Source: Pseudidiomarina aestuarii
GTDB taxonomy: Bacteria > Pseudomonadota > Gammaproteobacteria > Enterobacterales > Alteromonadaceae
DNA: 64,000 nt
Direction of reading: 5' to 3'
NCBI RefSeq assembly: GCF_003987355.1
Contig: NZ_PIPR01000001.1
Location: forward strand, 1,798,001-1,862,000
Positions 1-64,000 of this stretch are shown in pieces. How positions within the stretch are numbered: position 1 is the first letter of the stretch; each line of letters starts with the position of its first letter. Position numbers and translations under genes: made by a program. Below the pieces are notes generated by a model that searched no databases, had not been told where the DNA came from, and saw nothing but the letters and a program-made list of their open reading frames with translations.

Positions 1-3111
<3,111 letters not shown>

Positions 3112-3132
3112 CTGAATTCCGAATAAACCCGA

Positions 3133-4233
3133 TTACAAACGCATCGGCATTACGACATACAGCGCCGAGTCATCTTCGTTATCTTCAACTAGCCCGCTTG
3201 CATCAGGATTGCTCAAAGTTAACTTCACTTGTGAGCCTTGTACTGTATTCAGAACGTCAATCAAATAACTCACGTTGAAACCAATCTCTAGGCTGTCACC
3301 TTGATAATCGACCTCGATGACTTCTTCAGCGGACTCTTGCTCTGGATTGTTAGCCGTTAAGCACATTTCACCAGAGCTCAAATTAACCCGTACGCCACGA
3401 TATTTCTCATTTGATAAAATGGACGCGCGCATACATGCTTGCTTCAGAATATCGCGGTCGGCAACAACCACTTTATCGCCGCCTTGCGGCAATACTCGGC
3501 GATAGTCTGGGAAGCGACCATCGACTAATTTACTGGTAAAGCAAATGCCGCGAGTCTCAACGCGAATGTGATTATTACCGATAGCGACTTTCACTTCACT
3601 GTCGTCATCTTCGAGTAATCGCAGCAGTTCCATCACACCTTTGCGCGGGACGATCACTTGTCGACCCGTTAGATTCGGTTGCGCAATTTCACAACTGCTC
3701 ATCGCAAGGCGGTGACCATCAGTTGCCACCGTGCGCAAAATATTCGTATCCGTTTCAAACAACATACCGTTCAAGTAGTAACGAACGTCTTGATTTGCCA
3801 TTGAAAAATGAGTTCTGTCCATCAAATCTTTCAATATCGACTGGCTAGTAACGAGTTGAATATCGCTATCCCAGTCGTCGATATTCGGGAAATCTTCAGC
3901 AGGAAGTGTCGCCAACGTAAACTTGCTTCGGCTCGATTTAATCGTTGCCTTGTCCGCTGACGCGCTAAACTCAACCATGGCACCATCAGGCAGGCTTCGA
4001 ACAATATCTACTAACTTCTTAGCGGGAACAGTGACTTCACCTTCGTCGCCGGTAGCAATGTCACAGGTCGACACTAACTCAACTTCCAAGTCAGTCCCTG
4101 TTAATCGCGCATGACCATCGCGTACCTGAATCAGTACGTTCGATAGAATCGGAATGGTATGGCGGCGCTCAACGGCTCCGCTTACAACTTGAAGTGGCTT
4201 TAAAAAAGCATCACGGCTGATGGTAAATTTCAT
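3133..4233 (-). CDS. dnaN: DNA polymerase III beta sliding clamp
   Basis: DnaN forms the ring-shaped dimer that tethers DNA polymerase III to DNA. From the ATG at 4233 the product begins MKFTISRDAFLKPLQVVSG and has 366 residues, the same length as the E. coli clamp. An upstream in-frame GTG at 4239 would add two residues. I prefer the ATG because AGGGG lies 9 bp before it and the MKF start is conserved. The C-terminus YVVMPMRL is the typical clamp ending. It sits between dnaA and recF in the standard order. Confidence 0.97.
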   Translation of the reverse strand: MKFTISRDAFLKPLQVVSGAVERRHTIPILSNVLIQVRDGHARLTGTDLEVELVSTCDIATGDEGEVTVPAKKLVDIVRSLPDGAMVEFSASADKATIKSSRSKFTLATLPAEDFPNIDDWDSDIQLVTSQSILKDLMDRTHFSMANQDVRYYLNGMLFETDTNILRTVATDGHRLAMSSCEIAQPNLTGRQVIVPRKGVMELLRLLEDDDSEVKVAIGNNHIRVETRGICFTSKLVDGRFPDYRRVLPQGGDKVVVADRDILKQACMRASILSNEKYRGVRVNLSSGEMCLTANNPEQESAEEVIEVDYQGDSLEIGFNVSYLIDVLNTVQGSQVKLTLSNPDASGLVEDNEDDSALYVVMPMRL

Positions 4234-4318
4234 CCCCACATTCCCCTGTTGGTCGATTCATTGCTCTCTTTGGAGTCGTTTTAATCTTATTGAATGCTAT
4301 TTAGCTCATTCGCTCGGC

Positions 4319-5713
4319 TTATGCTGATAGCGTCCGAATTAAATTACGATAGTCTTCTTTTATATCATGTTGCGCGTCTTTCAACTCTTGTATTTTTCGA
4401 CACGCATGCAAAACCGTCGTGTGATCACGACCACCAAATGCATCACCAATTTCCGGTAAGCTATGGTTCGTTAACTCCTTCGACAAAGCCATCGCTAACT
4501 GGCGAGGCCTCGCAACAGAACGACTGCGGCGTTTCGATAGTAGGTCAGCCATTTTAATATTGTAATACTCCGCCACTGTCTTCTGGATATTCTCTATGGT
4601 AACCAACTTTTCTTGCGCGGCAATCAGGTCTCGCAACGCCTCACGAACAAAGTCGATAGTGATTTGTCGGCCGGTCAAGTTGACGTTTGCAGCCAACCGG
4701 TTTAATGCACCTTCCAACTCACGAACGTTCGAGCGTAAGCGCTTCGCAATAAAAAACGCGACTTCATGAGGTAAGGTGATACCACGCTCTTGCGCTTTCC
4801 GAATCAAAATCGCCACCCGCGTTTCTAACTCAGGCGGCTCTATCGCAATAGTCAAACCCCAACCAAATCGTGAACGTAATCGATCTTCTACCCCTTCAAT
4901 TTCCTTAGGGTATAAGTCGCTGGTCATGATGATTTGCTGATTACCTTCGAGTAACGCATTGAAAGTATGGAAGAATTCCTCTTGAGAACCCTTTTTGTTC
5001 GCGAAGAAGTGGATGTCATCTATCAATAATGCATCAACGGAGCGGTAGTACCGTTTGAATTCATTAATCGAATTATTCTTAATTGCATTTACCATGTCTT
5101 GCACAAAACGTTCAGCACGCATGTAGAACACCTTAGCGTCCTTTTTATGCGTCATGATGGCGTTACCGACCGCATGCAATAGGTGAGTTTTACCCAAACC
5201 AGTGCCGCCATAGACAAACAGTGGGTTGTAAACGCCCCCGGGATTCTCAGCGACCTGCAAAGCGGCAGCACGTGCAAGTTGATTCGACTTACCTTCAACG
5301 AAGTTATCAAAGGTATATTCAGGATGGATATTGCACTCGAATGCCGGCGCCGGCGAATCTTCTTGATCCCATGGTTGACGACGTGACGGGATAGGTGATG
5401 AACCCACCGTCGAGGAACGACGAACAGGAGTCGGCTTCGCATTATTATTGCTATTACCTTCAACGCCACCTACCGAGAAGGCAACATTAGGTGTCCGTCC
5501 ACCCTTATCTTTCACAAGGTCACTCAGGTAGTCATTGATCAGATTCAGGTACTTATCCTTGACCCAATCAACAACATACATGTTGGGAGCAAATAGCGTA
5601 AGCGTGTCATCCTTGAGGTCCGCCTGCAAAGGGCGAATCCAGGTATTGAAATGCTGTGTCGACAATTCGCCTTGCAGCCGATCGGCGCACTGTTGCCAAA
5701 GCGATTTATTCAC
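4319..5713 (-). CDS. dnaA: Chromosomal replication initiator DnaA
   Basis: DnaA is the AAA+ ATPase that binds DnaA boxes and melts oriC. The product has 464 residues. Domain I begins [17 protein letters not shown]. The AAA+ domain has Walker [10 protein letters not shown] near residue 170 and Walker B LLIDDIHF. The C-terminal domain IV carries the DNA-binding signature [15 protein letters not shown]. The start is a GTG at 5713 preceded by AGGGAG, and E. coli dnaA also starts with GTG. DnaA boxes upstream at about 5890-5932 suggest autoregulation. It is divergent from rpmH. Confidence 0.98.
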
Positions 5714-5889
5714 ACCTGTCTCCCTGCTTTAATCGTTATCATTATCTGCTTGGTATTAGGTCTCTAAACGCCCACTGAAAGTGAGTCACAACAACGTCTA
5801 GATCCATTGTTTTAGTTCTCTCGATTCTACTGAAAATAGCACGCGATCGCTAGCTTTCGGACAAAAATATGCGACAGTCTGCTGACTAT

Positions 5890-5932
5890 TTATCCACACT
5901 AAGAATCATTCTCAAGAACAAAATGTGGATAG
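5890..5932. promoter_or_regulatory. DnaA boxes between dnaA and rpmH
   Basis: A perfect DnaA box TTATCCACA lies on the + strand at 5890-5898. A near-perfect one (CTATCCACA) lies on the - strand at 5924-5932. They face each other in the 299-bp divergent gap between dnaA and rpmH. A role in dnaA autoregulation is likely by analogy. The gap has far fewer boxes and GATC sites than 62770-63146, so I do not call it the origin. Confidence 0.75.
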
Positions 5933-5941
5933 CTTTTTGCG

Positions 5942-5970
5942 TTGACTTTAGTCCCAACAACAGATAGAAT
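5942..5970 (+). promoter_or_regulatory. Sigma-70 promoter for rpmH-rnpA
   Basis: A -35 box TTGACT at 5942-5947 and a -10 box TAGAAT at 5965-5970 are separated by 17 bp. The -10 box ends 42 bp before the rpmH start. It would drive rpmH-rnpA-yidD-yidC-mnmE. Confidence 0.75.
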
Positions 5971-6012
5971 TCGCGCTCTTAATTTTAGGCAACCCGATTA
6001 CGGATTAACGTC

Positions 6013-6147
6013 ATGAAAAGAACATTTCAACCAAGCGTATTAAAGCGCAAGCGCACTCACGGTTTCCGTGCTCGTATGGCAACTAAAAACGGCCGCCAAG
6101 TTTTGGCTCGTCGTCGTGCCAAGGGCCGTCATAGCCTGTCTGCTTAA
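6013..6147 (+). CDS. rpmH: 50S ribosomal protein L34
   Basis: This short basic protein of the large ribosomal subunit has 44 residues. It reads [20 protein letters not shown] and ends GRHSLSA, typical of L34 in both sequence and length. It opens the rpmH-rnpA-yidD-yidC-mnmE operon and has a strong sigma-70-like promoter just upstream. Confidence 0.98.
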
Positions 6148-6150
6148 TCA

Positions 6151-6180
6151 AAGCAGCTTGCATTGAAGCAGCTTGCATAC
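6151..6180 (+). repeat. 15-bp tandem duplication at the rnpA start
   Basis: AAGCAGCTTGCATTG at 6151-6165 is followed directly by AAGCAGCTTGCATAC at 6166-6180, with 13 of 15 bases identical. The second copy encodes the first residues of RnpA. The TTG that ends the first copy is the only plausible start codon in frame. Confidence 0.8.
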
Positions 6181-6567
6181 GGACGGGAGTTACGACTGTT
6201 AACTCCCAGTCAGTTTCAGTACGTCTTCGAAAATCCCCCGGTGAAAGCCGTCACGGCCGAACTCACCATGCTTGCAAAACCCAACTCACTTGGCCACCCT
6301 CGGCTAGGTATTACTGTTTCTAAAAAGCGCGCGAAACGAGCAGTTGATAGAAATCGACTGAAACGTAAGATTCGCGAGAATTTTCGACTGAAACAGCATA
6401 AAATACCCGCGTTCGACATCATCGTTATTGCGAAAAGCGGTATCACCGATATCGACAACGACATTCTGCAACAGCGTTTGGATTATTTATGGCGTACCTT
6501 AGCAAAGCGTTGCGCGCAATACCTATTGGCTGCATCCGACTCTACCAGCTCGTCATCAGTCCGCTGA
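6163..6567 (+). CDS. rnpA: Ribonuclease P protein component
   Basis: RnpA is the protein cofactor of RNase P, which matures tRNA 5' ends. The 134-residue product has the N-terminal [15 protein letters not shown] block and the RNR signature [17 protein letters not shown] near residue 60, with a family-typical length. The only in-frame start after the rpmH stop is the TTG at 6163, 15 bp downstream. No clear Shine-Dalgarno precedes it, so translation may be coupled to rpmH. The start lies in a 15-bp tandem duplication. Its 3' end overlaps yidD by 79 bp. Confidence 0.95.
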
Positions 6568-6755
6568 TTGGCCCGCGTTGTCGGTTTTCGCCAACCTGTT
6601 CGCAGTACGCCATAGAAGCTATCCAAAAGCATGGTATGATGCGAGGCTTCTGGCTTGCCAGTAAACGGATAGCAAAGTGCCACCCGGGTCATCCCGGCGG
6701 TTTCGACCCGGTTCCAGGTACCGAACCTGTATCGGACAAAAACAAGACGAAGTAA
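6489..6755 (+). CDS. yidD: Membrane protein insertion efficiency factor YidD
   Basis: YidD is a small membrane-associated protein thought to assist YidC-dependent insertion. The 88-residue product contains the family signature [20 protein letters not shown] and the downstream [13 protein letters not shown]. The start at 6489 lies within rnpA, an overlap common at this locus. yidC begins 18 bp after the stop. Confidence 0.96.
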
Positions 6756-6773
6756 AACAGAGACGAAGGACTT

Positions 6774-8453
6774 ATGAATTCGCCACGTTCCATTTTGTTT
6801 ATTGCATTTTTGGTAGTGAGTTTTTTCCTCTACCAAAGTTGGTTAGTTGAGACGGCTCCAGCCGGAATTCAGCAACCACAGCAAACCCAGCAGCAAACGT
6901 CCACGGATACTCCTGCAGCAACATCATCAGATGCAGCCGTTCCTGAAGCTATGATCGATGATTCGGTTCCAGCGGCAAATGCCAGCACTGCAACTCCCGA
7001 AACTGCTGAAGTGACCTCGCGCCAAGTGCGCGTAGTAACTGACGTGCTCGATGTGATGATTGACACCCGTGGAGGTGACATCGTCAGTGCCGAATTGACC
7101 CAATTTGCCCGAACTCAAGACTCTGCAGCGCGTTTCCAGTTATTACACGCGAATCCCGCTGAGCTTTATGTTGCGCAGTCAGGGTTAGTGGGAAGTAATG
7201 GTACCGATTCCGCTGACGGTCGTCCTGTGTTCTACGTGGAACAAGATCAATACGAATTGACTGACGGTACACTTGAAGTGCCCATGACCTACACCGCTGA
7301 TGACGGAACCGTCTTTGAGAAAGTATTCACCTTTACTCCGGGTTCTTACGCTGTCGAAGTATCGTACCGTATTCAAAACAACACTGATGCACACCAGCAA
7401 ATGCAGTTTTATGCTCAGTTAAAGCAAGTGATTATCGAAGGTTCAGGCAACATGATGATGCCGACCTATCGCGGTGGCGCTTACTCGTGGGATGAAGACC
7501 GTTATGAAAAATATGCTTTTGACGATATGCAAGATCAGCGCCTTAATCGTGCCACTGACACGGGCTGGGTTGCGATGTTGGAGCACTATTTTGTCTCCGC
7601 TTGGATACCTCGTACTGAAGGCACTAAGCAATTGTTCTCGCGGGTTATTGGCGGTAACCAAGCGATTATGGGTATGTTGTATCCAAGCACTATGGTTGCA
7701 CCTGGTGCCACAGCTGAAATCACCTCGACGCTCTTTATTGGTCCAAAAGACCAAGACGCGATGGCACTGGTGGCCGAAGACCTTGATCTAACTGTCGATT
7801 ACGGCTTCTTATGGTGGTTAGCACAACCCATCTTTAAATTACTTCAGTTGGTTCAAAGTTTAGTGATCAATTGGGGTCTAGCAATCATAGTCGTGACCGT
7901 CATCATCAAAGCGCTGTTGTATCCGTTAACCAAAGCACAATACGTGTCGATGGCGAAAATGCGGATGATTCAGCCGAAAATGACGGCCCTGCGTGAGCGT
8001 CATGGCGATGACCGTCAGAAGATGTCGCAAGCCATGATGAAGCTGTACAAAGAGGAAAAAGTGAACCCTCTGGGCGGTTGCTTACCGATGTTGCTGCAAT
8101 TGCCTATTTTCTTGGCGCTGTACTGGGTACTGCTCGAAAGTGTGGAATTGCGCCATGCGCCGCTATTCCTCTGGATTGAAGATTTATCGGCGAAAGACCC
8201 GTACTACATCCTGCCAATACTGATGGGTGTATCAATGTTCTTCATGCAGCGCCTGCAACCGACACCTGCAACGGATCCAATGCAGCAGAAGTTGCTGCAA
8301 TACATGCCGGTTATCTTTACTTTCTTCTTCCTGTGGTTCCCATCCGGTCTGGTACTGTACTGGTTGGCGAGCAACCTGATCACCATTGCACAAATGCAGT
8401 GGATATACTCAGGATTGGAAAAGAAAGGCATGATGGAACGCCGTAAGAAGTAA
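6774..8453 (+). CDS. yidC: Membrane protein insertase YidC (Oxa1 family)
   Basis: YidC inserts and folds inner-membrane proteins, alone or with SecYEG. The 559-residue product has the gammaproteobacterial layout. One N-terminal membrane segment (SILFIAFLVVSFFLYQSW) is followed by a low-complexity Gln/Thr/Ala linker and a large periplasmic beta domain. The conserved C-terminal core begins near residue 350 and includes NPLGGCLPMLLQLPIFLALY. mnmE starts 3 bp after its stop. A one-mismatch parS-like sequence lies inside the gene at 7228-7243. Confidence 0.98.
   Translation: MNSPRSILFIAFLVVSFFLYQSWLVETAPAGIQQPQQTQQQTSTDTPAATSSDAAVPEAMIDDSVPAANASTATPETAEVTSRQVRVVTDVLDVMIDTRGGDIVSAELTQFARTQDSAARFQLLHANPAELYVAQSGLVGSNGTDSADGRPVFYVEQDQYELTDGTLEVPMTYTADDGTVFEKVFTFTPGSYAVEVSYRIQNNTDAHQQMQFYAQLKQVIIEGSGNMMMPTYRGGAYSWDEDRYEKYAFDDMQDQRLNRATDTGWVAMLEHYFVSAWIPRTEGTKQLFSRVIGGNQAIMGMLYPSTMVAPGATAEITSTLFIGPKDQDAMALVAEDLDLTVDYGFLWWLAQPIFKLLQLVQSLVINWGLAIIVVTVIIKALLYPLTKAQYVSMAKMRMIQPKMTALRERHGDDRQKMSQAMMKLYKEEKVNPLGGCLPMLLQLPIFLALYWVLLESVELRHAPLFLWIEDLSAKDPYYILPILMGVSMFFMQRLQPTPATDPMQQKLLQYMPVIFTFFFLWFPSGLVLYWLASNLITIAQMQWIYSGLEKKGMMERRKK
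7228..7243. promoter_or_regulatory. Degenerate parS-like sequence in yidC
   Basis: TGTTCTACGTGGAACA differs from the two recF palindromes at a single base. It lies within yidC, about 5 kb from them. One mismatch can still allow ParB binding, but it could also be chance. Confidence 0.45.
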
Positions 8454-8456
8454 GCT

Positions 8457-9833
8457 ATGGACGACGCCTTTAGCAACAACGACACTATTGTTGCCCAAGC
8501 CACGCCTCCCGGGCGTGGTGGCGTCGGCATTGTTCGTGTTAGCGGCCCTGCGGCACGACAAGTAGCTGAACAACTCCTCGGACACTGTCCGCCGGCTCGC
8601 AAAGCTGAATACCTACCGTTTCGGAATTTAGATGGTGAGCTGCTTGATGAGGGTATCGCCCTCTTCTTCCAAGCTCCCAACTCGTTTACCGGTGAAGATG
8701 TCCTAGAGCTACAGGGCCATGGTGGGCCAGTACTCATCGACATGATCATCAAAGCTATTCTGGATTTCCCTGATATTCGTCCAGCGCGACCGGGAGAATT
8801 CAGCGAACGCGCCTTCCTCAATGACAAGCTTGATTTAACGCAAGCAGAGGCGATTGCTGACCTGATTGATACAACGTCAGAGCAAGCCGCAAAAGCGGCC
8901 TTACAGAGCTTGCAGGGTGGCTTCTCGTACGAAATTGATCAGCTCGTCGACGCAGTAATTCATCTACGGATGTATGTTGAAGCTGCCATCGACTTTCCCG
9001 ACGAAGAAGTCGACTTCCTAAGCGATGGCAAAGTAGCAAGCGATCTCGAAGCTATTATTGACCGCACCCATGAAGTAATGCGCCAAGCCAAGCAAGGTTC
9101 ATTGTTGCGGGAAGGTATGAAAGTCGTTATCGCGGGCAGACCCAATGCGGGGAAATCAAGTCTGCTAAACGCTTTGGCAGGTCGCGAATCGGCGATTGTT
9201 ACTGCTATTGCCGGCACCACGCGGGATGTCTTGCGGGAACATATTCAAATTGATGGCATGCCGCTGCATATTATTGATACTGCAGGACTTAGGGAAAGTC
9301 CCGATGAGGTTGAGCAAATTGGTATTCAGCGTGCCTGGGACGAAATTCGTCAAGCGGATCGCGTGCTGTTTATGGTCGACGCCACCGAAACAGAAGCCAT
9401 CCATCCAGCGGACATTTGGCCTGAGTTTTTTGAGCAACTCCCTGATGACCTGCCCTACACCGTTATCCGCAATAAAGTGGATTTAAACGCAGAACCCGTG
9501 GCACTGGAGGACATCAGTGGTATTCCCGTACTGCATTTGTCCGCTAAAACCGGCCACGGCATTGAACTGCTGCGCGAACATCTCAAGCATTGCGTTGGCT
9601 ACCAAGCCACCAGCGAAGGCAGCTTTATGGCGCGGCGGCGCCATCTTGATGCGCTGCAACGCGCCTTACAACACTTGTTGACCGGCCAAGAACATCTCGA
9701 GCTCTCTCTTGCCGGAGAATTGCTCGCTGAAGAGCTGCGGCTTACTCAGCAGCACCTCAACGAAATCACTGGCGAATTCACCTCCGACGACCTGCTCGGC
9801 AAAATCTTCAGCAGCTTCTGCATCGGCAAATAA
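8457..9833 (+). CDS. mnmE: tRNA modification GTPase MnmE
   Basis: MnmE works with MnmG to make the aminomethyl-type modification at the wobble uridine of certain tRNAs. The 458-residue product starts [20 protein letters not shown]. The G-domain P-loop GRPNAGKSS is near residue 223 and [16 protein letters not shown] follows. It ends with the catalytic C-terminal FCIGK. It is the last gene of the rpmH operon. Its stop is separated by 1 bp from the stop of a convergent gene, which marks the left edge of the inserted segment. Its partner mnmG lies at the other end of the window. Confidence 0.98.
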
Positions 9834-9834
9834 T

Positions 9835-10332
9835 TTAACGCATTGGCCAGTTGGGTTCGGCTGCGCTCAGCACGCCGCGCTGTTCGGCCTCGCCGATTTC
9901 AACGATAACCTTATGGTCCTTAATGACACTGAAGAAATCGCTCACGCGCACTTCATTCAGTGTCGCCAGTGGGCAGCTACCATGGCCATATATGCGCACG
10001 GATTCTTGGCCTGCGTAAACTTCACGGGTAGCGTACACCACCGGCAACACTTCAACCGCGCACTCCGCATTGAACTGCAGGGCACTCGAAATCAATTTCA
10101 TAAATTTTGGTTGCTGCGCTTCTAGAGCATCCAGCGGCAATAGCCGACCTTCGTCGTTAACTAGAAATGGCGCCAAAGCGGCTAAATCATGCTCGACAAT
10201 GCGCCAGCTCCAATCGAACTCCTGCGGGTGATCTTCACCGCTTTCGATTTGGATAAAACTCGTGCTGAAGCGATGTGCTTCCGCGCTTGTGGCTAACAGT
10301 AAACAACAGGCAATCAATAAGAAGTTCTTCAT
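9835..10332 (-). CDS. Secreted protein, possibly a truncated HupE/UreJ-like N-terminal domain
   Basis: The 165-residue product has a clear signal peptide (MKNFLLIACCLLLATSAEAH). The rest has no membrane segment. It resembles, by my recollection only, the extracytoplasmic N-terminal domain of HupE/UreJ-2-type proteins that often accompany DUF4331 genes. Those proteins normally continue into a multi-helix membrane domain that is absent here. The start overlaps the upstream TPR gene by ATGA, so it belongs to that operon. The stop lies 1 bp from the mnmE stop, consistent with truncation at a rearrangement joint. It could also be a complete protein of unknown function. Confidence 0.55.
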   Translation of the reverse strand: MKNFLLIACCLLLATSAEAHRFSTSFIQIESGEDHPQEFDWSWRIVEHDLAALAPFLVNDEGRLLPLDALEAQQPKFMKLISSALQFNAECAVEVLPVVYATREVYAGQESVRIYGHGSCPLATLNEVRVSDFFSVIKDHKVIVEIGEAEQRGVLSAAEPNWPMR

Positions 10333-11318
10333 GGTTGTAGTTCCTCAGCGGCAGCCAAAAGTTGGCGATCAAAAGGTTCGCGGGCTACCGCGATGTTCAA
10401 TTCAGCCCAGTGCATTGCTTGGTCTGCATCTGGCTCAACATGGGTAAAGAAGTAAGCCAAATCCGATGTGTGGAGCTTATCGGCACGCAGCACACGCATC
10501 TCAATACGCTCAGCCGTGACATCGCGCCAGCAGGATTGAGCGCCTTGTAGCGTCTCTGCATGGGCAATTCGAACCAATAGACTATCAACAGGTATTGCGT
10601 TTACTGCCGGACACTCGCCAACAACAGCAAAAACATCTGCAAGGCGGTTGGTAGCAATGAGTACATCAATCATTTGTTTCTGCGCAACAACGGGCTGCTC
10701 CGCGTAGTTCGGGTAGTCCAACCAACGTAAAGCATCGTTGTAAAGTCCCAGCAACTGGGCCTGCTCAGCGAGGATTTGTCGGCGCCAGCGAGTTAAGGCT
10801 GAACTCGGATCTTGATTGCGTTCTTCAAGGCGCACAAGGGCCGGGTAACTCATCGTCAGATCACCAGCACGTCCTTTCACCTCTAATAAACACGTTGCCA
10901 CCACATCCATCGGTGAATATTGGCTAAGCGCTTGGCACGAGCGTTCAGCAACAGCGAGTTCATTTCGCGTTAAGGCAATTCGTGCTTGCATTAAATAAGC
11001 GTTTTCTTGTTCATAGCCAAGTTTTAAAACCGTCTCGATAGCAGCCAATGATTCATCAAAACGATGTTCAAATTGAAGTAAGTCCGCCCGTGCTAACCAC
11101 CAGCGGGCCTGCTCTCGATTAGATAATGTGGTGAGTTGCGGTTGTATGTCATTCCATAACGATGCGGCACGATCATGCAGTTCGTGTTGTGCTTCGTCCT
11201 TGCCTGCTACGACATACGCAGCGTAGCGTTCAGCACCAGAAAAGGGGGTTGCGGCAATGCCGCAACCCCAAGGGGCCAACACCAAAAGGACGAGGAGCCT
11301 TAGGGTGCTTTTAGTCAT
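10329..11318 (-). CDS. TPR-like secreted protein of unknown function
   Basis: The 329-residue product begins MTKSTLRLLVLLVLAPWGC with a probable signal sequence or lipoprotein signal. The body is alpha-helical, with repeats such as ALTRNELAVAERSCQALSQYSP that look like degenerate tetratricopeptide repeats. I chose the ATG at 11318 because GGAGAGG lies upstream and the start overlaps the preceding lipoprotein stop by 8 bp (ATGACTAA). The start eight codons further upstream would remove the signal from the N-terminus. Its place between a DUF4331 gene and the HupE-like fragment suggests one operon. The function is unknown. Confidence 0.7.
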   Translation of the reverse strand: MTKSTLRLLVLLVLAPWGCGIAATPFSGAERYAAYVVAGKDEAQHELHDRAASLWNDIQPQLTTLSNREQARWWLARADLLQFEHRFDESLAAIETVLKLGYEQENAYLMQARIALTRNELAVAERSCQALSQYSPMDVVATCLLEVKGRAGDLTMSYPALVRLEERNQDPSSALTRWRRQILAEQAQLLGLYNDALRWLDYPNYAEQPVVAQKQMIDVLIATNRLADVFAVVGECPAVNAIPVDSLLVRIAHAETLQGAQSCWRDVTAERIEMRVLRADKLHTSDLAYFFTHVEPDADQAMHWAELNIAVAREPFDRQLLAAAEELQP

Positions 11319-11829
11319 TGCCAGATACCTCTCCGGCAGCAACTAAATCGTCAAACTCAGCGGTATCCATGACGTCTTGGTCATATTCACGACCATTGAC
11401 GGCTAACGGTGTAGACTGAGCGTCCTGCGCATAGGCTTCACGTACTGCGCTGCGAAACGAGACTTGCAAGACATTAACCGTAATACTAATAGTGCCCGCG
11501 GCGCTCAGCTCACCGTCGGAGACGGAGAAACTAAAGCTGTCGTCACCGGTGTACTCCGCTGCGGGAGTATAAGTGAATGCACCGGTAGAACTGACGGTCA
11601 CAGTACCGTTCATGGGTTCATCGCCAAGACTAAAGGTGAGCGTATCACCATCACGATCTGTGGCCGATAACTGCCCCATCAAAGGCGTATCAGTAGTTGT
11701 GGTTACACTTTCCGAAACCGCACGTGGGGTGCTATTCGGAGTTGGCTCGTCATCACTCGATCCACCGCAGGCACTGAGTACCAGCATCGAACTAATGAGC
11801 AAAGCTATACGAGTTTTGCTGCTATTCAT
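11311..11829 (-). CDS. Lipoprotein with a cadherin-like/VCBS-type domain
   Basis: The 172-residue product has a lipobox (SSMLVLSACGG) with the acylated Cys near residue 21. It then has one Ig-like domain whose motifs DRDGDTLTFSLG, GAFTYTPAAEYTGDDSF and SVSDGELSA match the bacterial cadherin-like (Cadherin_5/VCBS) repeat. It is a probable outer-membrane-anchored binding protein. It lies 12 bp after the DUF4331 gene and overlaps the TPR gene, so it is operonic. The partner is unknown. Confidence 0.75.
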   Translation of the reverse strand: MNSSKTRIALLISSMLVLSACGGSSDDEPTPNSTPRAVSESVTTTTDTPLMGQLSATDRDGDTLTFSLGDEPMNGTVTVSSTGAFTYTPAAEYTGDDSFSFSVSDGELSAAGTISITVNVLQVSFRSAVREAYAQDAQSTPLAVNGREYDQDVMDTAEFDDLVAAGEVSGND

Positions 11830-11841
11830 GGGTCTAACTCC

Positions 11842-13413
11842 TTACTGTGGTGAACCGGCTAATGGTGCGACCAAGTATGGGAACCCTGTATCCACAAAGC
11901 TCGCATCAAGTGGAGCGCCATCGGTAAATGGAGCGAAACCTACATTCGCATCCGCAGGCGTGCAGAAGCCGAGATTCGTTGGCTCGCCATTGACAGGAAT
12001 GTCATGACACAACGCACCCATCACGACGCGCAAAGCGATATCAACGACGTCATCACCAGGACGGCGACCATTCGGGAAACCTGCAAGGTCATTACCGGCA
12101 ACACCAAAGTTTGACTGTAAATCAGCCGGGGTAGCTGGAATAGCTGTATTCAAGCGCAACATTTCTGACGGTGTCACTGTGGCTTGCTGGTTCACACCTG
12201 CAAATCCCGTCAAGAAAGCCGCAACCAAATCCGTACGCGGATAATTAGTCGGTGCGATAGTCTCGAAGTCGGTACCCAAAGTCGCGTTTACCGCATCTTT
12301 GAACAGGAGGTCCAAGATGATTGGTAAAGTTGGATTGGTCACATAAGTTGCGAACTGCCCGTCTTCTGAAGGATGCGCAGATGAGAATCGATCTTTGTCA
12401 TCAATACCAATTACCAATTCGTTTACCAGCGGTGAACCTAACCGTGATACTTGTACCAATGCACCGCCGTTCACTTCAGGTTTGTCGAAGGTTGCATTTG
12501 GATTCAGGATGCGCGCTTGCGGTAAGCTCGCGGTAGTCCATGCACCAATAACACCGTTACCATCACCCGTAAGGCATGATTTCGGTACTTCTAATGCAAT
12601 AGTGTTGACGTTTTTATCATTCAAGTCGTCATTGGCCGTCGACTGCGTAATACCACCTGGGAATCCAGCACCGTCGCCGGCACCAGGAGTACTGTCGCCT
12701 TCAACCGGCACATAATTCACCAAGTCGAATGTCTCACCCAAGTTTACGGTGAATGGGTCTTTGCGTTGACCAACAAACACGCGACCGGGCGCACTACAAT
12801 TTGGAATCGATACGTCATAGACATACTGGTCTGCATAGGCCGCATAATCAGCAGTTGAACCGAAGGTCTTCTCGCCAACATAAGCGTATGGTTTTACGAA
12901 CTCACTTTCACCATTCGCGCCCATAACGTCACTGCTAGTACCCGAATCCTGCGGACCAGAGACAACGTCAATCGTGTAGGTTTCGCTGAAGTTTAACGCA
13001 CCGTTACTACCGGCTGCGATAGGACCAACATGCTTCAGTGGCACGCTGACTTCAACGCCATCAGGACCAACGGGAAGCTTGACGCCGCCTACTTGATTAT
13101 TAAAGCGAAATTCAAAAGTCACATCCTCAACGGCGTCACCATCGGAATCAACGTGTAACGCATAAACTGCAGCAGGATCCATCGCAAAATAGTTTGGACC
13201 GCCGTAGCTGTCTTGCAAAGGAATATAGTTAGCGATGATCGTGACATAGTCTTCACGACCTGGCTCATAACTATTAAAGATATAAAAGTCCGTCGAATCG
13301 ACGGTAGGGAAGCGCGCAACATTCGGCGCTTCACGGTGACTTGATGCAAACGCAGTAGTCGCACTAGCAATGGCTGCAACTATAGCTGTCGCAATAACAG
13401 TTTTCTTGTTCAT
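11842..13413 (-). CDS. DUF4331 family secreted protein
   Basis: The 523-residue product has a Sec signal peptide ending near TTAFA and then SHREAPNVARFPTVDSTDFY. The SHREAP start is the hallmark of DUF4331 proteins. The family is widespread, often encoded beside ECF sigma factors, and has no firmly established role. The start ATG at 13413 has AGAGGG upstream. The gene heads an operon with a lipoprotein, a TPR protein and a small secreted protein. A promoter-like motif at 13480-13508 duplicates the one before the ECF operon, which points to control by that sigma factor. Confidence 0.88.
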   Translation of the reverse strand: MNKKTVIATAIVAAIASATTAFASSHREAPNVARFPTVDSTDFYIFNSYEPGREDYVTIIANYIPLQDSYGGPNYFAMDPAAVYALHVDSDGDAVEDVTFEFRFNNQVGGVKLPVGPDGVEVSVPLKHVGPIAAGSNGALNFSETYTIDVVSGPQDSGTSSDVMGANGESEFVKPYAYVGEKTFGSTADYAAYADQYVYDVSIPNCSAPGRVFVGQRKDPFTVNLGETFDLVNYVPVEGDSTPGAGDGAGFPGGITQSTANDDLNDKNVNTIALEVPKSCLTGDGNGVIGAWTTASLPQARILNPNATFDKPEVNGGALVQVSRLGSPLVNELVIGIDDKDRFSSAHPSEDGQFATYVTNPTLPIILDLLFKDAVNATLGTDFETIAPTNYPRTDLVAAFLTGFAGVNQQATVTPSEMLRLNTAIPATPADLQSNFGVAGNDLAGFPNGRRPGDDVVDIALRVVMGALCHDIPVNGEPTNLGFCTPADANVGFAPFTDGAPLDASFVDTGFPYLVAPLAGSPQ

Positions 13414-13479
13414 CTGAATGCCCTCTTAATCGTTTTCGGTTATTGGTCAAAACCCGACAATTTCAGGCGGGTCTAACCT

Positions 13480-13508
13480 ATAAACGAACAAGAGGGCATA
13501 TTGGATGC
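13480..13508 (-). promoter_or_regulatory. Predicted ECF-sigma promoter of the DUF4331 operon
   Basis: On the minus strand the sequence reads GCATCCAA, a 14-bp spacer, then CGTTTAT. The motif upstream of the ECF gene has the identical first block and the same 14-bp spacer. The pattern resembles the CCATCC/CCGAAT promoter described for mycobacterial SigK, whose anti-sigma factor RskA is the family found here. The -10 element lies about 67 bp before the DUF4331 start. Confidence 0.7.
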
Positions 13509-13516
13509 AAAAAATT

Positions 13517-14194
13517 TTACATTCTTATCAGATCAGTAGTATAGAGCACTGGACCCGTTGGTACTGGTTCAGGTGAACCCCCAAGTGGCTCGCGGCTTAC
13601 AGCCAATGCGGCTACTTGCGCTAAATCAATCCGCGTACCCAAATCTAATATAACATCGCCTTGTTGTGGCAATAAACCGAGAGAAATAGGCGGCGTACCA
13701 TCAACTGGAAGCATCCATAATTGATAATCCTCATTCGGCAGCCGTTCAATAGCACCCACTGCGGCTACCTCAAGACGCTGTTCACGCTGTTCGATTAACC
13801 ATAAAGTACGTGCTTCACTGCTTTGAATCACGGCCACTCGCTCAATAGACGGAGCGATAACCGGATCGGCTGGAATCAACATAACCAGATTCACAATCAG
13901 CAATAAGCTGGCGAACGCGCCAAAGAACCAAGGCCACTTCGATGTGGTTTCAGTTTTCGATTGAACCCATCCTAGACGCGATTGAATGCGTTGCCACACA
14001 CGCTCACTAGGTTGTTGAATGGGAATCGTATCGGTGAGCTCATGCAGGTGCTCTTCCCAAAATGCGACTTCGTCACGAAGTTTCGGAATATCCATCATGA
14101 GTCGTTGAAAACGTCTGCGCGCAAGGCCACGCATACTTCCTACCACAAAGCGGGCGGCTAGCTGGTGCTGTAATTCTGTTGATTGATAGTTCAT
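13517..14194 (-). CDS. RskA-family anti-sigma factor
   Basis: The 225-residue product has a cytoplasmic N-terminal part, one membrane segment (WPWFFGAFASLLLIVNLVML) and an extracytoplasmic RskA-type C-terminal domain ending in AVSREPLGGSPEPVPTGPVL. It should hold the adjacent ECF sigma factor inactive until a signal arrives. The ATG at 14194 overlaps the sigma-factor stop as ATGA, so the two are translationally coupled. A GTG four codons upstream is less likely because the Shine-Dalgarno would abut it. The gene ends about 100 bp before the DUF4331 operon. Confidence 0.88.
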   Translation of the reverse strand: MNYQSTELQHQLAARFVVGSMRGLARRRFQRLMMDIPKLRDEVAFWEEHLHELTDTIPIQQPSERVWQRIQSRLGWVQSKTETTSKWPWFFGAFASLLLIVNLVMLIPADPVIAPSIERVAVIQSSEARTLWLIEQREQRLEVAAVGAIERLPNEDYQLWMLPVDGTPPISLGLLPQQGDVILDLGTRIDLAQVAALAVSREPLGGSPEPVPTGPVLYTTDLIRM

Positions 14195-14730
14195 CGTTGT
14201 AAGCACCTCTTCAGACTTTCCAGACCTCTACGGATCCAACTCTTTACTGAGCCGAGCGCTTCACGTAAGTGATCACTCACTTCTTGGTGGCTTAACCCAT
14301 ACACGAAGGCCAGTTGAATGGCCTGTCGAGTGGTCGGTTGCAGCTCGTCCATACACACCCGAAGTTGCTTACTGTCGGCAAGGGAATCTAGGGAGGAATC
14401 CAAGGTATCGGTAGCCGGTATCTCATCAAAGTCGTCAGTTGAAAGCTCTTGGTTAGCGCGATTACGTAATAGGTCGATCGACCGATAACGCACCATGCTA
14501 ATCAGCCAGCTCATCACTGAGCCTTTGGCTACGGTATAATCCCCCGCTCGATGCCAGACCTTAATAAATGTGTCTTGGAGTGCCTCTTCCGCCCAATCGG
14601 TTCGTCGCACAATTGTCAAACTGACGGAGTACAACTTCGCCGAGGTGGCCTCGTAAACACGCCGAAACGCGGCGGTATCGCCGAGCGCGATTTGTTGTAA
14701 ATCACGCTCGAGTGTTTGTGGTGTCGTCAT
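14191..14730 (-). CDS. ECF RNA polymerase sigma factor (SigK-like)
   Basis: The 179-residue product has a sigma region 2 block (LYSVSLTIVRRTDWAEEALQ, DTFIKVWHRAGDY, SWLISMVRYRSIDLLRNR) and a region 4 helix-turn-helix (IQLAFVYGLSHQEVSDHLRE). Pairing with an RskA-type anti-sigma factor points to the SigK-like group. It heads a two-gene operon. A promoter-like motif 33-61 bp upstream repeats before the DUF4331 operon, which implies autoregulation. Confidence 0.92.
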   Translation of the reverse strand: MTTPQTLERDLQQIALGDTAAFRRVYEATSAKLYSVSLTIVRRTDWAEEALQDTFIKVWHRAGDYTVAKGSVMSWLISMVRYRSIDLLRNRANQELSTDDFDEIPATDTLDSSLDSLADSKQLRVCMDELQPTTRQAIQLAFVYGLSHQEVSDHLREALGSVKSWIRRGLESLKRCLQR

Positions 14731-14762
14731 AACAGGGGATCCTTGTTGCTGCGGTTATATAA

Positions 14763-14791
14763 ATATTCGTATAACTCGCGCTTTTGGATGC
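14763..14791 (-). promoter_or_regulatory. Predicted autoregulatory ECF promoter
   Basis: On the minus strand: GCATCCAA, a 14-bp spacer, then CGAATAT. It shares block, spacing and -10 pattern with the motif at 13480-13508. It lies upstream of the ECF gene, as expected for positive autoregulation. Confidence 0.7.
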
Positions 14792-14803
14792 AAACATTCG
14801 CAA

Positions 14804-15289
14804 CTATTCTTGTACTGGCGGCTTGCGAACAAACCAAGCCACTACCGCAGACGTGATGATTCCCATAACGAAGGCGCCAACAACGGCTTGCAAGAGATAA
14901 CTGTCTAACGAAAAGTAAGCGACAGCATCTGCTTGGCTCATTTTGTCGTTTGCTACCGCGTAATCAATAGCATTGGTAAAAAAGTGCGGTGTAATGAATG
15001 TATGGGTCAGGTACTGTCCCAACGGCGTCAATAGCGTTACTACTATGGTGATTACTAGACCAGACAGGAACCCTTGCTGCCACGTCATCACTCCGTTTAA
15101 TTGACTGCGCTTTTGTCGCAGAGCGAGCACATAAATAGATATCGCGATAATGGCAAATAAGTTGGTCCAGAAAGGGTGTTGGTCGATGTGGGTGCTGTGC
15201 AGACCTGCTAGGCGCTCAAGCAGCATCCAAAGCAGCATGGCGACCATAAAGAGGACGCCCCATTTGATTTCTAAAGCATAGTTTTTCAT
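14804..15289 (-). CDS. DUF4199-like membrane protein
   Basis: The 161-residue product has four predicted membrane segments (GVLFMVAMLLWMLLERL, NLFAIIAISIYVLAL, GFLSGLVITIVVTLLTPLG and AVVGAFVMGIITSAVVAWFV). The central GVMTWQQGFLSGL block resembles the DUF4199 family, a group of unknown function. It lies between fliA and the ECF gene on the same strand, with about 60 bp to fliA. I see nothing that ties it to flagella. Confidence 0.75.
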   Translation of the reverse strand: MKNYALEIKWGVLFMVAMLLWMLLERLAGLHSTHIDQHPFWTNLFAIIAISIYVLALRQKRSQLNGVMTWQQGFLSGLVITIVVTLLTPLGQYLTHTFITPHFFTNAIDYAVANDKMSQADAVAYFSLDSYLLQAVVGAFVMGIITSAVVAWFVRKPPVQE

Positions 15290-15349
15290 GACTCAATACT
15301 CGCTTCTTGTTGTTATTAGAGGAGATTCGAGCTTGAGTATAGCCAAAAA

Positions 15350-16054
15350 CTACAAATTGCGTACTCGTGATTGAATCCGCTTAATAGCTTGGCTGTGTAA
15401 TTGCGAAACGCGCGATTCCGTCACGTCGAGTACGGCACCAATTTCCTTCAAGTTGAGCTCTTCTTGGTAGTACAAAGTGATGACCAGTTGCTCTCGCTCT
15501 GGGAGAGTTTCGATGGCATTAATCAGTAATTGCTTCAGCTGAGCTTCGGTAACCTGCTCAGCGGGAGTATCCACGCCCTCTTCAGTCGTGGTTTCGCCGC
15601 CCGGAGCTTCTAGCACAACTTCGTCGTAGGACAGCACTAAGCCACTATTCGTATCTTGCAGCAACTGATGATAGTCCTCTATAGACATCTCAAGTTCAGC
15701 GGCTATTTCACGCTCTTCAGGGCTACGACCAAGTCGTTGCTCTAAACGACGCATTGCTTGTTCAAGTTCGCGCCCACTGCGGCGGACACTGCGTGGTATC
15801 CAATCGCGACTGCGCAGTTCATCAATCATTGCACCGCGCACGCGTTGATGAGCAAAGGTCGAAAACGCCACACCTGCTTCAGGATCAAACCGGTCGACAC
15901 AATTTAGCAGGCCTTCCAGACCGGCCTGAATTAAATCGTCGGTATCAACTCCAGCCGGCAATCTCACCTGTAACGCCAACGCTTGGCGGCGCACCATAGG
16001 GTAATATTGTTCAACAATGGTGTTGCGGTTTATTTTGCCTTGAGACGTATACAT
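15350..16054 (-). CDS. fliA: Flagellar sigma factor FliA (sigma-28)
   Basis: FliA directs RNA polymerase to late flagellar promoters and is held inactive by FlgM until hook completion. The 234-residue product has region 2 (YYPMVRRQALALQVRLP, DDLIQAGLEGLL), region 3 and a region 4 helix-turn-helix (LNLKEIGAVLDVTESRVSQ). The start ATG at 16054 has AAAGGA upstream. It is the last gene of flhB-flhA-flhF-flhG-like-fliA. At least seven TAAAGTTT-N11/12-GCCGATAA sites in the window are its likely targets. Confidence 0.96.
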   Translation of the reverse strand: MYTSQGKINRNTIVEQYYPMVRRQALALQVRLPAGVDTDDLIQAGLEGLLNCVDRFDPEAGVAFSTFAHQRVRGAMIDELRSRDWIPRSVRRSGRELEQAMRRLEQRLGRSPEEREIAAELEMSIEDYHQLLQDTNSGLVLSYDEVVLEAPGGETTTEEGVDTPAEQVTEAQLKQLLINAIETLPEREQLVITLYYQEELNLKEIGAVLDVTESRVSQLHSQAIKRIQSRVRNL

Positions 16055-16066
16055 ATCGTCCTTTGC

Positions 16067-16537
16067 CTACCCGTCCTGCGGTTCACGAATAATCAATAAT
16101 TCAATATCAAAATAGGTTTGCGCAATGTGTTGTACGTTGCTTAATAACCCTCTGCGAGACGCCATTGCAGGGTGCACTGCTAATACTCGTTGGTTGCGGA
16201 CACCCGCTGCAGAGAGTGCGCGCAATGCTTGATAAGCGCGATAAAAGCTATCAAGGTCAGTATCAATCCACAGCCCTAATCTAGGGTAACTTTGTACCAC
16301 TTTATCCAACTGAGGATAGTCAGTGGCTACTGGTATAATTCGCCACCGACTGGCATCGCCAACCCAACGTTTGCCCACTTGCTGCCAGCGTTCTAGCACG
16401 CCTTCAACTCGTTGCAGTTGTCCAGGTCCAAGCTGTGGTAAGCCAATCACGACAAGGTCTTCTGGCTCAGTCAGAAGCGCGGAACCGTCATCCCGCTCCT
16501 GTGCCCACTGTCGTAACCCTGCCGCTTGATCAGTCAT
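16067..16537 (-). CDS. Reduced FlhG-like protein lacking the ATPase P-loop
   Basis: The gene lies exactly where flhG (fleN) sits in polar systems, between flhF and fliA. Its start overlaps the flhF stop by 8 bp (ATGACTGA). The 156-residue product begins MTDQAAGLRQW, which matches the N-terminal DQAxxLR helix of FlhG that activates the FlhF GTPase. Normal FlhG then has a MinD-type ATPase with KGGVGKT. No such motif exists here, and the length is about half of normal. The C-terminal part (DSFYRAYQALRALSAAGV, then TYFDIELL) looks like a decayed copy of the MinD-fold second half. I infer an FlhF-regulating remnant without ATPase activity. Confidence 0.7.
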   Translation of the reverse strand: MTDQAAGLRQWAQERDDGSALLTEPEDLVVIGLPQLGPGQLQRVEGVLERWQQVGKRWVGDASRWRIIPVATDYPQLDKVVQSYPRLGLWIDTDLDSFYRAYQALRALSAAGVRNQRVLAVHPAMASRRGLLSNVQHIAQTYFDIELLIIREPQDG

Positions 16538-18635
16538 GTTGAGACCAACCCCTTGTTGATTCCGCTTGAATGCCTGCTGATACTTCACGCAATGCCTGAT
16601 GCGCAGATAATACTCGAATCATTCCACTCACTAGTTTACTGCCATCGACGCGACCCCGTTTACCACTTAAAGCAAGTAAATCGGCTCGCAATCGAGCCGC
16701 TTGGGGCTGCAACGAATACTCCAAATGGATGGCACTTGCAGCGATTGCCGCTGCTAACCACTGACGTAGCTCGCTTGGCGCTCCGTCGAGCTGTTGCCAC
16801 GCAAACCGCTGCAACCGGCCCAGCTCTTCTAGTTGTAAACTATACGTAGTCCGCGCGACCAAGTCATCCACACTGGCATTCGCGTCGAGAATCCAATAAC
16901 GGCGTTGTACGGCTGCTTTGCCCTTGCCACCCTGTAATTCACCGTAACACAGCTGCCACGGAGCGTCGCTAGCAACGCCATCAACCGCTGCAATTTTGAG
17001 CCTTAACGTCCGCGTTTCGCCTCGATAGACTAATTTTTCGGCGCCTTGCTGCAGTGGTACGCCATCGCGCTTAATAATTTCACTGGCAGATCTTACTTGT
17101 CCCTGCTGAGCCAAACGATGATTTACATTCACTGTAGCCAGCCAACCGCAACCGCGACTGGTTAAGGAGGACAACTCTGTCACATCCGGCAAATAATCAA
17201 ATAGTTGCAATTCCGCTGACTGAAACTCCGGTACGTCGCACCAGCTCGCACTCAACATCGGCAAACCACCTTGCGACAGTGCCACGGTAGCCGTGCGTTG
17301 CGACCAGCCTTGCAGTGGCTGTGGTGCAGCCCATCGAACCGCTGGCGGCGTGCGTTCGGTACGTGGTGGCGGCACTTGTCCGAGTTGGTATGCTTGGGTC
17401 ACTAAAGCAAAATCGGGGATCAGTTGCTGTAAACTGGCAAAAGCAAATTGCAAACTTTGTCCTTGGTCGACCAGCCGACTTGCATTGAACTGCTGCGGCA
17501 ACTCCAACTGCCATGCTTGTTGCTCTTGCGCACTGGCTTGAGTTGCATCGCCTAACGCGCAATTCAGCAAGCTCTCAATATGGGGCGGTTCGAAATCTTC
17601 TGGCACACGCTGGCCGCTGGAAATAGCTTGTACTTGAAACTGATGCCGACAAATCACGTCGAGGACACCACCGCTGTGCGTACACTCGTCCACTTTCGTA
17701 ATAATGCAGTCGTTAATTTGAAGGTCACTTTCTTGCGCTATGCGCCGGTATATTCGCGCTACTTCATCGAGCGTTGTCGGTTGCGCGGCAGCGTTGAGCA
17801 ATAGCACTAACTGAGAAGACTGCGATTGCTGTAACGCCGCTATTTTGCTTGGTAACCGCTGATCGCGCTGGCTCATACCGACTGTGTCCACCAAGATTAA
17901 TCGCTTGCCTTTCATCGGTTCAGCCAACGCTGAGAGCGAGTCACCGTCGCGCAGCGGATGCATGTCGACATTCAAAATATCTGCGTACACCTCTAACTGC
18001 TGCTGTGCACCGACACGATAACTATCTGTGGTGACCAATAGCAAACTATCGGCACCGTGGCGCATCACGTATTGAGCTGCCAACTTCGCCGTGGTCGTCG
18101 TTTTGCCTACACCGGTCGGACCTACTAACGCCACAACACCTGTAGCATCGAGAATAGGCCAATTCACCTCAGCCACGGCTATTCGCGCACTAATTTGTTC
18201 ACGAACCCAACGCTCGATATCAGCCTGACTAGCAGACGCTACATTCAATGAACCGGGCATATGCGACACAATCTGTCGCGATAACTCATGACTGAAACCA
18301 CCTATGCGCAAACGGCGATATAAACGGCTTTTCTGATCTTCTGCGAGTGCTTTGTCTTGAGTTCCTGCAGTTGTTGTTGAGCGTAATTCGGCTACTTCGG
18401 CTCGCAACGCCTGCATCTCAGTGAGTAGTTGCTGCGTGACCTTAGTAACATCCACAGAGGTAGCCGCGGTCTCAGGAGCGAGCTGATCTAAATCTGCCTC
18501 AAGAGCAGCGAGTACAAGCACTCCCTGACTATTCGGGCGCGTGCTGAGAATAACCGCATCGTCACCGAGCTTCTCGCGAACTTGCCGCATGGCTTCGCGC
18601 TGGTTGGCAGCGATAAACTTTTGCACCAAAGCCAT
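16530..18635 (-). CDS. flhF: FlhF, SRP-type flagellar GTPase, with long C-terminal extension
   Basis: FlhF is an SRP54/FtsY-like GTPase that positions flagella. The N-terminus MALVQKFIAANQREAMRQVR is typical. The NG domain has an intact P-loop GPTGVGKTTTTAKLAA (residues about 172-187), DTVGM near 250 and TKVDE near 314, and ends near 361. The family has roughly 390-500 residues; this protein has 701. The extra 340 or so residues match nothing I recognise and have no membrane segment. The start overlaps the flhA stop by 1 bp. Peritrichous FlhDC systems normally lack FlhF, so its presence is unusual. Confidence 0.9.
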   Translation of the reverse strand: MALVQKFIAANQREAMRQVREKLGDDAVILSTRPNSQGVLVLAALEADLDQLAPETAATSVDVTKVTQQLLTEMQALRAEVAELRSTTTAGTQDKALAEDQKSRLYRRLRIGGFSHELSRQIVSHMPGSLNVASASQADIERWVREQISARIAVAEVNWPILDATGVVALVGPTGVGKTTTTAKLAAQYVMRHGADSLLLVTTDSYRVGAQQQLEVYADILNVDMHPLRDGDSLSALAEPMKGKRLILVDTVGMSQRDQRLPSKIAALQQSQSSQLVLLLNAAAQPTTLDEVARIYRRIAQESDLQINDCIITKVDECTHSGGVLDVICRHQFQVQAISSGQRVPEDFEPPHIESLLNCALGDATQASAQEQQAWQLELPQQFNASRLVDQGQSLQFAFASLQQLIPDFALVTQAYQLGQVPPPRTERTPPAVRWAAPQPLQGWSQRTATVALSQGGLPMLSASWCDVPEFQSAELQLFDYLPDVTELSSLTSRGCGWLATVNVNHRLAQQGQVRSASEIIKRDGVPLQQGAEKLVYRGETRTLRLKIAAVDGVASDAPWQLCYGELQGGKGKAAVQRRYWILDANASVDDLVARTTYSLQLEELGRLQRFAWQQLDGAPSELRQWLAAAIAASAIHLEYSLQPQAARLRADLLALSGKRGRVDGSKLVSGMIRVLSAHQALREVSAGIQAESTRGWSQHD

Positions 18636-20728
18636 TATTGACCACCACCTTGATTCGCCTGCGCACCAATCACACTAATGACCTTAATAGTGCGGTCGTC
18701 TGGGATCTCCGCTTGAGATAACACCGCCAGATCAGGTAATTGACGGCGCAAGAAATGGGCTAACAAGCCACGTAAATGATGGGGTGCTACAAGAACAGTT
18801 GGGAGCCCCATGGTTTCGAGTCGTTGCATCGCTTGTTGTGTTTGCTGCGCCAACGTATGCGCGAGGCCAGGTTCCAACGAACTGTTTTGATTCAATGCCT
18901 GAGTCAACATTTGCTCCAGCTGGACATCCAAACCAATCACTTGAAGTTCAGAAGTACCGCCAAACCATTTCTGCGTAATGGCTCGTCCTAACGCCAAACG
19001 CACACGTGCAGTAAGGTCGTGTACATCGGTTTGCTGGCCTTCAAACTCGGCGAGCGTGTCGAAAATAGTGCGTAAATCGCGAATGGATACATCTTCATTC
19101 AACAAATTCTGTAGGAGCCGTTGTAACGTGGTCACAGTCACACATTTCGGGACCACATCTTCCACTAGCGCTTTGTTCTCTTCAGCCAGCTTATCAACCA
19201 ACTGCTGCACTTCTTGGCGGCCGAGCAAATCAGCAGCGTAGCGTTGTAACAGATGATTCAAATGGGTGGCAACAACGGTACTCGCATCAACCACTGTGTA
19301 GCCATAAATTTGCGCATGCTCACGCTGATCGGACTGAATCCACAGCGCCGGTAGGCCGAATGCGGGATCTTTGGTGGCAATACCTTCCACAGAACCGGTA
19401 ACTTGACCCGGGTTGATGGCCAACCAGCGGTCTGGTTGAATATCAGCGCGCCCGACTTCACCGCCTTTCAAGGTGATGCAGTACGTTGTGGGTGGCAATT
19501 CCAAGTTATCGCGAATGTGCACCACAGGCGGCAAGAATCCGACTTCTTGCGCAAATTTCTTACGAACACTTTTGATCCGACCCAGTAATTCACCATGCTG
19601 GGTATCATCGACTAAAGTGATGAGGCGATGGCCGACTTCCATGCCCAGCGTATCGACCAATTGTACATCCTGCCAACTTGCCTCTGGCGAACTAAAACTT
19701 GGCGCTGGCGTAGCTGCTTCAGCCGCTTGTACCAATGCTTGTTGTGTTTGATTTTTATGCAGATACCAACCGATACCGCCCAACAGCGCAGCGAATAGCA
19801 AGAAAATAAAGTTTGGCATGCCCGGGATGGCACCGAGTAATCCAATAACGCCTGCTGCTAGCCACAATACCTTCGGACTCACAAACAGCTGTTTCAATAG
19901 CTGTTGCCCGACGTCTTGGTCGGTATTCACTCGAGAGACCGTGACACCGGCCGCCGTGGAGATAATCAATGCTGGAATTTGCGCGACGAGACCATCACCT
20001 ATGGTCAACAAAATATAGACTTGAGCCGCATCACCAAAACCCATTCCGTGCTGCATGGTCCCAATCAACAAGCCACCGATGATGTTAACAATCATGATGA
20101 TCATACCGGCTACAGCATCGCCGCGGACGAACTTGCTAGCACCGTCCATCGATCCATAAAACTCGGCTTCCTGACCTACTTCTTGACGCCGACGGCGCGC
20201 CTCATCTTCACCAATCAACCCAGCATTCAAATCGGCATCAATAGCCATTTGTTTGCCCGGCATGGCATCCAAAGTAAACCGTGCACCAACTTCCGCAATC
20301 CGGCCCGCACCTTTGGTAATAACCATAAAATTGATGATCACGAGAATCAGGAAGACAACTAAACCGACTGCAAAGTTACCGCCAACGAGAAACTCACCAA
20401 AGGCTTCAATCACTTTACCGGCTGCATCACCGCCATTATGTCCTTCCATCAATACAACACGCGTTGAGGCGACGTTGAGTGACAGACGCAGCAAAGTAGT
20501 AAAGAGCAAAATGGCTGGGAACGCCGCAAATTCGAGCGGCTTTTCGGTAAACATGCTGACCAAAAGCACCATCAATGACAAGGCAATGTTGAAGGTGAAT
20601 AGGAAATCGAGAATGAACGGCGGTAATGGCAGAACCATCATCGCCAAAATCATTAATATCAGTACTGGGCCAACCAGAACCTGCAGTTGAGTCCCATTGA
20701 TTTTGCCCATGCTCGTCAGGAGGTTCAT
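18635..20728 (-). CDS. flhA: Flagellar export gate protein FlhA
   Basis: FlhA forms the nonameric export gate of the flagellar type III apparatus and uses the proton gradient. The 697-residue product has eight predicted N-terminal membrane helices, the FHIPEP signature around RLSLNVASTRVVLMEGH and a large cytoplasmic C-terminal domain. Its start overlaps the flhB stop (ATGA), and its stop overlaps flhF. The length is as expected. Confidence 0.97.
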   Translation of the reverse strand: MNLLTSMGKINGTQLQVLVGPVLILMILAMMVLPLPPFILDFLFTFNIALSLMVLLVSMFTEKPLEFAAFPAILLFTTLLRLSLNVASTRVVLMEGHNGGDAAGKVIEAFGEFLVGGNFAVGLVVFLILVIINFMVITKGAGRIAEVGARFTLDAMPGKQMAIDADLNAGLIGEDEARRRRQEVGQEAEFYGSMDGASKFVRGDAVAGMIIMIVNIIGGLLIGTMQHGMGFGDAAQVYILLTIGDGLVAQIPALIISTAAGVTVSRVNTDQDVGQQLLKQLFVSPKVLWLAAGVIGLLGAIPGMPNFIFLLFAALLGGIGWYLHKNQTQQALVQAAEAATPAPSFSSPEASWQDVQLVDTLGMEVGHRLITLVDDTQHGELLGRIKSVRKKFAQEVGFLPPVVHIRDNLELPPTTYCITLKGGEVGRADIQPDRWLAINPGQVTGSVEGIATKDPAFGLPALWIQSDQREHAQIYGYTVVDASTVVATHLNHLLQRYAADLLGRQEVQQLVDKLAEENKALVEDVVPKCVTVTTLQRLLQNLLNEDVSIRDLRTIFDTLAEFEGQQTDVHDLTARVRLALGRAITQKWFGGTSELQVIGLDVQLEQMLTQALNQNSSLEPGLAHTLAQQTQQAMQRLETMGLPTVLVAPHHLRGLLAHFLRRQLPDLAVLSQAEIPDDRTIKVISVIGAQANQGGGQ

Positions 20729-21867
20729 GAGGCCTCCACTTGCATGTTTTCAGGTACTAAGATGTTTCGTGGCGTGGGAGGGAATACACCATCGCCTCGC
20801 GTCGCCTTCTTCAACTGGAACGCCCACGCCAAGACTTCGGCAACAGCGGTGTAGAGATCAGCTGGAATTTCACGCCCAATATCGACATGACGATTCAAGG
20901 CCCGAGCGAGTGGCGCAGCTTCTAACAATGGCACGTCATGCTCAGTGGCGATTTCACGAATACGCTGTGCGATTAGATCCGTTCCTTTGGCTACCACTTT
21001 GGGTGCGCCACTGCCAATTTCGTCATATTTGAGCGCCACAGCATAATGTGTCGGGTTGGTCACAATCACGTCCGCAGTAGGCACATCGACCATCATACGG
21101 CGTCGTGCCATGGCTTGTTGTTGCTGGCGAATTTTCGCTTTTAAGTGGGGATCACCCTCGGTTTCTTTGTTCTCACGCTTTACTTCGTCCTTCGTCATTC
21201 GCAGCTTTTTGTTGTGCGTAAAAATTTGATACGGAACGTCGAATAACACCACCACGACCAGAACCATAACCATCAGTAAACACGCAAGTGCTGCCAGCTC
21301 CAGCGCACTGTAGAGCGCCTCTCGGGTCGGTAAGGTCATTAATCCCATGAAGGTTTCACGATTCGACCACAAGAAGAGGCATAACACGCCTCCGACCAGA
21401 ATGGTCTTGGCAATAGCCTTACCTAACTCGGCAAGCGACTGGCTTGAGAAGATACGTTTAAGGCCCTTCGCCAGGCTAAGCTTGTCGAGTTTCGGCTGCA
21501 TTGATTTGGCAGAGATCAACCAGCCACCTAGAAGAGCCGGAGCAACTAAAGCTAAAACCACCATCACAACGAATAATGGCAATAGAGCAAATAATGCTTG
21601 CTCCGCAAGACCCAAGGTATTCGTCAGCATTGGACCGGGTTCTGTTACCGCCAAGCGCTCAAATAGAAAGGCTTGCTCCATGACCGTGCCGAGTCGTGCA
21701 TAAATATCGGAACTCATTCCCCACAGAGCAATAAGGCCACCGAACAGCAACACAAAAGTGGTCAGCTCGCGCGATCGCGCAACCTGACCTTCATCCCTCG
21801 ACTTTTGAATTCGTCGGGGTGTGGGGTCTTCTGTTTTTTCCTGATCGCTTTGCTGTTGCTCGGCCAT
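20725..21867 (-). CDS. flhB: Flagellar export switch protein FlhB
   Basis: FlhB switches export specificity from rod/hook proteins to filament proteins by autocleavage. From the ATG at 21867 the product begins MAEQQQSDQEKTEDPTPRRI and has 380 residues. The longer frame adds 19 residues unlike the family. The autocleavage motif NPTH is present (near residue 270, followed by YAVALKY). Four membrane helices precede it. It heads flhB-flhA-flhF-flhG-like-fliA, downstream of motAB. A second, cleavage-domain-only copy is encoded at 24820-25104. Confidence 0.96.
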   Translation of the reverse strand: MAEQQQSDQEKTEDPTPRRIQKSRDEGQVARSRELTTFVLLFGGLIALWGMSSDIYARLGTVMEQAFLFERLAVTEPGPMLTNTLGLAEQALFALLPLFVVMVVLALVAPALLGGWLISAKSMQPKLDKLSLAKGLKRIFSSQSLAELGKAIAKTILVGGVLCLFLWSNRETFMGLMTLPTREALYSALELAALACLLMVMVLVVVVLFDVPYQIFTHNKKLRMTKDEVKRENKETEGDPHLKAKIRQQQQAMARRRMMVDVPTADVIVTNPTHYAVALKYDEIGSGAPKVVAKGTDLIAQRIREIATEHDVPLLEAAPLARALNRHVDIGREIPADLYTAVAEVLAWAFQLKKATRGDGVFPPTPRNILVPENMQVEAS

Positions 21868-21975
21868 CTCACTTTTCCAACAGGGACAATTCGGGACTCT
21901 GTTGGCTAGTGTGCCGCATAGCAATTAAAAATGAATGGTGGAATAAGGCTGTTTTGGTCGCTTATTTCAAGCTTT

Positions 21976-22887
21976 CTAGTTGTTCCCAGTTGGCGCTGTC
22001 ATGGTCGGTCCGGCACCTTCAGTAGGCTCGCTGAGGATATCAAACTGATCACCTTTGAAAAGACCCTGTTGCTTGATGAAATCTGCCGACTCAGACGTAT
22101 GCACTACAAGGGTAATCCGGCGGTTCATCGGGTCGTCCGACGCGACGTCCTCCATCGGGATCCGATCCGCTACGCCCATCACGAGCAGCAATTTCTCAGA
22201 ATTGAGGCCACCCTGCACTAACTCGATACGTGAGGCGTTTGCGCGGTCTGAAGACAACTCCCAATTACTATAGCCAACTTCACCACCAGAATAGGGAATA
22301 CTGTCGGTATGACCACTAATTGTGACTTCATTTGGAATTTCATTGAGTAATGGTGCCATCGTTCGCAACAGTTGACGCATGTATGGAGCCACGTCATCGC
22401 TTCCTAGCTCGAACATCGGTCTTTGCGCTGTGTCGACGACCATTATTCTTAGCCCTTCTCGGGTGATATCAAAGCGCAGCTGATCGCGGATATTGCGTAG
22501 CTCTGGATCGGCGTCTACGGCGCGCTCAACGCGCTGTCGCAGATTTTGAAAGTGACGGCGAACGTCAGACGGCCGCGTCTCACGACGCAAATCGATTCGA
22601 GCTTGCTCGCCCTCGGCATGAGACGGATCTGCACCACCCCCTTGGATGGCTGATGCAGCTGCTGAGTTTCTGTCACCACTGCTTAATGCGACGACTAAAG
22701 GCGTCCGAAAATACTCCGAAATACTCTGTCGATCTTTCTCGCTCGACATCGACAAAATCCACATCGTCAAAAACAATGCCATCAACGCAGTCATGAAGTC
22801 TGCTAGCGCAATCTTCCAACTACCGCCGTGGTGTTTCTTGACGATCTTTTTGCGTCGAATAATTATCGGGCGTTTGTCATCGGACAT
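21976..22887 (-). CDS. motB: Flagellar stator protein MotB
   Basis: MotB anchors the stator to peptidoglycan and carries the proton-binding Asp. The 303-residue product has one N-terminal membrane helix with that residue (KIALADFMTALMALFLTMWI, Asp30) and a C-terminal OmpA-like domain with the motif TISGHTDSIPY. Similarity to the enteric KIAYADFMTAMMAFF form suggests a proton-driven motor. It starts 2 bp after motA and shares its sigma-28 promoter. Confidence 0.96.
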   Translation of the reverse strand: MSDDKRPIIIRRKKIVKKHHGGSWKIALADFMTALMALFLTMWILSMSSEKDRQSISEYFRTPLVVALSSGDRNSAAASAIQGGGADPSHAEGEQARIDLRRETRPSDVRRHFQNLRQRVERAVDADPELRNIRDQLRFDITREGLRIMVVDTAQRPMFELGSDDVAPYMRQLLRTMAPLLNEIPNEVTISGHTDSIPYSGGEVGYSNWELSSDRANASRIELVQGGLNSEKLLLVMGVADRIPMEDVASDDPMNRRITLVVHTSESADFIKQQGLFKGDQFDILSEPTEGAGPTMTAPTGNN

Positions 22888-22889
22888 GA

Positions 22890-23753
22890 TTAGGCTTCCG
22901 CTTTCGCTCCGCGTACATGATCTTCAAGCTCGTTGAACGTTGGTCGTTCAGCAGTGTGAAGTGCCTTCCGACCAAACTCGACAGCGAGTTGAGGTGCATA
23001 GCCATGCATGCTTGCAAGCAATGTGACGCGAATGGTTTGCAGCGCCTTCACAGCCTCTGCAATTTGGTGTTCGAGTCGACTCGCAGCTGGGTTGATAAAT
23101 CCGTAACCCAATAAAATACCGAGGAAAGTTCCAACCAATGCGTGCGCGATCATGGTGCCCATGACATCAGGTGGAACATCGGCAGCACTGAGCGCTCGAA
23201 CCACACCGAGTACGGCGGCAACGATACCAAACGCTGGCATCGCATCACCGACTTTAGTGAGTGCCTCAGCTGGAATTTCTGCCTCTTGCTCAAAGGTCTC
23301 AATTTCATGCAACATGAGCTCATCGAGTTCTTGTGGGTTCATATTGCCGGAAATCATCAACCGTAAATAATCGTTGATGAAATTGAGCATCATATCGTCT
23401 TCAAGAATATCCGGATGCTCAGAAAAAACGGTGCTTTCCTGTGGGTTCTCGATGTCGCGCTCAACGGCCAACATGCCGTCACGACGCATTTTATTGAGGA
23501 GCTTGTAGAGAACTGCTAATAACTCGAGGTAGGTTTCGCTGTTGTATTTAGATACCCGCTTCAAACGGCCAAAGGCTTTAAATGTAGCTTTAATAGCTTT
23601 GCCATTGTTTGCCGCAACGAAAGCGCCAACTCCTGCACCACCTATGATAAGTAGTTCTAGCGGCTGAAACAGGGGACCTAAGCTGCCGCCTGCCATCGCA
23701 AAACCACCAAACACCGAAAATATAACGATGATAAAACCTATCGGTATCAGCAC
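22890..23753 (-). CDS. motA: Flagellar stator protein MotA
   Basis: MotA forms the ion channel with MotB and pushes on FliG. The 287-residue product has four membrane helices and closely follows the enteric pattern (GGSLGPLFQPLELLIIGGAG, FGIVAAVLGVVRAL, VGTFLGILLGYGF, VEFGRKAL). The start is a GTG at 23753 with AAGGAAG 8 bp upstream. A sigma-28 promoter lies at 23795-23821, overlapping the 3' end of flhC, so motAB is probably expressed late. Confidence 0.96.
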   Translation of the reverse strand: MLIPIGFIIVIFSVFGGFAMAGGSLGPLFQPLELLIIGGAGVGAFVAANNGKAIKATFKAFGRLKRVSKYNSETYLELLAVLYKLLNKMRRDGMLAVERDIENPQESTVFSEHPDILEDDMMLNFINDYLRLMISGNMNPQELDELMLHEIETFEQEAEIPAEALTKVGDAMPAFGIVAAVLGVVRALSAADVPPDVMGTMIAHALVGTFLGILLGYGFINPAASRLEHQIAEAVKALQTIRVTLLASMHGYAPQLAVEFGRKALHTAERPTFNELEDHVRGAKAEA

Positions 23754-23794
23754 GAGCGTCTTCCTTCAGTAATGAAACGTCTTCTATGCTGTTT

Positions 23795-23821
23795 ATATCG
23801 GCGTGCTAGCGAGAAACTTGA
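23795..23821 (-). promoter_or_regulatory. Sigma-28 promoter of motAB
   Basis: On the minus strand: TCAAGTTT, 11 bp, GCCGATAT. This is one mismatch per element from the TAAAGTTT/GCCGATAA consensus. The -35 element lies in the last codons of flhC. Confidence 0.7.
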
Positions 23822-24372
23822 GCTTCTTTTACAGATTTTTCGCAGTCTTTGATAAGCGGCTTGCCTGCTCGAGAGGGCGGTTGGCAGACACCACAGACGT
23901 AATCGCTATCCGGCGTATGCGCATGATTTACAAAGTTGAGCTTACAACTGGTACAAGTGGACAGTTGAAACATGTCGCTTTCAAAAAAGCGAACCAATGT
24001 CCACGCGCGAGTCAGTGCTAGAACTTCTTCACTACCCGTGCCACGCAAGTGTTCTTGGTACATGCGATAGGCCTTAATAAAGGCTTGCATGCGCTCTAAC
24101 CCTTGCTGATTGTGGAAGCGATCATAAATCGTATAGAAAAACGATGCGTGTATATTCGGCATCCAGGTTAAGAACCAATCCGTAGAAAACGGCAACATTC
24201 CTTTGGGTGGTGATTTTCCAGCAACTTCTTTATACAACCTGACCAAACGGCCACGGTTTAATGCAACTTCAGATTCGAGAACTTGTAAACGAGCACCCAG
24301 TTCAATTAGCTCGATAGCTAATTGGACTTGGTTCAATTCGTCCAGAAGTTTGGTGGAAGATTGACTTGTCAT
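23806..24372 (-). CDS. flhC: Flagellar master regulator FlhC
   Basis: FlhC combines with FlhD into the FlhD4C2 activator of class II flagellar promoters. The 188-residue product matches the usual 190 or so. It has the zinc-binding cysteines C-x2-C near residue 139 (STCTSCKLNF) and C-x2-C near residue 159 (YVCGVCQ). It starts 2 bp after the flhD stop. Its 3' end overlaps the motAB promoter. Confidence 0.96.
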   Translation of the reverse strand: MTSQSSTKLLDELNQVQLAIELIELGARLQVLESEVALNRGRLVRLYKEVAGKSPPKGMLPFSTDWFLTWMPNIHASFFYTIYDRFHNQQGLERMQAFIKAYRMYQEHLRGTGSEEVLALTRAWTLVRFFESDMFQLSTCTSCKLNFVNHAHTPDSDYVCGVCQPPSRAGKPLIKDCEKSVKEAQVSR

Positions 24373-24374
24373 TA

Positions 24375-24674
24375 CTACGCCGTTGCCATCAACATTGCCA
24401 AATGGGTTTCCTGTAAACCAGTGTCACGTTTATTCTCAAATACAGCACGTAATTGCTGGGCTGAAGCTAACTGAGGTCGCAATACGCTCTGTTGCTGGCG
24501 AGCCAATAATGTCATCTCACGAACGGTAAGATTAGCAAGCAGATCCGCCAGATCAGCATCAATTTTGAGTCGGAAAATCGCGGTCTCACGATCTTCTAAG
24601 ATCAGTTTTTGCACTAATAGCAAGTAGCTCAGATTCAGATCTTGGAGTTCTTCTAGGGTTCTACTCTGAGACAT
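24375..24674 (-). CDS. flhD: Flagellar master regulator FlhD
   Basis: FlhD is the partner of FlhC in the master activator. The 99-residue product (LQDLNLSYLLLVQKLILEDR, then AIFRLKI) is typical, slightly shorter than the E. coli form. It opens the flhD-flhC-motA-motB run, the same order as in E. coli. A sigma-70-like promoter lies 34-61 bp upstream. Confidence 0.95.
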   Translation of the reverse strand: MSQSRTLEELQDLNLSYLLLVQKLILEDRETAIFRLKIDADLADLLANLTVREMTLLARQQQSVLRPQLASAQQLRAVFENKRDTGLQETHLAMLMATA

Positions 24675-24707
24675 TGGTTAAAATTCCTACAATTAGACAA
24701 TTACGAG

Positions 24708-24735
24708 ATCATACAGGGTGACTTTTACCAAACAA
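24708..24735 (-). promoter_or_regulatory. Sigma-70 promoter of flhDC
   Basis: On the minus strand TTGTTT and TATGAT are separated by 16 bp, with the -10 box 34 bp before the flhD start. The 145-bp gap 24675-24819 is AT-rich and would also hold regulator sites, none of which I can identify. Confidence 0.6.
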
Positions 24736-24819
24736 TTACAATGTTGGTCAACCGTAAAGAGAAAAGATTTCTAAGATCCTAATCATACTGATTCTGATCT
24801 AATTTGTTGATTATTGCGG

Positions 24820-25104
24820 TTATTCTGGGAGAGAGGTTTGATTCTTATCGATATTTCGTACCCAAACTAACAATTCAGAAACAACATCCCAAAGCATTTG
24901 CGGTACATAGTCATCTAAGTCCAATTGACATAATAAATCGACTAACTGCGGATCGTCATGAATAAAAACTCCGTGCGCCTGCGCGGTTTCGATAATTTTT
25001 TTCGCGAGCTCCCCTTCACCTTTTGCAATAACCTTTGGTGCTTGGTCAAAGGCTTGATAGCGTAAAGCGATAGCACGTTGTTTGCGGTTTTCCGAATCAC
25101 TCAT
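24820..25104 (-). CDS. Standalone FlhB C-terminal (cleavage-domain) homolog, FlhX-like
   Basis: From the ATG at 25104 the 94-residue product (MSDSENRKQRAIALRYQAFD, then APKVIAKGEGELAKKIIETA) aligns with the part of FlhB just after the NPTH cleavage site. It lacks NPTH itself and all membrane helices. Such FlhX/FhlB proteins can substitute for the cleaved FlhB C-terminal part. The start overlaps the preceding FliK-like gene by 8 bp, a pairing that suggests joint action in the export switch. Confidence 0.85.
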   Translation of the reverse strand: MSDSENRKQRAIALRYQAFDQAPKVIAKGEGELAKKIIETAQAHGVFIHDDPQLVDLLCQLDLDDYVPQMLWDVVSELLVWVRNIDKNQTSLPE

Positions 25105-25903
25105 GCTCGTCTCCAGAACGCTGGGTTGAACCCGCAACAACAATAGGTTCCAACTGGAGCCCGAGGGTTTTTAGTCGCTGTTCCAATGACTCAAGTTCAG
25201 TTCGCAATGCGCTGACATGCTCATCAGCCACTTGTAACTTTAATTGCAAGTGTTGCGGTTGCCAGCGGATAGATGCGCGAACTTCACCCAACTGCGGGAG
25301 GGTAATCTTCAATTGTGTCGACCACGTCGGTGTTTCGACTTCTGCACTGGTTTCATTTTGTTCACGCCAGCGCTTGACCAGTGGATGCGGATCTACTTGA
25401 ACCGCCAACTGCAGTAGAGCCTGGGGCCAGGGTTCAACATCCCAACGCAATACGCCGTGTTGCACCAGCTCAAGCTGCTGTTGCAGCAATGGTTGATTCT
25501 GCGCAGCGGGTTGCTGCATTTGCGGTTGTCGCATCAACTGCGGCATGGGTAACTTACCTTGCTGCCATTGCTGTACCGCACGTTCATAAAACAAACCTGA
25601 TTTTTCCATGGATTGGCGCAATTGCGAGGATAGTCGCGGTGCATCAAGATTTTCGCTACCCGGAAATAGTGGTCCTTGCGGTTGCTGAGCGCGCGCTGAT
25701 CCAGAGGAGGGTTGATGTTGATGATGTTGGACGAGCGTCAAGAAGCGAGCGAGTTGTTGACCAGTAGCACTGAATTCTGTTGCAGTTCCGGTTGGCACAG
25801 CAGCCTGAACCGGCAGCATTTGGCGAGGCATTAGTACGACTTCAGTACGCTGCTTCATCACCTGGTGAACCAGCGTATCTAAAAGTGGTGTAATACTACT
25901 CAA
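25097..25903 (-). CDS. FliK-like hook-length-control domain protein
   Basis: The 268-residue product is Gln/Pro-rich and disordered in the first half. Its C-terminal part (STQLKITLPQLGEVRASIRW, then LQLKLQVADEHVSALRTELE) has the layout of the FliK C-terminal domain. It is a second FliK-like protein besides fliK at 38517-40109. The start is uncertain. A TTG at 25903 overlaps the fliT stop, and the first internal ATG is 15 codons later. It overlaps flhX, a FlhB-C homolog, which is the target FliK acts on. Confidence 0.7.
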   Translation of the reverse strand: MSSITPLLDTLVHQVMKQRTEVVLMPRQMLPVQAAVPTGTATEFSATGQQLARFLTLVQHHQHQPSSGSARAQQPQGPLFPGSENLDAPRLSSQLRQSMEKSGLFYERAVQQWQQGKLPMPQLMRQPQMQQPAAQNQPLLQQQLELVQHGVLRWDVEPWPQALLQLAVQVDPHPLVKRWREQNETSAEVETPTWSTQLKITLPQLGEVRASIRWQPQHLQLKLQVADEHVSALRTELESLEQRLKTLGLQLEPIVVAGSTQRSGDEHE

Positions 25904-26202
25904 TTGCGATAACTATGCTCGAGCTTTTGCTTTTTCTGCATGCTGAGCAGAGTCTCTTCTAGTTTTGCACGACGGGCAATCAAGCGTTCGCGAATTTCAC
26001 GGTCTTGATCCATTATTTTATGTAGCAACTGTAATTTTTGAAGTTGCTGATCATCGTCCAACTGGACATGAGGTTCATGTTGGCTCAAACGTTCTACTTC
26101 ACGAACGTAGTTGACTTCCGTTTCTATCAGCGCATCCCAATCTTCGTTGCGAACGTTCGCAAGCATTTGATTGGAATGTTCTAAGAGAGCCTGATACGAC
26201 AT
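25900..26202 (-). CDS. fliT: FliT-like flagellar chaperone
   Basis: FliT is the export chaperone of the cap protein FliD, and in enterics it also restrains FlhDC. The ATG at 26202 has a strong GGAGG 5 bp upstream and gives a 100-residue helical protein (MSYQALLEHSNQMLANVRNE). The upstream in-frame Met residues would make an unusual N-terminal tail. Sequence similarity in this family is weak, so the call rests largely on position after fliD-fliS. Confidence 0.75.
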   Translation of the reverse strand: MSYQALLEHSNQMLANVRNEDWDALIETEVNYVREVERLSQHEPHVQLDDDQQLQKLQLLHKIMDQDREIRERLIARRAKLEETLLSMQKKQKLEHSYRN

Positions 26203-26260
26203 AACAACCTCCATTGGCGTCATATATTCACATTTGACTTGCGGCTGCGCATTCATGAAC

Positions 26261-26659
26261 TTACGCGCCATCTACCTCGGATCCGATCTCTTGCCAGGCG
26301 GAACCGATATCGTTTAAGAGGCGCGCCGCCTCCTCTAAAAATTGCGCATTATTGTGCAAGTTTGCTCGTAGCAATAAGTCACTGACATAGTGATAGAGCT
26401 GTTCGAGTTGTAGGGCAATGTCGCCACCCTTTTCTTTATCTAATGCAGCGAGTAGGCCTTGATTGACAATATCTAAGGCTTTACCAATTGCCTTACCTTT
26501 TTCACTGATATTGCCATTTTCGAGATGCAGTTGGGCTGCTTTGATTTGCTTTTGTGCACCTTCAAATAACAACGCAATCAACTTGTGCGGGCTTGCTGAA
26601 AGCACATGACTCTCGACACCAACTCGACCGTATGCAGCTGCTCCACGCATTCCGTACAT
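26261..26659 (-). CDS. fliS: Flagellin export chaperone FliS
   Basis: FliS binds the flagellin C-terminus in the cytoplasm and prevents early polymerisation. The 132-residue product has the family pattern AAAYGRVGVESHVLSASPHKLI and LLFEGAQKQIKAA. It lies 15 bp after fliD and before fliT, the usual fliDST order. Confidence 0.95.
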   Translation of the reverse strand: MYGMRGAAAYGRVGVESHVLSASPHKLIALLFEGAQKQIKAAQLHLENGNISEKGKAIGKALDIVNQGLLAALDKEKGGDIALQLEQLYHYVSDLLLRANLHNNAQFLEEAARLLNDIGSAWQEIGSEVDGA

Positions 26660-26674
26660 GAGAAGTCCTCTCTA

Positions 26675-28027
26675 TTAACTATCGCCCAGCTGCGCATTCA
26701 TTGCAGCAAACTGTTGGCCCAAATAATTGCTGGTTGAATTCATGCTCGCTATCAAACTATCCAACTGCGCAAACTGTTTGCGATACCGCTCTACAGTGGT
26801 TGCGATCAAATCTTCCTCGCGCACAAAACGGTCATCGAGCCGATCAATCTGACTCTTAAAACCTTCGGTACGTGTGGCTATGGGACCGTTTTCGTCCAGT
26901 AATTGTTCAAGCGCTGTTGATGTTTGCTTAGCAAATCCATCGGTGGTCGCGGTACCAGCAAAAAAGGTGGTCACCTTAGTTAGATCCGTTGAGCTCAGCT
27001 CCGCTAAACGCGCTTCATCGACTTCTAACTTGCCACCCAATTGACGGGAAATACCCAAATCACTCAATCGGTTAAAATCACCTTCCGCAACCTGGTTGCC
27101 AAGGATTGAGCGCAAAGCACTCTCTACTGAACGCAGCCCACTATCACCCAATAACTGACCAGCAACACCAGTCTCCACATCAAAGTTATTTAATGAACCG
27201 ATGGTGTCTTGAAGTTCGTTGTATGCGTCGACAAATGCACTGATTGAACCTTGAATGGTCTCTTGATCACGCACGACATTAACGTTGCCTGAACCGGTTG
27301 ACGTTAAACTCAGTGCGACACCCTCAATAGCGCCCTCAACCTGATTGGTTTGGCTGGAAATAGTGATGCCGTTGACGCTGAGCGAGGCATTTTGGGCAGT
27401 AATTTCAGTACTTGCGTCAGTGCCCATCGATAAGGCCAAGTCACCGGTATAAGACAAACTGGTAATGGCGGAATCTGTTCCTGTCTGTGCCGAACTTAAA
27501 ACCAGACGATAAGGAGTCCCAGAACCATCGTTGACGATCGAGGCACGGACATCGGATTGTTGGGCGTTAATGGCATCGCGAACATCAGCGAGTGAACTCG
27601 ACGCTGCATCAACTGCAACGCTGAATGAGGTTCCATTACCCAAGGCAACGTCAACCGAGCCAGCGCCCAACTCAGCGGTATCGTCGGCAACACCAAAGCT
27701 TGCAACACTGTAGTTCCGCGCGAGATTATTGACCGTGACCGCGTAACTACCCGGTGCAGCGGTATTGTTTGCGGCTACTGTAATTCCATCAAATGACGAG
27801 TTACTGGTGGTCGCCGCAAAGGTCTCAGAAGCGCTGAGCGTGGTTGCGGCTTCTTGAAAAGCGGAGAGTGCACTTTCAAGCTTGCCGTAGGCCGAAATCT
27901 GCGCTTCGACACTACGCTTTTGTTGAGTAATCGGCTGTAAGCGTTGCCGCTCAGCTGCTTCGAGCTGATTCAGCAATCCGTTCAGGTCTAACCCCGAACC
28001 TACTCCCAGTGATGAAATTGAAGCCAT
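26675..28027 (-). CDS. fliD: Flagellar filament cap protein FliD
   Basis: FliD caps the filament and guides flagellin assembly. The 450-residue product starts MASISSLGVGSGLDLNGLLN, the standard FliD N-terminus. It has a variable middle with repeated beta motifs and a helical C-terminus (ATTVERYRKQFAQLDSLIAS). A sigma-28 promoter at 28119-28146 marks it as a late gene. fliS and fliT follow. Confidence 0.96.
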   Translation of the reverse strand: MASISSLGVGSGLDLNGLLNQLEAAERQRLQPITQQKRSVEAQISAYGKLESALSAFQEAATTLSASETFAATTSNSSFDGITVAANNTAAPGSYAVTVNNLARNYSVASFGVADDTAELGAGSVDVALGNGTSFSVAVDAASSSLADVRDAINAQQSDVRASIVNDGSGTPYRLVLSSAQTGTDSAITSLSYTGDLALSMGTDASTEITAQNASLSVNGITISSQTNQVEGAIEGVALSLTSTGSGNVNVVRDQETIQGSISAFVDAYNELQDTIGSLNNFDVETGVAGQLLGDSGLRSVESALRSILGNQVAEGDFNRLSDLGISRQLGGKLEVDEARLAELSSTDLTKVTTFFAGTATTDGFAKQTSTALEQLLDENGPIATRTEGFKSQIDRLDDRFVREEDLIATTVERYRKQFAQLDSLIASMNSTSNYLGQQFAAMNAQLGDS

Positions 28028-28118
28028 AATTCATATTCCTGTTTAACTGACCTGATGATGCCCGACTTTTGCATCAAGCAAAGCCAATAAAAACCGCGTT
28101 AAAAATACGCATTTCAAG

Positions 28119-28146
28119 TTATCGACCACGCGGGGACAAAACTTTA
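28119..28146 (-). promoter_or_regulatory. Sigma-28 promoter of fliDST
   Basis: On the minus strand: TAAAGTTT, 12 bp, GTCGATAA, about 90 bp before the fliD start. One mismatch in the -10 element and a spacer 1 bp longer than the other sites. Confidence 0.75.
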
Positions 28147-28195
28147 GAAATTTTTTCGAAATGCGAAGTCCGTCTCGTAAAAATACTATTCAAAA

Positions 28196-29887
28196 CTAAT
28201 AATCGGGTGCTATCACGTCGACGATACGACCGACATCTTGGAGTGAGCTTAACTCAACAACATCGCCAAGCTTATCGTCAGGAGCGCTTTTATGAGGCGC
28301 AACGCGGACATGGGAAATGCGTCGTTGTTTGTCCAACCCCACAACCCACGCAAACTGCCCATGTTCAAACTTAACCAAAGTGCCAATTGGAATACCACCA
28401 AAATGTTGTTGGTACTTGTAGACCCAAACTTGATCATATTCTTCAGGGCGCGCTTCCACGAACTTCCACGCTGAAACGGTTGATAAGCCTTTGCGATCTG
28501 GACGTCCACGTTGCATTGCATCAATAGCGTCGACTACCGCCGCAGCGCGAGCCAATTGCCCTAATTTGTCTGCGCGACACTCACTGGGGTAGCCGGAGCC
28601 ATTTAAACGCTCGTTGATTTGTTCAATCACATTATTTTGAATGACTGGTGACAACCATTTACAATTTTCAAGCTTGTCCATTATCAGGGCAACATGGGTC
28701 TGCATTTGCTCATAAACTTCGGTACTGAGTGTCGTTGCTCGCCAAATTTCAGCGGGTAACAAGCCTTTACCGATATCGTGAATCATTGCGCACGCAGCTA
28801 CCGCTTTGCGCACATCCCGGGGAACCTTGGTAGAACTCAGGAGGTCAACCAAACGAACCGCGACTGCCAGACCATGACGAATCCATCGCGATTCGCGGTG
28901 AATACAATGCACAGCGAAGAGCGTCTCTTCACGACTATCATCAAGCATATCGAGCAGTCGATCTGCGTGCTGCGACAATTGACCTGAGTTCACAGGCTGT
29001 CCCTGACGCAACGATACCATCTGGCTATCGAGATACCCGGCAATACGCGCAAGCCGTCGCGCCATTGGCGTGGCGTACGCATGCCCCTGGCGCCGACCGA
29101 GCTTATTTTCATCACCATTTTTTACTTGAAAGAGTTCAGACGGTTGCCGGTTATTGTCGCCCTCGATTGCGTTGCGACTAGCTTCACGCTCAATCTCACG
29201 AACGAAATCCCACAGTTGCCTTTCATCCACTTTACTGATGTTATCGAACTCGAAGCCAACCGCTAGCACTTGTCGGTCATTGTCGGTACGAATGTGCTTC
29301 ACCACCGACTTCACTTCAAATCGGGTTCCATTCGGAAAATAGAGTTCAATCCCGGTCTCTAAATTCGGTAGCACTTTGGATACACCATCTTGTGCGAAGA
29401 ACTCAGCTAAACAACCCGTGGCGGATAGGTCCTTCAAATCACCCTGCAACTCAACTTCTTCACCTTGCTCGTTGTCACTACTGCGCAGGATAACGCCAAC
29501 ATCCATCCCCATACGTAGGGTTGCGCGGAAACTCGCTCGACGCTGTTGAACATTGATTTCCGTTGGCCAATCGGCATAGGCAAACAACCGTCCTTCGACA
29601 GTAGTTAGCTCGCGCATTTTTATTGGATTAGAACGAACCAGTCCACCCGGTGTGTAACCTTTTAATAAGAAGGTCACACCGCGGCGCAGAGGTGGTGCTA
29701 AGTCACGAACCGCGGTGAGATCGAATAGCAGGTAATCCTCTTCTTCCTGCTCCAACAAAATGACCGGATGTTCATCCGAGCCTTGCGTGGTCAGTTGGAT
29801 AGAAGCCACACCAGGTTGACTCAGCGCCTCATAATAAGTCGCAAGCTCTACCACACTATTGACGGGTGTAAATTCAATTTCGGTCAC
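28196..29887 (-). CDS. YcgR-type PilZ protein fused to an HD-GYP domain
   Basis: The 563-residue product joins three parts. Residues about 1-110 resemble the YcgR N-terminal domain. A PilZ domain follows with its c-di-GMP motifs RRASFR (near 118) and DLSATG. From about 290 there is an HD-GYP domain with MIHDIGK (near 370), a later His (EQMQTHVALIMDKL) and GSGYP (near 430). The usual HHExxxGxGYP reads INERLNGSGYP, so the metal-ligand histidines are missing and catalysis is doubtful. A sigma-28 promoter at 29918-29944 places it in the late flagellar class. It is likely a c-di-GMP-responsive motility regulator. Confidence 0.85.
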   Translation of the reverse strand: MTEIEFTPVNSVVELATYYEALSQPGVASIQLTTQGSDEHPVILLEQEEEDYLLFDLTAVRDLAPPLRRGVTFLLKGYTPGGLVRSNPIKMRELTTVEGRLFAYADWPTEINVQQRRASFRATLRMGMDVGVILRSSDNEQGEEVELQGDLKDLSATGCLAEFFAQDGVSKVLPNLETGIELYFPNGTRFEVKSVVKHIRTDNDRQVLAVGFEFDNISKVDERQLWDFVREIEREASRNAIEGDNNRQPSELFQVKNGDENKLGRRQGHAYATPMARRLARIAGYLDSQMVSLRQGQPVNSGQLSQHADRLLDMLDDSREETLFAVHCIHRESRWIRHGLAVAVRLVDLLSSTKVPRDVRKAVAACAMIHDIGKGLLPAEIWRATTLSTEVYEQMQTHVALIMDKLENCKWLSPVIQNNVIEQINERLNGSGYPSECRADKLGQLARAAAVVDAIDAMQRGRPDRKGLSTVSAWKFVEARPEEYDQVWVYKYQQHFGGIPIGTLVKFEHGQFAWVVGLDKQRRISHVRVAPHKSAPDDKLGDVVELSSLQDVGRIVDVIAPDY

Positions 29888-29917
29888 AGTTCTTATCCAT
29901 TCAGAGTAGCGATCGAA

Positions 29918-29944
29918 TTATCGACCAACAGCGCAGAAACTTTA
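29918..29944 (-). promoter_or_regulatory. Sigma-28 promoter of the PilZ/HD-GYP gene
   Basis: On the minus strand: TAAAGTTT, 11 bp, GTCGATAA. It is divergent from the fliC1 promoter 38 bp away, and the gap 29888-30066 is filled by the two. Confidence 0.8.
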
Positions 29945-29981
29945 GAAAGCCGGTCGATTTAACCTGTTGCAGAAAATTAAT

Positions 29982-30008
29982 TAAAGGTTTTTTTTGGCAG
30001 ACCGATAA
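29982..30008 (+). promoter_or_regulatory. Sigma-28 promoter of fliC1
   Basis: TAAAGGTT, 11 bp, ACCGATAA, with the start codon of fliC1 58 bp after the -10 element. The run of T in the spacer is a visible peculiarity. Confidence 0.8.
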
Positions 30009-30066
30009 CAGCAGGTGACGGCAGGCCATTATGGCGGCCCTCTTTTCGAAACAAAAGGAAACGACT

Positions 30067-30864
30067 ATGTCAGTCATCAATACCAACATTACCTCGCTGA
30101 TTGGTCAGCAGAATCTGCAGAAGTCGCAGTCATCGCTGCAAACTTCGATGGAGCGTCTGTCTTCAGGCCTGCGTATTAATAGCGCCAAAGACGATGCTGC
30201 TGGTCAAGCCATCGCCAACAAAATGACCGCTCAAATCCGTGGTCTCTCGCAAGCACAACGAAATGCCAACGATGGTATTTCATTAGCACAAACCGCTGAA
30301 GGCTCTTTGAACCAAATCAACGACAACCTGCAGCGTATTCGTGAGTTGACTGTGCAAGCTCAAAACGGCACCAACTCAGCAGACGACGTTGCGTCGATTC
30401 AAGCTGAAGTCGATGAGCGTTTAGCAGAAATTACTCGGGTTGTTGGCGAATCAGAATTTAACGGCAACGCACTGTTCGACCCAGCCGCTGATTTCAATAT
30501 TCAAGTCGGTGCAAAAGATGGTCAGGTCATTACTATTGCTGCGGCGACTCTCGCCTCAACTGCGTTTGATCTCGGTACGTTTGACGTCGCCACTGGCACC
30601 TTGGCTTCACTTGATACCGCCATCGGCTCAGTGGATAGCACGCGCTCAAATTTAGGTGCGGTGCAAAACCGTCTTGAGTCTGCTATCGACAACATCAGCA
30701 CCACGGTCGCTAACTTGTCAGCTGCGCGTTCACGTATTGAAGATGCCGATTACGCGGTTGAAGTCAGCAACATGACGCGCTCACAGATTTTGCAACAAGC
30801 AGGTACTTCGGTATTAGCGCAAGCTAACCAGGTTCCACAGGGCGTATTATCACTGTTGGGTTAA
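30067..30864 (+). CDS. fliC1: Flagellin 1
   Basis: Filament subunit of 265 residues. The N-terminus [20 protein letters not shown] and the C-terminus [17 protein letters not shown] are the conserved D0/D1 helices. The central domain is very short, giving a compact flagellin. The start is the ATG at 30067, with AAAGGAAACGACT upstream; the longer frame adds non-family residues. The protein is identical to that of fliC3, though the DNA differs at scattered synonymous sites. It has its own sigma-28 promoter. Confidence 0.97.
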
Positions 30865-30877
30865 TCCCAACAGTGAT
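30849..30877 (+). terminator. Hairpin over the fliC1 stop codon
   Basis: ATCACTGTTGGG and CCCAACAGTGAT form a perfect 12-bp stem with a 5-base loop (TTAAT) containing the stop codon. The following T-run is weak (CTTCTTTT), so it may attenuate read-through into fliC2 or protect the mRNA end rather than end transcription. Confidence 0.65.
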
Positions 30878-30905
30878 GCGCTTCTTTTACTAAGAGGACA
30901 TTACT

Positions 30906-31703
30906 ATGTCAGTTATTAATACCAACATCACTTCGTTGATTGGTCAGCAGAACCTGCAGAAATCGCAGTCAGCTCTGCAGACTTCTATGGAGCGCTTGTC
31001 ATCAGGTTTGCGCATTAACAGTGCCAAAGATGATGCAGCGGGCCAAGCCATCGCGAACAAGATGACGTCACAAATTCGTGGCTTAACTCAAGCGCAGCGT
31101 AATGCCAACGACGGTATTTCACTCGCTCAAACGGCTGAAGGTTCATTGAACCAAATCAACGATAACTTACAACGTATTCGTGAGTTAGCGGTTCAGGCTG
31201 AAAACGGTACGAACTCGGTAGACGACGTTGCATCGATTCAAGCAGAAGTTGATGAGCGTTTAGCTGAAATTTCGCGCGTTGTGACTGAGTCTGAGTTCAA
31301 TGGTAATGCGCTATTTACTAACGGCGCGGCCACTACATTCACAATCCAAGTAGGTGCAAAAGATGCACAAACGATTGATGTTGTAGTCGGTGACTCAGCA
31401 GGCTATGACCTTGGCGCATTTGCTGTGGGTACCGATACCCTAGCAACGCTGGACACAGCTATCGCAGCGGTAGATAGCACGCGCTCAAACCTGGGTGCGA
31501 TTCAAAACCGGATGGAATCAGCGATTGACAACATCAGCACCACAGTAGCTAACTTGTCTGCTGCGCGCTCACGTATCGAAGATGCTGACTACGCTGTAGA
31601 AGTCAGCAACATGACTCGTTCACAGATCTTGCAACAGGCGGGTACCTCAGTATTAGCTCAGGCTAACCAGGTACCACAGGGCGTATTGTCACTATTGGGT
31701 TAA
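30906..31703 (+). CDS. fliC2: Flagellin 2
   Basis: This second flagellin also has 265 residues. Its D0/D1 ends are almost identical to those of fliC1/fliC3, but the central stretch differs (LFTNGAATTFTIQVGAKDAQ, then a Val/Asp-rich loop). It begins 41 bp after fliC1 with AGAGG upstream. I see no sigma-28 promoter of its own, so it probably depends on read-through past the fliC1 hairpin. A strong terminator follows. Confidence 0.97.
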   Translation: MSVINTNITSLIGQQNLQKSQSALQTSMERLSSGLRINSAKDDAAGQAIANKMTSQIRGLTQAQRNANDGISLAQTAEGSLNQINDNLQRIRELAVQAENGTNSVDDVASIQAEVDERLAEISRVVTESEFNGNALFTNGAATTFTIQVGAKDAQTIDVVVGDSAGYDLGAFAVGTDTLATLDTAIAAVDSTRSNLGAIQNRMESAIDNISTTVANLSAARSRIEDADYAVEVSNMTRSQILQQAGTSVLAQANQVPQGVLSLLG

Positions 31704-31733
31704 TTCCAATCATTTGATATTCGACCTTCATCA

Positions 31734-31767
31734 TCAGCCATCCACTCGTGGGTGGCTGATTTTTTTC
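31734..31767 (+). terminator. Rho-independent terminator after fliC2
   Basis: TCAGCCATCCAC and GTGGGTGGCTGA pair (one G-T wobble) and are followed by seven T. It separates fliC2 from the fliC3 promoter. Confidence 0.85.
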
Positions 31768-31784
31768 TTTTTCAAAAAATATTC

Positions 31785-31811
31785 TAAAGTTGTCTGAAAG
31801 CGTGCCGATAA
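31785..31811 (+). promoter_or_regulatory. Sigma-28 promoter of fliC3
   Basis: TAAAGTTG, 11 bp, GCCGATAA: a perfect -10 element, 42 bp before the fliC3 start. It is a better match than the fliC1 promoter. Confidence 0.85.
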
Positions 31812-31853
31812 TCATTGTTAACAACAGAACAATGGTTCAAGAGGAACGTAACT

Positions 31854-32651
31854 ATGTCAGTCATCAATACCAACATTACCTCGCTGATTGGTCAGCAGAA
31901 TCTGCAGAAGTCGCAGTCATCGCTGCAAACTTCGATGGAGCGTCTGTCTTCAGGCCTGCGTATTAATAGCGCCAAAGACGATGCTGCTGGTCAAGCCATC
32001 GCCAACAAAATGACCGCCCAAATCCGTGGTCTCTCGCAAGCTCAACGAAATGCCAACGATGGTATTTCACTAGCACAAACCGCTGAAGGTTCTTTGAACC
32101 AAATCAACGACAACTTGCAGCGTATTCGTGAGTTGACTGTGCAAGCTCAAAACGGCACCAACTCAGCAGACGACGTTGCGTCGATTCAGGCTGAAGTCGA
32201 TGAGCGTTTAGCAGAAATTACTCGAGTTGTTGGCGAATCAGAATTTAACGGCAACGCACTGTTCGACCCAGCCGCTGATTTCAATATTCAAGTGGGCGCA
32301 AAAGATGGTCAGGTCATTACTATTGCTGCGGCGACTCTCGCCTCAACTGCGTTTGACCTCGGTACGTTTGACGTTGCCACTGGCACCTTAGCTTCACTTG
32401 ATACCGCCATCGGCTCAGTGGATAGCACGCGCTCAAATTTAGGTGCGGTGCAAAACCGTCTTGAATCTGCTATCGACAACATCAGCACCACGGTCGCTAA
32501 CTTGTCCGCTGCGCGTTCACGTATTGAAGATGCCGATTACGCGGTTGAAGTCAGCAACATGACGCGCTCACAGATTTTGCAACAGGCGGGTACTTCAGTA
32601 TTGGCTCAGGCGAACCAGGTTCCGCAGGGCGTGCTGTCACTGTTGGGATAA
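31854..32651 (+). CDS. fliC3: Flagellin 3 (protein identical to flagellin 1)
   Basis: The 265-residue protein is identical to that of fliC1 as far as I can read, while the DNA differs at a few synonymous sites. This points to recent duplication or gene conversion across fliC2. The start is the ATG at 31854 with AGAGG upstream. It has its own sigma-28 promoter and a strong terminator, so it is a separate transcription unit. Confidence 0.97.
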
Positions 32652-32688
32652 ATTCTATCCTCTCCCATGCGTCCGTAACACGCATCTC

Positions 32689-32725
32689 AGCTGCTTACTC
32701 TTTAACAAGGTAAGCAGCTTTTTTT
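32689..32725 (+). terminator. Rho-independent terminator after fliC3
   Basis: AGCTGCTTAC and GTAAGCAGCT form a perfect 10-bp stem followed by TTTTTTT. It lies at the convergent junction with fliE, whose stop codon overlaps the T-run. Confidence 0.88.
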
Positions 32726-33044
32726 ATACCTGCATATTCATAATTTCTTTGTATGCGCCAACCAAACGATTACGCACTTGAACGCCCATTTCAAAGGCTA
32801 AAGAAGCCTTTTGCTTGTCAATCATGACATCATTCAACGATACATTAGGATCGCCTAACTGAAATGCCGTGGTTTTTGCGGCTGCGGTTTGTTGTAGTTC
32901 GTTAATGCGTTCGATGGATTGCTTTAACTCACCTGCAAATCCGCCCTTTTCAACGGTCGCTGGCGAAGCTACAGGCTCAGATCTCGTTTGCGCTTGCAGG
33001 CTCTGCATTTGCGCTATTGCAGTTTGAATTGCCGGTACACTCAT
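32724..33044 (-). CDS. fliE: Flagellar hook-basal body protein FliE
   Basis: FliE connects the MS ring to the rod. The 106-residue product has the conserved C-terminus KASLAFEMGVQVRNRLVGAY and ends EIMNMQV. It is divergent from fliF as in E. coli, unlike most polar clusters, where fliE precedes fliF on the same strand. Confidence 0.95.
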   Translation of the reverse strand: MSVPAIQTAIAQMQSLQAQTRSEPVASPATVEKGGFAGELKQSIERINELQQTAAAKTTAFQLGDPNVSLNDVMIDKQKASLAFEMGVQVRNRLVGAYKEIMNMQV

Positions 33045-33137
33045 GGGTTTTCTCCACTTTTATCGCAGCTTAATTTAACAGCCCAGCAATAAAGCGAATG
33101 GATTAAATAACGCCCTAAAAGTTGCTTTTTCTACCCT

Positions 33138-33165
33138 TTGACTTGACCCCGCTTAAGCATAATAG
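33138..33165 (+). promoter_or_regulatory. Putative promoter of the fliF operon
   Basis: TTGACT and TAATAG separated by 16 bp, 30 bp before the fliF start. FlhDC-dependent promoters use sigma-70, so this fits a class II operon, but no FlhDC box could be identified. Confidence 0.5.
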
Positions 33166-33195
33166 CAATCAGAAAAGTCTCTGCAAGAAGCGATT

Positions 33196-34959
33196 ATGGA
33201 AGCAACACAGACAGCTACAGCAGGCGTTGGCAACAACGTCAACCAATGGTTCGGGAAGCTCAAAGCGAGCAGCCTGGTACCATTGCTATTAGGCGGCGCT
33301 GCCTTTCTTGGGCTTATTATCGCACTGTCGTTATGGGTCAGCGCACCGGACTACCGCGTGCTCTACAGCAACTTGAGTGAAGCTGACGGCGGTCGCATCG
33401 TCAATGAACTTGAAACACGCCAGATCCCCTATCAACTAAACGGCACCAATACGTTGCTGGTACCCGCTGATCAAGTCCATCGCTTGCGTTTACAACTGGC
33501 CGAGCAAGGTCTTCCTCAAGGCGGGAATGCAGGCTTTTCGCTAATGGATAATCAAGCCTTCGGTATCAGCCAGTTCGCGGAGCAAGTCAATTTCCAACGC
33601 GCGCTCGAAGGTGAGTTAGCCAGCTCAATGGAGTCATTAGGACCAGTCGCTAAAGCTCGCGTCCACTTAGCCATGGCCAAAGCATCCGTTTTCGTGCGTG
33701 AGCGTGAGCCAGCGAAAGCATCTGTAGTACTCACTCTGCACACCGGTCGTAGCATGGGTGATGGTCAGGTAAATGCTATTATTCACATGGTATCGAGCAG
33801 CGTTCCTGAACTCACTCCTGACAGTGTCACCGTAGTCGACCAACATGGTAATTTGCTATCCGACAATAATCGGGATGATGCACTTAGCGGCACCAAACTG
33901 AGCTATATCCAGCAAGTTGAAAAGTCATATCAAGAACGGATTGAAGGTATTTTGGCACCGTTCTTAGGGCGCGAAAATATTCAGGCACAAGTAGCCGCGA
34001 GCATCAATTTTGCCACGCGTGAAGCCACTGCAGAGCGCTACAGTCCGAATCAAACTCCTGAAACCGCTGCCATTCGCAGTATTCAACGTAACTTATCAAT
34101 GCAAGGCATGACTGATGGGGCAGCCGGTGTACCTGGCGCCTTGTCGAATACGCCCCCGGGTGTTGCAGCATCGCCCATTGAAACGGATCCAACTGGAGCC
34201 GAGAACAGCGCAGGTACCGTAGCCAATGGCAACGCTGTAAATAACACGATGCAACAGGACCAAGTCGTCAACTATGAGGTCGATCGTCTAGTTGAACACG
34301 TTCAACATGAGCGCGGTGAGCTTGAACGTATTTCAATAGCCGTAGTAGTTAACCATCGTCAAACCACTGATGAAGAAGGCATCGTCAGTTGGGTGCCTCG
34401 CAGTGAAGAAGAACTGGACTATATCAATCGCCTGGTACGTCAAGCCGTCGGCTTTAACGTGGAACGCGGTGATCAAATTGAAGTTGTAAATAGTCGCTTT
34501 ATGCCTGTCGCCGACGAGACTGAAGTGGAAGTGTCGGGTTGGCAAGACCCTGCTACTCAGCAACTTGCTTTTACCATTGGTAAGTATGTTGCAGCCGGAC
34601 TCGGCATTTTATTGTTCTACTTATTGATCATGCGTCCACTGCTCAATCGTCATGTGCAATCGCCTATTCAATCACCAGTAGATAGCACCGGTACCGCTCG
34701 TGCCAGTGGCCGCGGCAACTTACGGGCTGTCGTCGGCGACGATGACGATAATAACGATGGACAGCGACGCACCGGCCATGGCTCCAGTAGCAACGAATCG
34801 AGCGAAGAAGAAGAGTTGGATTGGCCTGACAAAACCAGTCAGCCAAACTACACCCGAGCATTAAACAAAGCCAAGCAGCACGCAGCAGAAAACCCCAAGC
34901 AAGTCGCTCGAATCTTGCAGAATTGGATTAGTAAGGATGACGCACATGGCAACTCCTAA
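33196..34959 (+). CDS. fliF: Flagellar MS-ring protein FliF
   Basis: FliF builds the MS ring, the base of the flagellum. The 587-residue product has two membrane helices (SLVPLLLGGAAFLGLIIALS near residue 30 and YVAAGLGILLFYLLIMRPLL near 465). It has the conserved YRVLYSNL and ASVVL regions and a C-terminal acidic stretch that leads to the FliG-binding end. It heads fliF-G-H-I-J-K-L-M-N-O-P-Q-R and overlaps fliG by 14 bp. Confidence 0.97.
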   Translation: MEATQTATAGVGNNVNQWFGKLKASSLVPLLLGGAAFLGLIIALSLWVSAPDYRVLYSNLSEADGGRIVNELETRQIPYQLNGTNTLLVPADQVHRLRLQLAEQGLPQGGNAGFSLMDNQAFGISQFAEQVNFQRALEGELASSMESLGPVAKARVHLAMAKASVFVREREPAKASVVLTLHTGRSMGDGQVNAIIHMVSSSVPELTPDSVTVVDQHGNLLSDNNRDDALSGTKLSYIQQVEKSYQERIEGILAPFLGRENIQAQVAASINFATREATAERYSPNQTPETAAIRSIQRNLSMQGMTDGAAGVPGALSNTPPGVAASPIETDPTGAENSAGTVANGNAVNNTMQQDQVVNYEVDRLVEHVQHERGELERISIAVVVNHRQTTDEEGIVSWVPRSEEELDYINRLVRQAVGFNVERGDQIEVVNSRFMPVADETEVEVSGWQDPATQQLAFTIGKYVAAGLGILLFYLLIMRPLLNRHVQSPIQSPVDSTGTARASGRGNLRAVVGDDDDNNDGQRRTGHGSSSNESSEEEELDWPDKTSQPNYTRALNKAKQHAAENPKQVARILQNWISKDDAHGNS

Positions 34960-35953
34960 CGCAGCACCAATGACTGGCTTGCGCCGCGCCGCCGTGATGC
35001 TCCTTATGCTCGAAGAAGAGGCTGCATCAGAGGTGTTTAAGCACTTTCCACCGACCCTGATTCAAAAGGTCAGTAAGGAAATGACGCGCTTGGGTGATTT
35101 GTCACATCAGGACATTAAGATGATTCTAGATGACTTCCATACTGAAGTGACCAATAGTCCCTCGATGGATCGCTACGACGACTATATTCGTTCTGTTTTA
35201 ACCAAAGCATTGGGCAATGAGCGCGCCAGCAGTTTGATTGAAGATGTACTAGACCAGCGCCATGGCGGCGTTGGTATTGATGCTCTCAATTTGATGGATA
35301 CGCCAGAAGTTGCTGAAATGATTCGTGATGAGCACCCACAAATCATCGCGACCATTTTGATTCACCTTGACCGCTCGCAAGCAGCAGGTGTTCTTGAGCT
35401 ATTTGATGAGCGGTTACGCAATGATGTGGTGCTCAGAATAGCAACGTTTACTGGCGTGCAACCGGCTGCCTTGCAAGAGCTCACTGAAGTTCTCGGCGGC
35501 ATGTTGGACGGTCAAAACTTGAAGCGCAGCAAAATGGGTGGCGTTCGGACCGCAGCCGAAATCCTGAACTTGCTGAGTGCCGGTCAAGAAGACACTGCAC
35601 TTGAAAATATTCGTGCCTACAACGATGAGCTCGCCCAGAAAATTGTCGACGAAATGTTCCTCTTCGAGAACCTTCTGGATCTCGATGACCGCAGTATTCA
35701 GGTGGTTCTCCGTCAAGTCGAAACGACCGCTTTGGTGGTTGCACTCAAGGGCGCCGAGGAACCGCTGGTCGAGAAGTTCTTGCGCAATATGTCACAGCGC
35801 GCGGCTCAACTTATCCGCGAAGAAATGGAGACGCGTGGTCCAATTCGCTTGTCACAGGTTGAAGCCGAGCAAAAAGCAATTCTGGCGGTGGTACGCCGGT
35901 TAGCGGACAGTGGCGAAGTGATGCTCAACAGCGGAGACGATACCTATGTTTAA
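34946..35953 (+). CDS. fliG: Flagellar motor switch protein FliG
   Basis: FliG is the rotor part that interacts with MotA. From the ATG at 34946 (AAGGA 8 bp upstream) the product has 335 residues. The middle-domain EHPQ motif (RDEHPQIIATILIHL) and the C-terminal torque helix (QVETTALVVALKGAEEPLVE) are present. A start at 34937 is possible but has no room for a ribosome-binding site. Confidence 0.97.
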   Translation: MATPNAAPMTGLRRAAVMLLMLEEEAASEVFKHFPPTLIQKVSKEMTRLGDLSHQDIKMILDDFHTEVTNSPSMDRYDDYIRSVLTKALGNERASSLIEDVLDQRHGGVGIDALNLMDTPEVAEMIRDEHPQIIATILIHLDRSQAAGVLELFDERLRNDVVLRIATFTGVQPAALQELTEVLGGMLDGQNLKRSKMGGVRTAAEILNLLSAGQEDTALENIRAYNDELAQKIVDEMFLFENLLDLDDRSIQVVLRQVETTALVVALKGAEEPLVEKFLRNMSQRAAQLIREEMETRGPIRLSQVEAEQKAILAVVRRLADSGEVMLNSGDDTYV

Positions 35954-36680
35954 GCCGTTCAGCGTTACTGCAACCGCGCAAGATGATAAAGCGGCCGCTC
36001 CGCAACTAGCCGACGATCCAGAGCAATGGCAAAGTTGGCGTCTCGGCGCTTTGACGACGCGTAAAACACAGTCTCCGCGTGTCCACGTAGATGCCACCGA
36101 TATTGAGTTTGAACAGCAATCTGAATTGCGCGTGCTCCGCGAACAAGCATACCAAGAGGCTTACAGTAAAGGTTTGACCGCAGGTCGCGAAGCCGGTCAT
36201 AAAGAAGGGTTCGAGCATGGCTATGCCGAGGGCCAAGAACAAGCCCAGCATGAACTACAACAGCAGTTAGAAACGAACGTAGCACCACTACAAGCACTTG
36301 TGCAGACATTTGAAGAAGCATTGCGTGAAGTCGATACGGCGGTAGCAGAACATCTTGTGCATCTAGCCTTGCAAGCAGGTCGTCAACTTGCTGGAGAGGC
36401 ATTAGAGGCCAAGCCAGAAGCAGTTCTGGAGGTGGTCCGCGAGCTCCTGCAACAAGACGAGACGTTATACAGCCCTGCCATTATTTATTTGCATCCGGAC
36501 GATTTAGATTTAGTCAAAACCCACATGACTACTGACTTAGAACGTGCTCGATGGCAAGTTCAGGCTGATCCGCGTCTTTCCCGTGGTGGCTGTCGCGTGG
36601 TCAGCAAAGCCGGCGAACTCGATGCCAGCATGGAAACTCGTTGGCAGTTGATTCAACAACAACTACGAGGCCGCAGCTAA
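35946..36680 (+). CDS. fliH: Flagellar assembly protein FliH
   Basis: FliH binds and restrains the export ATPase FliI. The 244-residue product has the tell-tale GxxxG repeat ([20 protein letters not shown]) near residue 80, then a coiled coil and a conserved C-terminal domain ending in a Ser/Gly-rich tail. It overlaps fliG by 8 bp, and fliI starts 1 bp after the stop. Confidence 0.95.
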
Positions 36681-36681
36681 C

Positions 36682-38049
36682 ATGACGACCTCGAGCGCCT
36701 CTCAATCACTCCACGAAAACTGGCAAGCTGCTCTGCGCAGTGTATCTGATCGGGTGGGTCACGTTGCGCCGTGGCAAGCCAGCGGACGCTTGGTGCGGGC
36801 AACGGGAATGGTACTTGAAGCTGTCGGTGTGCAATTGGCTGTAGGTAGTGCGTGTATGATTGTAACTGACCAGCAACGCATAGAAGCCGAAGTGGTCGGT
36901 TTTGCCGGCGATAAAACATTTTTGATGCCCATTGATAGTGTGCAAGGTCTCACGCCCGGTGCGCGCGTTTTACCTTTAAACAGTGGCGATGATCACCACC
37001 GCCGATTCCCGCTCGGTAAGGCACTGCTCGGCCGCGTGCTCGATGGCTCTGGTCGGCCACTGGATGGGAAGCCGCTTCCTGAGCGTTGTGAGTTTGGTAA
37101 CTTGCATGGTGCCACTATTAATCCACTTAAACGTGCAGCTATCGATACTCCTATTGATGTCGGTATTCGCGCTATCAATGGGTTACTGAGCGTCGGTCGT
37201 GGACAACGAATGGGATTGTTTGCCGGCTCAGGTGTCGGTAAATCCGTGTTACTTGGCATGATGGGTCGTTTTACCAAAGCGGACGTGATTGTCGTTGGTC
37301 TGATTGGTGAACGTGGTCGCGAAGTACAAGAATTTATTGATCACATCCTCGGTACTGAGGGTATGGCTCGCTCTATCGTCGTGGCTGCACCTGCCGACTC
37401 GACTCCATTGCAAAGGTTGCAAGGCGCCGCGTATGCAACTCGTCTTGCGGAAGATTTCCGTGACCAAGGCCAACATGTGTTGCTGATCATGGATTCACTG
37501 ACACGCTATGCCATGGCCCAGCGAGAAATTGCTTTGGCCATCGGCGAACCACCCGCAACCAAGGGTTATCCGCCGTCGGTGTTTGCCAAATTACCGGCTT
37601 TGGTGGAACGCGCCGGCAATGGCGAACTAAACGGTGGTTCGATTACTGCATTTTATACCGTCTTAACTGAGGGTGATGACCAACAAGATCCGATTGCCGA
37701 CTCATCTCGGGCGATCCTCGACGGTCACATTGTGCTTTCACGCGAATTGGCAGAATCCGGGCATTACCCGGCTATTGATATCGAGGCCTCGATCAGTCGA
37801 GTCATGCCGTCGATTGTCAGTCAGGAACAAATACTCCATGCCCAACAATTAAAGAAGCTCTTTTCAACTTATCAACGCAATCGGGATTTAATCAGCGTCG
37901 GCGCTTATAGCCCGGGACACGACCCTCTGCTCGATAAAGCGGTGCAATTCTTTCCGAAACTCGAGCGTTATTTGCAGCAAGGCATGCAAGAACAATGTCA
38001 ACTGAGCCAGTCGCAACAAGCACTGGCTACAGTGATCGGAGGTCAATGA
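36682..38049 (+). CDS. fliI: Flagellar export ATPase FliI
   Basis: FliI is the F1-beta-like ATPase of the flagellar export apparatus. The 455-residue product has Walker A ([14 protein letters not shown] near residue 175), Walker B ([15 protein letters not shown]) and the typical [16 protein letters not shown] block. The length is normal. It overlaps fliJ by 1 bp. Confidence 0.97.
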
Positions 38050-38504
38050 TGAACCAGTCTACCCTCAGCTACTTAACTGAACAGGCAAAAACAGCCCGCG
38101 ATGATGCAGCCAAATTACTGGCGACGGAACGGCACAACAAACAGCGGATCGCGCAACAGCTTGAGATGCTTAAAACCTATCGCAACGACTATGCGAGAGA
38201 ATTGCAACGACAACTTTTAGATGGCTTAGCACCAGCAACAGTGGCAACTTTTCGGGCCTTTTTAACCAGTCTTGAGGATGCTATTGAGCGCGCTGAGGCG
38301 ACATTAATGCAGCAAGACCAGCGCCTCGACAAATCACAAAATCATTGGCAGCAGCAACAGCAGAAGTTGCAATCCTTTAACACGCTGCAAAGTCGCCAGT
38401 CGAGTCGGGCGCTGCGTGATCGGATTCGCGCGGAGCAACGTCTCGCCGATGAATTTACAACCAACCTAACCGCTCGCCGCATTGTCGGCGCTGGCAATGG
38501 TTGA
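38049..38504 (+). CDS. fliJ: Flagellar export protein FliJ
   Basis: FliJ is a small coiled-coil stalk protein that links FliI to FlhA. The 151-residue product is almost entirely helical and charged (SYLTEQAKTARDDAAKLL, RALRDRIRAEQRLADEF). ATGATGA at the fliI stop offers two starts; the ATG at 38049 has GGAGG 6 bp upstream. The call relies on position and size, since FliJ sequences are poorly conserved. Confidence 0.88.
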   Translation: MNQSTLSYLTEQAKTARDDAAKLLATERHNKQRIAQQLEMLKTYRNDYARELQRQLLDGLAPATVATFRAFLTSLEDAIERAEATLMQQDQRLDKSQNHWQQQQQKLQSFNTLQSRQSSRALRDRIRAEQRLADEFTTNLTARRIVGAGNG

Positions 38505-38516
38505 GGAGTGGGAGGC

Positions 38517-40109
38517 ATGATTTCTATGACCAGCATTCAACAATTACTACAACGTGAACCCGCGCCAGCGTCTGGCAACACGGCGACTACTTCAGGCTTT
38601 GCTGAAACCTATGCTCAGGCAGCGTCACAAGCCGCAAAACCTGAAACGCCAAAGCAGGCTGCAACTGCTGCGTCTGAACGCTCGGTAGACTCGTCGCCAA
38701 AAGACCAGAATCGTCCGAAGTGGCTCGCATTGTTTAATGGCCAGGCACCGATGGTTGACTCGCAACAGACGTCAGCACCAATTGCAGCAGCGGCACCTTT
38801 GTTGACTGAACAGCCTATTGATCCGACCCAAACCGACGCTGCGCCAACAATACAGGCTATTGCTGCAGCCGCACCCCAATTAGCGGCAACCGCGGCTAAC
38901 AAACCGGTGAGTGGCCAACCGACGATGACCGAGCAACCGATCAATACCAGCTCAACTGATAAGACTCCGGTAGACCTTAAAACCGCCGTATCGAATCCCA
39001 TTCAAGCGGCGCCAGTCGCCACAACCAAACCCGGTGCTGAGCAACCGGTTGAAAAAGAGCACGCAACCCAACAACCCAATGCTGCAGCGCAGAAATTGAC
39101 GGCAGAGCAAGTCACCTCAGCAGCGACCATTGCGACGCAGTCGAGCCCCCATAATTCTGCAGCTCAGGCTGCGCAATTGGCTGCTCGAGCGTTAACAACG
39201 CTAACAGATGCTGAGTTGAAGCAGACGAATCAAGCCGCGCTTAAACCAAATCAACCTGGTTCGTTCGAACAAGTTGTTTCGACAGCGTCCACAGCACCGC
39301 AAGTCGCTGCAGTTGAAGCCACGCCATTAAAAACGACTGCTCAACAACCCGCAATTGCAGCGCAAACTGGGCAGAGTAACAACACCCAGCAGCAGTCACC
39401 AACCCCTGTTCAACCGACGCCACAGAGTGCAGATTTAGCATTTGAACTGAACGATACCCCAGAGCTCATGCGGCAAAATGCAACGGCTGCAACTCCTCAG
39501 GAACAGTTGCTTGCCGCCCAGGTCACCAAAGAAGCCATACCAGCTGAGGCCGCCAAATTTAGCTTAGGTGAGGCAGCGAATCCAAATAGCTTGAATGCGA
39601 CACAATCTGTCGCGCAAAATCCCCCAGTCGGACAGCAACCCGTTATTGCTGACACCGCTGGAACCGCACCACAGCTAACAGCAAAGTTAGGAACTCAAGC
39701 GTGGCAACAGCAACTCAGTCAACAAGTCTCGCAACTGGTGCTTCAGAACGACCAGTCTGTGGCACTGCGGTTACACCCTGCTGAACTTGGCTCATTGATG
39801 GTACAAATGAAAGTTGAAGATGGCGCAGCGCAACTCTCCATTCAGTCCGGCAACGCACAAGTTCGGCAAGCGCTCGAGCAAGCGTTACCGCAACTTCGGG
39901 ATGCATTAGCTAACCAAGGTATCGACTTAGGCCAAACCCATGTTGGCAGCCAGTCTGCTCGTGACTTTGGACAGCAATCTGAGCGCCATACGGCAGGTCA
40001 GCACGAAAATGCTTCAGATTCGCTGATTGCGGCCGATAACACCGATAATGATCCGACTCCCGTGGCTCCCTCAAAAGCGCCAGCGGGAACTTTGGATCTC
40101 TACGCCTAG
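38517..40109 (+). CDS. fliK: Flagellar hook-length control protein FliK
   Basis: FliK measures the hook and triggers the export switch. The 530-residue product has a long Ala/Gln/Pro/Thr-rich disordered ruler region and a C-terminal domain with the family motif LRLHPAELGSLMVQMKVEDG near residue 422. The start is ambiguous: GTG 38508, ATG 38517 or ATG 38526. I chose 38517 because GAGGAG lies 8 bp before it. A second FliK-like gene is at 25097. Confidence 0.92.
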   Translation: MISMTSIQQLLQREPAPASGNTATTSGFAETYAQAASQAAKPETPKQAATAASERSVDSSPKDQNRPKWLALFNGQAPMVDSQQTSAPIAAAAPLLTEQPIDPTQTDAAPTIQAIAAAAPQLAATAANKPVSGQPTMTEQPINTSSTDKTPVDLKTAVSNPIQAAPVATTKPGAEQPVEKEHATQQPNAAAQKLTAEQVTSAATIATQSSPHNSAAQAAQLAARALTTLTDAELKQTNQAALKPNQPGSFEQVVSTASTAPQVAAVEATPLKTTAQQPAIAAQTGQSNNTQQQSPTPVQPTPQSADLAFELNDTPELMRQNATAATPQEQLLAAQVTKEAIPAEAAKFSLGEAANPNSLNATQSVAQNPPVGQQPVIADTAGTAPQLTAKLGTQAWQQQLSQQVSQLVLQNDQSVALRLHPAELGSLMVQMKVEDGAAQLSIQSGNAQVRQALEQALPQLRDALANQGIDLGQTHVGSQSARDFGQQSERHTAGQHENASDSLIAADNTDNDPTPVAPSKAPAGTLDLYA

Positions 40110-40149
40110 CACCTAATACGCTGAACAATTATGCAGAGGATAAGTAACA

Positions 40150-40644
40150 ATGGCGCGTAAATCGGATACTCCCGCTCCAGCAAGCGGCAGCAACAACTTA
40201 GTGATCTATGTTTTATTGTTTCTCGCTATCGCGGTAGCTGGAGCCAATACCTACTTGTTAATGGATACACGAAACATTGCTCTGGCCGCGGCCAACGGCG
40301 AAGTCATGGAAAAAGAGCAAGAAGCTTTTGAACCGGTATTTGTCAGCATTTCACCGTTTACTGTGAATTTGCGCAGCGACCAGTTTGGCCCACGTTTGCT
40401 CTACGCAGGCCTAACGCTAGAAGTACCAGATGAGAAGGTGAAACAGTTACTGTTGACCAATATGCCACAAGTTCGAAACCGCTTGTTGGTGCTCTTATCG
40501 GGACAAGATGCAGAGAAAATAGTGAATTCCGATGGCAAAAAGACCCTAGCAGCCTCTATTCAATCGACGCTACAGGCGCCTTACAAAGGTGACGAAGAAA
40601 TTGCCATTAATGATGTGTTATTTACCGAATTTATTGTGCAGTAA
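40150..40644 (+). CDS. fliL: Flagellar stator-associated protein FliL
   Basis: FliL is an inner-membrane protein that surrounds the stator. The 164-residue product has one N-terminal helix (NLVIYVLLFLAIAVAGANTY) and the periplasmic FliL domain (FTVNLRSDQFGPRLLYAGLT, then VRNRLLVLLSGQDAEKI). It lies between fliK and fliM, the standard place. Confidence 0.95.
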   Translation: MARKSDTPAPASGSNNLVIYVLLFLAIAVAGANTYLLMDTRNIALAAANGEVMEKEQEAFEPVFVSISPFTVNLRSDQFGPRLLYAGLTLEVPDEKVKQLLLTNMPQVRNRLLVLLSGQDAEKIVNSDGKKTLAASIQSTLQAPYKGDEEIAINDVLFTEFIVQ

Positions 40645-40650
40645 GGACTT

Positions 40651-41739
40651 ATGGCAGACCACGACTTAACTCAAGACGAACTCGACGCGCTTCTTGCCGG
40701 GCAACCGGATGAGAAGCCTAGCAAGGCGCGCCAACGCGACGCCGACGATGATGTCGTGGTTGATTCACCGAAACCTCGTCCCGGCGGTGAAGTGCACACT
40801 CGCGATCGGAAAGAACAACGTCCCTTTGATCCTGGTTCCCAGAATCGTGTTGTCCGCGAACGGCTGCATACCCTTGAGGTTATCAACGAGCGGTTTGCGC
40901 GGCAGTTTCGCATGAACTTGTTTAACCTATTACGACGCAATGCCGACATTACCGTCGAGTCTGTTCGTTATCAGCGCTTTAGCGACTTTGCGGATGCCAT
41001 TCCGACACCAACCAACCTCAACATTATCGCCATGAAACCTCTGCGTGGCACCGGTTTGGTCGTGTTTCCGCACGCAATGGTCTCGATGATTGTCGAAAAC
41101 CTGTTTGGCGGGGACGGCCGCTTTATTACGCGCAATGATTCGCGTGAGTTTACAGGTACTGAGCAGCGCATTATTCAGCGTGTCCTAAACCTTGCAATTG
41201 ATGCTTATCAAGAATCCTGGCGCTCTGTGTATCCGCTTGATATCAACTTTATACGCAGTGAAATGCAGCCAAAATTCGCGGCCATCACTAGCTCGCCCAG
41301 TGAAATTGTGGTCAACACCACCTTTCACCTCGAAGTCGGCAACTTGGAGAGCAACTTCAAAATATGCATGCCGTACTCAATGATCGAGCCGCTACGCGAT
41401 AAGCTCACCAATTTAAGAGCTGATGCCGGTGGCGGTAATGACAAACTGTGGCGTCAGCGTATCAGCCAAGAATTGCAATCCTCATCCATTGATTTGGTTG
41501 CTGATTTCGTCGATATTCCGCTGCGCTTACCGCAAGTGATGTCGCTTAAACCAGGGGATGTTATTCCCATTGAATTACCGAAAAAGGTCACCGCTACGGT
41601 GAATAACCTACCCGTTCTCGAGTGCGAGTTCGGTAGCGTCAATTCACACCGTGCCCTGAAAGTGACCAAAGTGCTTGAGAATCAAAAGTTCTCCAGCCCG
41701 TTCCAGTCGCAGGAGTCCGATCATGACAAACGATTCTAA
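40651..41739 (+). CDS. fliM: Flagellar motor switch protein FliM
   Basis: FliM forms the C ring and receives phospho-CheY. The 362-residue product starts MADHDLTQDELDALLAG, which carries the CheY-binding LTQDELDALL motif. The C-terminal SpoA-type domain follows the GGDGRF region. The intact CheY-binding motif implies chemotaxis genes elsewhere in the genome. It overlaps fliN by 17 bp. Confidence 0.97.
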   Translation: MADHDLTQDELDALLAGQPDEKPSKARQRDADDDVVVDSPKPRPGGEVHTRDRKEQRPFDPGSQNRVVRERLHTLEVINERFARQFRMNLFNLLRRNADITVESVRYQRFSDFADAIPTPTNLNIIAMKPLRGTGLVVFPHAMVSMIVENLFGGDGRFITRNDSREFTGTEQRIIQRVLNLAIDAYQESWRSVYPLDINFIRSEMQPKFAAITSSPSEIVVNTTFHLEVGNLESNFKICMPYSMIEPLRDKLTNLRADAGGGNDKLWRQRISQELQSSSIDLVADFVDIPLRLPQVMSLKPGDVIPIELPKKVTATVNNLPVLECEFGSVNSHRALKVTKVLENQKFSSPFQSQESDHDKRF

Positions 41740-42139
41740 TGAACCTATTGGCGAACAGCCAAACGAGCAAGATCCTTGGGCTGATGCACTGGCCGAAGAA
41801 GAGCAAACACAGCCACTCGAAGGCGATGCAGGCAATGTCTTTAAGCCTCTCGATTCATCAGCTAAAGCGGGCTCGCTCAATGATCTCGATATCATTATGG
41901 ATATACCGGTCAAGCTGAGTGTTGAGCTTGGACGAACCCGTATAACGATCAAGCAGCTCTTAGAACTTGCACAAGGCTCTGTAGTGGAACTCGACGGTCT
42001 CGCCGGCGAACCCATGGATATCTTGATTAACGGCTACCTGATTGCACAAGGTGAAGTCGTTGTTCTGGATGACAAGTACGGTATTCGTATTACCGAAATC
42101 GTCACGCCGTCTGAGCGTGTGCAAAAACTCAATCGATAA
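41723..42139 (+). CDS. fliN: Flagellar motor switch protein FliN
   Basis: FliN is the lower C-ring component. The ATG at 41723 has AGGAG 7 bp upstream and gives a 138-residue protein with an acidic N-terminal tail. The SpoA domain (VKLSVELGRTRITIKQLLEL, then VVLDDKYGIRITEI) is typical. The longer frame would add 16 unlikely residues. Confidence 0.96.
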   Translation: MTNDSNEPIGEQPNEQDPWADALAEEEQTQPLEGDAGNVFKPLDSSAKAGSLNDLDIIMDIPVKLSVELGRTRITIKQLLELAQGSVVELDGLAGEPMDILINGYLIAQGEVVVLDDKYGIRITEIVTPSERVQKLNR

Positions 42140-42151
42140 GAGCTATTCGCT

Positions 42152-42535
42152 ATGAGCACAAGCGCTGCGACACAAGCTGCTGAACTGAGTACCGATGGCA
42201 TGGCCTACGCCGGCCAAGTCATGCTCGTACTGCTGTTCGTGATTGGTTTGATCTTGCTCTGCGCGTGGCTATTTCGCAAACTCAGCGGGCAGTATCAAGG
42301 GGTTCAAGGGCAACTGAAAGTGGTCGGCAGTGTAGCCGTAGGTAGTCGTGAACGTGTGGTGATTGTAGCGGCCGGTGATACTTGGCTGGTGCTCGGCGTC
42401 GCAAACGGCAGTGTCAATAAACTTCATGAAATGCCACCGCAAGCGACTCCCGAAGTAACAACCGGTGATTTCAAATCACGCCTACAACAAGCCTTCCGCC
42501 AACAAACCGGCAACCGCAAGGATTCGCACTCATGA
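42152..42535 (+). CDS. fliO: Flagellar biosynthesis protein FliO
   Basis: FliO helps assemble the FliPQR export core. The 127-residue product has one membrane helix ([20 protein letters not shown]) followed by the FliO domain ([20 protein letters not shown]). It overlaps fliP by ATGA. Confidence 0.9.
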
Positions 42536-43269
42536 TGCGATGGTTGTTGCTTGTCTGTGTACTGCTGTTACTCCCGTTGGATGCACTGGCACAAAGTATT
42601 CCTGGTGTCGTGACCACCCCTACTGAAGATGGCGGCCAACAATGGTCGCTGTCGCTGCAAACATTACTATTTCTGACCAGCCTCGCTTTTTTGCCAGCGA
42701 TGCTGCTGATGATGACGTCCTTTGTTCGCATCATTATTGTGATGAGTTTGCTCCGCACAGCTATGGGAACACAATCTGCGCCACCGAATCAGGTATTGCT
42801 CGGTCTCGCGTTATTTCTCACGTTTTTCATCATGGCGCCGGTATTCGGACAAATTTATGATACAGCTTGGGTGCCTTTCAGTACCGACGCGATTGATTTT
42901 GAGACTTTTATCGAACTTGCGTCCGGCCCCATGCGTGAGTTTATGTTGGCACAAACACGCGAGCCAGATCTCGCCTTATTCGCTGGCCTTGCTGATGTCG
43001 GTCCAATCGCCAGCCCCGAAGAAGTGCCCTTCCATGTATTGGTGCCTTCATTCGTGACCAGTGAATTGAAAACAGCATTTCAAATCGGCTTCACCATTTT
43101 CATCCCGTTTCTCATTATCGATCTCGTGGTTGCCAGCGTACTTATGGCACTCGGTATGATGATGGTTCCACCTGCAACTATCTCGCTGCCATTCAAGCTT
43201 ATGCTGTTTGTGTTGGTTGATGGCTGGCAATTGCTGATTGGCTCACTCGCCAATAGCTTTTACGTGTAG
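42532..43269 (+). CDS. fliP: Flagellar export core protein FliP
   Basis: FliP forms the pentameric core of the export gate. The 245-residue product has a cleavable signal peptide ([11 protein letters not shown]), typical of FliP, and four membrane helices. The conserved [20 protein letters not shown] and [20 protein letters not shown] stretches are present. Confidence 0.97.
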
Positions 43270-43277
43270 GGGGCAAC

Positions 43278-43547
43278 ATGACACCAGAAACGGTCATGAC
43301 AATTGCCTATCAAGCGATGCAAGTGACGTTGTACTTGGCAGGGCCTTTATTGCTCACAGCTTTGCTACTAGGTCTCCTAATCAGCCTGTTCCAAGCAGCG
43401 ACACAAATTAACGAAATGACCTTGTCATTCATCCCCAAAATTTTAGGGGTCGTGGTGGTTCTCGTCGCTATCGGACCTTATCTTTTGCAACTTATTATCG
43501 ATTTCACTCGGCGGCTGTTCACGAACATTCCCATGATGATTCAGTAG
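43278..43547 (+). CDS. fliQ: Flagellar export core protein FliQ
   Basis: The 89-residue product has two membrane helices (GPLLLTALLLGLLISLFQAA and ILGVVVVLVAIGPYLL) around the conserved QINEMTLSFIPK loop. It is the standard small export-core protein between fliP and fliR. Confidence 0.96.
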   Translation: MTPETVMTIAYQAMQVTLYLAGPLLLTALLLGLLISLFQAATQINEMTLSFIPKILGVVVVLVAIGPYLLQLIIDFTRRLFTNIPMMIQ

Positions 43548-43556
43548 GTCGCGGTG

Positions 43557-44336
43557 ATGGTATCCGTAACCTTCGCACAACTTGAGGCCTGGATTAGTCT
43601 GTTTTTATGGCCTTTCTGCCGCTTTAGTGGGTTGTTGCTCATTGCGCCAGTGTTAAGCCACAGTAGTCTACCTAATATGACAAAGCTGGGTCTGGCCGCC
43701 ATTTTTACCATCATCATAGGGCCATTATTACCTGCATTACCTGATGTCCCGCTGTTTTCGTGGGCCAGTTTTGGCATCATGTTGGAACAAATCATCATCG
43801 GTGTGGCCATCGGCTTTGTGATGCAGGTTATCTTTGCTGCTATACAGGCTGCTGGTGAGTTTATCGGCCTGCAGATGGGTCTTGCCTTTGCAACCTTCTT
43901 TTCGCCTGACAGCGGCGCCAATACGATGATTCTGTCGCGTTTGCTGTACGTGTTCTCGATGCTGATGTTTTTAGCCATTGATGGCCACCTGATCCTCATC
44001 GAAATCCTCACCAACTCGTTTTTCACTCTACCAATTGGCAGTCTAGGTCTGAACGCTGGCGCATTCGAATTAATAGCGCGCTTTGGAACCGTCATTTTTA
44101 GTTCGGGGATTTTACTTGCGCTGCCCGTATTCGGAGCGTTATTGATCGTGAATTTGACCTTGGGCATTCTCAACCGCTCTGCACCGCAGCTCACTGTTTT
44201 CTCTGTGGGCTTTCCAATGTCGCTGCTACTAGGTTTAGTCTTGCTGATGGTGTTGATGACCGATTTAGGTGGTTATATGCAGAAACTATTTCGGATGGGA
44301 TTGGCGATGGTCGAGCAGACCGTCGCCACTCTGTAA
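43557..44336 (+). CDS. fliR: Flagellar export core protein FliR
   Basis: The 259-residue multi-helix product has the family block GEFIGLQMGLAFATFFSPDS. It completes the fliF-to-fliR operon. Start choice is between GTG 43554 and ATG 43557; the ATG is 8 bp after an AGG. It converges on flgL with a 9-bp gap, and I see no clear terminator there. Confidence 0.95.
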   Translation: MVSVTFAQLEAWISLFLWPFCRFSGLLLIAPVLSHSSLPNMTKLGLAAIFTIIIGPLLPALPDVPLFSWASFGIMLEQIIIGVAIGFVMQVIFAAIQAAGEFIGLQMGLAFATFFSPDSGANTMILSRLLYVFSMLMFLAIDGHLILIEILTNSFFTLPIGSLGLNAGAFELIARFGTVIFSSGILLALPVFGALLIVNLTLGILNRSAPQLTVFSVGFPMSLLLGLVLLMVLMTDLGGYMQKLFRMGLAMVEQTVATL

Positions 44337-44345
44337 AGACTGGAT

Positions 44346-45545
44346 TTAACGAAGCATATTGAACAGACTGAGATCTTTCATATCGACGAACGCTTTTTGC
44401 GCTGCCTGTAATCCAACCATGCGCATACTGTATTCTGATGCTGCTTCCACATAATCTAAATCAACCAGTGACGATAACGTTTGCTCATATGCCAGCATTC
44501 GGTTTGAGGCGATAGTTTCCAAAGTATCAAGTTCGTTGAGACGTGCCCCCACTTCTGCACGAACCGTCAATACGTTGTCCATACTGTTATCAAACTCGTT
44601 CATCACAGTGTTTAACGTATTGCGCAGTGCTGCACCGGCTTGCGGTGTGTCCAGCGGAGCTTCTAAGGCAGCAATCGCCTTTTCAAAGGTGCGGAATACG
44701 TCGGTATTGCCTGCTGCAGCCGGACTAATCGTAACTTGGTCACCCGGTTCGGGTGCACCCGTCAACTCGATTTGAAGCCCTCCCACTTGTAGGTCGGTCG
44801 GGTCTGTATAAGCAACCGCAGCACCACCATTGATGGAATAGGTCGGTGCTGCCGCAGTACCACCAAAATCAACGGTAAATGTATCACCGTAGTTTGGATC
44901 AGTAGAATCAATCACATTCACACTGCTATAAGTCAACGAGCCTTGGTTGGTTGCCGCCGCAGCCGCTAAGTAATTGGTTCCACCGCGTACACTGCGAAAC
45001 ACGTCATCCGCGCTGTGCCCAATCGGCATAGTACGGTCACCGTCAATGCGTTGCTGACGAACATCAGTGCTACCGACAAATTGGACCGTCTCATCTGGGT
45101 TGCGAATAAATGGCGCAGAGCCATCTTCATAACCTCCAAACAAGTAGAGCCCATTCCCGTCACGACTATTACCGAGACCCACTAACGATTCGTACAACCC
45201 CCGCATCTCACTCGCTACGGCATCGCGATCGCCGTCACTCAAAGTACCATTCGATGCTTGTACCATCAGCGTTTTGGCTCGCGAGTAAATGTCGCTCACA
45301 CTATTCAATACGCTTTCTTCCTGGCCCAGAGCATTACGCACGCCAATTCGCGCATCCGTATATTGTTGTGTCACAGCTTTCGATTGACCGACATTTAGCG
45401 CTTGCGCCATGGCTTGCGGATCATCAGAGATATTTACCACGCGCTTACCACTGGCAATTTGTTGCCCTACTTTCATGAAGTCAGCCTGCTGCCGATTCAT
45501 GGCCTGAGTGTTTTGGTTGTAGATAGTTAACGTACTGATGCGCAT
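44346..45545 (-). CDS. flgL: Hook-filament junction protein FlgL
   Basis: The 399-residue product has the flagellin-like N-terminus (ISTLTIYNQNTQAMNRQQ) and C-terminus (DLDYVEAASEYSMRMVGLQA), with a beta-rich middle. It lies 19 bp after flgK and shares its promoter. Confidence 0.95.
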   Translation of the reverse strand: MRISTLTIYNQNTQAMNRQQADFMKVGQQIASGKRVVNISDDPQAMAQALNVGQSKAVTQQYTDARIGVRNALGQEESVLNSVSDIYSRAKTLMVQASNGTLSDGDRDAVASEMRGLYESLVGLGNSRDGNGLYLFGGYEDGSAPFIRNPDETVQFVGSTDVRQQRIDGDRTMPIGHSADDVFRSVRGGTNYLAAAAATNQGSLTYSSVNVIDSTDPNYGDTFTVDFGGTAAAPTYSINGGAAVAYTDPTDLQVGGLQIELTGAPEPGDQVTISPAAAGNTDVFRTFEKAIAALEAPLDTPQAGAALRNTLNTVMNEFDNSMDNVLTVRAEVGARLNELDTLETIASNRMLAYEQTLSSLVDLDYVEAASEYSMRMVGLQAAQKAFVDMKDLSLFNMLR

Positions 45546-45564
45546 GTCACACTCCGTGCTTCAC

Positions 45565-47172
45565 TTAGCGAAGGCTTAAAATGGTATCGAGCAACGTGGT
45601 GCCCGTTTCAATCACTTTGGCGTTAGCTTGATAATATTGTTGGAAGCGGACTAAATTTGCGGCTTCCTCATCTAAGTTGACACCGGATTCCGACTGCTGC
45701 AGAGCCTCAAGCTGGGACGTCAGCCCCTCTTGCGCAGCTAAATTGGCTTTTACAACACTCATTTTGTTGCCAACCGTGCTGACCATGCCTGCATAGGCTT
45801 GGTTAAACGTAGCAGTACCACCAATTGTTTTCTGATTCTGTAATTCCAACATCGCGAGCGCATTACGGTTGTCACCGCTGCCAGTAGACTGCGCAGCAGC
45901 TATTTCGGCACCATCATTCAGTTCGAAAGAGAAGGTGCTCGCCAGTCCTTTCACGGGCTCAACGCGAAATGCATCGTTGGTATTGGGGGTGCCGCTTAAC
46001 GTCATTTCCACACCCGCGAAACTCAAAGTATTGGTCCCTACGTCAAAAGCAGCTGCAACTTCACGCCCGTTATCAGCTCGCGTCACTGTAAAAGAACCAT
46101 CGTCGTTGGTGCGCACATTAAAGCCCGTCGCCAGCAACGCATCGCTATCCGTAATTGTCGCAGCGGCGGTGACCGTGCTGGTATTATTGGCATTCATAAA
46201 CACCTGCGGCGAACCAATGCTAAACATCTCTGCGCCCGGTTGCTGGTTCAAATCAAGCCCTTGAGTGTGTTGCTCGTTCATAGCAGTCGCAAAACTATAA
46301 GCTAATTGCCCCAGCTGGTTTTGAAGTTTATCGAGCGAGTCGCGCCGAAACTCCATCAAACCACCCAAAGTTCCGCGTTGAAAGTTGCGCTCTTGTAATT
46401 CACTGAAGTTGCCGGCTGGATCGGTATAACCAACCATTACTTGAGTAGGGTCATTGGCCCCAGGGCGCGCGGTGAGCTGATATGTATTTTCACCGCTGAC
46501 CAGAGGTAAGCCGCTGGACAAAGAGACACTATATGCTCCAGAGCTATTTTCATTGACGCGAATATCGATGCGCTGACTCAGTTCATGCACCAATTGATCG
46601 CGTTGATTCGCTAAATTGTTCGGAGTTTTGCCATCGAAACCGCGAGCTAACACGATCTCTCGGTTTAAGTCAGCGATTTGCTGCGTGTAGGTGTTGACCA
46701 ATTCGACTTCAGCTTCTAACTGCTGGTTGACGCTACGCCCGATGTCTTCCGCATACTGATCTAACGAGCGAAACTGCGCAACCATAGTGCGTGCTGCGCC
46801 CATCACACCCTCACGCGAAGCCGGATCAGAGGGACTACTGGCCATCTGGCTCATGCTAGAGAAGAACTTTTGCATCATTGGAGCAAGACCAGCGGCCTCA
46901 TCGGAAAGCAAGTTATCAATTTGTCCAAGTTCATTTTGATACGCTTGTAATGAGGACAGGGTTCCGGAAGCGGCATTCAGGCGCGTCGCGACAAACTGGT
47001 TAAATTGACGTTGGACATCCGTAACTCGCACACCATTCCCGTTACTCTCGGTCATCATCACGATCTCGCGATTATAGCCGGGCGTATAAACATTGGTGAT
47101 GTTGTTACTGGTGGTGTAAAGCGCTTGTTGTGCTGTCGACAACCCGCTCAATCCAATCGAAAAAATGCTCAT
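45565..47172 (-). CDS. flgK: Hook-filament junction protein FlgK
   Basis: The 535-residue product begins MSIFSIGLSGLSTAQQALYT with the rod/hook-type NNITNVYTPGYNRE and ends VNLDEEAANLVRFQQYYQAN, the signature of FlgK. A sigma-28-like promoter at 47200-47226 indicates late expression with flgL, separate from flgBCDEFGHIJ. Confidence 0.96.
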   Translation of the reverse strand: MSIFSIGLSGLSTAQQALYTTSNNITNVYTPGYNREIVMMTESNGNGVRVTDVQRQFNQFVATRLNAASGTLSSLQAYQNELGQIDNLLSDEAAGLAPMMQKFFSSMSQMASSPSDPASREGVMGAARTMVAQFRSLDQYAEDIGRSVNQQLEAEVELVNTYTQQIADLNREIVLARGFDGKTPNNLANQRDQLVHELSQRIDIRVNENSSGAYSVSLSSGLPLVSGENTYQLTARPGANDPTQVMVGYTDPAGNFSELQERNFQRGTLGGLMEFRRDSLDKLQNQLGQLAYSFATAMNEQHTQGLDLNQQPGAEMFSIGSPQVFMNANNTSTVTAAATITDSDALLATGFNVRTNDDGSFTVTRADNGREVAAAFDVGTNTLSFAGVEMTLSGTPNTNDAFRVEPVKGLASTFSFELNDGAEIAAAQSTGSGDNRNALAMLELQNQKTIGGTATFNQAYAGMVSTVGNKMSVVKANLAAQEGLTSQLEALQQSESGVNLDEEAANLVRFQQYYQANAKVIETGTTLLDTILSLR

Positions 47173-47199
47173 TTCTGATCCTTCTGCTGATACCTTTAG

Positions 47200-47226
47200 C
47201 TATCGGCATCAACCGCCAAAACTTAA
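47200..47226 (-). promoter_or_regulatory. Sigma-28 promoter of flgKL
   Basis: On the minus strand: TTAAGTTT, 11 bp, GCCGATAG, about 28 bp before the flgK start. One mismatch in each element. Confidence 0.75.
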
Positions 47227-47247
47227 GTATAATTTCACGCGAAATGC

Positions 47248-47547
47248 TTATTTACTTGGGGTTTTCTGTAACTGCTGCAGCAGTGTATCGGCCAAGCCGA
47301 TTCCCTTACTCGCTAATTCGTTGGATAACTGTGCGTCGAACATTTCGGTGTAGGTTTTCATGGCATTACTATCGAAAAATACGGACTCGCCACCTGCCGC
47401 GCGCATCGACTTCATCATCTGTCCAACAAAGAGCGCTTCAAATTGCTTTGCCGCCGCTTCTGCGGCTTGATCGGGCCGTTTCGAGCTGGCGGTTTTCAAA
47501 TCATTGAGCTGCTGTGAATCAAAGGCTAAGCCGGGGATGCTACTCAT
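47248..47547 (-). CDS. flgJ: FlgJ rod-binding protein without muramidase domain
   Basis: FlgJ caps the growing rod. The 99-residue product has the rod-binding domain motif AAAKQFEALFVGQMMKSMRA. The C-terminal glycosylhydrolase domain found in enteric FlgJ (about 310 residues) is absent, and no remnant follows in the 75 bp before flgK. A separate peptidoglycan hydrolase must make the hole for the rod. Its start abuts the flgI stop. Confidence 0.93.
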   Translation of the reverse strand: MSSIPGLAFDSQQLNDLKTASSKRPDQAAEAAAKQFEALFVGQMMKSMRAAGGESVFFDSNAMKTYTEMFDAQLSNELASKGIGLADTLLQQLQKTPSK

Positions 47548-48659
47548 TAGATAATCTCCAAATCGGCACGTAACGAGCCCGATGCTTTCAGAGCTTGCAA
47601 AATAGCCATCAAGTCCGCTGGAGTGGCGCCCAAACTATTCAGCGCTTGCACCACATCCATGAGTTGTGTCCCCTCGACCGCAAGCAACGAAGCTTCTTCT
47701 TCAATAATGTCGATATCTGCTGCATTCGCTGTAACCGTCTCGCCTTGGCTAAAGGGAGCTGGCTGACTTACCAACGGCTGCGACCGAATTGTTACCGCTA
47801 AATTGCCATGAGCAACCGCAGCCTCACGTAATGTGACGTTGCCAGTTAACACAATGGAACCCGTACGCGAATTCAATACCACACGGGCGGTCGACTGACC
47901 TGGATTGACCTCAATGTTTTCAACCTGCGCCATAAACGCGACCCGATTATTCGGGTCTCGCGGACCTTGCAGCTGAATCACGCCCGCATTGATTGCATTC
48001 GCTACCTTAAAGCCAAACGACTCATTCACTCGCTCAACAACACGCAAAGCCGTCGTGAAATCAGCCTCATCAAGTTGCAACGTCAGCAGTCCGTTATCTC
48101 GACCTAAATCAAGCTCAACACTACGCTCAATGGTGGCGCCAGCGCTAATACGCCCCGCAGCTTGATGGTTGACCACCGCTGACGAGCCCTGAGCTTCAGC
48201 GCTGATGCCATTAATCAATAAGTTGCCTTGCGCGAGTGCATACACATTTCCGTCTGCACCTTTCAGCGGTGTCATCAGCAAGGTGCCGCCACGTAAACTG
48301 CGCGCATTACCTATTGAACTCACAACGACATCGACCTGTTGGCCCGGTTGTGCGAAAGCTGGCAGTTTTGCGGTGACCATCACGGCCGCGACGTTACGCA
48401 ACTGCATGTTGGTTCCTGCAGGAATAGTGACACCAAGCTGGTTCAACATATTCGTCATGCTCTGACCGGTAAACGGCGCCTGCATGGTTTGGTCACCCGA
48501 ACCGTCGAGTCCAACAACCAAGCCATAACCCACCAGATCATTGCTGCGCACACCGGCAAAACTCGCAATATCTTTGAGCCGCTCTGCCGTAGCAGGCATG
48601 CTTAGCACACTGAGTAAAAGTGCTATTCCAATCAAACGAGTCCATTGTAAGTTCGGCAC
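47547..48659 (-). CDS. flgI: Flagellar P-ring protein FlgI
   Basis: The 370-residue product has a signal peptide (IGIALLLSVLSMPATAERLK) and the P-ring pattern (DIASFAGVRSNDLVGYGLVV, MLNQLGVTIPAGTNMQLRNV). It forms the periplasmic ring around the rod. It lies between flgH and flgJ in the usual order. Confidence 0.97.
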   Translation of the reverse strand: MPNLQWTRLIGIALLLSVLSMPATAERLKDIASFAGVRSNDLVGYGLVVGLDGSGDQTMQAPFTGQSMTNMLNQLGVTIPAGTNMQLRNVAAVMVTAKLPAFAQPGQQVDVVVSSIGNARSLRGGTLLMTPLKGADGNVYALAQGNLLINGISAEAQGSSAVVNHQAAGRISAGATIERSVELDLGRDNGLLTLQLDEADFTTALRVVERVNESFGFKVANAINAGVIQLQGPRDPNNRVAFMAQVENIEVNPGQSTARVVLNSRTGSIVLTGNVTLREAAVAHGNLAVTIRSQPLVSQPAPFSQGETVTANAADIDIIEEEASLLAVEGTQLMDVVQALNSLGATPADLMAILQALKASGSLRADLEII

Positions 48660-48671
48660 AAATCTATCCTC

Positions 48672-49331
48672 TTAAAACGGTGCGATTTTATTGAAAAAGC
48701 GCTGCAACCAACCCATGCGCTGCGCATCGCTGATATAACCGTCACCCATATATTCCAAGCGAGCATCAGCAACGGCAGTCGACATCACTGTATTGCTACG
48801 ATTGATTTGCCGCGGATTCACAATGCCCGAGAAACGAATAACTTCCGTACCCTGGTTGATGGCGATTTGCTTTTCACCGCGGATCCGTAAGTTGCCATTA
48901 CGGAGCACTTGTAAAACCGTCACGGTAATCGTTCCTGAAAATCGGTTATTGGCACTAGACCCACCGCTACCGGTAAAGTCGTTGTTGCTGCCAACGGCAA
49001 AACCGTATTCTGCGAGTTCTTCTAAAGCGTCAGGCAATCCCTCTAGGTCAACCCCCACGTTGCTGGTTCTGGATGCATTCGATGAAGCACTTTTGGTCGC
49101 GCTGACTTGCTCTTCCAACACAACTGTCAGAATGTCACCAATGCGGCGTGGCCGTTGATCTTCAAACAAAGGAACGTAACCCTGTTGCGCTTGGTAAATA
49201 GAACCATTCGCTTCGCCTTGCGGCAGATCCGGAATCGAAACCTCTTCATAGGGCTCGACAACAACCGGATCGGGCACGCTACTGCATGCTGCCAATCCGA
49301 GTGCGAGAATACCCACCGCTACCGCTTTCAT
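48672..49331 (-). CDS. flgH: Flagellar L-ring lipoprotein FlgH
   Basis: The 219-residue product has a lipobox (LALGLAACSSVPDP) and the L-ring motifs RRIGDILTVVLEEQ and GNLRIRGEKQIAINQGTEVI. It forms the outer-membrane ring. It starts just after flgG. Confidence 0.97.
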   Translation of the reverse strand: MKAVAVGILALGLAACSSVPDPVVVEPYEEVSIPDLPQGEANGSIYQAQQGYVPLFEDQRPRRIGDILTVVLEEQVSATKSASSNASRTSNVGVDLEGLPDALEELAEYGFAVGSNNDFTGSGGSSANNRFSGTITVTVLQVLRNGNLRIRGEKQIAINQGTEVIRFSGIVNPRQINRSNTVMSTAVADARLEYMGDGYISDAQRMGWLQRFFNKIAPF

Positions 49332-49332
49332 C

Positions 49333-50115
49333 TTAGAGTTGTCCTAACCGCGCCAGCATTTCATCGCTAGTTTGAACGGCACGACTATTGATTTCATAAG
49401 CGCGCTGGGTCTGAATCATGTTGACCATTTCCTCAACCACGTTCACGTTGGAGGCTTCAACAAACCCCTGATACAAGCGTCCTGCACCGTTGACACCAGG
49501 TAGCGCTTCGGTTGGTGCACCAGATGAGGCCGTCTCAATATATAAGTTACCGCCAATAGCCTCCAAGCCCGCGTCGTTCATAAAGGTGGCGAGGCTGATT
49601 TGTCCCACTTGCTGGTTTTGTGCAATACCCGGTTGTTTGACCGAGACAATACCGTCCTCACCAATGGTCACACTCAATGCATTGGCGGGCAGAAAAATAG
49701 CAGGCTCGAGTGGTTGCCCACTGGCGGTCACCATTTGTCCATCTTGGTTGATCTGAAAGCTACCGTCACGGGTGTAAGCGATGTTGCCATCTGGCAGTAA
49801 AACTTGGAAAAAGCCTTTGCCGTTAATCGCCAAGTCATTGGAGTTTTCTGTATTGCTTAAATTGCCTTGTGTGTGCAAGCGTTCGGTTGCTGCAGCACGA
49901 ACACCGGTACCGACCTGCAAACCGGACGGCAGCGCGTCTTGCGCATTATTCATAGCACCGGGTTGGCGCATATTTTGATACAGCAAATCTTCAAACACAG
50001 CGCGTGAACGTTTGAAGCCTGTCGTATTCACGTTTGCCAGGTTGTTGGTAATTACGTCTAATTGTTGCTGTTGCCCAGTCAGGCCTGTTTTTGCAATCCA
50101 CAATGACTTAATCAT
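49333..50115 (-). CDS. flgG: Flagellar distal rod protein FlgG
   Basis: The 260-residue product begins [20 protein letters not shown] and has [20 protein letters not shown], diagnostic of the distal rod. The C-terminus ends [15 protein letters not shown]. The length is normal. Confidence 0.97.
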
Positions 50116-50130
50116 AATGGCTTTCTCCCG

Positions 50131-50874
50131 TTAGCCACGCACAGACAGCAAGCTATTCGCCTGTTGCGCCGTCTCGTCAGCTTTATTTATTACACTCATA
50201 TTGAGTTCATAGCGGCGTTGGTTATCGATCATCGCAACCATCGCATCAATAGCGTTTACATTACTGCCTTCTAGCGCACCAGAGCGCACTTGTGCTGTTT
50301 CTGATGCTGCCAAAGGTGCATTTACCGGACTACGAAACCAACCATCTTCGCTGCGCATCAATTGCTGCGGTTCCGTGACATCGACCAATTTCAAACGATC
50401 CAACGGTACCAGCTCTGTTGGATTACCACCCATGCCAATGCCAGAAATCGTACCGTCATTACCAATGGAAACCGAAGTACCCAACGGCACCTGAATGGGG
50501 CCACCTTGACCGAGTACAGGCATGCCGCCGACCGTCATTTGACCTTCTGCGTTCACCTGTAAATCACCACGCTTGGTGTAGGCCTCGCCAGCTGGGGTTT
50601 GCACCGCCAACCACGCGTTTCCTTGCATCGCGACATCCAAATCACGCTCGGTGGTTTGCACCGTTCCAGAGCTGGTATCAAATAGACCCGTTGCCGATAC
50701 CGCAGCCACGCGAGTGTCGTGCACACCAGCACCATTTATCGGAACAGCGCGCGCGGCAGCGAGCTGAGCCCGAAAGCCACTGGTCGATACATTGGCGAGG
50801 TTATTCGTCACCACCGCCTGTTCGTCCAACGTTTGCCGCGCACCATTCATGGCTGTATATAAAATGGCATCCAT
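50131..50874 (-). CDS. flgF: Flagellar proximal rod protein FlgF
   Basis: The 247-residue product begins MDAILYTAMNGARQTLDEQA and has the rod motif NNLANVSTSGFRAQLAAARA. The C-terminus (RRYELNMSVINKADETAQQA) is typical. It precedes flgG with a 15-bp gap. Confidence 0.96.
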   Translation of the reverse strand: MDAILYTAMNGARQTLDEQAVVTNNLANVSTSGFRAQLAAARAVPINGAGVHDTRVAAVSATGLFDTSSGTVQTTERDLDVAMQGNAWLAVQTPAGEAYTKRGDLQVNAEGQMTVGGMPVLGQGGPIQVPLGTSVSIGNDGTISGIGMGGNPTELVPLDRLKLVDVTEPQQLMRSEDGWFRSPVNAPLAASETAQVRSGALEGSNVNAIDAMVAMIDNQRRYELNMSVINKADETAQQANSLLSVRG

Positions 50875-50907
50875 GAGCTGTTCCTCTTAACGTTTACTGG
50901 TTAACGA

Positions 50908-52092
50908 TTAACGTAACTGCATGGTGGTCTGCAGGGCTTCATCCTGAGACTTGATGCTTTGTGCGTTCGCTTGGTAGTTACGTTGGGCAATGATCATCGC
51001 GACAAGCTCTTGTGTCAGATCGACGTTCGAAGCTTCTACTGCACCGGCCATAATGTTGCCGAACTGACCTTGCCCAGGCACCGATACAATCGGCTGTCCT
51101 GATTCAGTAGTTTCGCGCCAACCGTTGTCACCAGCCGGCTGCAGGCCTTCTAGGCTTTGGAAGTTCGCCAAAGCAATAGTGCCCAGTACCCGCTCCTGCT
51201 CATTCGAGTAAGTACCGACAATCTCACCTAATTCATTGATATTGACCTGCATGAGTGTTCCAGAGACGTAACCATCTTGGAAAATTTCAGCAAGTTCGAA
51301 TTCGTTGGCGAACTGAGTCGAACCTTCGAGCTCCATACTTACAGTCATTGGGTCTGAACCATTAGGTGGAGCAAACGTAAATGCATCAAGACCACTCGTC
51401 GAATCCAATAAGCCATTTCCGTCAAAGGTCAATTGGCCAATTTCAGGAGCTACTTCATTGTCACGTACAAGCCGCACTTCCCAGGTATTGATTGCGGTTT
51501 TCGTAAAGTACATCTGACTTTGATGTGGCGTACCTAACGAGTCATATAACGTGACACTGTTGGTGTAGGAATAAGAGTTGGCATTGGCTGGGTCAAAAGG
51601 AACCGCTCCGCGGTTAACAATGGCCGAACGCGTATCCATATTAAACGTGGCTTGGATCGAATTAGTCGCATACGCAGGCAAACCAACGGATGGTATTTGC
51701 ATAACTTGTGGCTGACCACCGAAGTCGATACCTGCAGGATAACCCGTCAAGCGTGCACCTGATGCGTTGGTTAAGTAGCCACTGCGATCCATCGTCAACT
51801 GACCATTTCGCGAGTAGATAATTTCGCCTGCGCTTTCAAAGCGGAAAAAACCTTTACCCGATACCGCTAAGTCCAAACCACGATCGGTAGTCTCAATATT
51901 ACCGTCACTGAAATCCTGCACGACACCGGCTAGACGCGTACCCAAACCGACCTCGGCATTGGCGTAAATGTCTGCAAACTGTGCGCGTGAGCTTTTAAAA
52001 CCAACAATTTGTGAGTTGGCAACGTTGTTACTAATCACATCAAGATTAATGGCCGCAGCGCGTAAACCTGAAAGTGCTTGTGAAAAACCCAT
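50908..52092 (-). CDS. flgE: Flagellar hook protein FlgE
   Basis: FlgE polymerises into the hook. From the ATG at 52092 the product begins MGFSQALSGLRAAAINLDVI and has 394 residues; the longer frame's N-terminus does not fit the family. The end SIKSQDEALQTTMQLR is typical. FlgD lies 10 bp upstream. Confidence 0.96.
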   Translation of the reverse strand: MGFSQALSGLRAAAINLDVISNNVANSQIVGFKSSRAQFADIYANAEVGLGTRLAGVVQDFSDGNIETTDRGLDLAVSGKGFFRFESAGEIIYSRNGQLTMDRSGYLTNASGARLTGYPAGIDFGGQPQVMQIPSVGLPAYATNSIQATFNMDTRSAIVNRGAVPFDPANANSYSYTNSVTLYDSLGTPHQSQMYFTKTAINTWEVRLVRDNEVAPEIGQLTFDGNGLLDSTSGLDAFTFAPPNGSDPMTVSMELEGSTQFANEFELAEIFQDGYVSGTLMQVNINELGEIVGTYSNEQERVLGTIALANFQSLEGLQPAGDNGWRETTESGQPIVSVPGQGQFGNIMAGAVEASNVDLTQELVAMIIAQRNYQANAQSIKSQDEALQTTMQLR

Positions 52093-52102
52093 AATGAGCT
52101 CC

Positions 52103-52774
52103 TTAAATAATTTGACGAATATCTTCGAGTCGGACTGGATCGAGAATACCGCCGAGATCAAGCCGTGGACCGTCTTTGTAGTTACTGACTGCCAGTACTT
52201 GAGCGTAATTCAGTTGCTCAACACTGACTGACTTACCGTCATTGACGGCTTCAACACTAAATCGATAAGAACCTGGAGGAGCAGCAGTGCCGTCGTCCAT
52301 CAAGCCATCCCAGGTGTAAGAGTGAGAACCACTGTTGGCAGGACCTAAGTCAAAAGTCCGTATGAGCATGCCGCTTTCGTTGAATACTTTGGCTGTCATT
52401 TCGCCAACGGGTGACTGTAACTCCAGACCGAATGGCGTAGTATCGCCCGCTTCACCCACCAACAAACGATCACCTGGAACCAACACCGCTTTGCCGATGA
52501 GTCCAGCTGCCTGCAATGAACGCTGCGCATCAATTTGGCCATTGATGTTCTGCATCGTGTCATTTAACGACTCAATTCCACTGACGGTATTGATCTGGGC
52601 TAGCTGCGCAGTCATTTCATTGTTTTCCATTGGGTTCAATGGATCTTGGTTATTCAATTGAGCAACCAATAACGTCATAAAGTTATTGCGCATCTCTTCG
52701 CCATTCGAAGCGACTTGTCCACCACCGCGGTTGGCTTGAGTCACAACACTGGCGTCAATAGTATTGCCAAACAT
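52103..52774 (-). CDS. flgD: Hook-capping protein FlgD
   Basis: FlgD is the temporary scaffold for hook assembly. The 223-residue product has the conserved N-terminal block NFMTLLVAQLNNQDPLNPME and a C-terminal FlgD Ig-like domain (SHSYTWDGLMDDGTAAPPGS). It lies between flgC and flgE. Confidence 0.96.
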   Translation of the reverse strand: MFGNTIDASVVTQANRGGGQVASNGEEMRNNFMTLLVAQLNNQDPLNPMENNEMTAQLAQINTVSGIESLNDTMQNINGQIDAQRSLQAAGLIGKAVLVPGDRLLVGEAGDTTPFGLELQSPVGEMTAKVFNESGMLIRTFDLGPANSGSHSYTWDGLMDDGTAAPPGSYRFSVEAVNDGKSVSVEQLNYAQVLAVSNYKDGPRLDLGGILDPVRLEDIRQII

Positions 52775-52784
52775 GTTTTACTCC

Positions 52785-53192
52785 TTAACTGCGGCCGATG
52801 GAGAGCGTGCGCATCAGTAATTCTTTACTGGTATTGAGCACTTCTACGTTGGCCTGATAAGACCGCGCCGCTGAAATCATATTGACCATTTCAGCAACGG
52901 GGTCGACATTGGGTAAGGTTACATAACCTTGGTCGTCTGCCAGCGGGTGTCCTGGCTGATACTCGCGCCGCGCTGGCGCTTCCGATTCAACCACTTGCTT
53001 AACCTGCACACCACCCACACCTTGGTTCTGCAGTTGCTGTTCGAAGATCACCTGCTTTGCTTTATAAGGATCGCCATTTGGTCCTGCGACACTATTGGCG
53101 TTTGCCATATTGCTCGCCGACACGTTCATGCGCTGTGACTGCGCTGTTAGTGCTGAGCCGGCAATATCGAGAATGGAGAAATTAGTCGCCAT
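52785..53192 (-). CDS. flgC: Flagellar rod protein FlgC
   Basis: The 135-residue product ([30 protein letters not shown]) ends [14 protein letters not shown]. Two adjacent ATGs exist at 53195 and 53192; the second has GGAG 6 bp upstream. It follows flgB by 11 bp. Confidence 0.95.
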
Positions 53193-53203
53193 CATATGCT
53201 CCG

Positions 53204-53611
53204 TTATTGTTCAGGTTGCATGGCTTTGCGTAAGCCACTGGTGCGATCATCAAGGAACTGAATATCGGCTTGATAGCGCAGTGAATTGTCGAGGAACTGA
53301 GTGCGTTCGATATCCATATCGACAGTATTCCCATCCAGCCGAGACTGCGTTGGTGTCCGATATTGAAGCTGTGCCGTCACGCTGTTACTCGCCCCGAGCT
53401 GCAGGTGCCCTGCATGCGTTTTAGTCGGTTGAGTAGTGCCTTGAAGTGACGCACTCGCCCGTTGCAACTCGGCACTAAAATTAATATCCCGCGCTTTGAA
53501 ATTGGGCGTATCTGCGTTGGCGATATTATTCGCGATCACTTCCTGCCGCTGTTGCCGAAGCGACAGCGCTTGTTGGTGAAACTGCAGAGACTGACTCAGT
53601 TTATCGATCAT
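53204..53611 (-). CDS. flgB: Flagellar rod protein FlgB
   Basis: From the ATG at 53611 (GAGG 8 bp upstream) the product begins [20 protein letters not shown] and has 135 residues, with the rod motif [18 protein letters not shown]. It heads flgBCDEFGHIJ and is divergent from flgA, as in E. coli. The 184-bp gap 53612-53795 should hold class II promoters; a TATACT -10 box for flgA is visible near 53755. Confidence 0.95.
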
Positions 53612-53795
53612 CCCGGTATCCTCGATCCTCGCGATCCTCATTTCGATCGCTTTTTTCTCACGGTCTAGACTAGACCTGCTGTTGACAAGACAAAGGGACA
53701 AAAAAGCGCCTTTTTTACCCCTAATTCTGCGATTAGAGAAAATTTGAGGTCGTTATACTGGCCTTTCACTGAGGTATGAGTAGAGATCCGTGATC

Positions 53796-54485
53796 ATGAG
53801 GTTATGCCAACTACTACTGATTGGTTTGAGCTTGCACAGCGCTGCGCTGTTAGCGAGCACACCAGCCATGCCGCAGTGGGAGCGTCAACTGCGCTCGGAG
53901 CTCGCGATGCCGTTGCAACGGTTAGCGGACGACTACGAATTGACATTAAGTTGGTCCGAAACACGCAAACAGCAGTTGAACGACTGTGTCGTTGCGAGTC
54001 TCTCAGTTCCAGAGGATACCCAGTTGCGTCGCGGTCGCGCACTGATACCGGTTACCTGTGAAGACTCACCACGTCCGCATTATGTGCCCGTGACCATTCA
54101 ACTTTTGGGAACTTATTATGTTCTCGCCGATTCAGTTTCAGCAGGTACGCGCATCACAGCCGAGCATATTAAAACTATGCAAGGTGACCTGACGCGTTTA
54201 CCACACCAAGCATTACGCGATCCTGAACAGATTATTGGTCAGCAAACGCGGCGATCTCTGGTTGCTGACACGGTCATTCAAGAAAGCTTTTTGCAAGTGC
54301 CTGTTGTTGTAGAACGAGGCCAAAATGTGACGGTGATTGCCTCAGGTGCTGGATTTGAGCTGCGCCAAGAGGGACAAGCGCTTGATGCAGGAGGCGTGAA
54401 TGAGATTATTCGCGTCCGTTTAGAAAACAAAAACTTACTGTCGGTCAAAGTCACAGGTCCCGGACGTGCGGTACCCGCATCATGA
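53796..54485 (+). CDS. flgA: P-ring assembly chaperone FlgA
   Basis: FlgA is the periplasmic chaperone for FlgI. The 229-residue product has a signal peptide (LCQLLLIGLSLHSAALLAS) and the C-terminal SAF domain (ADSVSAGTRITAEHIKTMQG, then VERGQNVTVIASGAGFELRQ). A GTG at 53790 would add two residues. The flgB group is divergent. Confidence 0.92.
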   Translation: MRLCQLLLIGLSLHSAALLASTPAMPQWERQLRSELAMPLQRLADDYELTLSWSETRKQQLNDCVVASLSVPEDTQLRRGRALIPVTCEDSPRPHYVPVTIQLLGTYYVLADSVSAGTRITAEHIKTMQGDLTRLPHQALRDPEQIIGQQTRRSLVADTVIQESFLQVPVVVERGQNVTVIASGAGFELRQEGQALDAGGVNEIIRVRLENKNLLSVKVTGPGRAVPAS

Positions 54486-54525
54486 CCTTCTCTATAGATT
54501 ACTATGAATTTTTTGCACATTCGGT

Positions 54526-54552
54526 TAAAGTTTGGCGGTGCTCTGCCGATAA
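54526..54552 (+). promoter_or_regulatory. Sigma-28 promoter of flgMN
   Basis: TAAAGTTT, 11 bp, GCCGATAA: a perfect match to the consensus, 15 bp before the annotated flgM start. It lets FliA activate its own inhibitor. Confidence 0.9.
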
Positions 54553-54567
54553 CTCAGGTAGACATAA

Positions 54568-54870
54568 ATGAGTGAGGTATTTCCTGTGAAAGTGAATGGA
54601 TTTCAGCCACTGCCCGGTACCAACCAAACGGAATCGAACCGTTCGGCGAAAACGGGTGCGCCTTCGACTGAAGCTAGTCAAGCAGCTAGTTCAGCGGACG
54701 TCGTCACTCATTTTAGTCAACTCCCGCAAGATCAAAGCCAAGATATCGATACCGCTAAAGTCGAATCCATTCGACAAGCTATTCGTGACGGCCAACTGAC
54801 GATGCGTGCTGACCAAATAGCCGAATCTATGTTGCAAAGTTTAACTGAATCATCCAGCAACTCTGATTAG
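54568..54870 (+). CDS. flgM: Anti-sigma-28 factor FlgM
   Basis: FlgM binds FliA until it is exported through the finished hook. The 100-residue product is low-complexity in its first half. It has the helical C-terminus (DIDTAKVESIRQAIRDGQLT, then ADQIAESML) that contacts sigma-28. A GTG at 54586 has a well-placed GAGG and is an alternative start. It has a perfect sigma-28 promoter, and flgN follows after 5 bp. Confidence 0.93.
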   Translation: MSEVFPVKVNGFQPLPGTNQTESNRSAKTGAPSTEASQAASSADVVTHFSQLPQDQSQDIDTAKVESIRQAIRDGQLTMRADQIAESMLQSLTESSSNSD

Positions 54871-54875
54871 GATTT

Positions 54876-55328
54876 ATGGGACTACAGACGCATTTAGACG
54901 CACAAATTACCCGATTGACTAATTTGCAGCAATTGCTTGAGCAAGAGCAATCTATGTTGAGTGCCGGCACTATCGATGGCGCTGAATTGGAGCGTATCGC
55001 ACAAGCCAAAACCGCGTTGCAACAAGAAATCGAAGCCGCTGAGCAACAGCGCCGCACCGCTCAACAGAAACTCGGATTTGCAACTGACAGCAAAGGCGCT
55101 CGTAAGGCAGCTGATCAGGCCGGTTGTTTAGATACTTGGGAAACTTTGCTGCAGGCGGCCGAACGCGTAGCAAAAATGAACCAGTTAAACGGCGAGCTTA
55201 TTCAACACCGCCTACACCACAATCAGCACATGCTCAATATTCTGCGTGATGCCAGTGGCGGCGGCCAACTGTATGGCTCTGACGGTAATCAACCGACTCG
55301 CCCTCAGCGTATTAACTCCAAAGCTTAA
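54876..55328 (+). CDS. flgN: Flagellar chaperone FlgN
   Basis: FlgN is the export chaperone for FlgK and FlgL. The 150-residue helical product (LDAQITRLTNLQQLLEQEQS, then MNQLNGELIQHRLHHNQ) fits the family, and the flgM-flgN order is standard. The stop overlaps that of the convergent S1/P1 nuclease gene, which ends the flagellar region. Confidence 0.9.
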   Translation: MGLQTHLDAQITRLTNLQQLLEQEQSMLSAGTIDGAELERIAQAKTALQQEIEAAEQQRRTAQQKLGFATDSKGARKAADQAGCLDTWETLLQAAERVAKMNQLNGELIQHRLHHNQHMLNILRDASGGGQLYGSDGNQPTRPQRINSKA

Positions 55329-56104
55329 TGCTGATAAATACCATCGAGGAGCGCCGCTAAACGCTGCGCGCCCATTTGCATCCGTTGCTCTAAAATGGGT
55401 CCATATTGCGCCGTGTAGTTTTCACCTAAGCGTTGCTGCGGTGCGTAGTCGGAATAGATTCGACGGGTAATTGCAGCCGATTCGTTGGCCCATCCCAACA
55501 CCAATGATTCGCTGTACTGCAAAGGCGCTAGCGGCTCTAACTCTTGACCCAAGCTCTCGGCTTTAGCGTGTGGTGGCTCACCATTGCGCCGCAATAACAT
55601 GCCGGTATCCCACAACCAGTGCAAATTACGTTCTTCGTCGAAGTAATATAAATTGGCGCGGTTTCCGCCTAAGTCATCCGCAAAACTTACGTGCATAGGT
55701 TGATGTAAATCACCAACAAAATGCGCCAAAAATGCCAACGCAACCCAACTTTCTGGGTTGTTCTTTAGGACGCTGTAATGATGCTGAATAGCCGACAAAA
55801 CGCAGCCCTGTGGCGGACATGCATCTGCTTTCACTTGTGCTTGAGTACGCTCGAAATTGACGTAATGGTGAGGTTTTGCCCAGTCCCACTTATCATTGCT
55901 TTTAATATCGTCAGCCCAACTGCAAATGGCCCCGAAAGAGTCATAATCTGGATGTTCAGCTACCATAGCATCGAGGCGTTGACGCGTTGCCGGCGACACT
56001 AACTCATAGGTCATCTGACAGAACACGACATGCCCAACACCACCATAACTTTGTGCGGCAGGACTGAATGCAAGCAAACTCAAAAGAATCAAAATCAGTC
56101 GCAT
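55325..56104 (-). CDS. Secreted S1/P1-family nuclease
   Basis: This zinc-dependent phosphodiesterase family degrades single-stranded nucleic acids. The 259-residue product has a signal peptide ending near AAQS. Zinc-site motifs are visible: GH near residue 24, WADD near 64, HHYVNF, then FVGDLHQPMHVSF and NLHWLWD. The mature N-terminus usually starts with Trp (WGxxGH), whose backbone binds zinc; here it reads YGGVGH. The gene stands alone and converges on flgN. Confidence 0.9.
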   Translation of the reverse strand: MRLILILLSLLAFSPAAQSYGGVGHVVFCQMTYELVSPATRQRLDAMVAEHPDYDSFGAICSWADDIKSNDKWDWAKPHHYVNFERTQAQVKADACPPQGCVLSAIQHHYSVLKNNPESWVALAFLAHFVGDLHQPMHVSFADDLGGNRANLYYFDEERNLHWLWDTGMLLRRNGEPPHAKAESLGQELEPLAPLQYSESLVLGWANESAAITRRIYSDYAPQQRLGENYTAQYGPILEQRMQMGAQRLAALLDGIYQH

Positions 56105-56120
56105 GACTACTCCTCAATAC

Positions 56121-56207
56121 AGCTACTGGCTATTGGCTAATGGCTATTCGCAACGAGCGAAACCAGGGTTTTCTAATAGCAAGTAACTAATAGCTAATAG
56201 CTAATAA
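56121..56207 (-). repeat. Degenerate heptanucleotide repeats at the sugar-dehydrogenase stop
   Basis: On the minus strand, 56173-56207 contains head-to-tail copies of TAGCTAT, and 56121-56148 contains TAGCCAT/TAGCCAA/TAGCCAG. The first block encodes the last residues and stop of the sugar dehydrogenase; the second lies just upstream of the nuclease start. The unit is 7 bp. Confidence 0.75.
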
Positions 56208-57254
56208 TTTGGCGTTTGGTGAATCTTCTAGGATGTAGAGTCGCCCATCGCTGCCGCTCGCCACAGCGCGGTAGCGCGTCTCACGCTCTTGTAAAAAGTC
56301 TTGTGACTGTTGCCATTTCCCATCCACAAAACGAAAACGTTGCAAGCGCTGACCAGCCAAATGTGCCACCCATAAATCACCGTTATGCAGGGCTAAACCC
56401 GCAGGCGCTAATGATGGCGTCCATTGTAATAGCGGTTGAACTGTCCCCGGCAATTTTTGCAAGGGACTTACATAAGCACCCGTGTAATCAATGCCATAAG
56501 TGACCAACGGCCAGCCGTAGTTTTTGCCCGCCTCAATCTTGTTGAGTTCATCGCCACCGCGAGGACCATGTTCATGCTGCCATATCGCATCACGCTCAGC
56601 GTCATAAACAATGCCTTGCACATTCCGATGTCCGTAACTGTAGATTAACGGTGCTTCTTTATGCCGAAATGGATTATCTTCAGGTACGCTGCCATCGGCA
56701 TTCATGCGCACTATTTTGCCTAAGTAACTATCCAGATTTTGTGCTTGCTCCCGATAGTCAAAACCGTCACCAAGTGTCAGCAGTAACGTGGCGTCAGGAA
56801 GCCACGTCATTCGTCCACCATAATGTGCGGCTCCCTTCTTATCAGTGCCACTAAAAATCACTTCAAGATTGCTCACTTCTGTAGCTTCTTGATTCAACAT
56901 TCCAACACTCACACAGGTGGTGTTACGTGACGCGACTCCGCAGGCATAGCTTAAATACACTTTTCGACTTTGCTCAAAGTCTGGCGCTAATAACACCTCG
57001 AAAAGTCCGGCCTGAGCTTCAGCAAATAAGTTAGGCAGGTTTAACGCGACAGTTTGTGTCGCATTGGAGTTGGCATCGATATGTAGGAGTCGTCCGCCAC
57101 GCTCGGTCACCAACCAACTTTGGTCCGGTAGCTGCGCCAGACCCCACGGTTGGTTCAAATCATCCGCAATAACTGACAAGGTAATCTCTTCGTCCGCGAA
57201 TGTTGCGCCAGCGTACAACGCGAGACTCAACACGCTTAGTGCTAGTGCCTTCAT
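56187..57254 (-). CDS. PQQ-dependent aldose sugar dehydrogenase family protein
   Basis: The 355-residue product has a signal peptide (LSVLSLALYAGATFA) and a six-bladed propeller with the family motifs DDLNQPWGLA, GHRNVQG and WQHEHGPRGGDELN. Such soluble periplasmic enzymes oxidise sugars with pyrroloquinoline quinone. No PQQ biosynthesis genes are in view. The last six residues (LLAISY) and stop are made of a 7-bp tandem repeat, so the natural C-terminus may have been altered. The start overlaps the upstream membrane gene by ATGA. Confidence 0.88.
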   Translation of the reverse strand: MKALALSVLSLALYAGATFADEEITLSVIADDLNQPWGLAQLPDQSWLVTERGGRLLHIDANSNATQTVALNLPNLFAEAQAGLFEVLLAPDFEQSRKVYLSYACGVASRNTTCVSVGMLNQEATEVSNLEVIFSGTDKKGAAHYGGRMTWLPDATLLLTLGDGFDYREQAQNLDSYLGKIVRMNADGSVPEDNPFRHKEAPLIYSYGHRNVQGIVYDAERDAIWQHEHGPRGGDELNKIEAGKNYGWPLVTYGIDYTGAYVSPLQKLPGTVQPLLQWTPSLAPAGLALHNGDLWVAHLAGQRLQRFRFVDGKWQQSQDFLQERETRYRAVASGSDGRLYILEDSPNAKLLAISY

Positions 57255-57718
57255 GCTGCTGCTCCCTCACTCTGGTGGCTTGAATAACTGCTGATCTTAC
57301 TAACTCTGGCAAATAGATAACCTGCGAGGCCACCACATGCCACCATACTCACTAAGCCCGGAAGTGTTCGGTTCACGGCTATCAGTGTGGGCATCGGGAG
57401 CAGTGCATCGACAATCAAAAAGGCTACCCACAACCCAACCGCTCCACCGACTAGGAACCAAATCGGTTCAGGATTGGGGCGGCGCCGATCAATAAAATAG
57501 GCTACGGGGAGAGAAACAAGCAGCGAAGTTCCGAGAATAATCGCGAATGTCGGCGAAAAGTTGATAATATCGTGAAACGTGGCTTCTTTTCGGAGCGCCC
57601 AGTCAATCTCCACGGACCAATCCTGCAGCGCTGCAATATTAAATTGGGTTTGGATAATTGCAGCGGTGATGCTGGCAACCACTAAAGCAACCAGAAAAGC
57701 GAGAGCAATTCGTATCAT
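57251..57718 (-). CDS. Four-helix membrane protein of unknown function
   Basis: From the ATG at 57718 (GGAG 8 bp upstream) the 155-residue product begins MIRIALAFLVALVVASITAA. It has three further hydrophobic stretches (FAIILGTSLLVSLPVAYFI, IWFLVGGAVGLWVAFLIVDA, LPGLVSMVACGGLAGYLFA). I do not recognise the family. It overlaps the sugar dehydrogenase by ATGA, so both are probably co-expressed. Confidence 0.75.
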   Translation of the reverse strand: MIRIALAFLVALVVASITAAIIQTQFNIAALQDWSVEIDWALRKEATFHDIINFSPTFAIILGTSLLVSLPVAYFIDRRRPNPEPIWFLVGGAVGLWVAFLIVDALLPMPTLIAVNRTLPGLVSMVACGGLAGYLFARVSKISSYSSHQSEGAAA

Positions 57719-57780
57719 ACTGCTGACTCCGAGTTCGAATGAAAGATGGGACCCATTTAAGCTACGCCCCATGTGTCAGC

Positions 57781-58272
57781 CTAAAATGACACTTCCAGCC
57801 AGTCATCCGCAGCTTGAAATGTCAGACTTTGAAGGGGTCCACGTCCTTCAATATTAACCAGATTTTGCTGCGACGCCCAGATATCTTGCAGTGCTTGGTG
57901 TTTTAACTTGAGACCTGCCAGCGACTTCGGCATAGCAACCTCTTGATAAACCCAGATATTAGCGCCATCAATTTGCTGCCCAACCGGTTCCAAATTCAAG
58001 CGCTCACCCGCGAGGGTAGCCAGCTGGAAACGCTCCATCACATAACCGGCAAATTGCTCTCGCGTTTCTGCACTATCATGAATATCAGCACCTTTGGCAT
58101 CAAACAGCACACTCACCGCATGCTCGGCATCGTGCAGGTTGAAGCGATGCATTACCTCAATGTTGCCGGTTCGTTCGTTGAATAAGACCGTTGTCACTGC
58201 GGTTTTTAGTTGATGGGCAGATGCGCTGCCCATCAACACTACAGCGAGCACGGTCTCAATCAAATACTTCAT
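57781..58272 (-). CDS. Secreted DUF6702-like protein
   Basis: The 163-residue product has a signal peptide (TVLAVVLMGSASAH). The body (LKTAVTTVLFNERTGNIEVM, HRFNLHDAEHAV) fits the DUF6702 pattern of small periplasmic proteins. It overlaps the M1 peptidase stop by ATGA, an arrangement that suggests a shared job, but the function is unknown. Confidence 0.75.
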   Translation of the reverse strand: MKYLIETVLAVVLMGSASAHQLKTAVTTVLFNERTGNIEVMHRFNLHDAEHAVSVLFDAKGADIHDSAETREQFAGYVMERFQLATLAGERLNLEPVGQQIDGANIWVYQEVAMPKSLAGLKLKHQALQDIWASQQNLVNIEGRGPLQSLTFQAADDWLEVSF

Positions 58273-60737
58273 TGATCGTCGTTCTCTATTTCATCTTTGT
58301 CGTCATCATCAGCAGTCTTCAGCTTTGATTTTGACTCTTGCATCAAGTCGCGACGAATGTGATCAGCCTGACGATTACTTTTAAATGCCTCAATGCGCGA
58401 TGGAATAATTCGGCGCGGATAGTAATTATTTACAATATCCACATCAGCCGTTTCCCATTGTGGATCCACAGCAAAATCAGTCACTTCTTTGTCGGTCACA
58501 ATCAGTTTACTGACATTCTTCGCGTTCCGACGCCAAATCTCAGCCGGAATGTGCATGGAATCTTTGGTGCCATCGGCATAGGTCCATTCCAGTAGGATAG
58601 GCATTACCAGTCCGCCCAAATTGCTGAAATCCAGAACATAATAGTTTTTATCTTCGCTCACAGCTCGATCAAATACGCGACGTTCCCACGGCTCAAGTTT
58701 CTCCAGGAAACTCTGATACGCATTCCGCTGCTTGTTGGTCACTGTAAACTCGTCATTCTCATCGTAGAAGTCGGTTACATCTGGGTTTAACTCAACCCAG
58801 GTTTTACGTCCTTCCGCTTGATTGCGTTCCACGAAAAGTGACGTCGGTTTATTTGCTTCTTCTTGGCGACGGCGCTCCCAATCGATATCCGGATCTTTCG
58901 TATCCATCCGTAATTTGTAGACACGGTCCAAACTGATATCGACATGGTCTGTTGAGTAGAACCAGCCGCGCCAGAACCAATCTAAGTCCACACCTGAAGC
59001 TTCTTCCATAGTCCGAAAGAAATCCGCTGGTGTAGGTCGTTTGAACATCCACCGGCGAGCGTATTCTTTAAATGCGTAATCGAATAGCTCACGGCCCATA
59101 ATCACTTCACGTAAAATATTCAACGCAACTGCGGGCTTGGTGTAGGCGTTGGGGCCCAAATTTAGAACGCTATCTGACTGCGTCATGATGGGGACTTGAT
59201 TAGTCGACTTCATATAATCAATGATGCCACGCGCTTCAACGCCCCAAGGAATATCCGGGTCCCATTCACGCCCGGCAACAGCATCTAAATAGCTGTTTAA
59301 ACCTTCATCCATCCAGGTCCATTGCCGCTCGTCGGAATTCACAATCATTGGAAAGTAAATGTGTCCAATTTCATGAATAACTACACCGATCAAAAAGCGC
59401 TTTTCTGCCAACGAATAGGTGCGACTACCGTCATCTTGAAGTTCCGTGCGCGGGCCATTAAAGGTGATCATTGGGTATTCCATACCGCCGACGGGGCCGT
59501 TCACTGACTGGGCGGTTGGATAGGGATAATCAAATGAGAAGCGAGAATACACTTCCATGGTGTGAATCACTGAAGCAGTCGAATATTTCTCCCATAACTC
59601 ACCCCCTTCTTTGGGATAAAACGACATCGCCAATACTTCCGGCATCACCTTGCCGCCTTGCTCATACACTTGTGCGTCCCAAATGAATTGACGTGACGAA
59701 GCCCAAGCAAAATCACGGACATTCTCGGCCACAAAGCGCCACGTTTTCATTTCGTCAGTGGCTTCTTTCTCGTTTTCGAGTGCTTCTTCCGGCGTCACCA
59801 CAAACACTGGGCGTTCAGCGCCTTTCGCATTGTCTAAACGTTGACGCTGCGTTGCCGTGAGCACGTCTCGTGGATTTTGTAAGACACCTGAAGCCGACAC
59901 AATATGATCAGCCGGCACAGTGATTTCTACTTCAAAATCACCGAATTCCATGGTGAACTCGCCACTGCCTAAGAATTCTTTATTGGTCCACGCTTCATAG
60001 TCAGTAAATGCGGTTACTCGCGGATACCACTGCGCCATTAAGAAAATGTCGTTTCCACCTTCGCGTTCGTCATCCGGAAAATGCTCATAACCTGAGCGCG
60101 CACCAACTGCATCGGACTCAACGATATTAAAACCGAAATCAATTCCAAACTCTGTTTTTTGGCCTGGCTTTAACGGCTGTGGTAAATCCAGTCGAAGCTT
60201 GGTACCCACCACGACAAAATCCATACCTTGACCACGGCTATCACTGATTTTTTTGATTTCGAAGCCGAGCTCGTTGTCGGCCATAAACTGCTGCCGACGC
60301 AATTGCCCTAAACTGATCCGCGCAGGCTTATCAATGCCATTCAAATTCTGCTCTGGTCTGCTTGAGAATGTACTGCTGCGCTCTGCCATGGAATCATTGC
60401 GAAAGATATTCTGGTCTAATTGAATCCAGATATAGCGCAATGTGTAAGGTGAGTTGTTGTGGTACGTAATGGTTTCCGAAGCATCAATTCTGCGTGCCGC
60501 TTCATTGAGTGTGACATCAATGTCGTAGTCTGCTCGCTGTTGCCAGTAATTTTCCCCAGGTTCACCCGCCGCACTGCGATAAACATTCGGAGTTGGTAAC
60601 GTTTCATCCAACTGGCGAAACTTATCCTGATAACTGCCTTTGGTTTGTTGAATAGCGGACTCAGCAACAGCCGTAAACGGCATTACTAAAGCGCTGATCA
60701 GCACACTTGCGCCAATCCAAATAGTCGAATTGTTCAT
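58269..60737 (-). CDS. Secreted M1-family zinc metallopeptidase
   Basis: The 822-residue product from the ATG at 60737 has a signal peptide (IGASVLISALVMPFTAVAES). The catalytic site HEIGH lies near residue 450, with the third zinc ligand 18 residues later (WTWMDEGLN), the M1 gluzincin pattern. An upstream Beta domain precedes it. The C-terminus is highly charged (Lys/Asp/Glu). It is the first gene of a four-gene leftward run. Confidence 0.92.
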   Translation of the reverse strand: MNNSTIWIGASVLISALVMPFTAVAESAIQQTKGSYQDKFRQLDETLPTPNVYRSAAGEPGENYWQQRADYDIDVTLNEAARRIDASETITYHNNSPYTLRYIWIQLDQNIFRNDSMAERSSTFSSRPEQNLNGIDKPARISLGQLRRQQFMADNELGFEIKKISDSRGQGMDFVVVGTKLRLDLPQPLKPGQKTEFGIDFGFNIVESDAVGARSGYEHFPDDEREGGNDIFLMAQWYPRVTAFTDYEAWTNKEFLGSGEFTMEFGDFEVEITVPADHIVSASGVLQNPRDVLTATQRQRLDNAKGAERPVFVVTPEEALENEKEATDEMKTWRFVAENVRDFAWASSRQFIWDAQVYEQGGKVMPEVLAMSFYPKEGGELWEKYSTASVIHTMEVYSRFSFDYPYPTAQSVNGPVGGMEYPMITFNGPRTELQDDGSRTYSLAEKRFLIGVVIHEIGHIYFPMIVNSDERQWTWMDEGLNSYLDAVAGREWDPDIPWGVEARGIIDYMKSTNQVPIMTQSDSVLNLGPNAYTKPAVALNILREVIMGRELFDYAFKEYARRWMFKRPTPADFFRTMEEASGVDLDWFWRGWFYSTDHVDISLDRVYKLRMDTKDPDIDWERRRQEEANKPTSLFVERNQAEGRKTWVELNPDVTDFYDENDEFTVTNKQRNAYQSFLEKLEPWERRVFDRAVSEDKNYYVLDFSNLGGLVMPILLEWTYADGTKDSMHIPAEIWRRNAKNVSKLIVTDKEVTDFAVDPQWETADVDIVNNYYPRRIIPSRIEAFKSNRQADHIRRDLMQESKSKLKTADDDDKDEIENDDQ

Positions 60738-60877
60738 GAAAGAAACCTGTAGGTAATACAAAAAATTTATTAATTTGGAGCATAACAATTCAATGGCATA
60801 CCTACTATTGCGTTAACCATAAAAAAGTGACACTTTGTCGAGAGTTAGACCTTTTTAACAACAACTTATACGTACCC

Positions 60878-62302
60878 ATGACACTAACTCCCCAATCGCT
60901 TGCACGTTACAGCTTATTCATCGCTCTGTGGTTATTGGTTTGGCGACTTTCTGTACTCATGGAATATCAGCCCCATGCGAGTCTCTGGTTTCCGCCCGCT
61001 GGACTCAGTTTCGCTGCTTTTTTGCTACTCGGTTGGCGTGCACTTCTACCCGTCTTTATTGCCTCGTTTTTATCAACACTTTGGATGTATTGGCTAGACA
61101 GCAACATCGTTTCAATTCAGCAACAAATGACCAGCGCAATTTGGTTCGGATTTGCACATATTATTGCCTATGGTTTCGGTGGCACATTATGCGGCTACTT
61201 TTTACAACGTGAGCAGCGACAGAACTTCCCCAAGCAAATCTATATTTTTCTATTATTCGGAGGAGCAACCACTCTACTGGCGACATTCTCTGGCATTATT
61301 GCTCTTCATTTAGCCGACCCGCAGCTACAGATCAATTTCATGACAACCTGGTTGCCTTGGTGGATTGGTGATTTAGCTGGCACTTTTGTGATGGCACCAA
61401 TCTTTATTATCGTCATTATGAAAATCTGGCCACAACTGACCGATTGGACGGGTATTTATCAACAAACAAAAGCGCCGAAAGTAACATCCAAAAATCAGTT
61501 CGTAGTCAAACTCTTGGTGTTGCAATTGTTACTCGCGGTGGTGATGATTGCAGATAACTCCCTCGCAAATCCCGCTCTCGCATTTGCAGTCTTCTTTTTG
61601 AGCTTGCCGCAAATGTGGATTGTTTACTCGGAGAGCTCTTGGCGCGCCATAGTAAGCTTGGCCTTAACCAGCCTTGCAATAGCATTGTGGGTAGGCCTTT
61701 TAGGTATGAGCGACTCGGCTATCACCTATCAATTTGCGCTGTGCGTGATAGCGGCAAACGCCTATTTTGGCATGGCAGTTCCCAACCTTGCCCAACAAAA
61801 TCAAGTGCTCTATCAGCAAAATATTACCGATGGATTGACCGGTATTATCACTCGCCAACATTTTATTGAATGCACCGAAAAAGTGCTGAAACGACAGATT
61901 CTCAATCGACAGCCTGTAAGTTTATTGATTTTCGACCTCGATCACTTCAAAACCATCAATGATACGTATGGGCACTCGATTGGTGATGAAGCGCTCGTTT
62001 CCGCAGCCCAAGCAATCAAGAAACTGATTCGCGAAGGTGACTTAGTCGGTCGCTTTGGTGGCGACGAATTTCTAGTTCTACTGCCCAACCAGAATTTAAG
62101 CGAAGCTGAAGCTACCGCACAGCGATTGAAACGTGACCTACCTACTATTGAAGTCAATGGGCTACAATTACCCCTAACAGCAAGTTTTGGAGTGATTGAG
62201 TTTCAAGCACATGAACAAGTTCAACAGGCACTCATTCGGGCTGACGACGCTTTACGCAGAGCAAAACATCTCGGTCGCAATAAGGTAGCTACAGCACCAT
62301 GA
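60878..62302 (+). CDS. MASE1-GGDEF diguanylate cyclase
   Basis: The 474-residue product has an N-terminal MASE1 sensor with about eight membrane helices (YSLFIALWLLVWRLSVLMEY, SLWFPPAGLSFAAFLLLGWR). A GGDEF domain follows. The active motif GRFGGDEFLVLLP is intact and the inhibitory RxxD site (REGD) lies five residues upstream, so it should make c-di-GMP with product feedback. The start is uncertain: ATG 60878 fits the domain, but no Shine-Dalgarno is visible, and GTG 60827 is 17 codons upstream. It overlaps mioC by ATGA. Confidence 0.9.
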   Translation: MTLTPQSLARYSLFIALWLLVWRLSVLMEYQPHASLWFPPAGLSFAAFLLLGWRALLPVFIASFLSTLWMYWLDSNIVSIQQQMTSAIWFGFAHIIAYGFGGTLCGYFLQREQRQNFPKQIYIFLLFGGATTLLATFSGIIALHLADPQLQINFMTTWLPWWIGDLAGTFVMAPIFIIVIMKIWPQLTDWTGIYQQTKAPKVTSKNQFVVKLLVLQLLLAVVMIADNSLANPALAFAVFFLSLPQMWIVYSESSWRAIVSLALTSLAIALWVGLLGMSDSAITYQFALCVIAANAYFGMAVPNLAQQNQVLYQQNITDGLTGIITRQHFIECTEKVLKRQILNRQPVSLLIFDLDHFKTINDTYGHSIGDEALVSAAQAIKKLIREGDLVGRFGGDEFLVLLPNQNLSEAEATAQRLKRDLPTIEVNGLQLPLTASFGVIEFQAHEQVQQALIRADDALRRAKHLGRNKVATAP

Positions 62303-62769
62303 ATATCGACATCCTAGTCGCCACCACCTCCGGCAATACCGAATACCTTGCCGATCAAATCGCTGAACAACTGCAACACGCAGGGTTTACCACTAGCCTT
62401 CATTATGAACCCGACTACAGTGACCTACTTGAGGCGTTGCGGCAAAGCAACGAAGAAACCTTCTGGTTATGCTGTATAGCGAGTCATGGTGCGGGAGAAT
62501 ATGCCGACTCAATGTTGGACTTTGCCGAACAAATGCATGCCGAAAAGCCGCAACTGGATGAACTTAATTTTACGGTTATTGCTGTTGGCGATAGCTGCTA
62601 TGACACGTTTTGTTCAGCTGGTCGGGATTGTGATGCGTTGTTAGATAAGCTGCATGCGAAACGCGCAATTGAACGCCTTGAAATAGATATGGCTACGGAA
62701 GATCCAGAAGAAAAAGCCGCTGAATGGCTTCCAAAACTAATCACATGGTTAAATAATAAACAGTCGTAA
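62299..62769 (+). CDS. mioC: Flavodoxin-like protein MioC
   Basis: MioC is an FMN-binding flavodoxin located beside oriC in many gammaproteobacteria. The 156-residue product begins MNIDILVATTSGNTEYLADQ with the phosphate-binding loop TTSGNTE, and has the flavin loops CCIASHGAGEYADS and VGDSCYDTFCSAG. It overlaps the GGDEF gene by 4 bp, which would make transcription toward oriC depend on that gene's promoter. Confidence 0.93.
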   Translation: MNIDILVATTSGNTEYLADQIAEQLQHAGFTTSLHYEPDYSDLLEALRQSNEETFWLCCIASHGAGEYADSMLDFAEQMHAEKPQLDELNFTVIAVGDSCYDTFCSAGRDCDALLDKLHAKRAIERLEIDMATEDPEEKAAEWLPKLITWLNNKQS

Positions 62770-62983
62770 ATGTGTATAACCTCTGTTTAAGATCCCCTAA
62801 GCTCTGTTTACTCCCCTGTGATAACTCTGTGTATAACTGTCATTGTGGATAACTACCGATCTTATCCACCGTTTGATCACGGGAACGATCATCATCTGAT
62901 CACAGGGAATGAGATCGTTGTGATCCTTGTTGAATATGCGCTACAAACGCTTATCCACAGAAATTCTTTCCCTAGTAGTAGTA

Positions 62984-63026
62984 GTAATAAAAGATCAAAA
63001 ACAAGATCAAAACCTTTTATAAGATC
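62984..63026 (-). repeat. Three DUE 13-mers of oriC
   Basis: On the minus strand three 13-mers begin with GATCTT: GATCTTATAAAAG (63014-63026), GATCTTGTTTTTG (62996-63008) and GATCTTTTATTAC (62984-62996). They correspond to the L, M and R 13-mers of the E. coli unwinding element, on the mnmG side of the DnaA boxes as expected. Confidence 0.85.
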
Positions 63027-63058
63027 TAACCCACTACAATCCCGCAGCATTTAAGCGT

Positions 63059-63086
63059 TTTGATCTGGATCAATTCACGCTAAAAT
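63059..63086 (+). promoter_or_regulatory. Putative mnmG promoter
   Basis: TTTGAT and TAAAAT separated by 16 bp, about 60 bp before mnmG. GATC sites overlap the -35 region and spacer, so Dam methylation could affect it, as proposed for the E. coli gidA promoter. Confidence 0.5.
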
Positions 63087-63146
63087 ACACGGCTCTGCGA
63101 TCCTCTCTGGGATCCCAAATTTTTTAAGACATTGAGACGGACCATT

Positions 63147-64000
63147 ATGAGTAACCAGCACAACTTTCACCAACACTATGACGTCATTGTCATTGGCGGT
63201 GGTCATGCAGGAACTGAAGCCGCATTGGCTGCAGCTCGCATGGGTTGTCAAACATTGCTGCTCACGCACAACATCGAAACATTAGGACAAATGTCCTGCA
63301 ATCCAGCTATTGGTGGCATTGGTAAAGGTCATTTAGTCAAAGAGATCGATGCGTTAGGCGGTGCAATGGCAATTGCAGCCGATCGCGCTGGTATTCAATT
63401 TCGGACGCTCAATTCTTCCAAAGGTCCGGCAGTACGTGCTACGCGGGCTCAGGCTGATCGAGTTCTGTATCGAGCAGCTATTCGTGAACAACTCGAGAAC
63501 CACGAAAACTTAAGTTTGTTTCAACAAGCCTGTGATGATCTCGTTGTAGAAAACGATCGTGTAATCGGTGTCGTTACACAAATGGGATTAAAGTTTTCAG
63601 CAAAAACAGTTGTTTTAACCGTAGGTACTTTCCTTGGTGGTCAAATACATATTGGTCTCGACAATTATCAAGGTGGTCGAGCTGGTGACCCACCAGCGAA
63701 TGCTTTAGCCAAACGTCTGCGTGAGTTACCACTGCGTGTTGATCGACTCAAAACAGGTACACCACCACGGGTCGATGCAAAGACGATCGATTTCTCAGTC
63801 ATGCAAGAGCAACCGGGTGATTCTCCAACACCTGTATTTTCGTTTATGGGTGATGGCTCCGATCATCCACAACAAATTTCGTGTTACATCACGCATACCA
63901 ACGAAAAAACCCACGACATTATCAAAGGTGGATTAGACCGTTCACCGATGTATTCTGGCGTGATCGAAGGTATTGGTCCGCGTTATTGTCCGTCAATTGA
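63147..64000 (+). CDS. mnmG: tRNA modification enzyme MnmG, 5' part
   Basis: MnmG (GidA) is the FAD-dependent partner of MnmE in wobble-uridine modification. About 285 codons lie in the window, of roughly 630 expected. The N-terminus [20 protein letters not shown] carries the FAD-binding GxGxxG-like motif (GGGHAG). [15 protein letters not shown] and [13 protein letters not shown] are family signatures. It reads away from oriC and is cut by the right edge. Confidence 0.97.

Follow-up and report, generated by a model that had tools for sequence, protein, structure and literature searches.

FlhG is an ATPase that limits flagellar number, and it is also an activator of FlhF. In the stretch of 64,000 nucleotides of Pseudidiomarina aestuarii analysed here (the window), the gene between flhF and fliA encodes a protein of about half the length of a full-length FlhG. 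The protein starts with MTDQAAGLRQWA, carries DQAAGLRQW at residues 3-11 and lacks a Walker A P-loop (KGGVGKT). Its reading frame opens with ATG, includes its stop codon within the coordinates of Table 1 and overlaps flhF by 8 nt (16530-16537). A preliminary description made from the sequence alone had listed the 156-residue length, the motif, the gene position, the overlap and the missing P-loop, and the reading of the ORFs confirmed all of them. The best explanation, which we regard as probable, is that this protein is a miniature FlhG (mini-FlhG) that has no ATPase and would still activate FlhF through its N-terminal helix.

The operon order is flhD-flhC-motA-motB-flhB-flhA-flhF-mini-FlhG-fliA, with names read from the ORFs and, for flhF and flhC, also assigned by profile. 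The flagellar cluster is flanked by genes that we take to be mnmE and mnmG (window 8457-9833 and 63147-64000), and presumed dnaN-recF-gyrB and soj genes surround it, a neighbourhood usual for a replication origin. Between mnmE and mnmG, the cluster is placed as an inserted island would be. The plus strand holds, at 30031-32651, a tandem array of three flagellin-like genes whose N-termini are almost the same.

Table 1. Features of the window that bear on the mini-FlhG gene
Feature	Position in the window	Strand	Evidence
Mini-FlhG, 156 aa	16067..16537	-	ORF; homologues in same gap; core homology to FlhG; dN/dS
Predicted enhancer helix of mini-FlhG, residues 3-16	16490..16531	-	Motif in 95/95 loci; model
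Remnant alpha/beta core, residues 24-152	16082..16468	-	hhalign to FlhG; AlphaFold model; VIA-align on 4RZ3
flhF, 701 aa, long type, expected partner	16530..18635	-	TIGR03499, E 6.9e-63
FlhF C-terminal extension, residues 366-701	16533..17540	-	Predicted Tn5-transposase-like fold
fliA	15350..16054	-	ORF and position; name read from sequence
flhC, master regulator gene	23806-24372	-	PF05280, E 1e-75
flhD, master regulator gene	24375-24674	-	Position and reading

Mini-FlhG matched no profile of Pfam or NCBIfam up to E 1 and none of PHROGs, and an alignment of 24 homologues hit the family libraries only sporadically, in unrelated and for the most part repetitive families. A search of PDB sequences with a mini-FlhG profile (A2, hmmsearch) detected no relative. 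No published description of an ATPase-free mini-FlhG family was found by title and abstract start in mainly non-subscription literature. The libraries and the literature found thus agree with the earlier view that no family of this kind has been described.

Homologues in the flhF-fliA gap of related genomes, proposed at the outset as a check, were found in 14 of the 25 other genomes of the genus. These carriers are exactly the genomes with an FlhF open frame of 678-725 aa. In one further genome (G020) FlhF has 456 aa and a canonical FlhG (L028) comes next, and in the remaining 10 no FlhF passed the cut-off, three of these genomes being less than 90% complete. A match in G030 (L024; E 0.006) with four internal stops was discarded as noise. 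Scanning genome contigs with the single protein found nothing; an alignment-based scan retrieved 23 loci in Pseudidiomarina, Idiomarina loihiensis SN11, Aliidiomarina, Litchfieldella, Onishia, Halomonas salinarum and Chromohalobacter. In family f177, taken as Halomonadaceae, A2 (E <=0.01) matched 84 of 151 genomes in 13 of 24 genera, three of the matches being at 1e-5 or weaker. The helix was seen in all 49 of these 84 genomes that were read (30 loci and 20 others, with one genome in both sets). FlhF is encoded in 125 of the 151 genomes, including all 84 with an A2 match. Among the other 41, 23 with a long FlhF have a helix-bearing ORF missed by A2, three with a long FlhF, all of one genus (L187-L189), have no mini-FlhG, one has a broken FlhF frame, and 14 with a short FlhF (424-477 aa; L173-L186) have neither a helix-bearing nor a KGG ORF adjoining flhF. 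In the short-FlhF genomes FliA, where marked, begins at the end of flhF. In both the genus and the Halomonadaceae-like family, long FlhF co-occurs with mini-FlhG. Many of the bacteria that carry the reduced protein are halophiles. Removal of near-copies left 77 family sequences, that of the window included.

Two observations concern short-FlhF genomes. In the six of the 14 that were searched, the best matches to the FlhG profile were at about 1e-23 to 1e-25, with weaker ones besides, as for MinD. A DQAxxLR-like ORF located after fliA in six of them was read as CheZ and rejected as FlhG; stretches of this kind can arise by chance, as in this protein.

DQAxxLR was present in all 95 loci read, some of which represent one genome present in two collections, while the rest of the protein varies. 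The search pattern required Q and A and left the other three motif positions open to N/E, M and K as well, so that D, L and R alone are fully independent evidence. Tryptophan occurs two residues after the arginine in 85 of the 95 loci, the length counted from the aspartate ranges from 129 to 292 residues, and GK[TS] appears in five loci, solely within linker stretches and not as a P-loop. With the start codon taken as the nearest upstream one, its distance to the flhF stop was -45 to +8 nt in all 65 loci measured. Across 15 sequences 25 columns are invariant, and nine pairs of close homologues gave dN/dS values of 0.034-0.268. Given the homologues in the genus, the invariant columns and dN/dS, the ORF is more than a chance reading frame, and it is under purifying selection. 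These dN/dS values and the presence of the helix at every locus read make it very unlikely that mini-FlhG is a decaying, functionless flhG kept for a short time, although the strong divergence of the cores, the loss of mini-FlhG from one long-FlhF genus and the 14 short-FlhF Halomonadaceae genomes without a helix-bearing or KGG ORF beside flhF would be in keeping with decay.

The core was compared with FlhG after removal of the helix. Against Burkholderiales FlhG, hhalign returned E 8e-10, and none of 150 column shuffles scored as high; against canonical FlhG the score was 30.3, compared with a maximum of 21.7 in 150 shuffles. A first comparison with canonical FlhG had been weak (P 0.014 and 0.006), and the match became strong with the larger core set and the use of Burkholderiales FlhG as a bridge. 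Homology to a Nitrosomonas-like FlhG set was weak (P 0.008). With hhalign, the core matched neither FliA nor 19 MinD/Soj-type sequences (probability 0.1% for the latter). The first ~80 and the last ~70 of the 288 FlhG profile columns have no counterpart in mini-FlhG, which ends at column ~214, so that, judged from the alignment, the C-terminal membrane-targeting sequence is absent. According to these profile comparisons, mini-FlhG is an FlhG derivative. Together with the helix and the missing P-loop, the core homology bears out the initial proposal of a reduced FlhG that has kept the former and lost the latter.

The predicted structure was less discriminating. In the AlphaFold model the pLDDT of the core is mostly above 90 and that of the helix (residues 5-16) is low, at about 50. 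VIA-align placed FlhG (4RZ3) first, with residues 24..152 on 21..225 of 4RZ3, but tied with unrelated alpha/beta folds, and in Foldseek 4RZ3 was just 19th, with flavodoxins ahead. The fold check suggested in the preliminary description therefore did not refute a relationship to FlhG, but it is a weak one. The tied structure matches, like the absence of a family library match, would also suit an unrelated protein in which a DQAxxLR helix arose by convergence. However, homology to the FlhG profile was obtained with the helix left out, and the gene occupies the position of flhG, which makes convergence extremely improbable.

A further alternative is that the helix is only a docking peptide, by which mini-FlhG would bring its core to another partner (the C-ring, a pole factor or the C-terminal domain of FlhF) or would hold FlhF, with hydrolysis not being the point. 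Selection on the core in Idiomarina and in part of the Halomonadaceae is compatible with this, as is the reported binding of FlhG to C-ring proteins (excerpts of PMC12826062). We consider it unlikely, since conservation drops sharply from the helix to the core, to the extent that A2 misses the 23 long-FlhF genomes in which the helix is kept. Activation of FlhF by a reduced FlhG remains our preferred reading.

A full-length flhG with its own DQAxxLR helix elsewhere in the genome had been named as a finding against the initial proposal, and the searches turned up none. In the genome (2.64 Mb, 99.5% complete), AAA_31 (ParA/MinD-type) gave eight matches, and no DQAxxLR-like ORF was found at any of these eight loci, four of which we take to encode a polysaccharide kinase, ArsA, a BcsQ-like protein and Ffh. 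The profile A3, built from 44 FlhG proteins (L083 together with 43 gamma-proteobacterial ones of the polar type), gave one match each in this genome and its 14 carrier relatives (6.5e-15 to 3.4e-13) and found the FlhG of the short-FlhF genus member G020 at 5.6e-148. By this profile, no full-length FlhG was found in the window genome or in the 14 relatives. Over the 18 genus genomes searched with A3, there was one match near 1e-14 in 17, besides the FlhG of G020. The 1e-23-level match of the Halomonadaceae-like genomes was not seen in these 18, and for this reason the genus may lack MinD.

Degradation of the ATP site was also detected in FlhG proteins of full length. Of 342 sampled genomes of the class, FlhF is encoded in 176 (NF011312, E 1e-50), and 172 of the 176 also encode FlhG at E 1e-45. 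The four exceptions are the window genome, two with mini forms (G297 and G373) and G149, whose 250-residue FlhG contains DQAAGLR and no P-loop. The order of G149, taken as Burkholderiales because two of its FlhF regions hit Cupriavidus and Burkholderia records best, comprises 97 FlhF-bearing genomes, for which 62 loci were read (60 plus G149 and G255; L256-L315 and L253 among them). Fifty-one FlhG were counted; the 11 left out are two in which the helix appeared on a second look (L291 and L295), four with an altered helix (L254, L283, L284 and L294), two without such an ORF (L278 and L279) and three of ambiguous reading (L281, L282 and L289). All 51 aligned sequences contain the helix letters, nine contain [VIAT]GK[TS] and none contains KGG; the P-loop lysine is present in 44 of the 44 FlhG of A3. 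Owing to the four loci with an altered form, full conservation of the helix does not extend to this order. The FlhG of Cupriavidus metallidurans CH34 (L316) and Burkholderia glumae BGR1 (L317) likewise contain DQAxxLRRL, and their first 60 residues lack GK[TS]. Since only nine of 51 Burkholderiales FlhG keep GK[TS], loss of the ATPase site with retention of the helix looks common from these sequences, and the mini form looks like its extreme.

The C-terminal domain of the window FlhF has a predicted fold resembling Tn5 transposase, for which no sequence support was found. The extension was also considered as a hidden FlhG domain, and this was rejected because a search for such a domain gave no profile match. 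In an FlhF tree of 176 rows, built with a quick method and weak in its deeper branches, the polar type and the short Halomonadaceae FlhF group together (53 rows, support 100), with G020 within the polar type, and long FlhF from Idiomarina, Aliidiomarina and Halomonadaceae is placed elsewhere (64 rows, support 95). Within the Burkholderiales order, G680 (L277) combines an FlhF that shares the C-terminal extension (E 1.2e-17) with a GK[TS]-free FlhG of full length, as an intermediate would. Because the three genomes of one genus lack mini-FlhG, a long FlhF is able to dispense with it. Their FlhF forms a long branch (1.86) with altered G2, G3 and G4 motifs, G3 being GVGQRD vs GMSQRD in 65 of 65 others, which fits co-evolution of the helix and the FlhF GTPase, as judged from this one lineage.

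FlhC was searched for in 80 chosen genomes. It was present in all three Idiomarina-group carriers and absent from G020 and G003, and it was detected in 14 of 14 long-FlhF and none of six short-FlhF Halomonadaceae. Thus, all 17 long-FlhF genomes tested in the two groups have FlhC, and neither the six short-FlhF genomes nor G020 do. Among 25 polar genomes with a canonical FlhG there was no strong match and one weak match (G397, 8e-16). Both Nitrosomonas-like genomes and 16 of 28 Burkholderiales genomes were positive; in the latter, GK[TS] is kept in four of 16 with FlhC vs five of 12 without it (Fisher p 0.43), in a set that is not a random sample because all nine GK[TS] genomes were added deliberately. 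The FlhDC control named in the preliminary description is supported by flhC in the window. As an explanation of P-loop loss, FlhDC accompanies loss of the ATPase within Idiomarina and Halomonadaceae and not within Burkholderiales. The FlhF tree and the FlhC distribution fit a transferred FlhDC-type system having replaced a polar one. The accompanying idea, that a single polar flagellum gave way to several, was not supported by species descriptions. The paper on P. piscicola, a carrier (L075), speaks of polar flagella in its abstract but of a polar flagellum in the species description (PMC8055624), the genus includes single polar, peritrichous and non-motile members (PMC6193092) and Idiomarina has a polar flagellum (PMC6336423), according to the excerpts of these papers, which show no simple gain of flagella. 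P. xizangensis has multiple polar flagella (excerpts of PMC12893665).

As reported in excerpts of PMC12826062, ATP makes FlhG dimerise, a C-terminal sequence attaches it to membranes, and the DQAxxLR helix stimulates FlhF through its glutamine, turning the FlhF dimer into monomers. By analogy, Q4 of mini-FlhG is the expected co-catalytic glutamine. Mini-FlhG keeps the enhancer helix that in FlhG supplies this residue to the GTPase dimer of FlhF. Of the MinD-like domain the nucleotide-binding half has gone, as has the membrane-targeting end, and a small alpha/beta remnant follows behind a flexible linker. Made beside FlhF, it would dock its helix on the FlhF dimer, promote GTP hydrolysis and so reset FlhF. 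Activation would then be freed from the ATP cycle of FlhG and depend on the amount of mini-FlhG and on contacts of its core, perhaps with the C-terminal domain of FlhF that occurs alongside it. As mini-FlhG has retained the helix but not the sequences for ATP-driven dimerisation and membrane binding, we infer an FlhF activator not gated by ATP; GTPase stimulation and the partner of the core are likewise inferred from sequence.

We tentatively suggest, with a likelihood somewhat short of even, that an ATPase-free FlhF-FlhG switch is common in nature. The FlhG of beta-proteobacterial-type flagellar systems would have been reduced stepwise, by P-loop loss at full length, truncation to helix and remnant, and loss, because the ATP-gated outputs no longer matter and FlhF still needs the activating helix. 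The FlhF of Idiomarina and Halomonadaceae would have acquired a domesticated, catalytically dead transposase-fold domain, which may now provide some of the regulation that was lost. The beta-proteobacterial flagellar operon acquired by enterobacteria either came without flhF and flhG or lost them soon afterwards, and the engagement by these proteins of master regulators other than FlrA/FleQ is called an open question (both in excerpts of PMC12826062). The FlhDC systems with mini-FlhG look like intermediates of such flhF/flhG loss. As evolution has seemingly separated the ATPase from the activating helix, which of them sets the number of flagella and which their place becomes testable. Caution is also advisable before every annotated FlhG is assumed to be an ATPase.

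Among known systems, mini-FlhG most resembles FlhG itself (FleN, YlxH; 4RZ2/4RZ3, 5J1J/5JVF), with which it shares the N-terminal DQAxxLR helix, the gene position directly after flhF and, in its core, homology to the second half of the protein. It differs in being half as long and in lacking the P-loop and the terminal columns. Burkholderiales FlhG without GK[TS] (e.g. L256, L316 and L317, the last annotated as FlhG) have likewise kept the helix with a degraded ATP site, but they are untruncated, at 240-300 residues. A functional parallel is SRP RNA with Ffh-FtsY, where an SRP-type GTPase pair is also stimulated by a factor without an NTPase of its own; the helix glutamine is described as standing in for the catalytic cytidine of SRP RNA (excerpts of PMC12826062). 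However, that stimulator is an RNA rather than a protein and has no homology to mini-FlhG.
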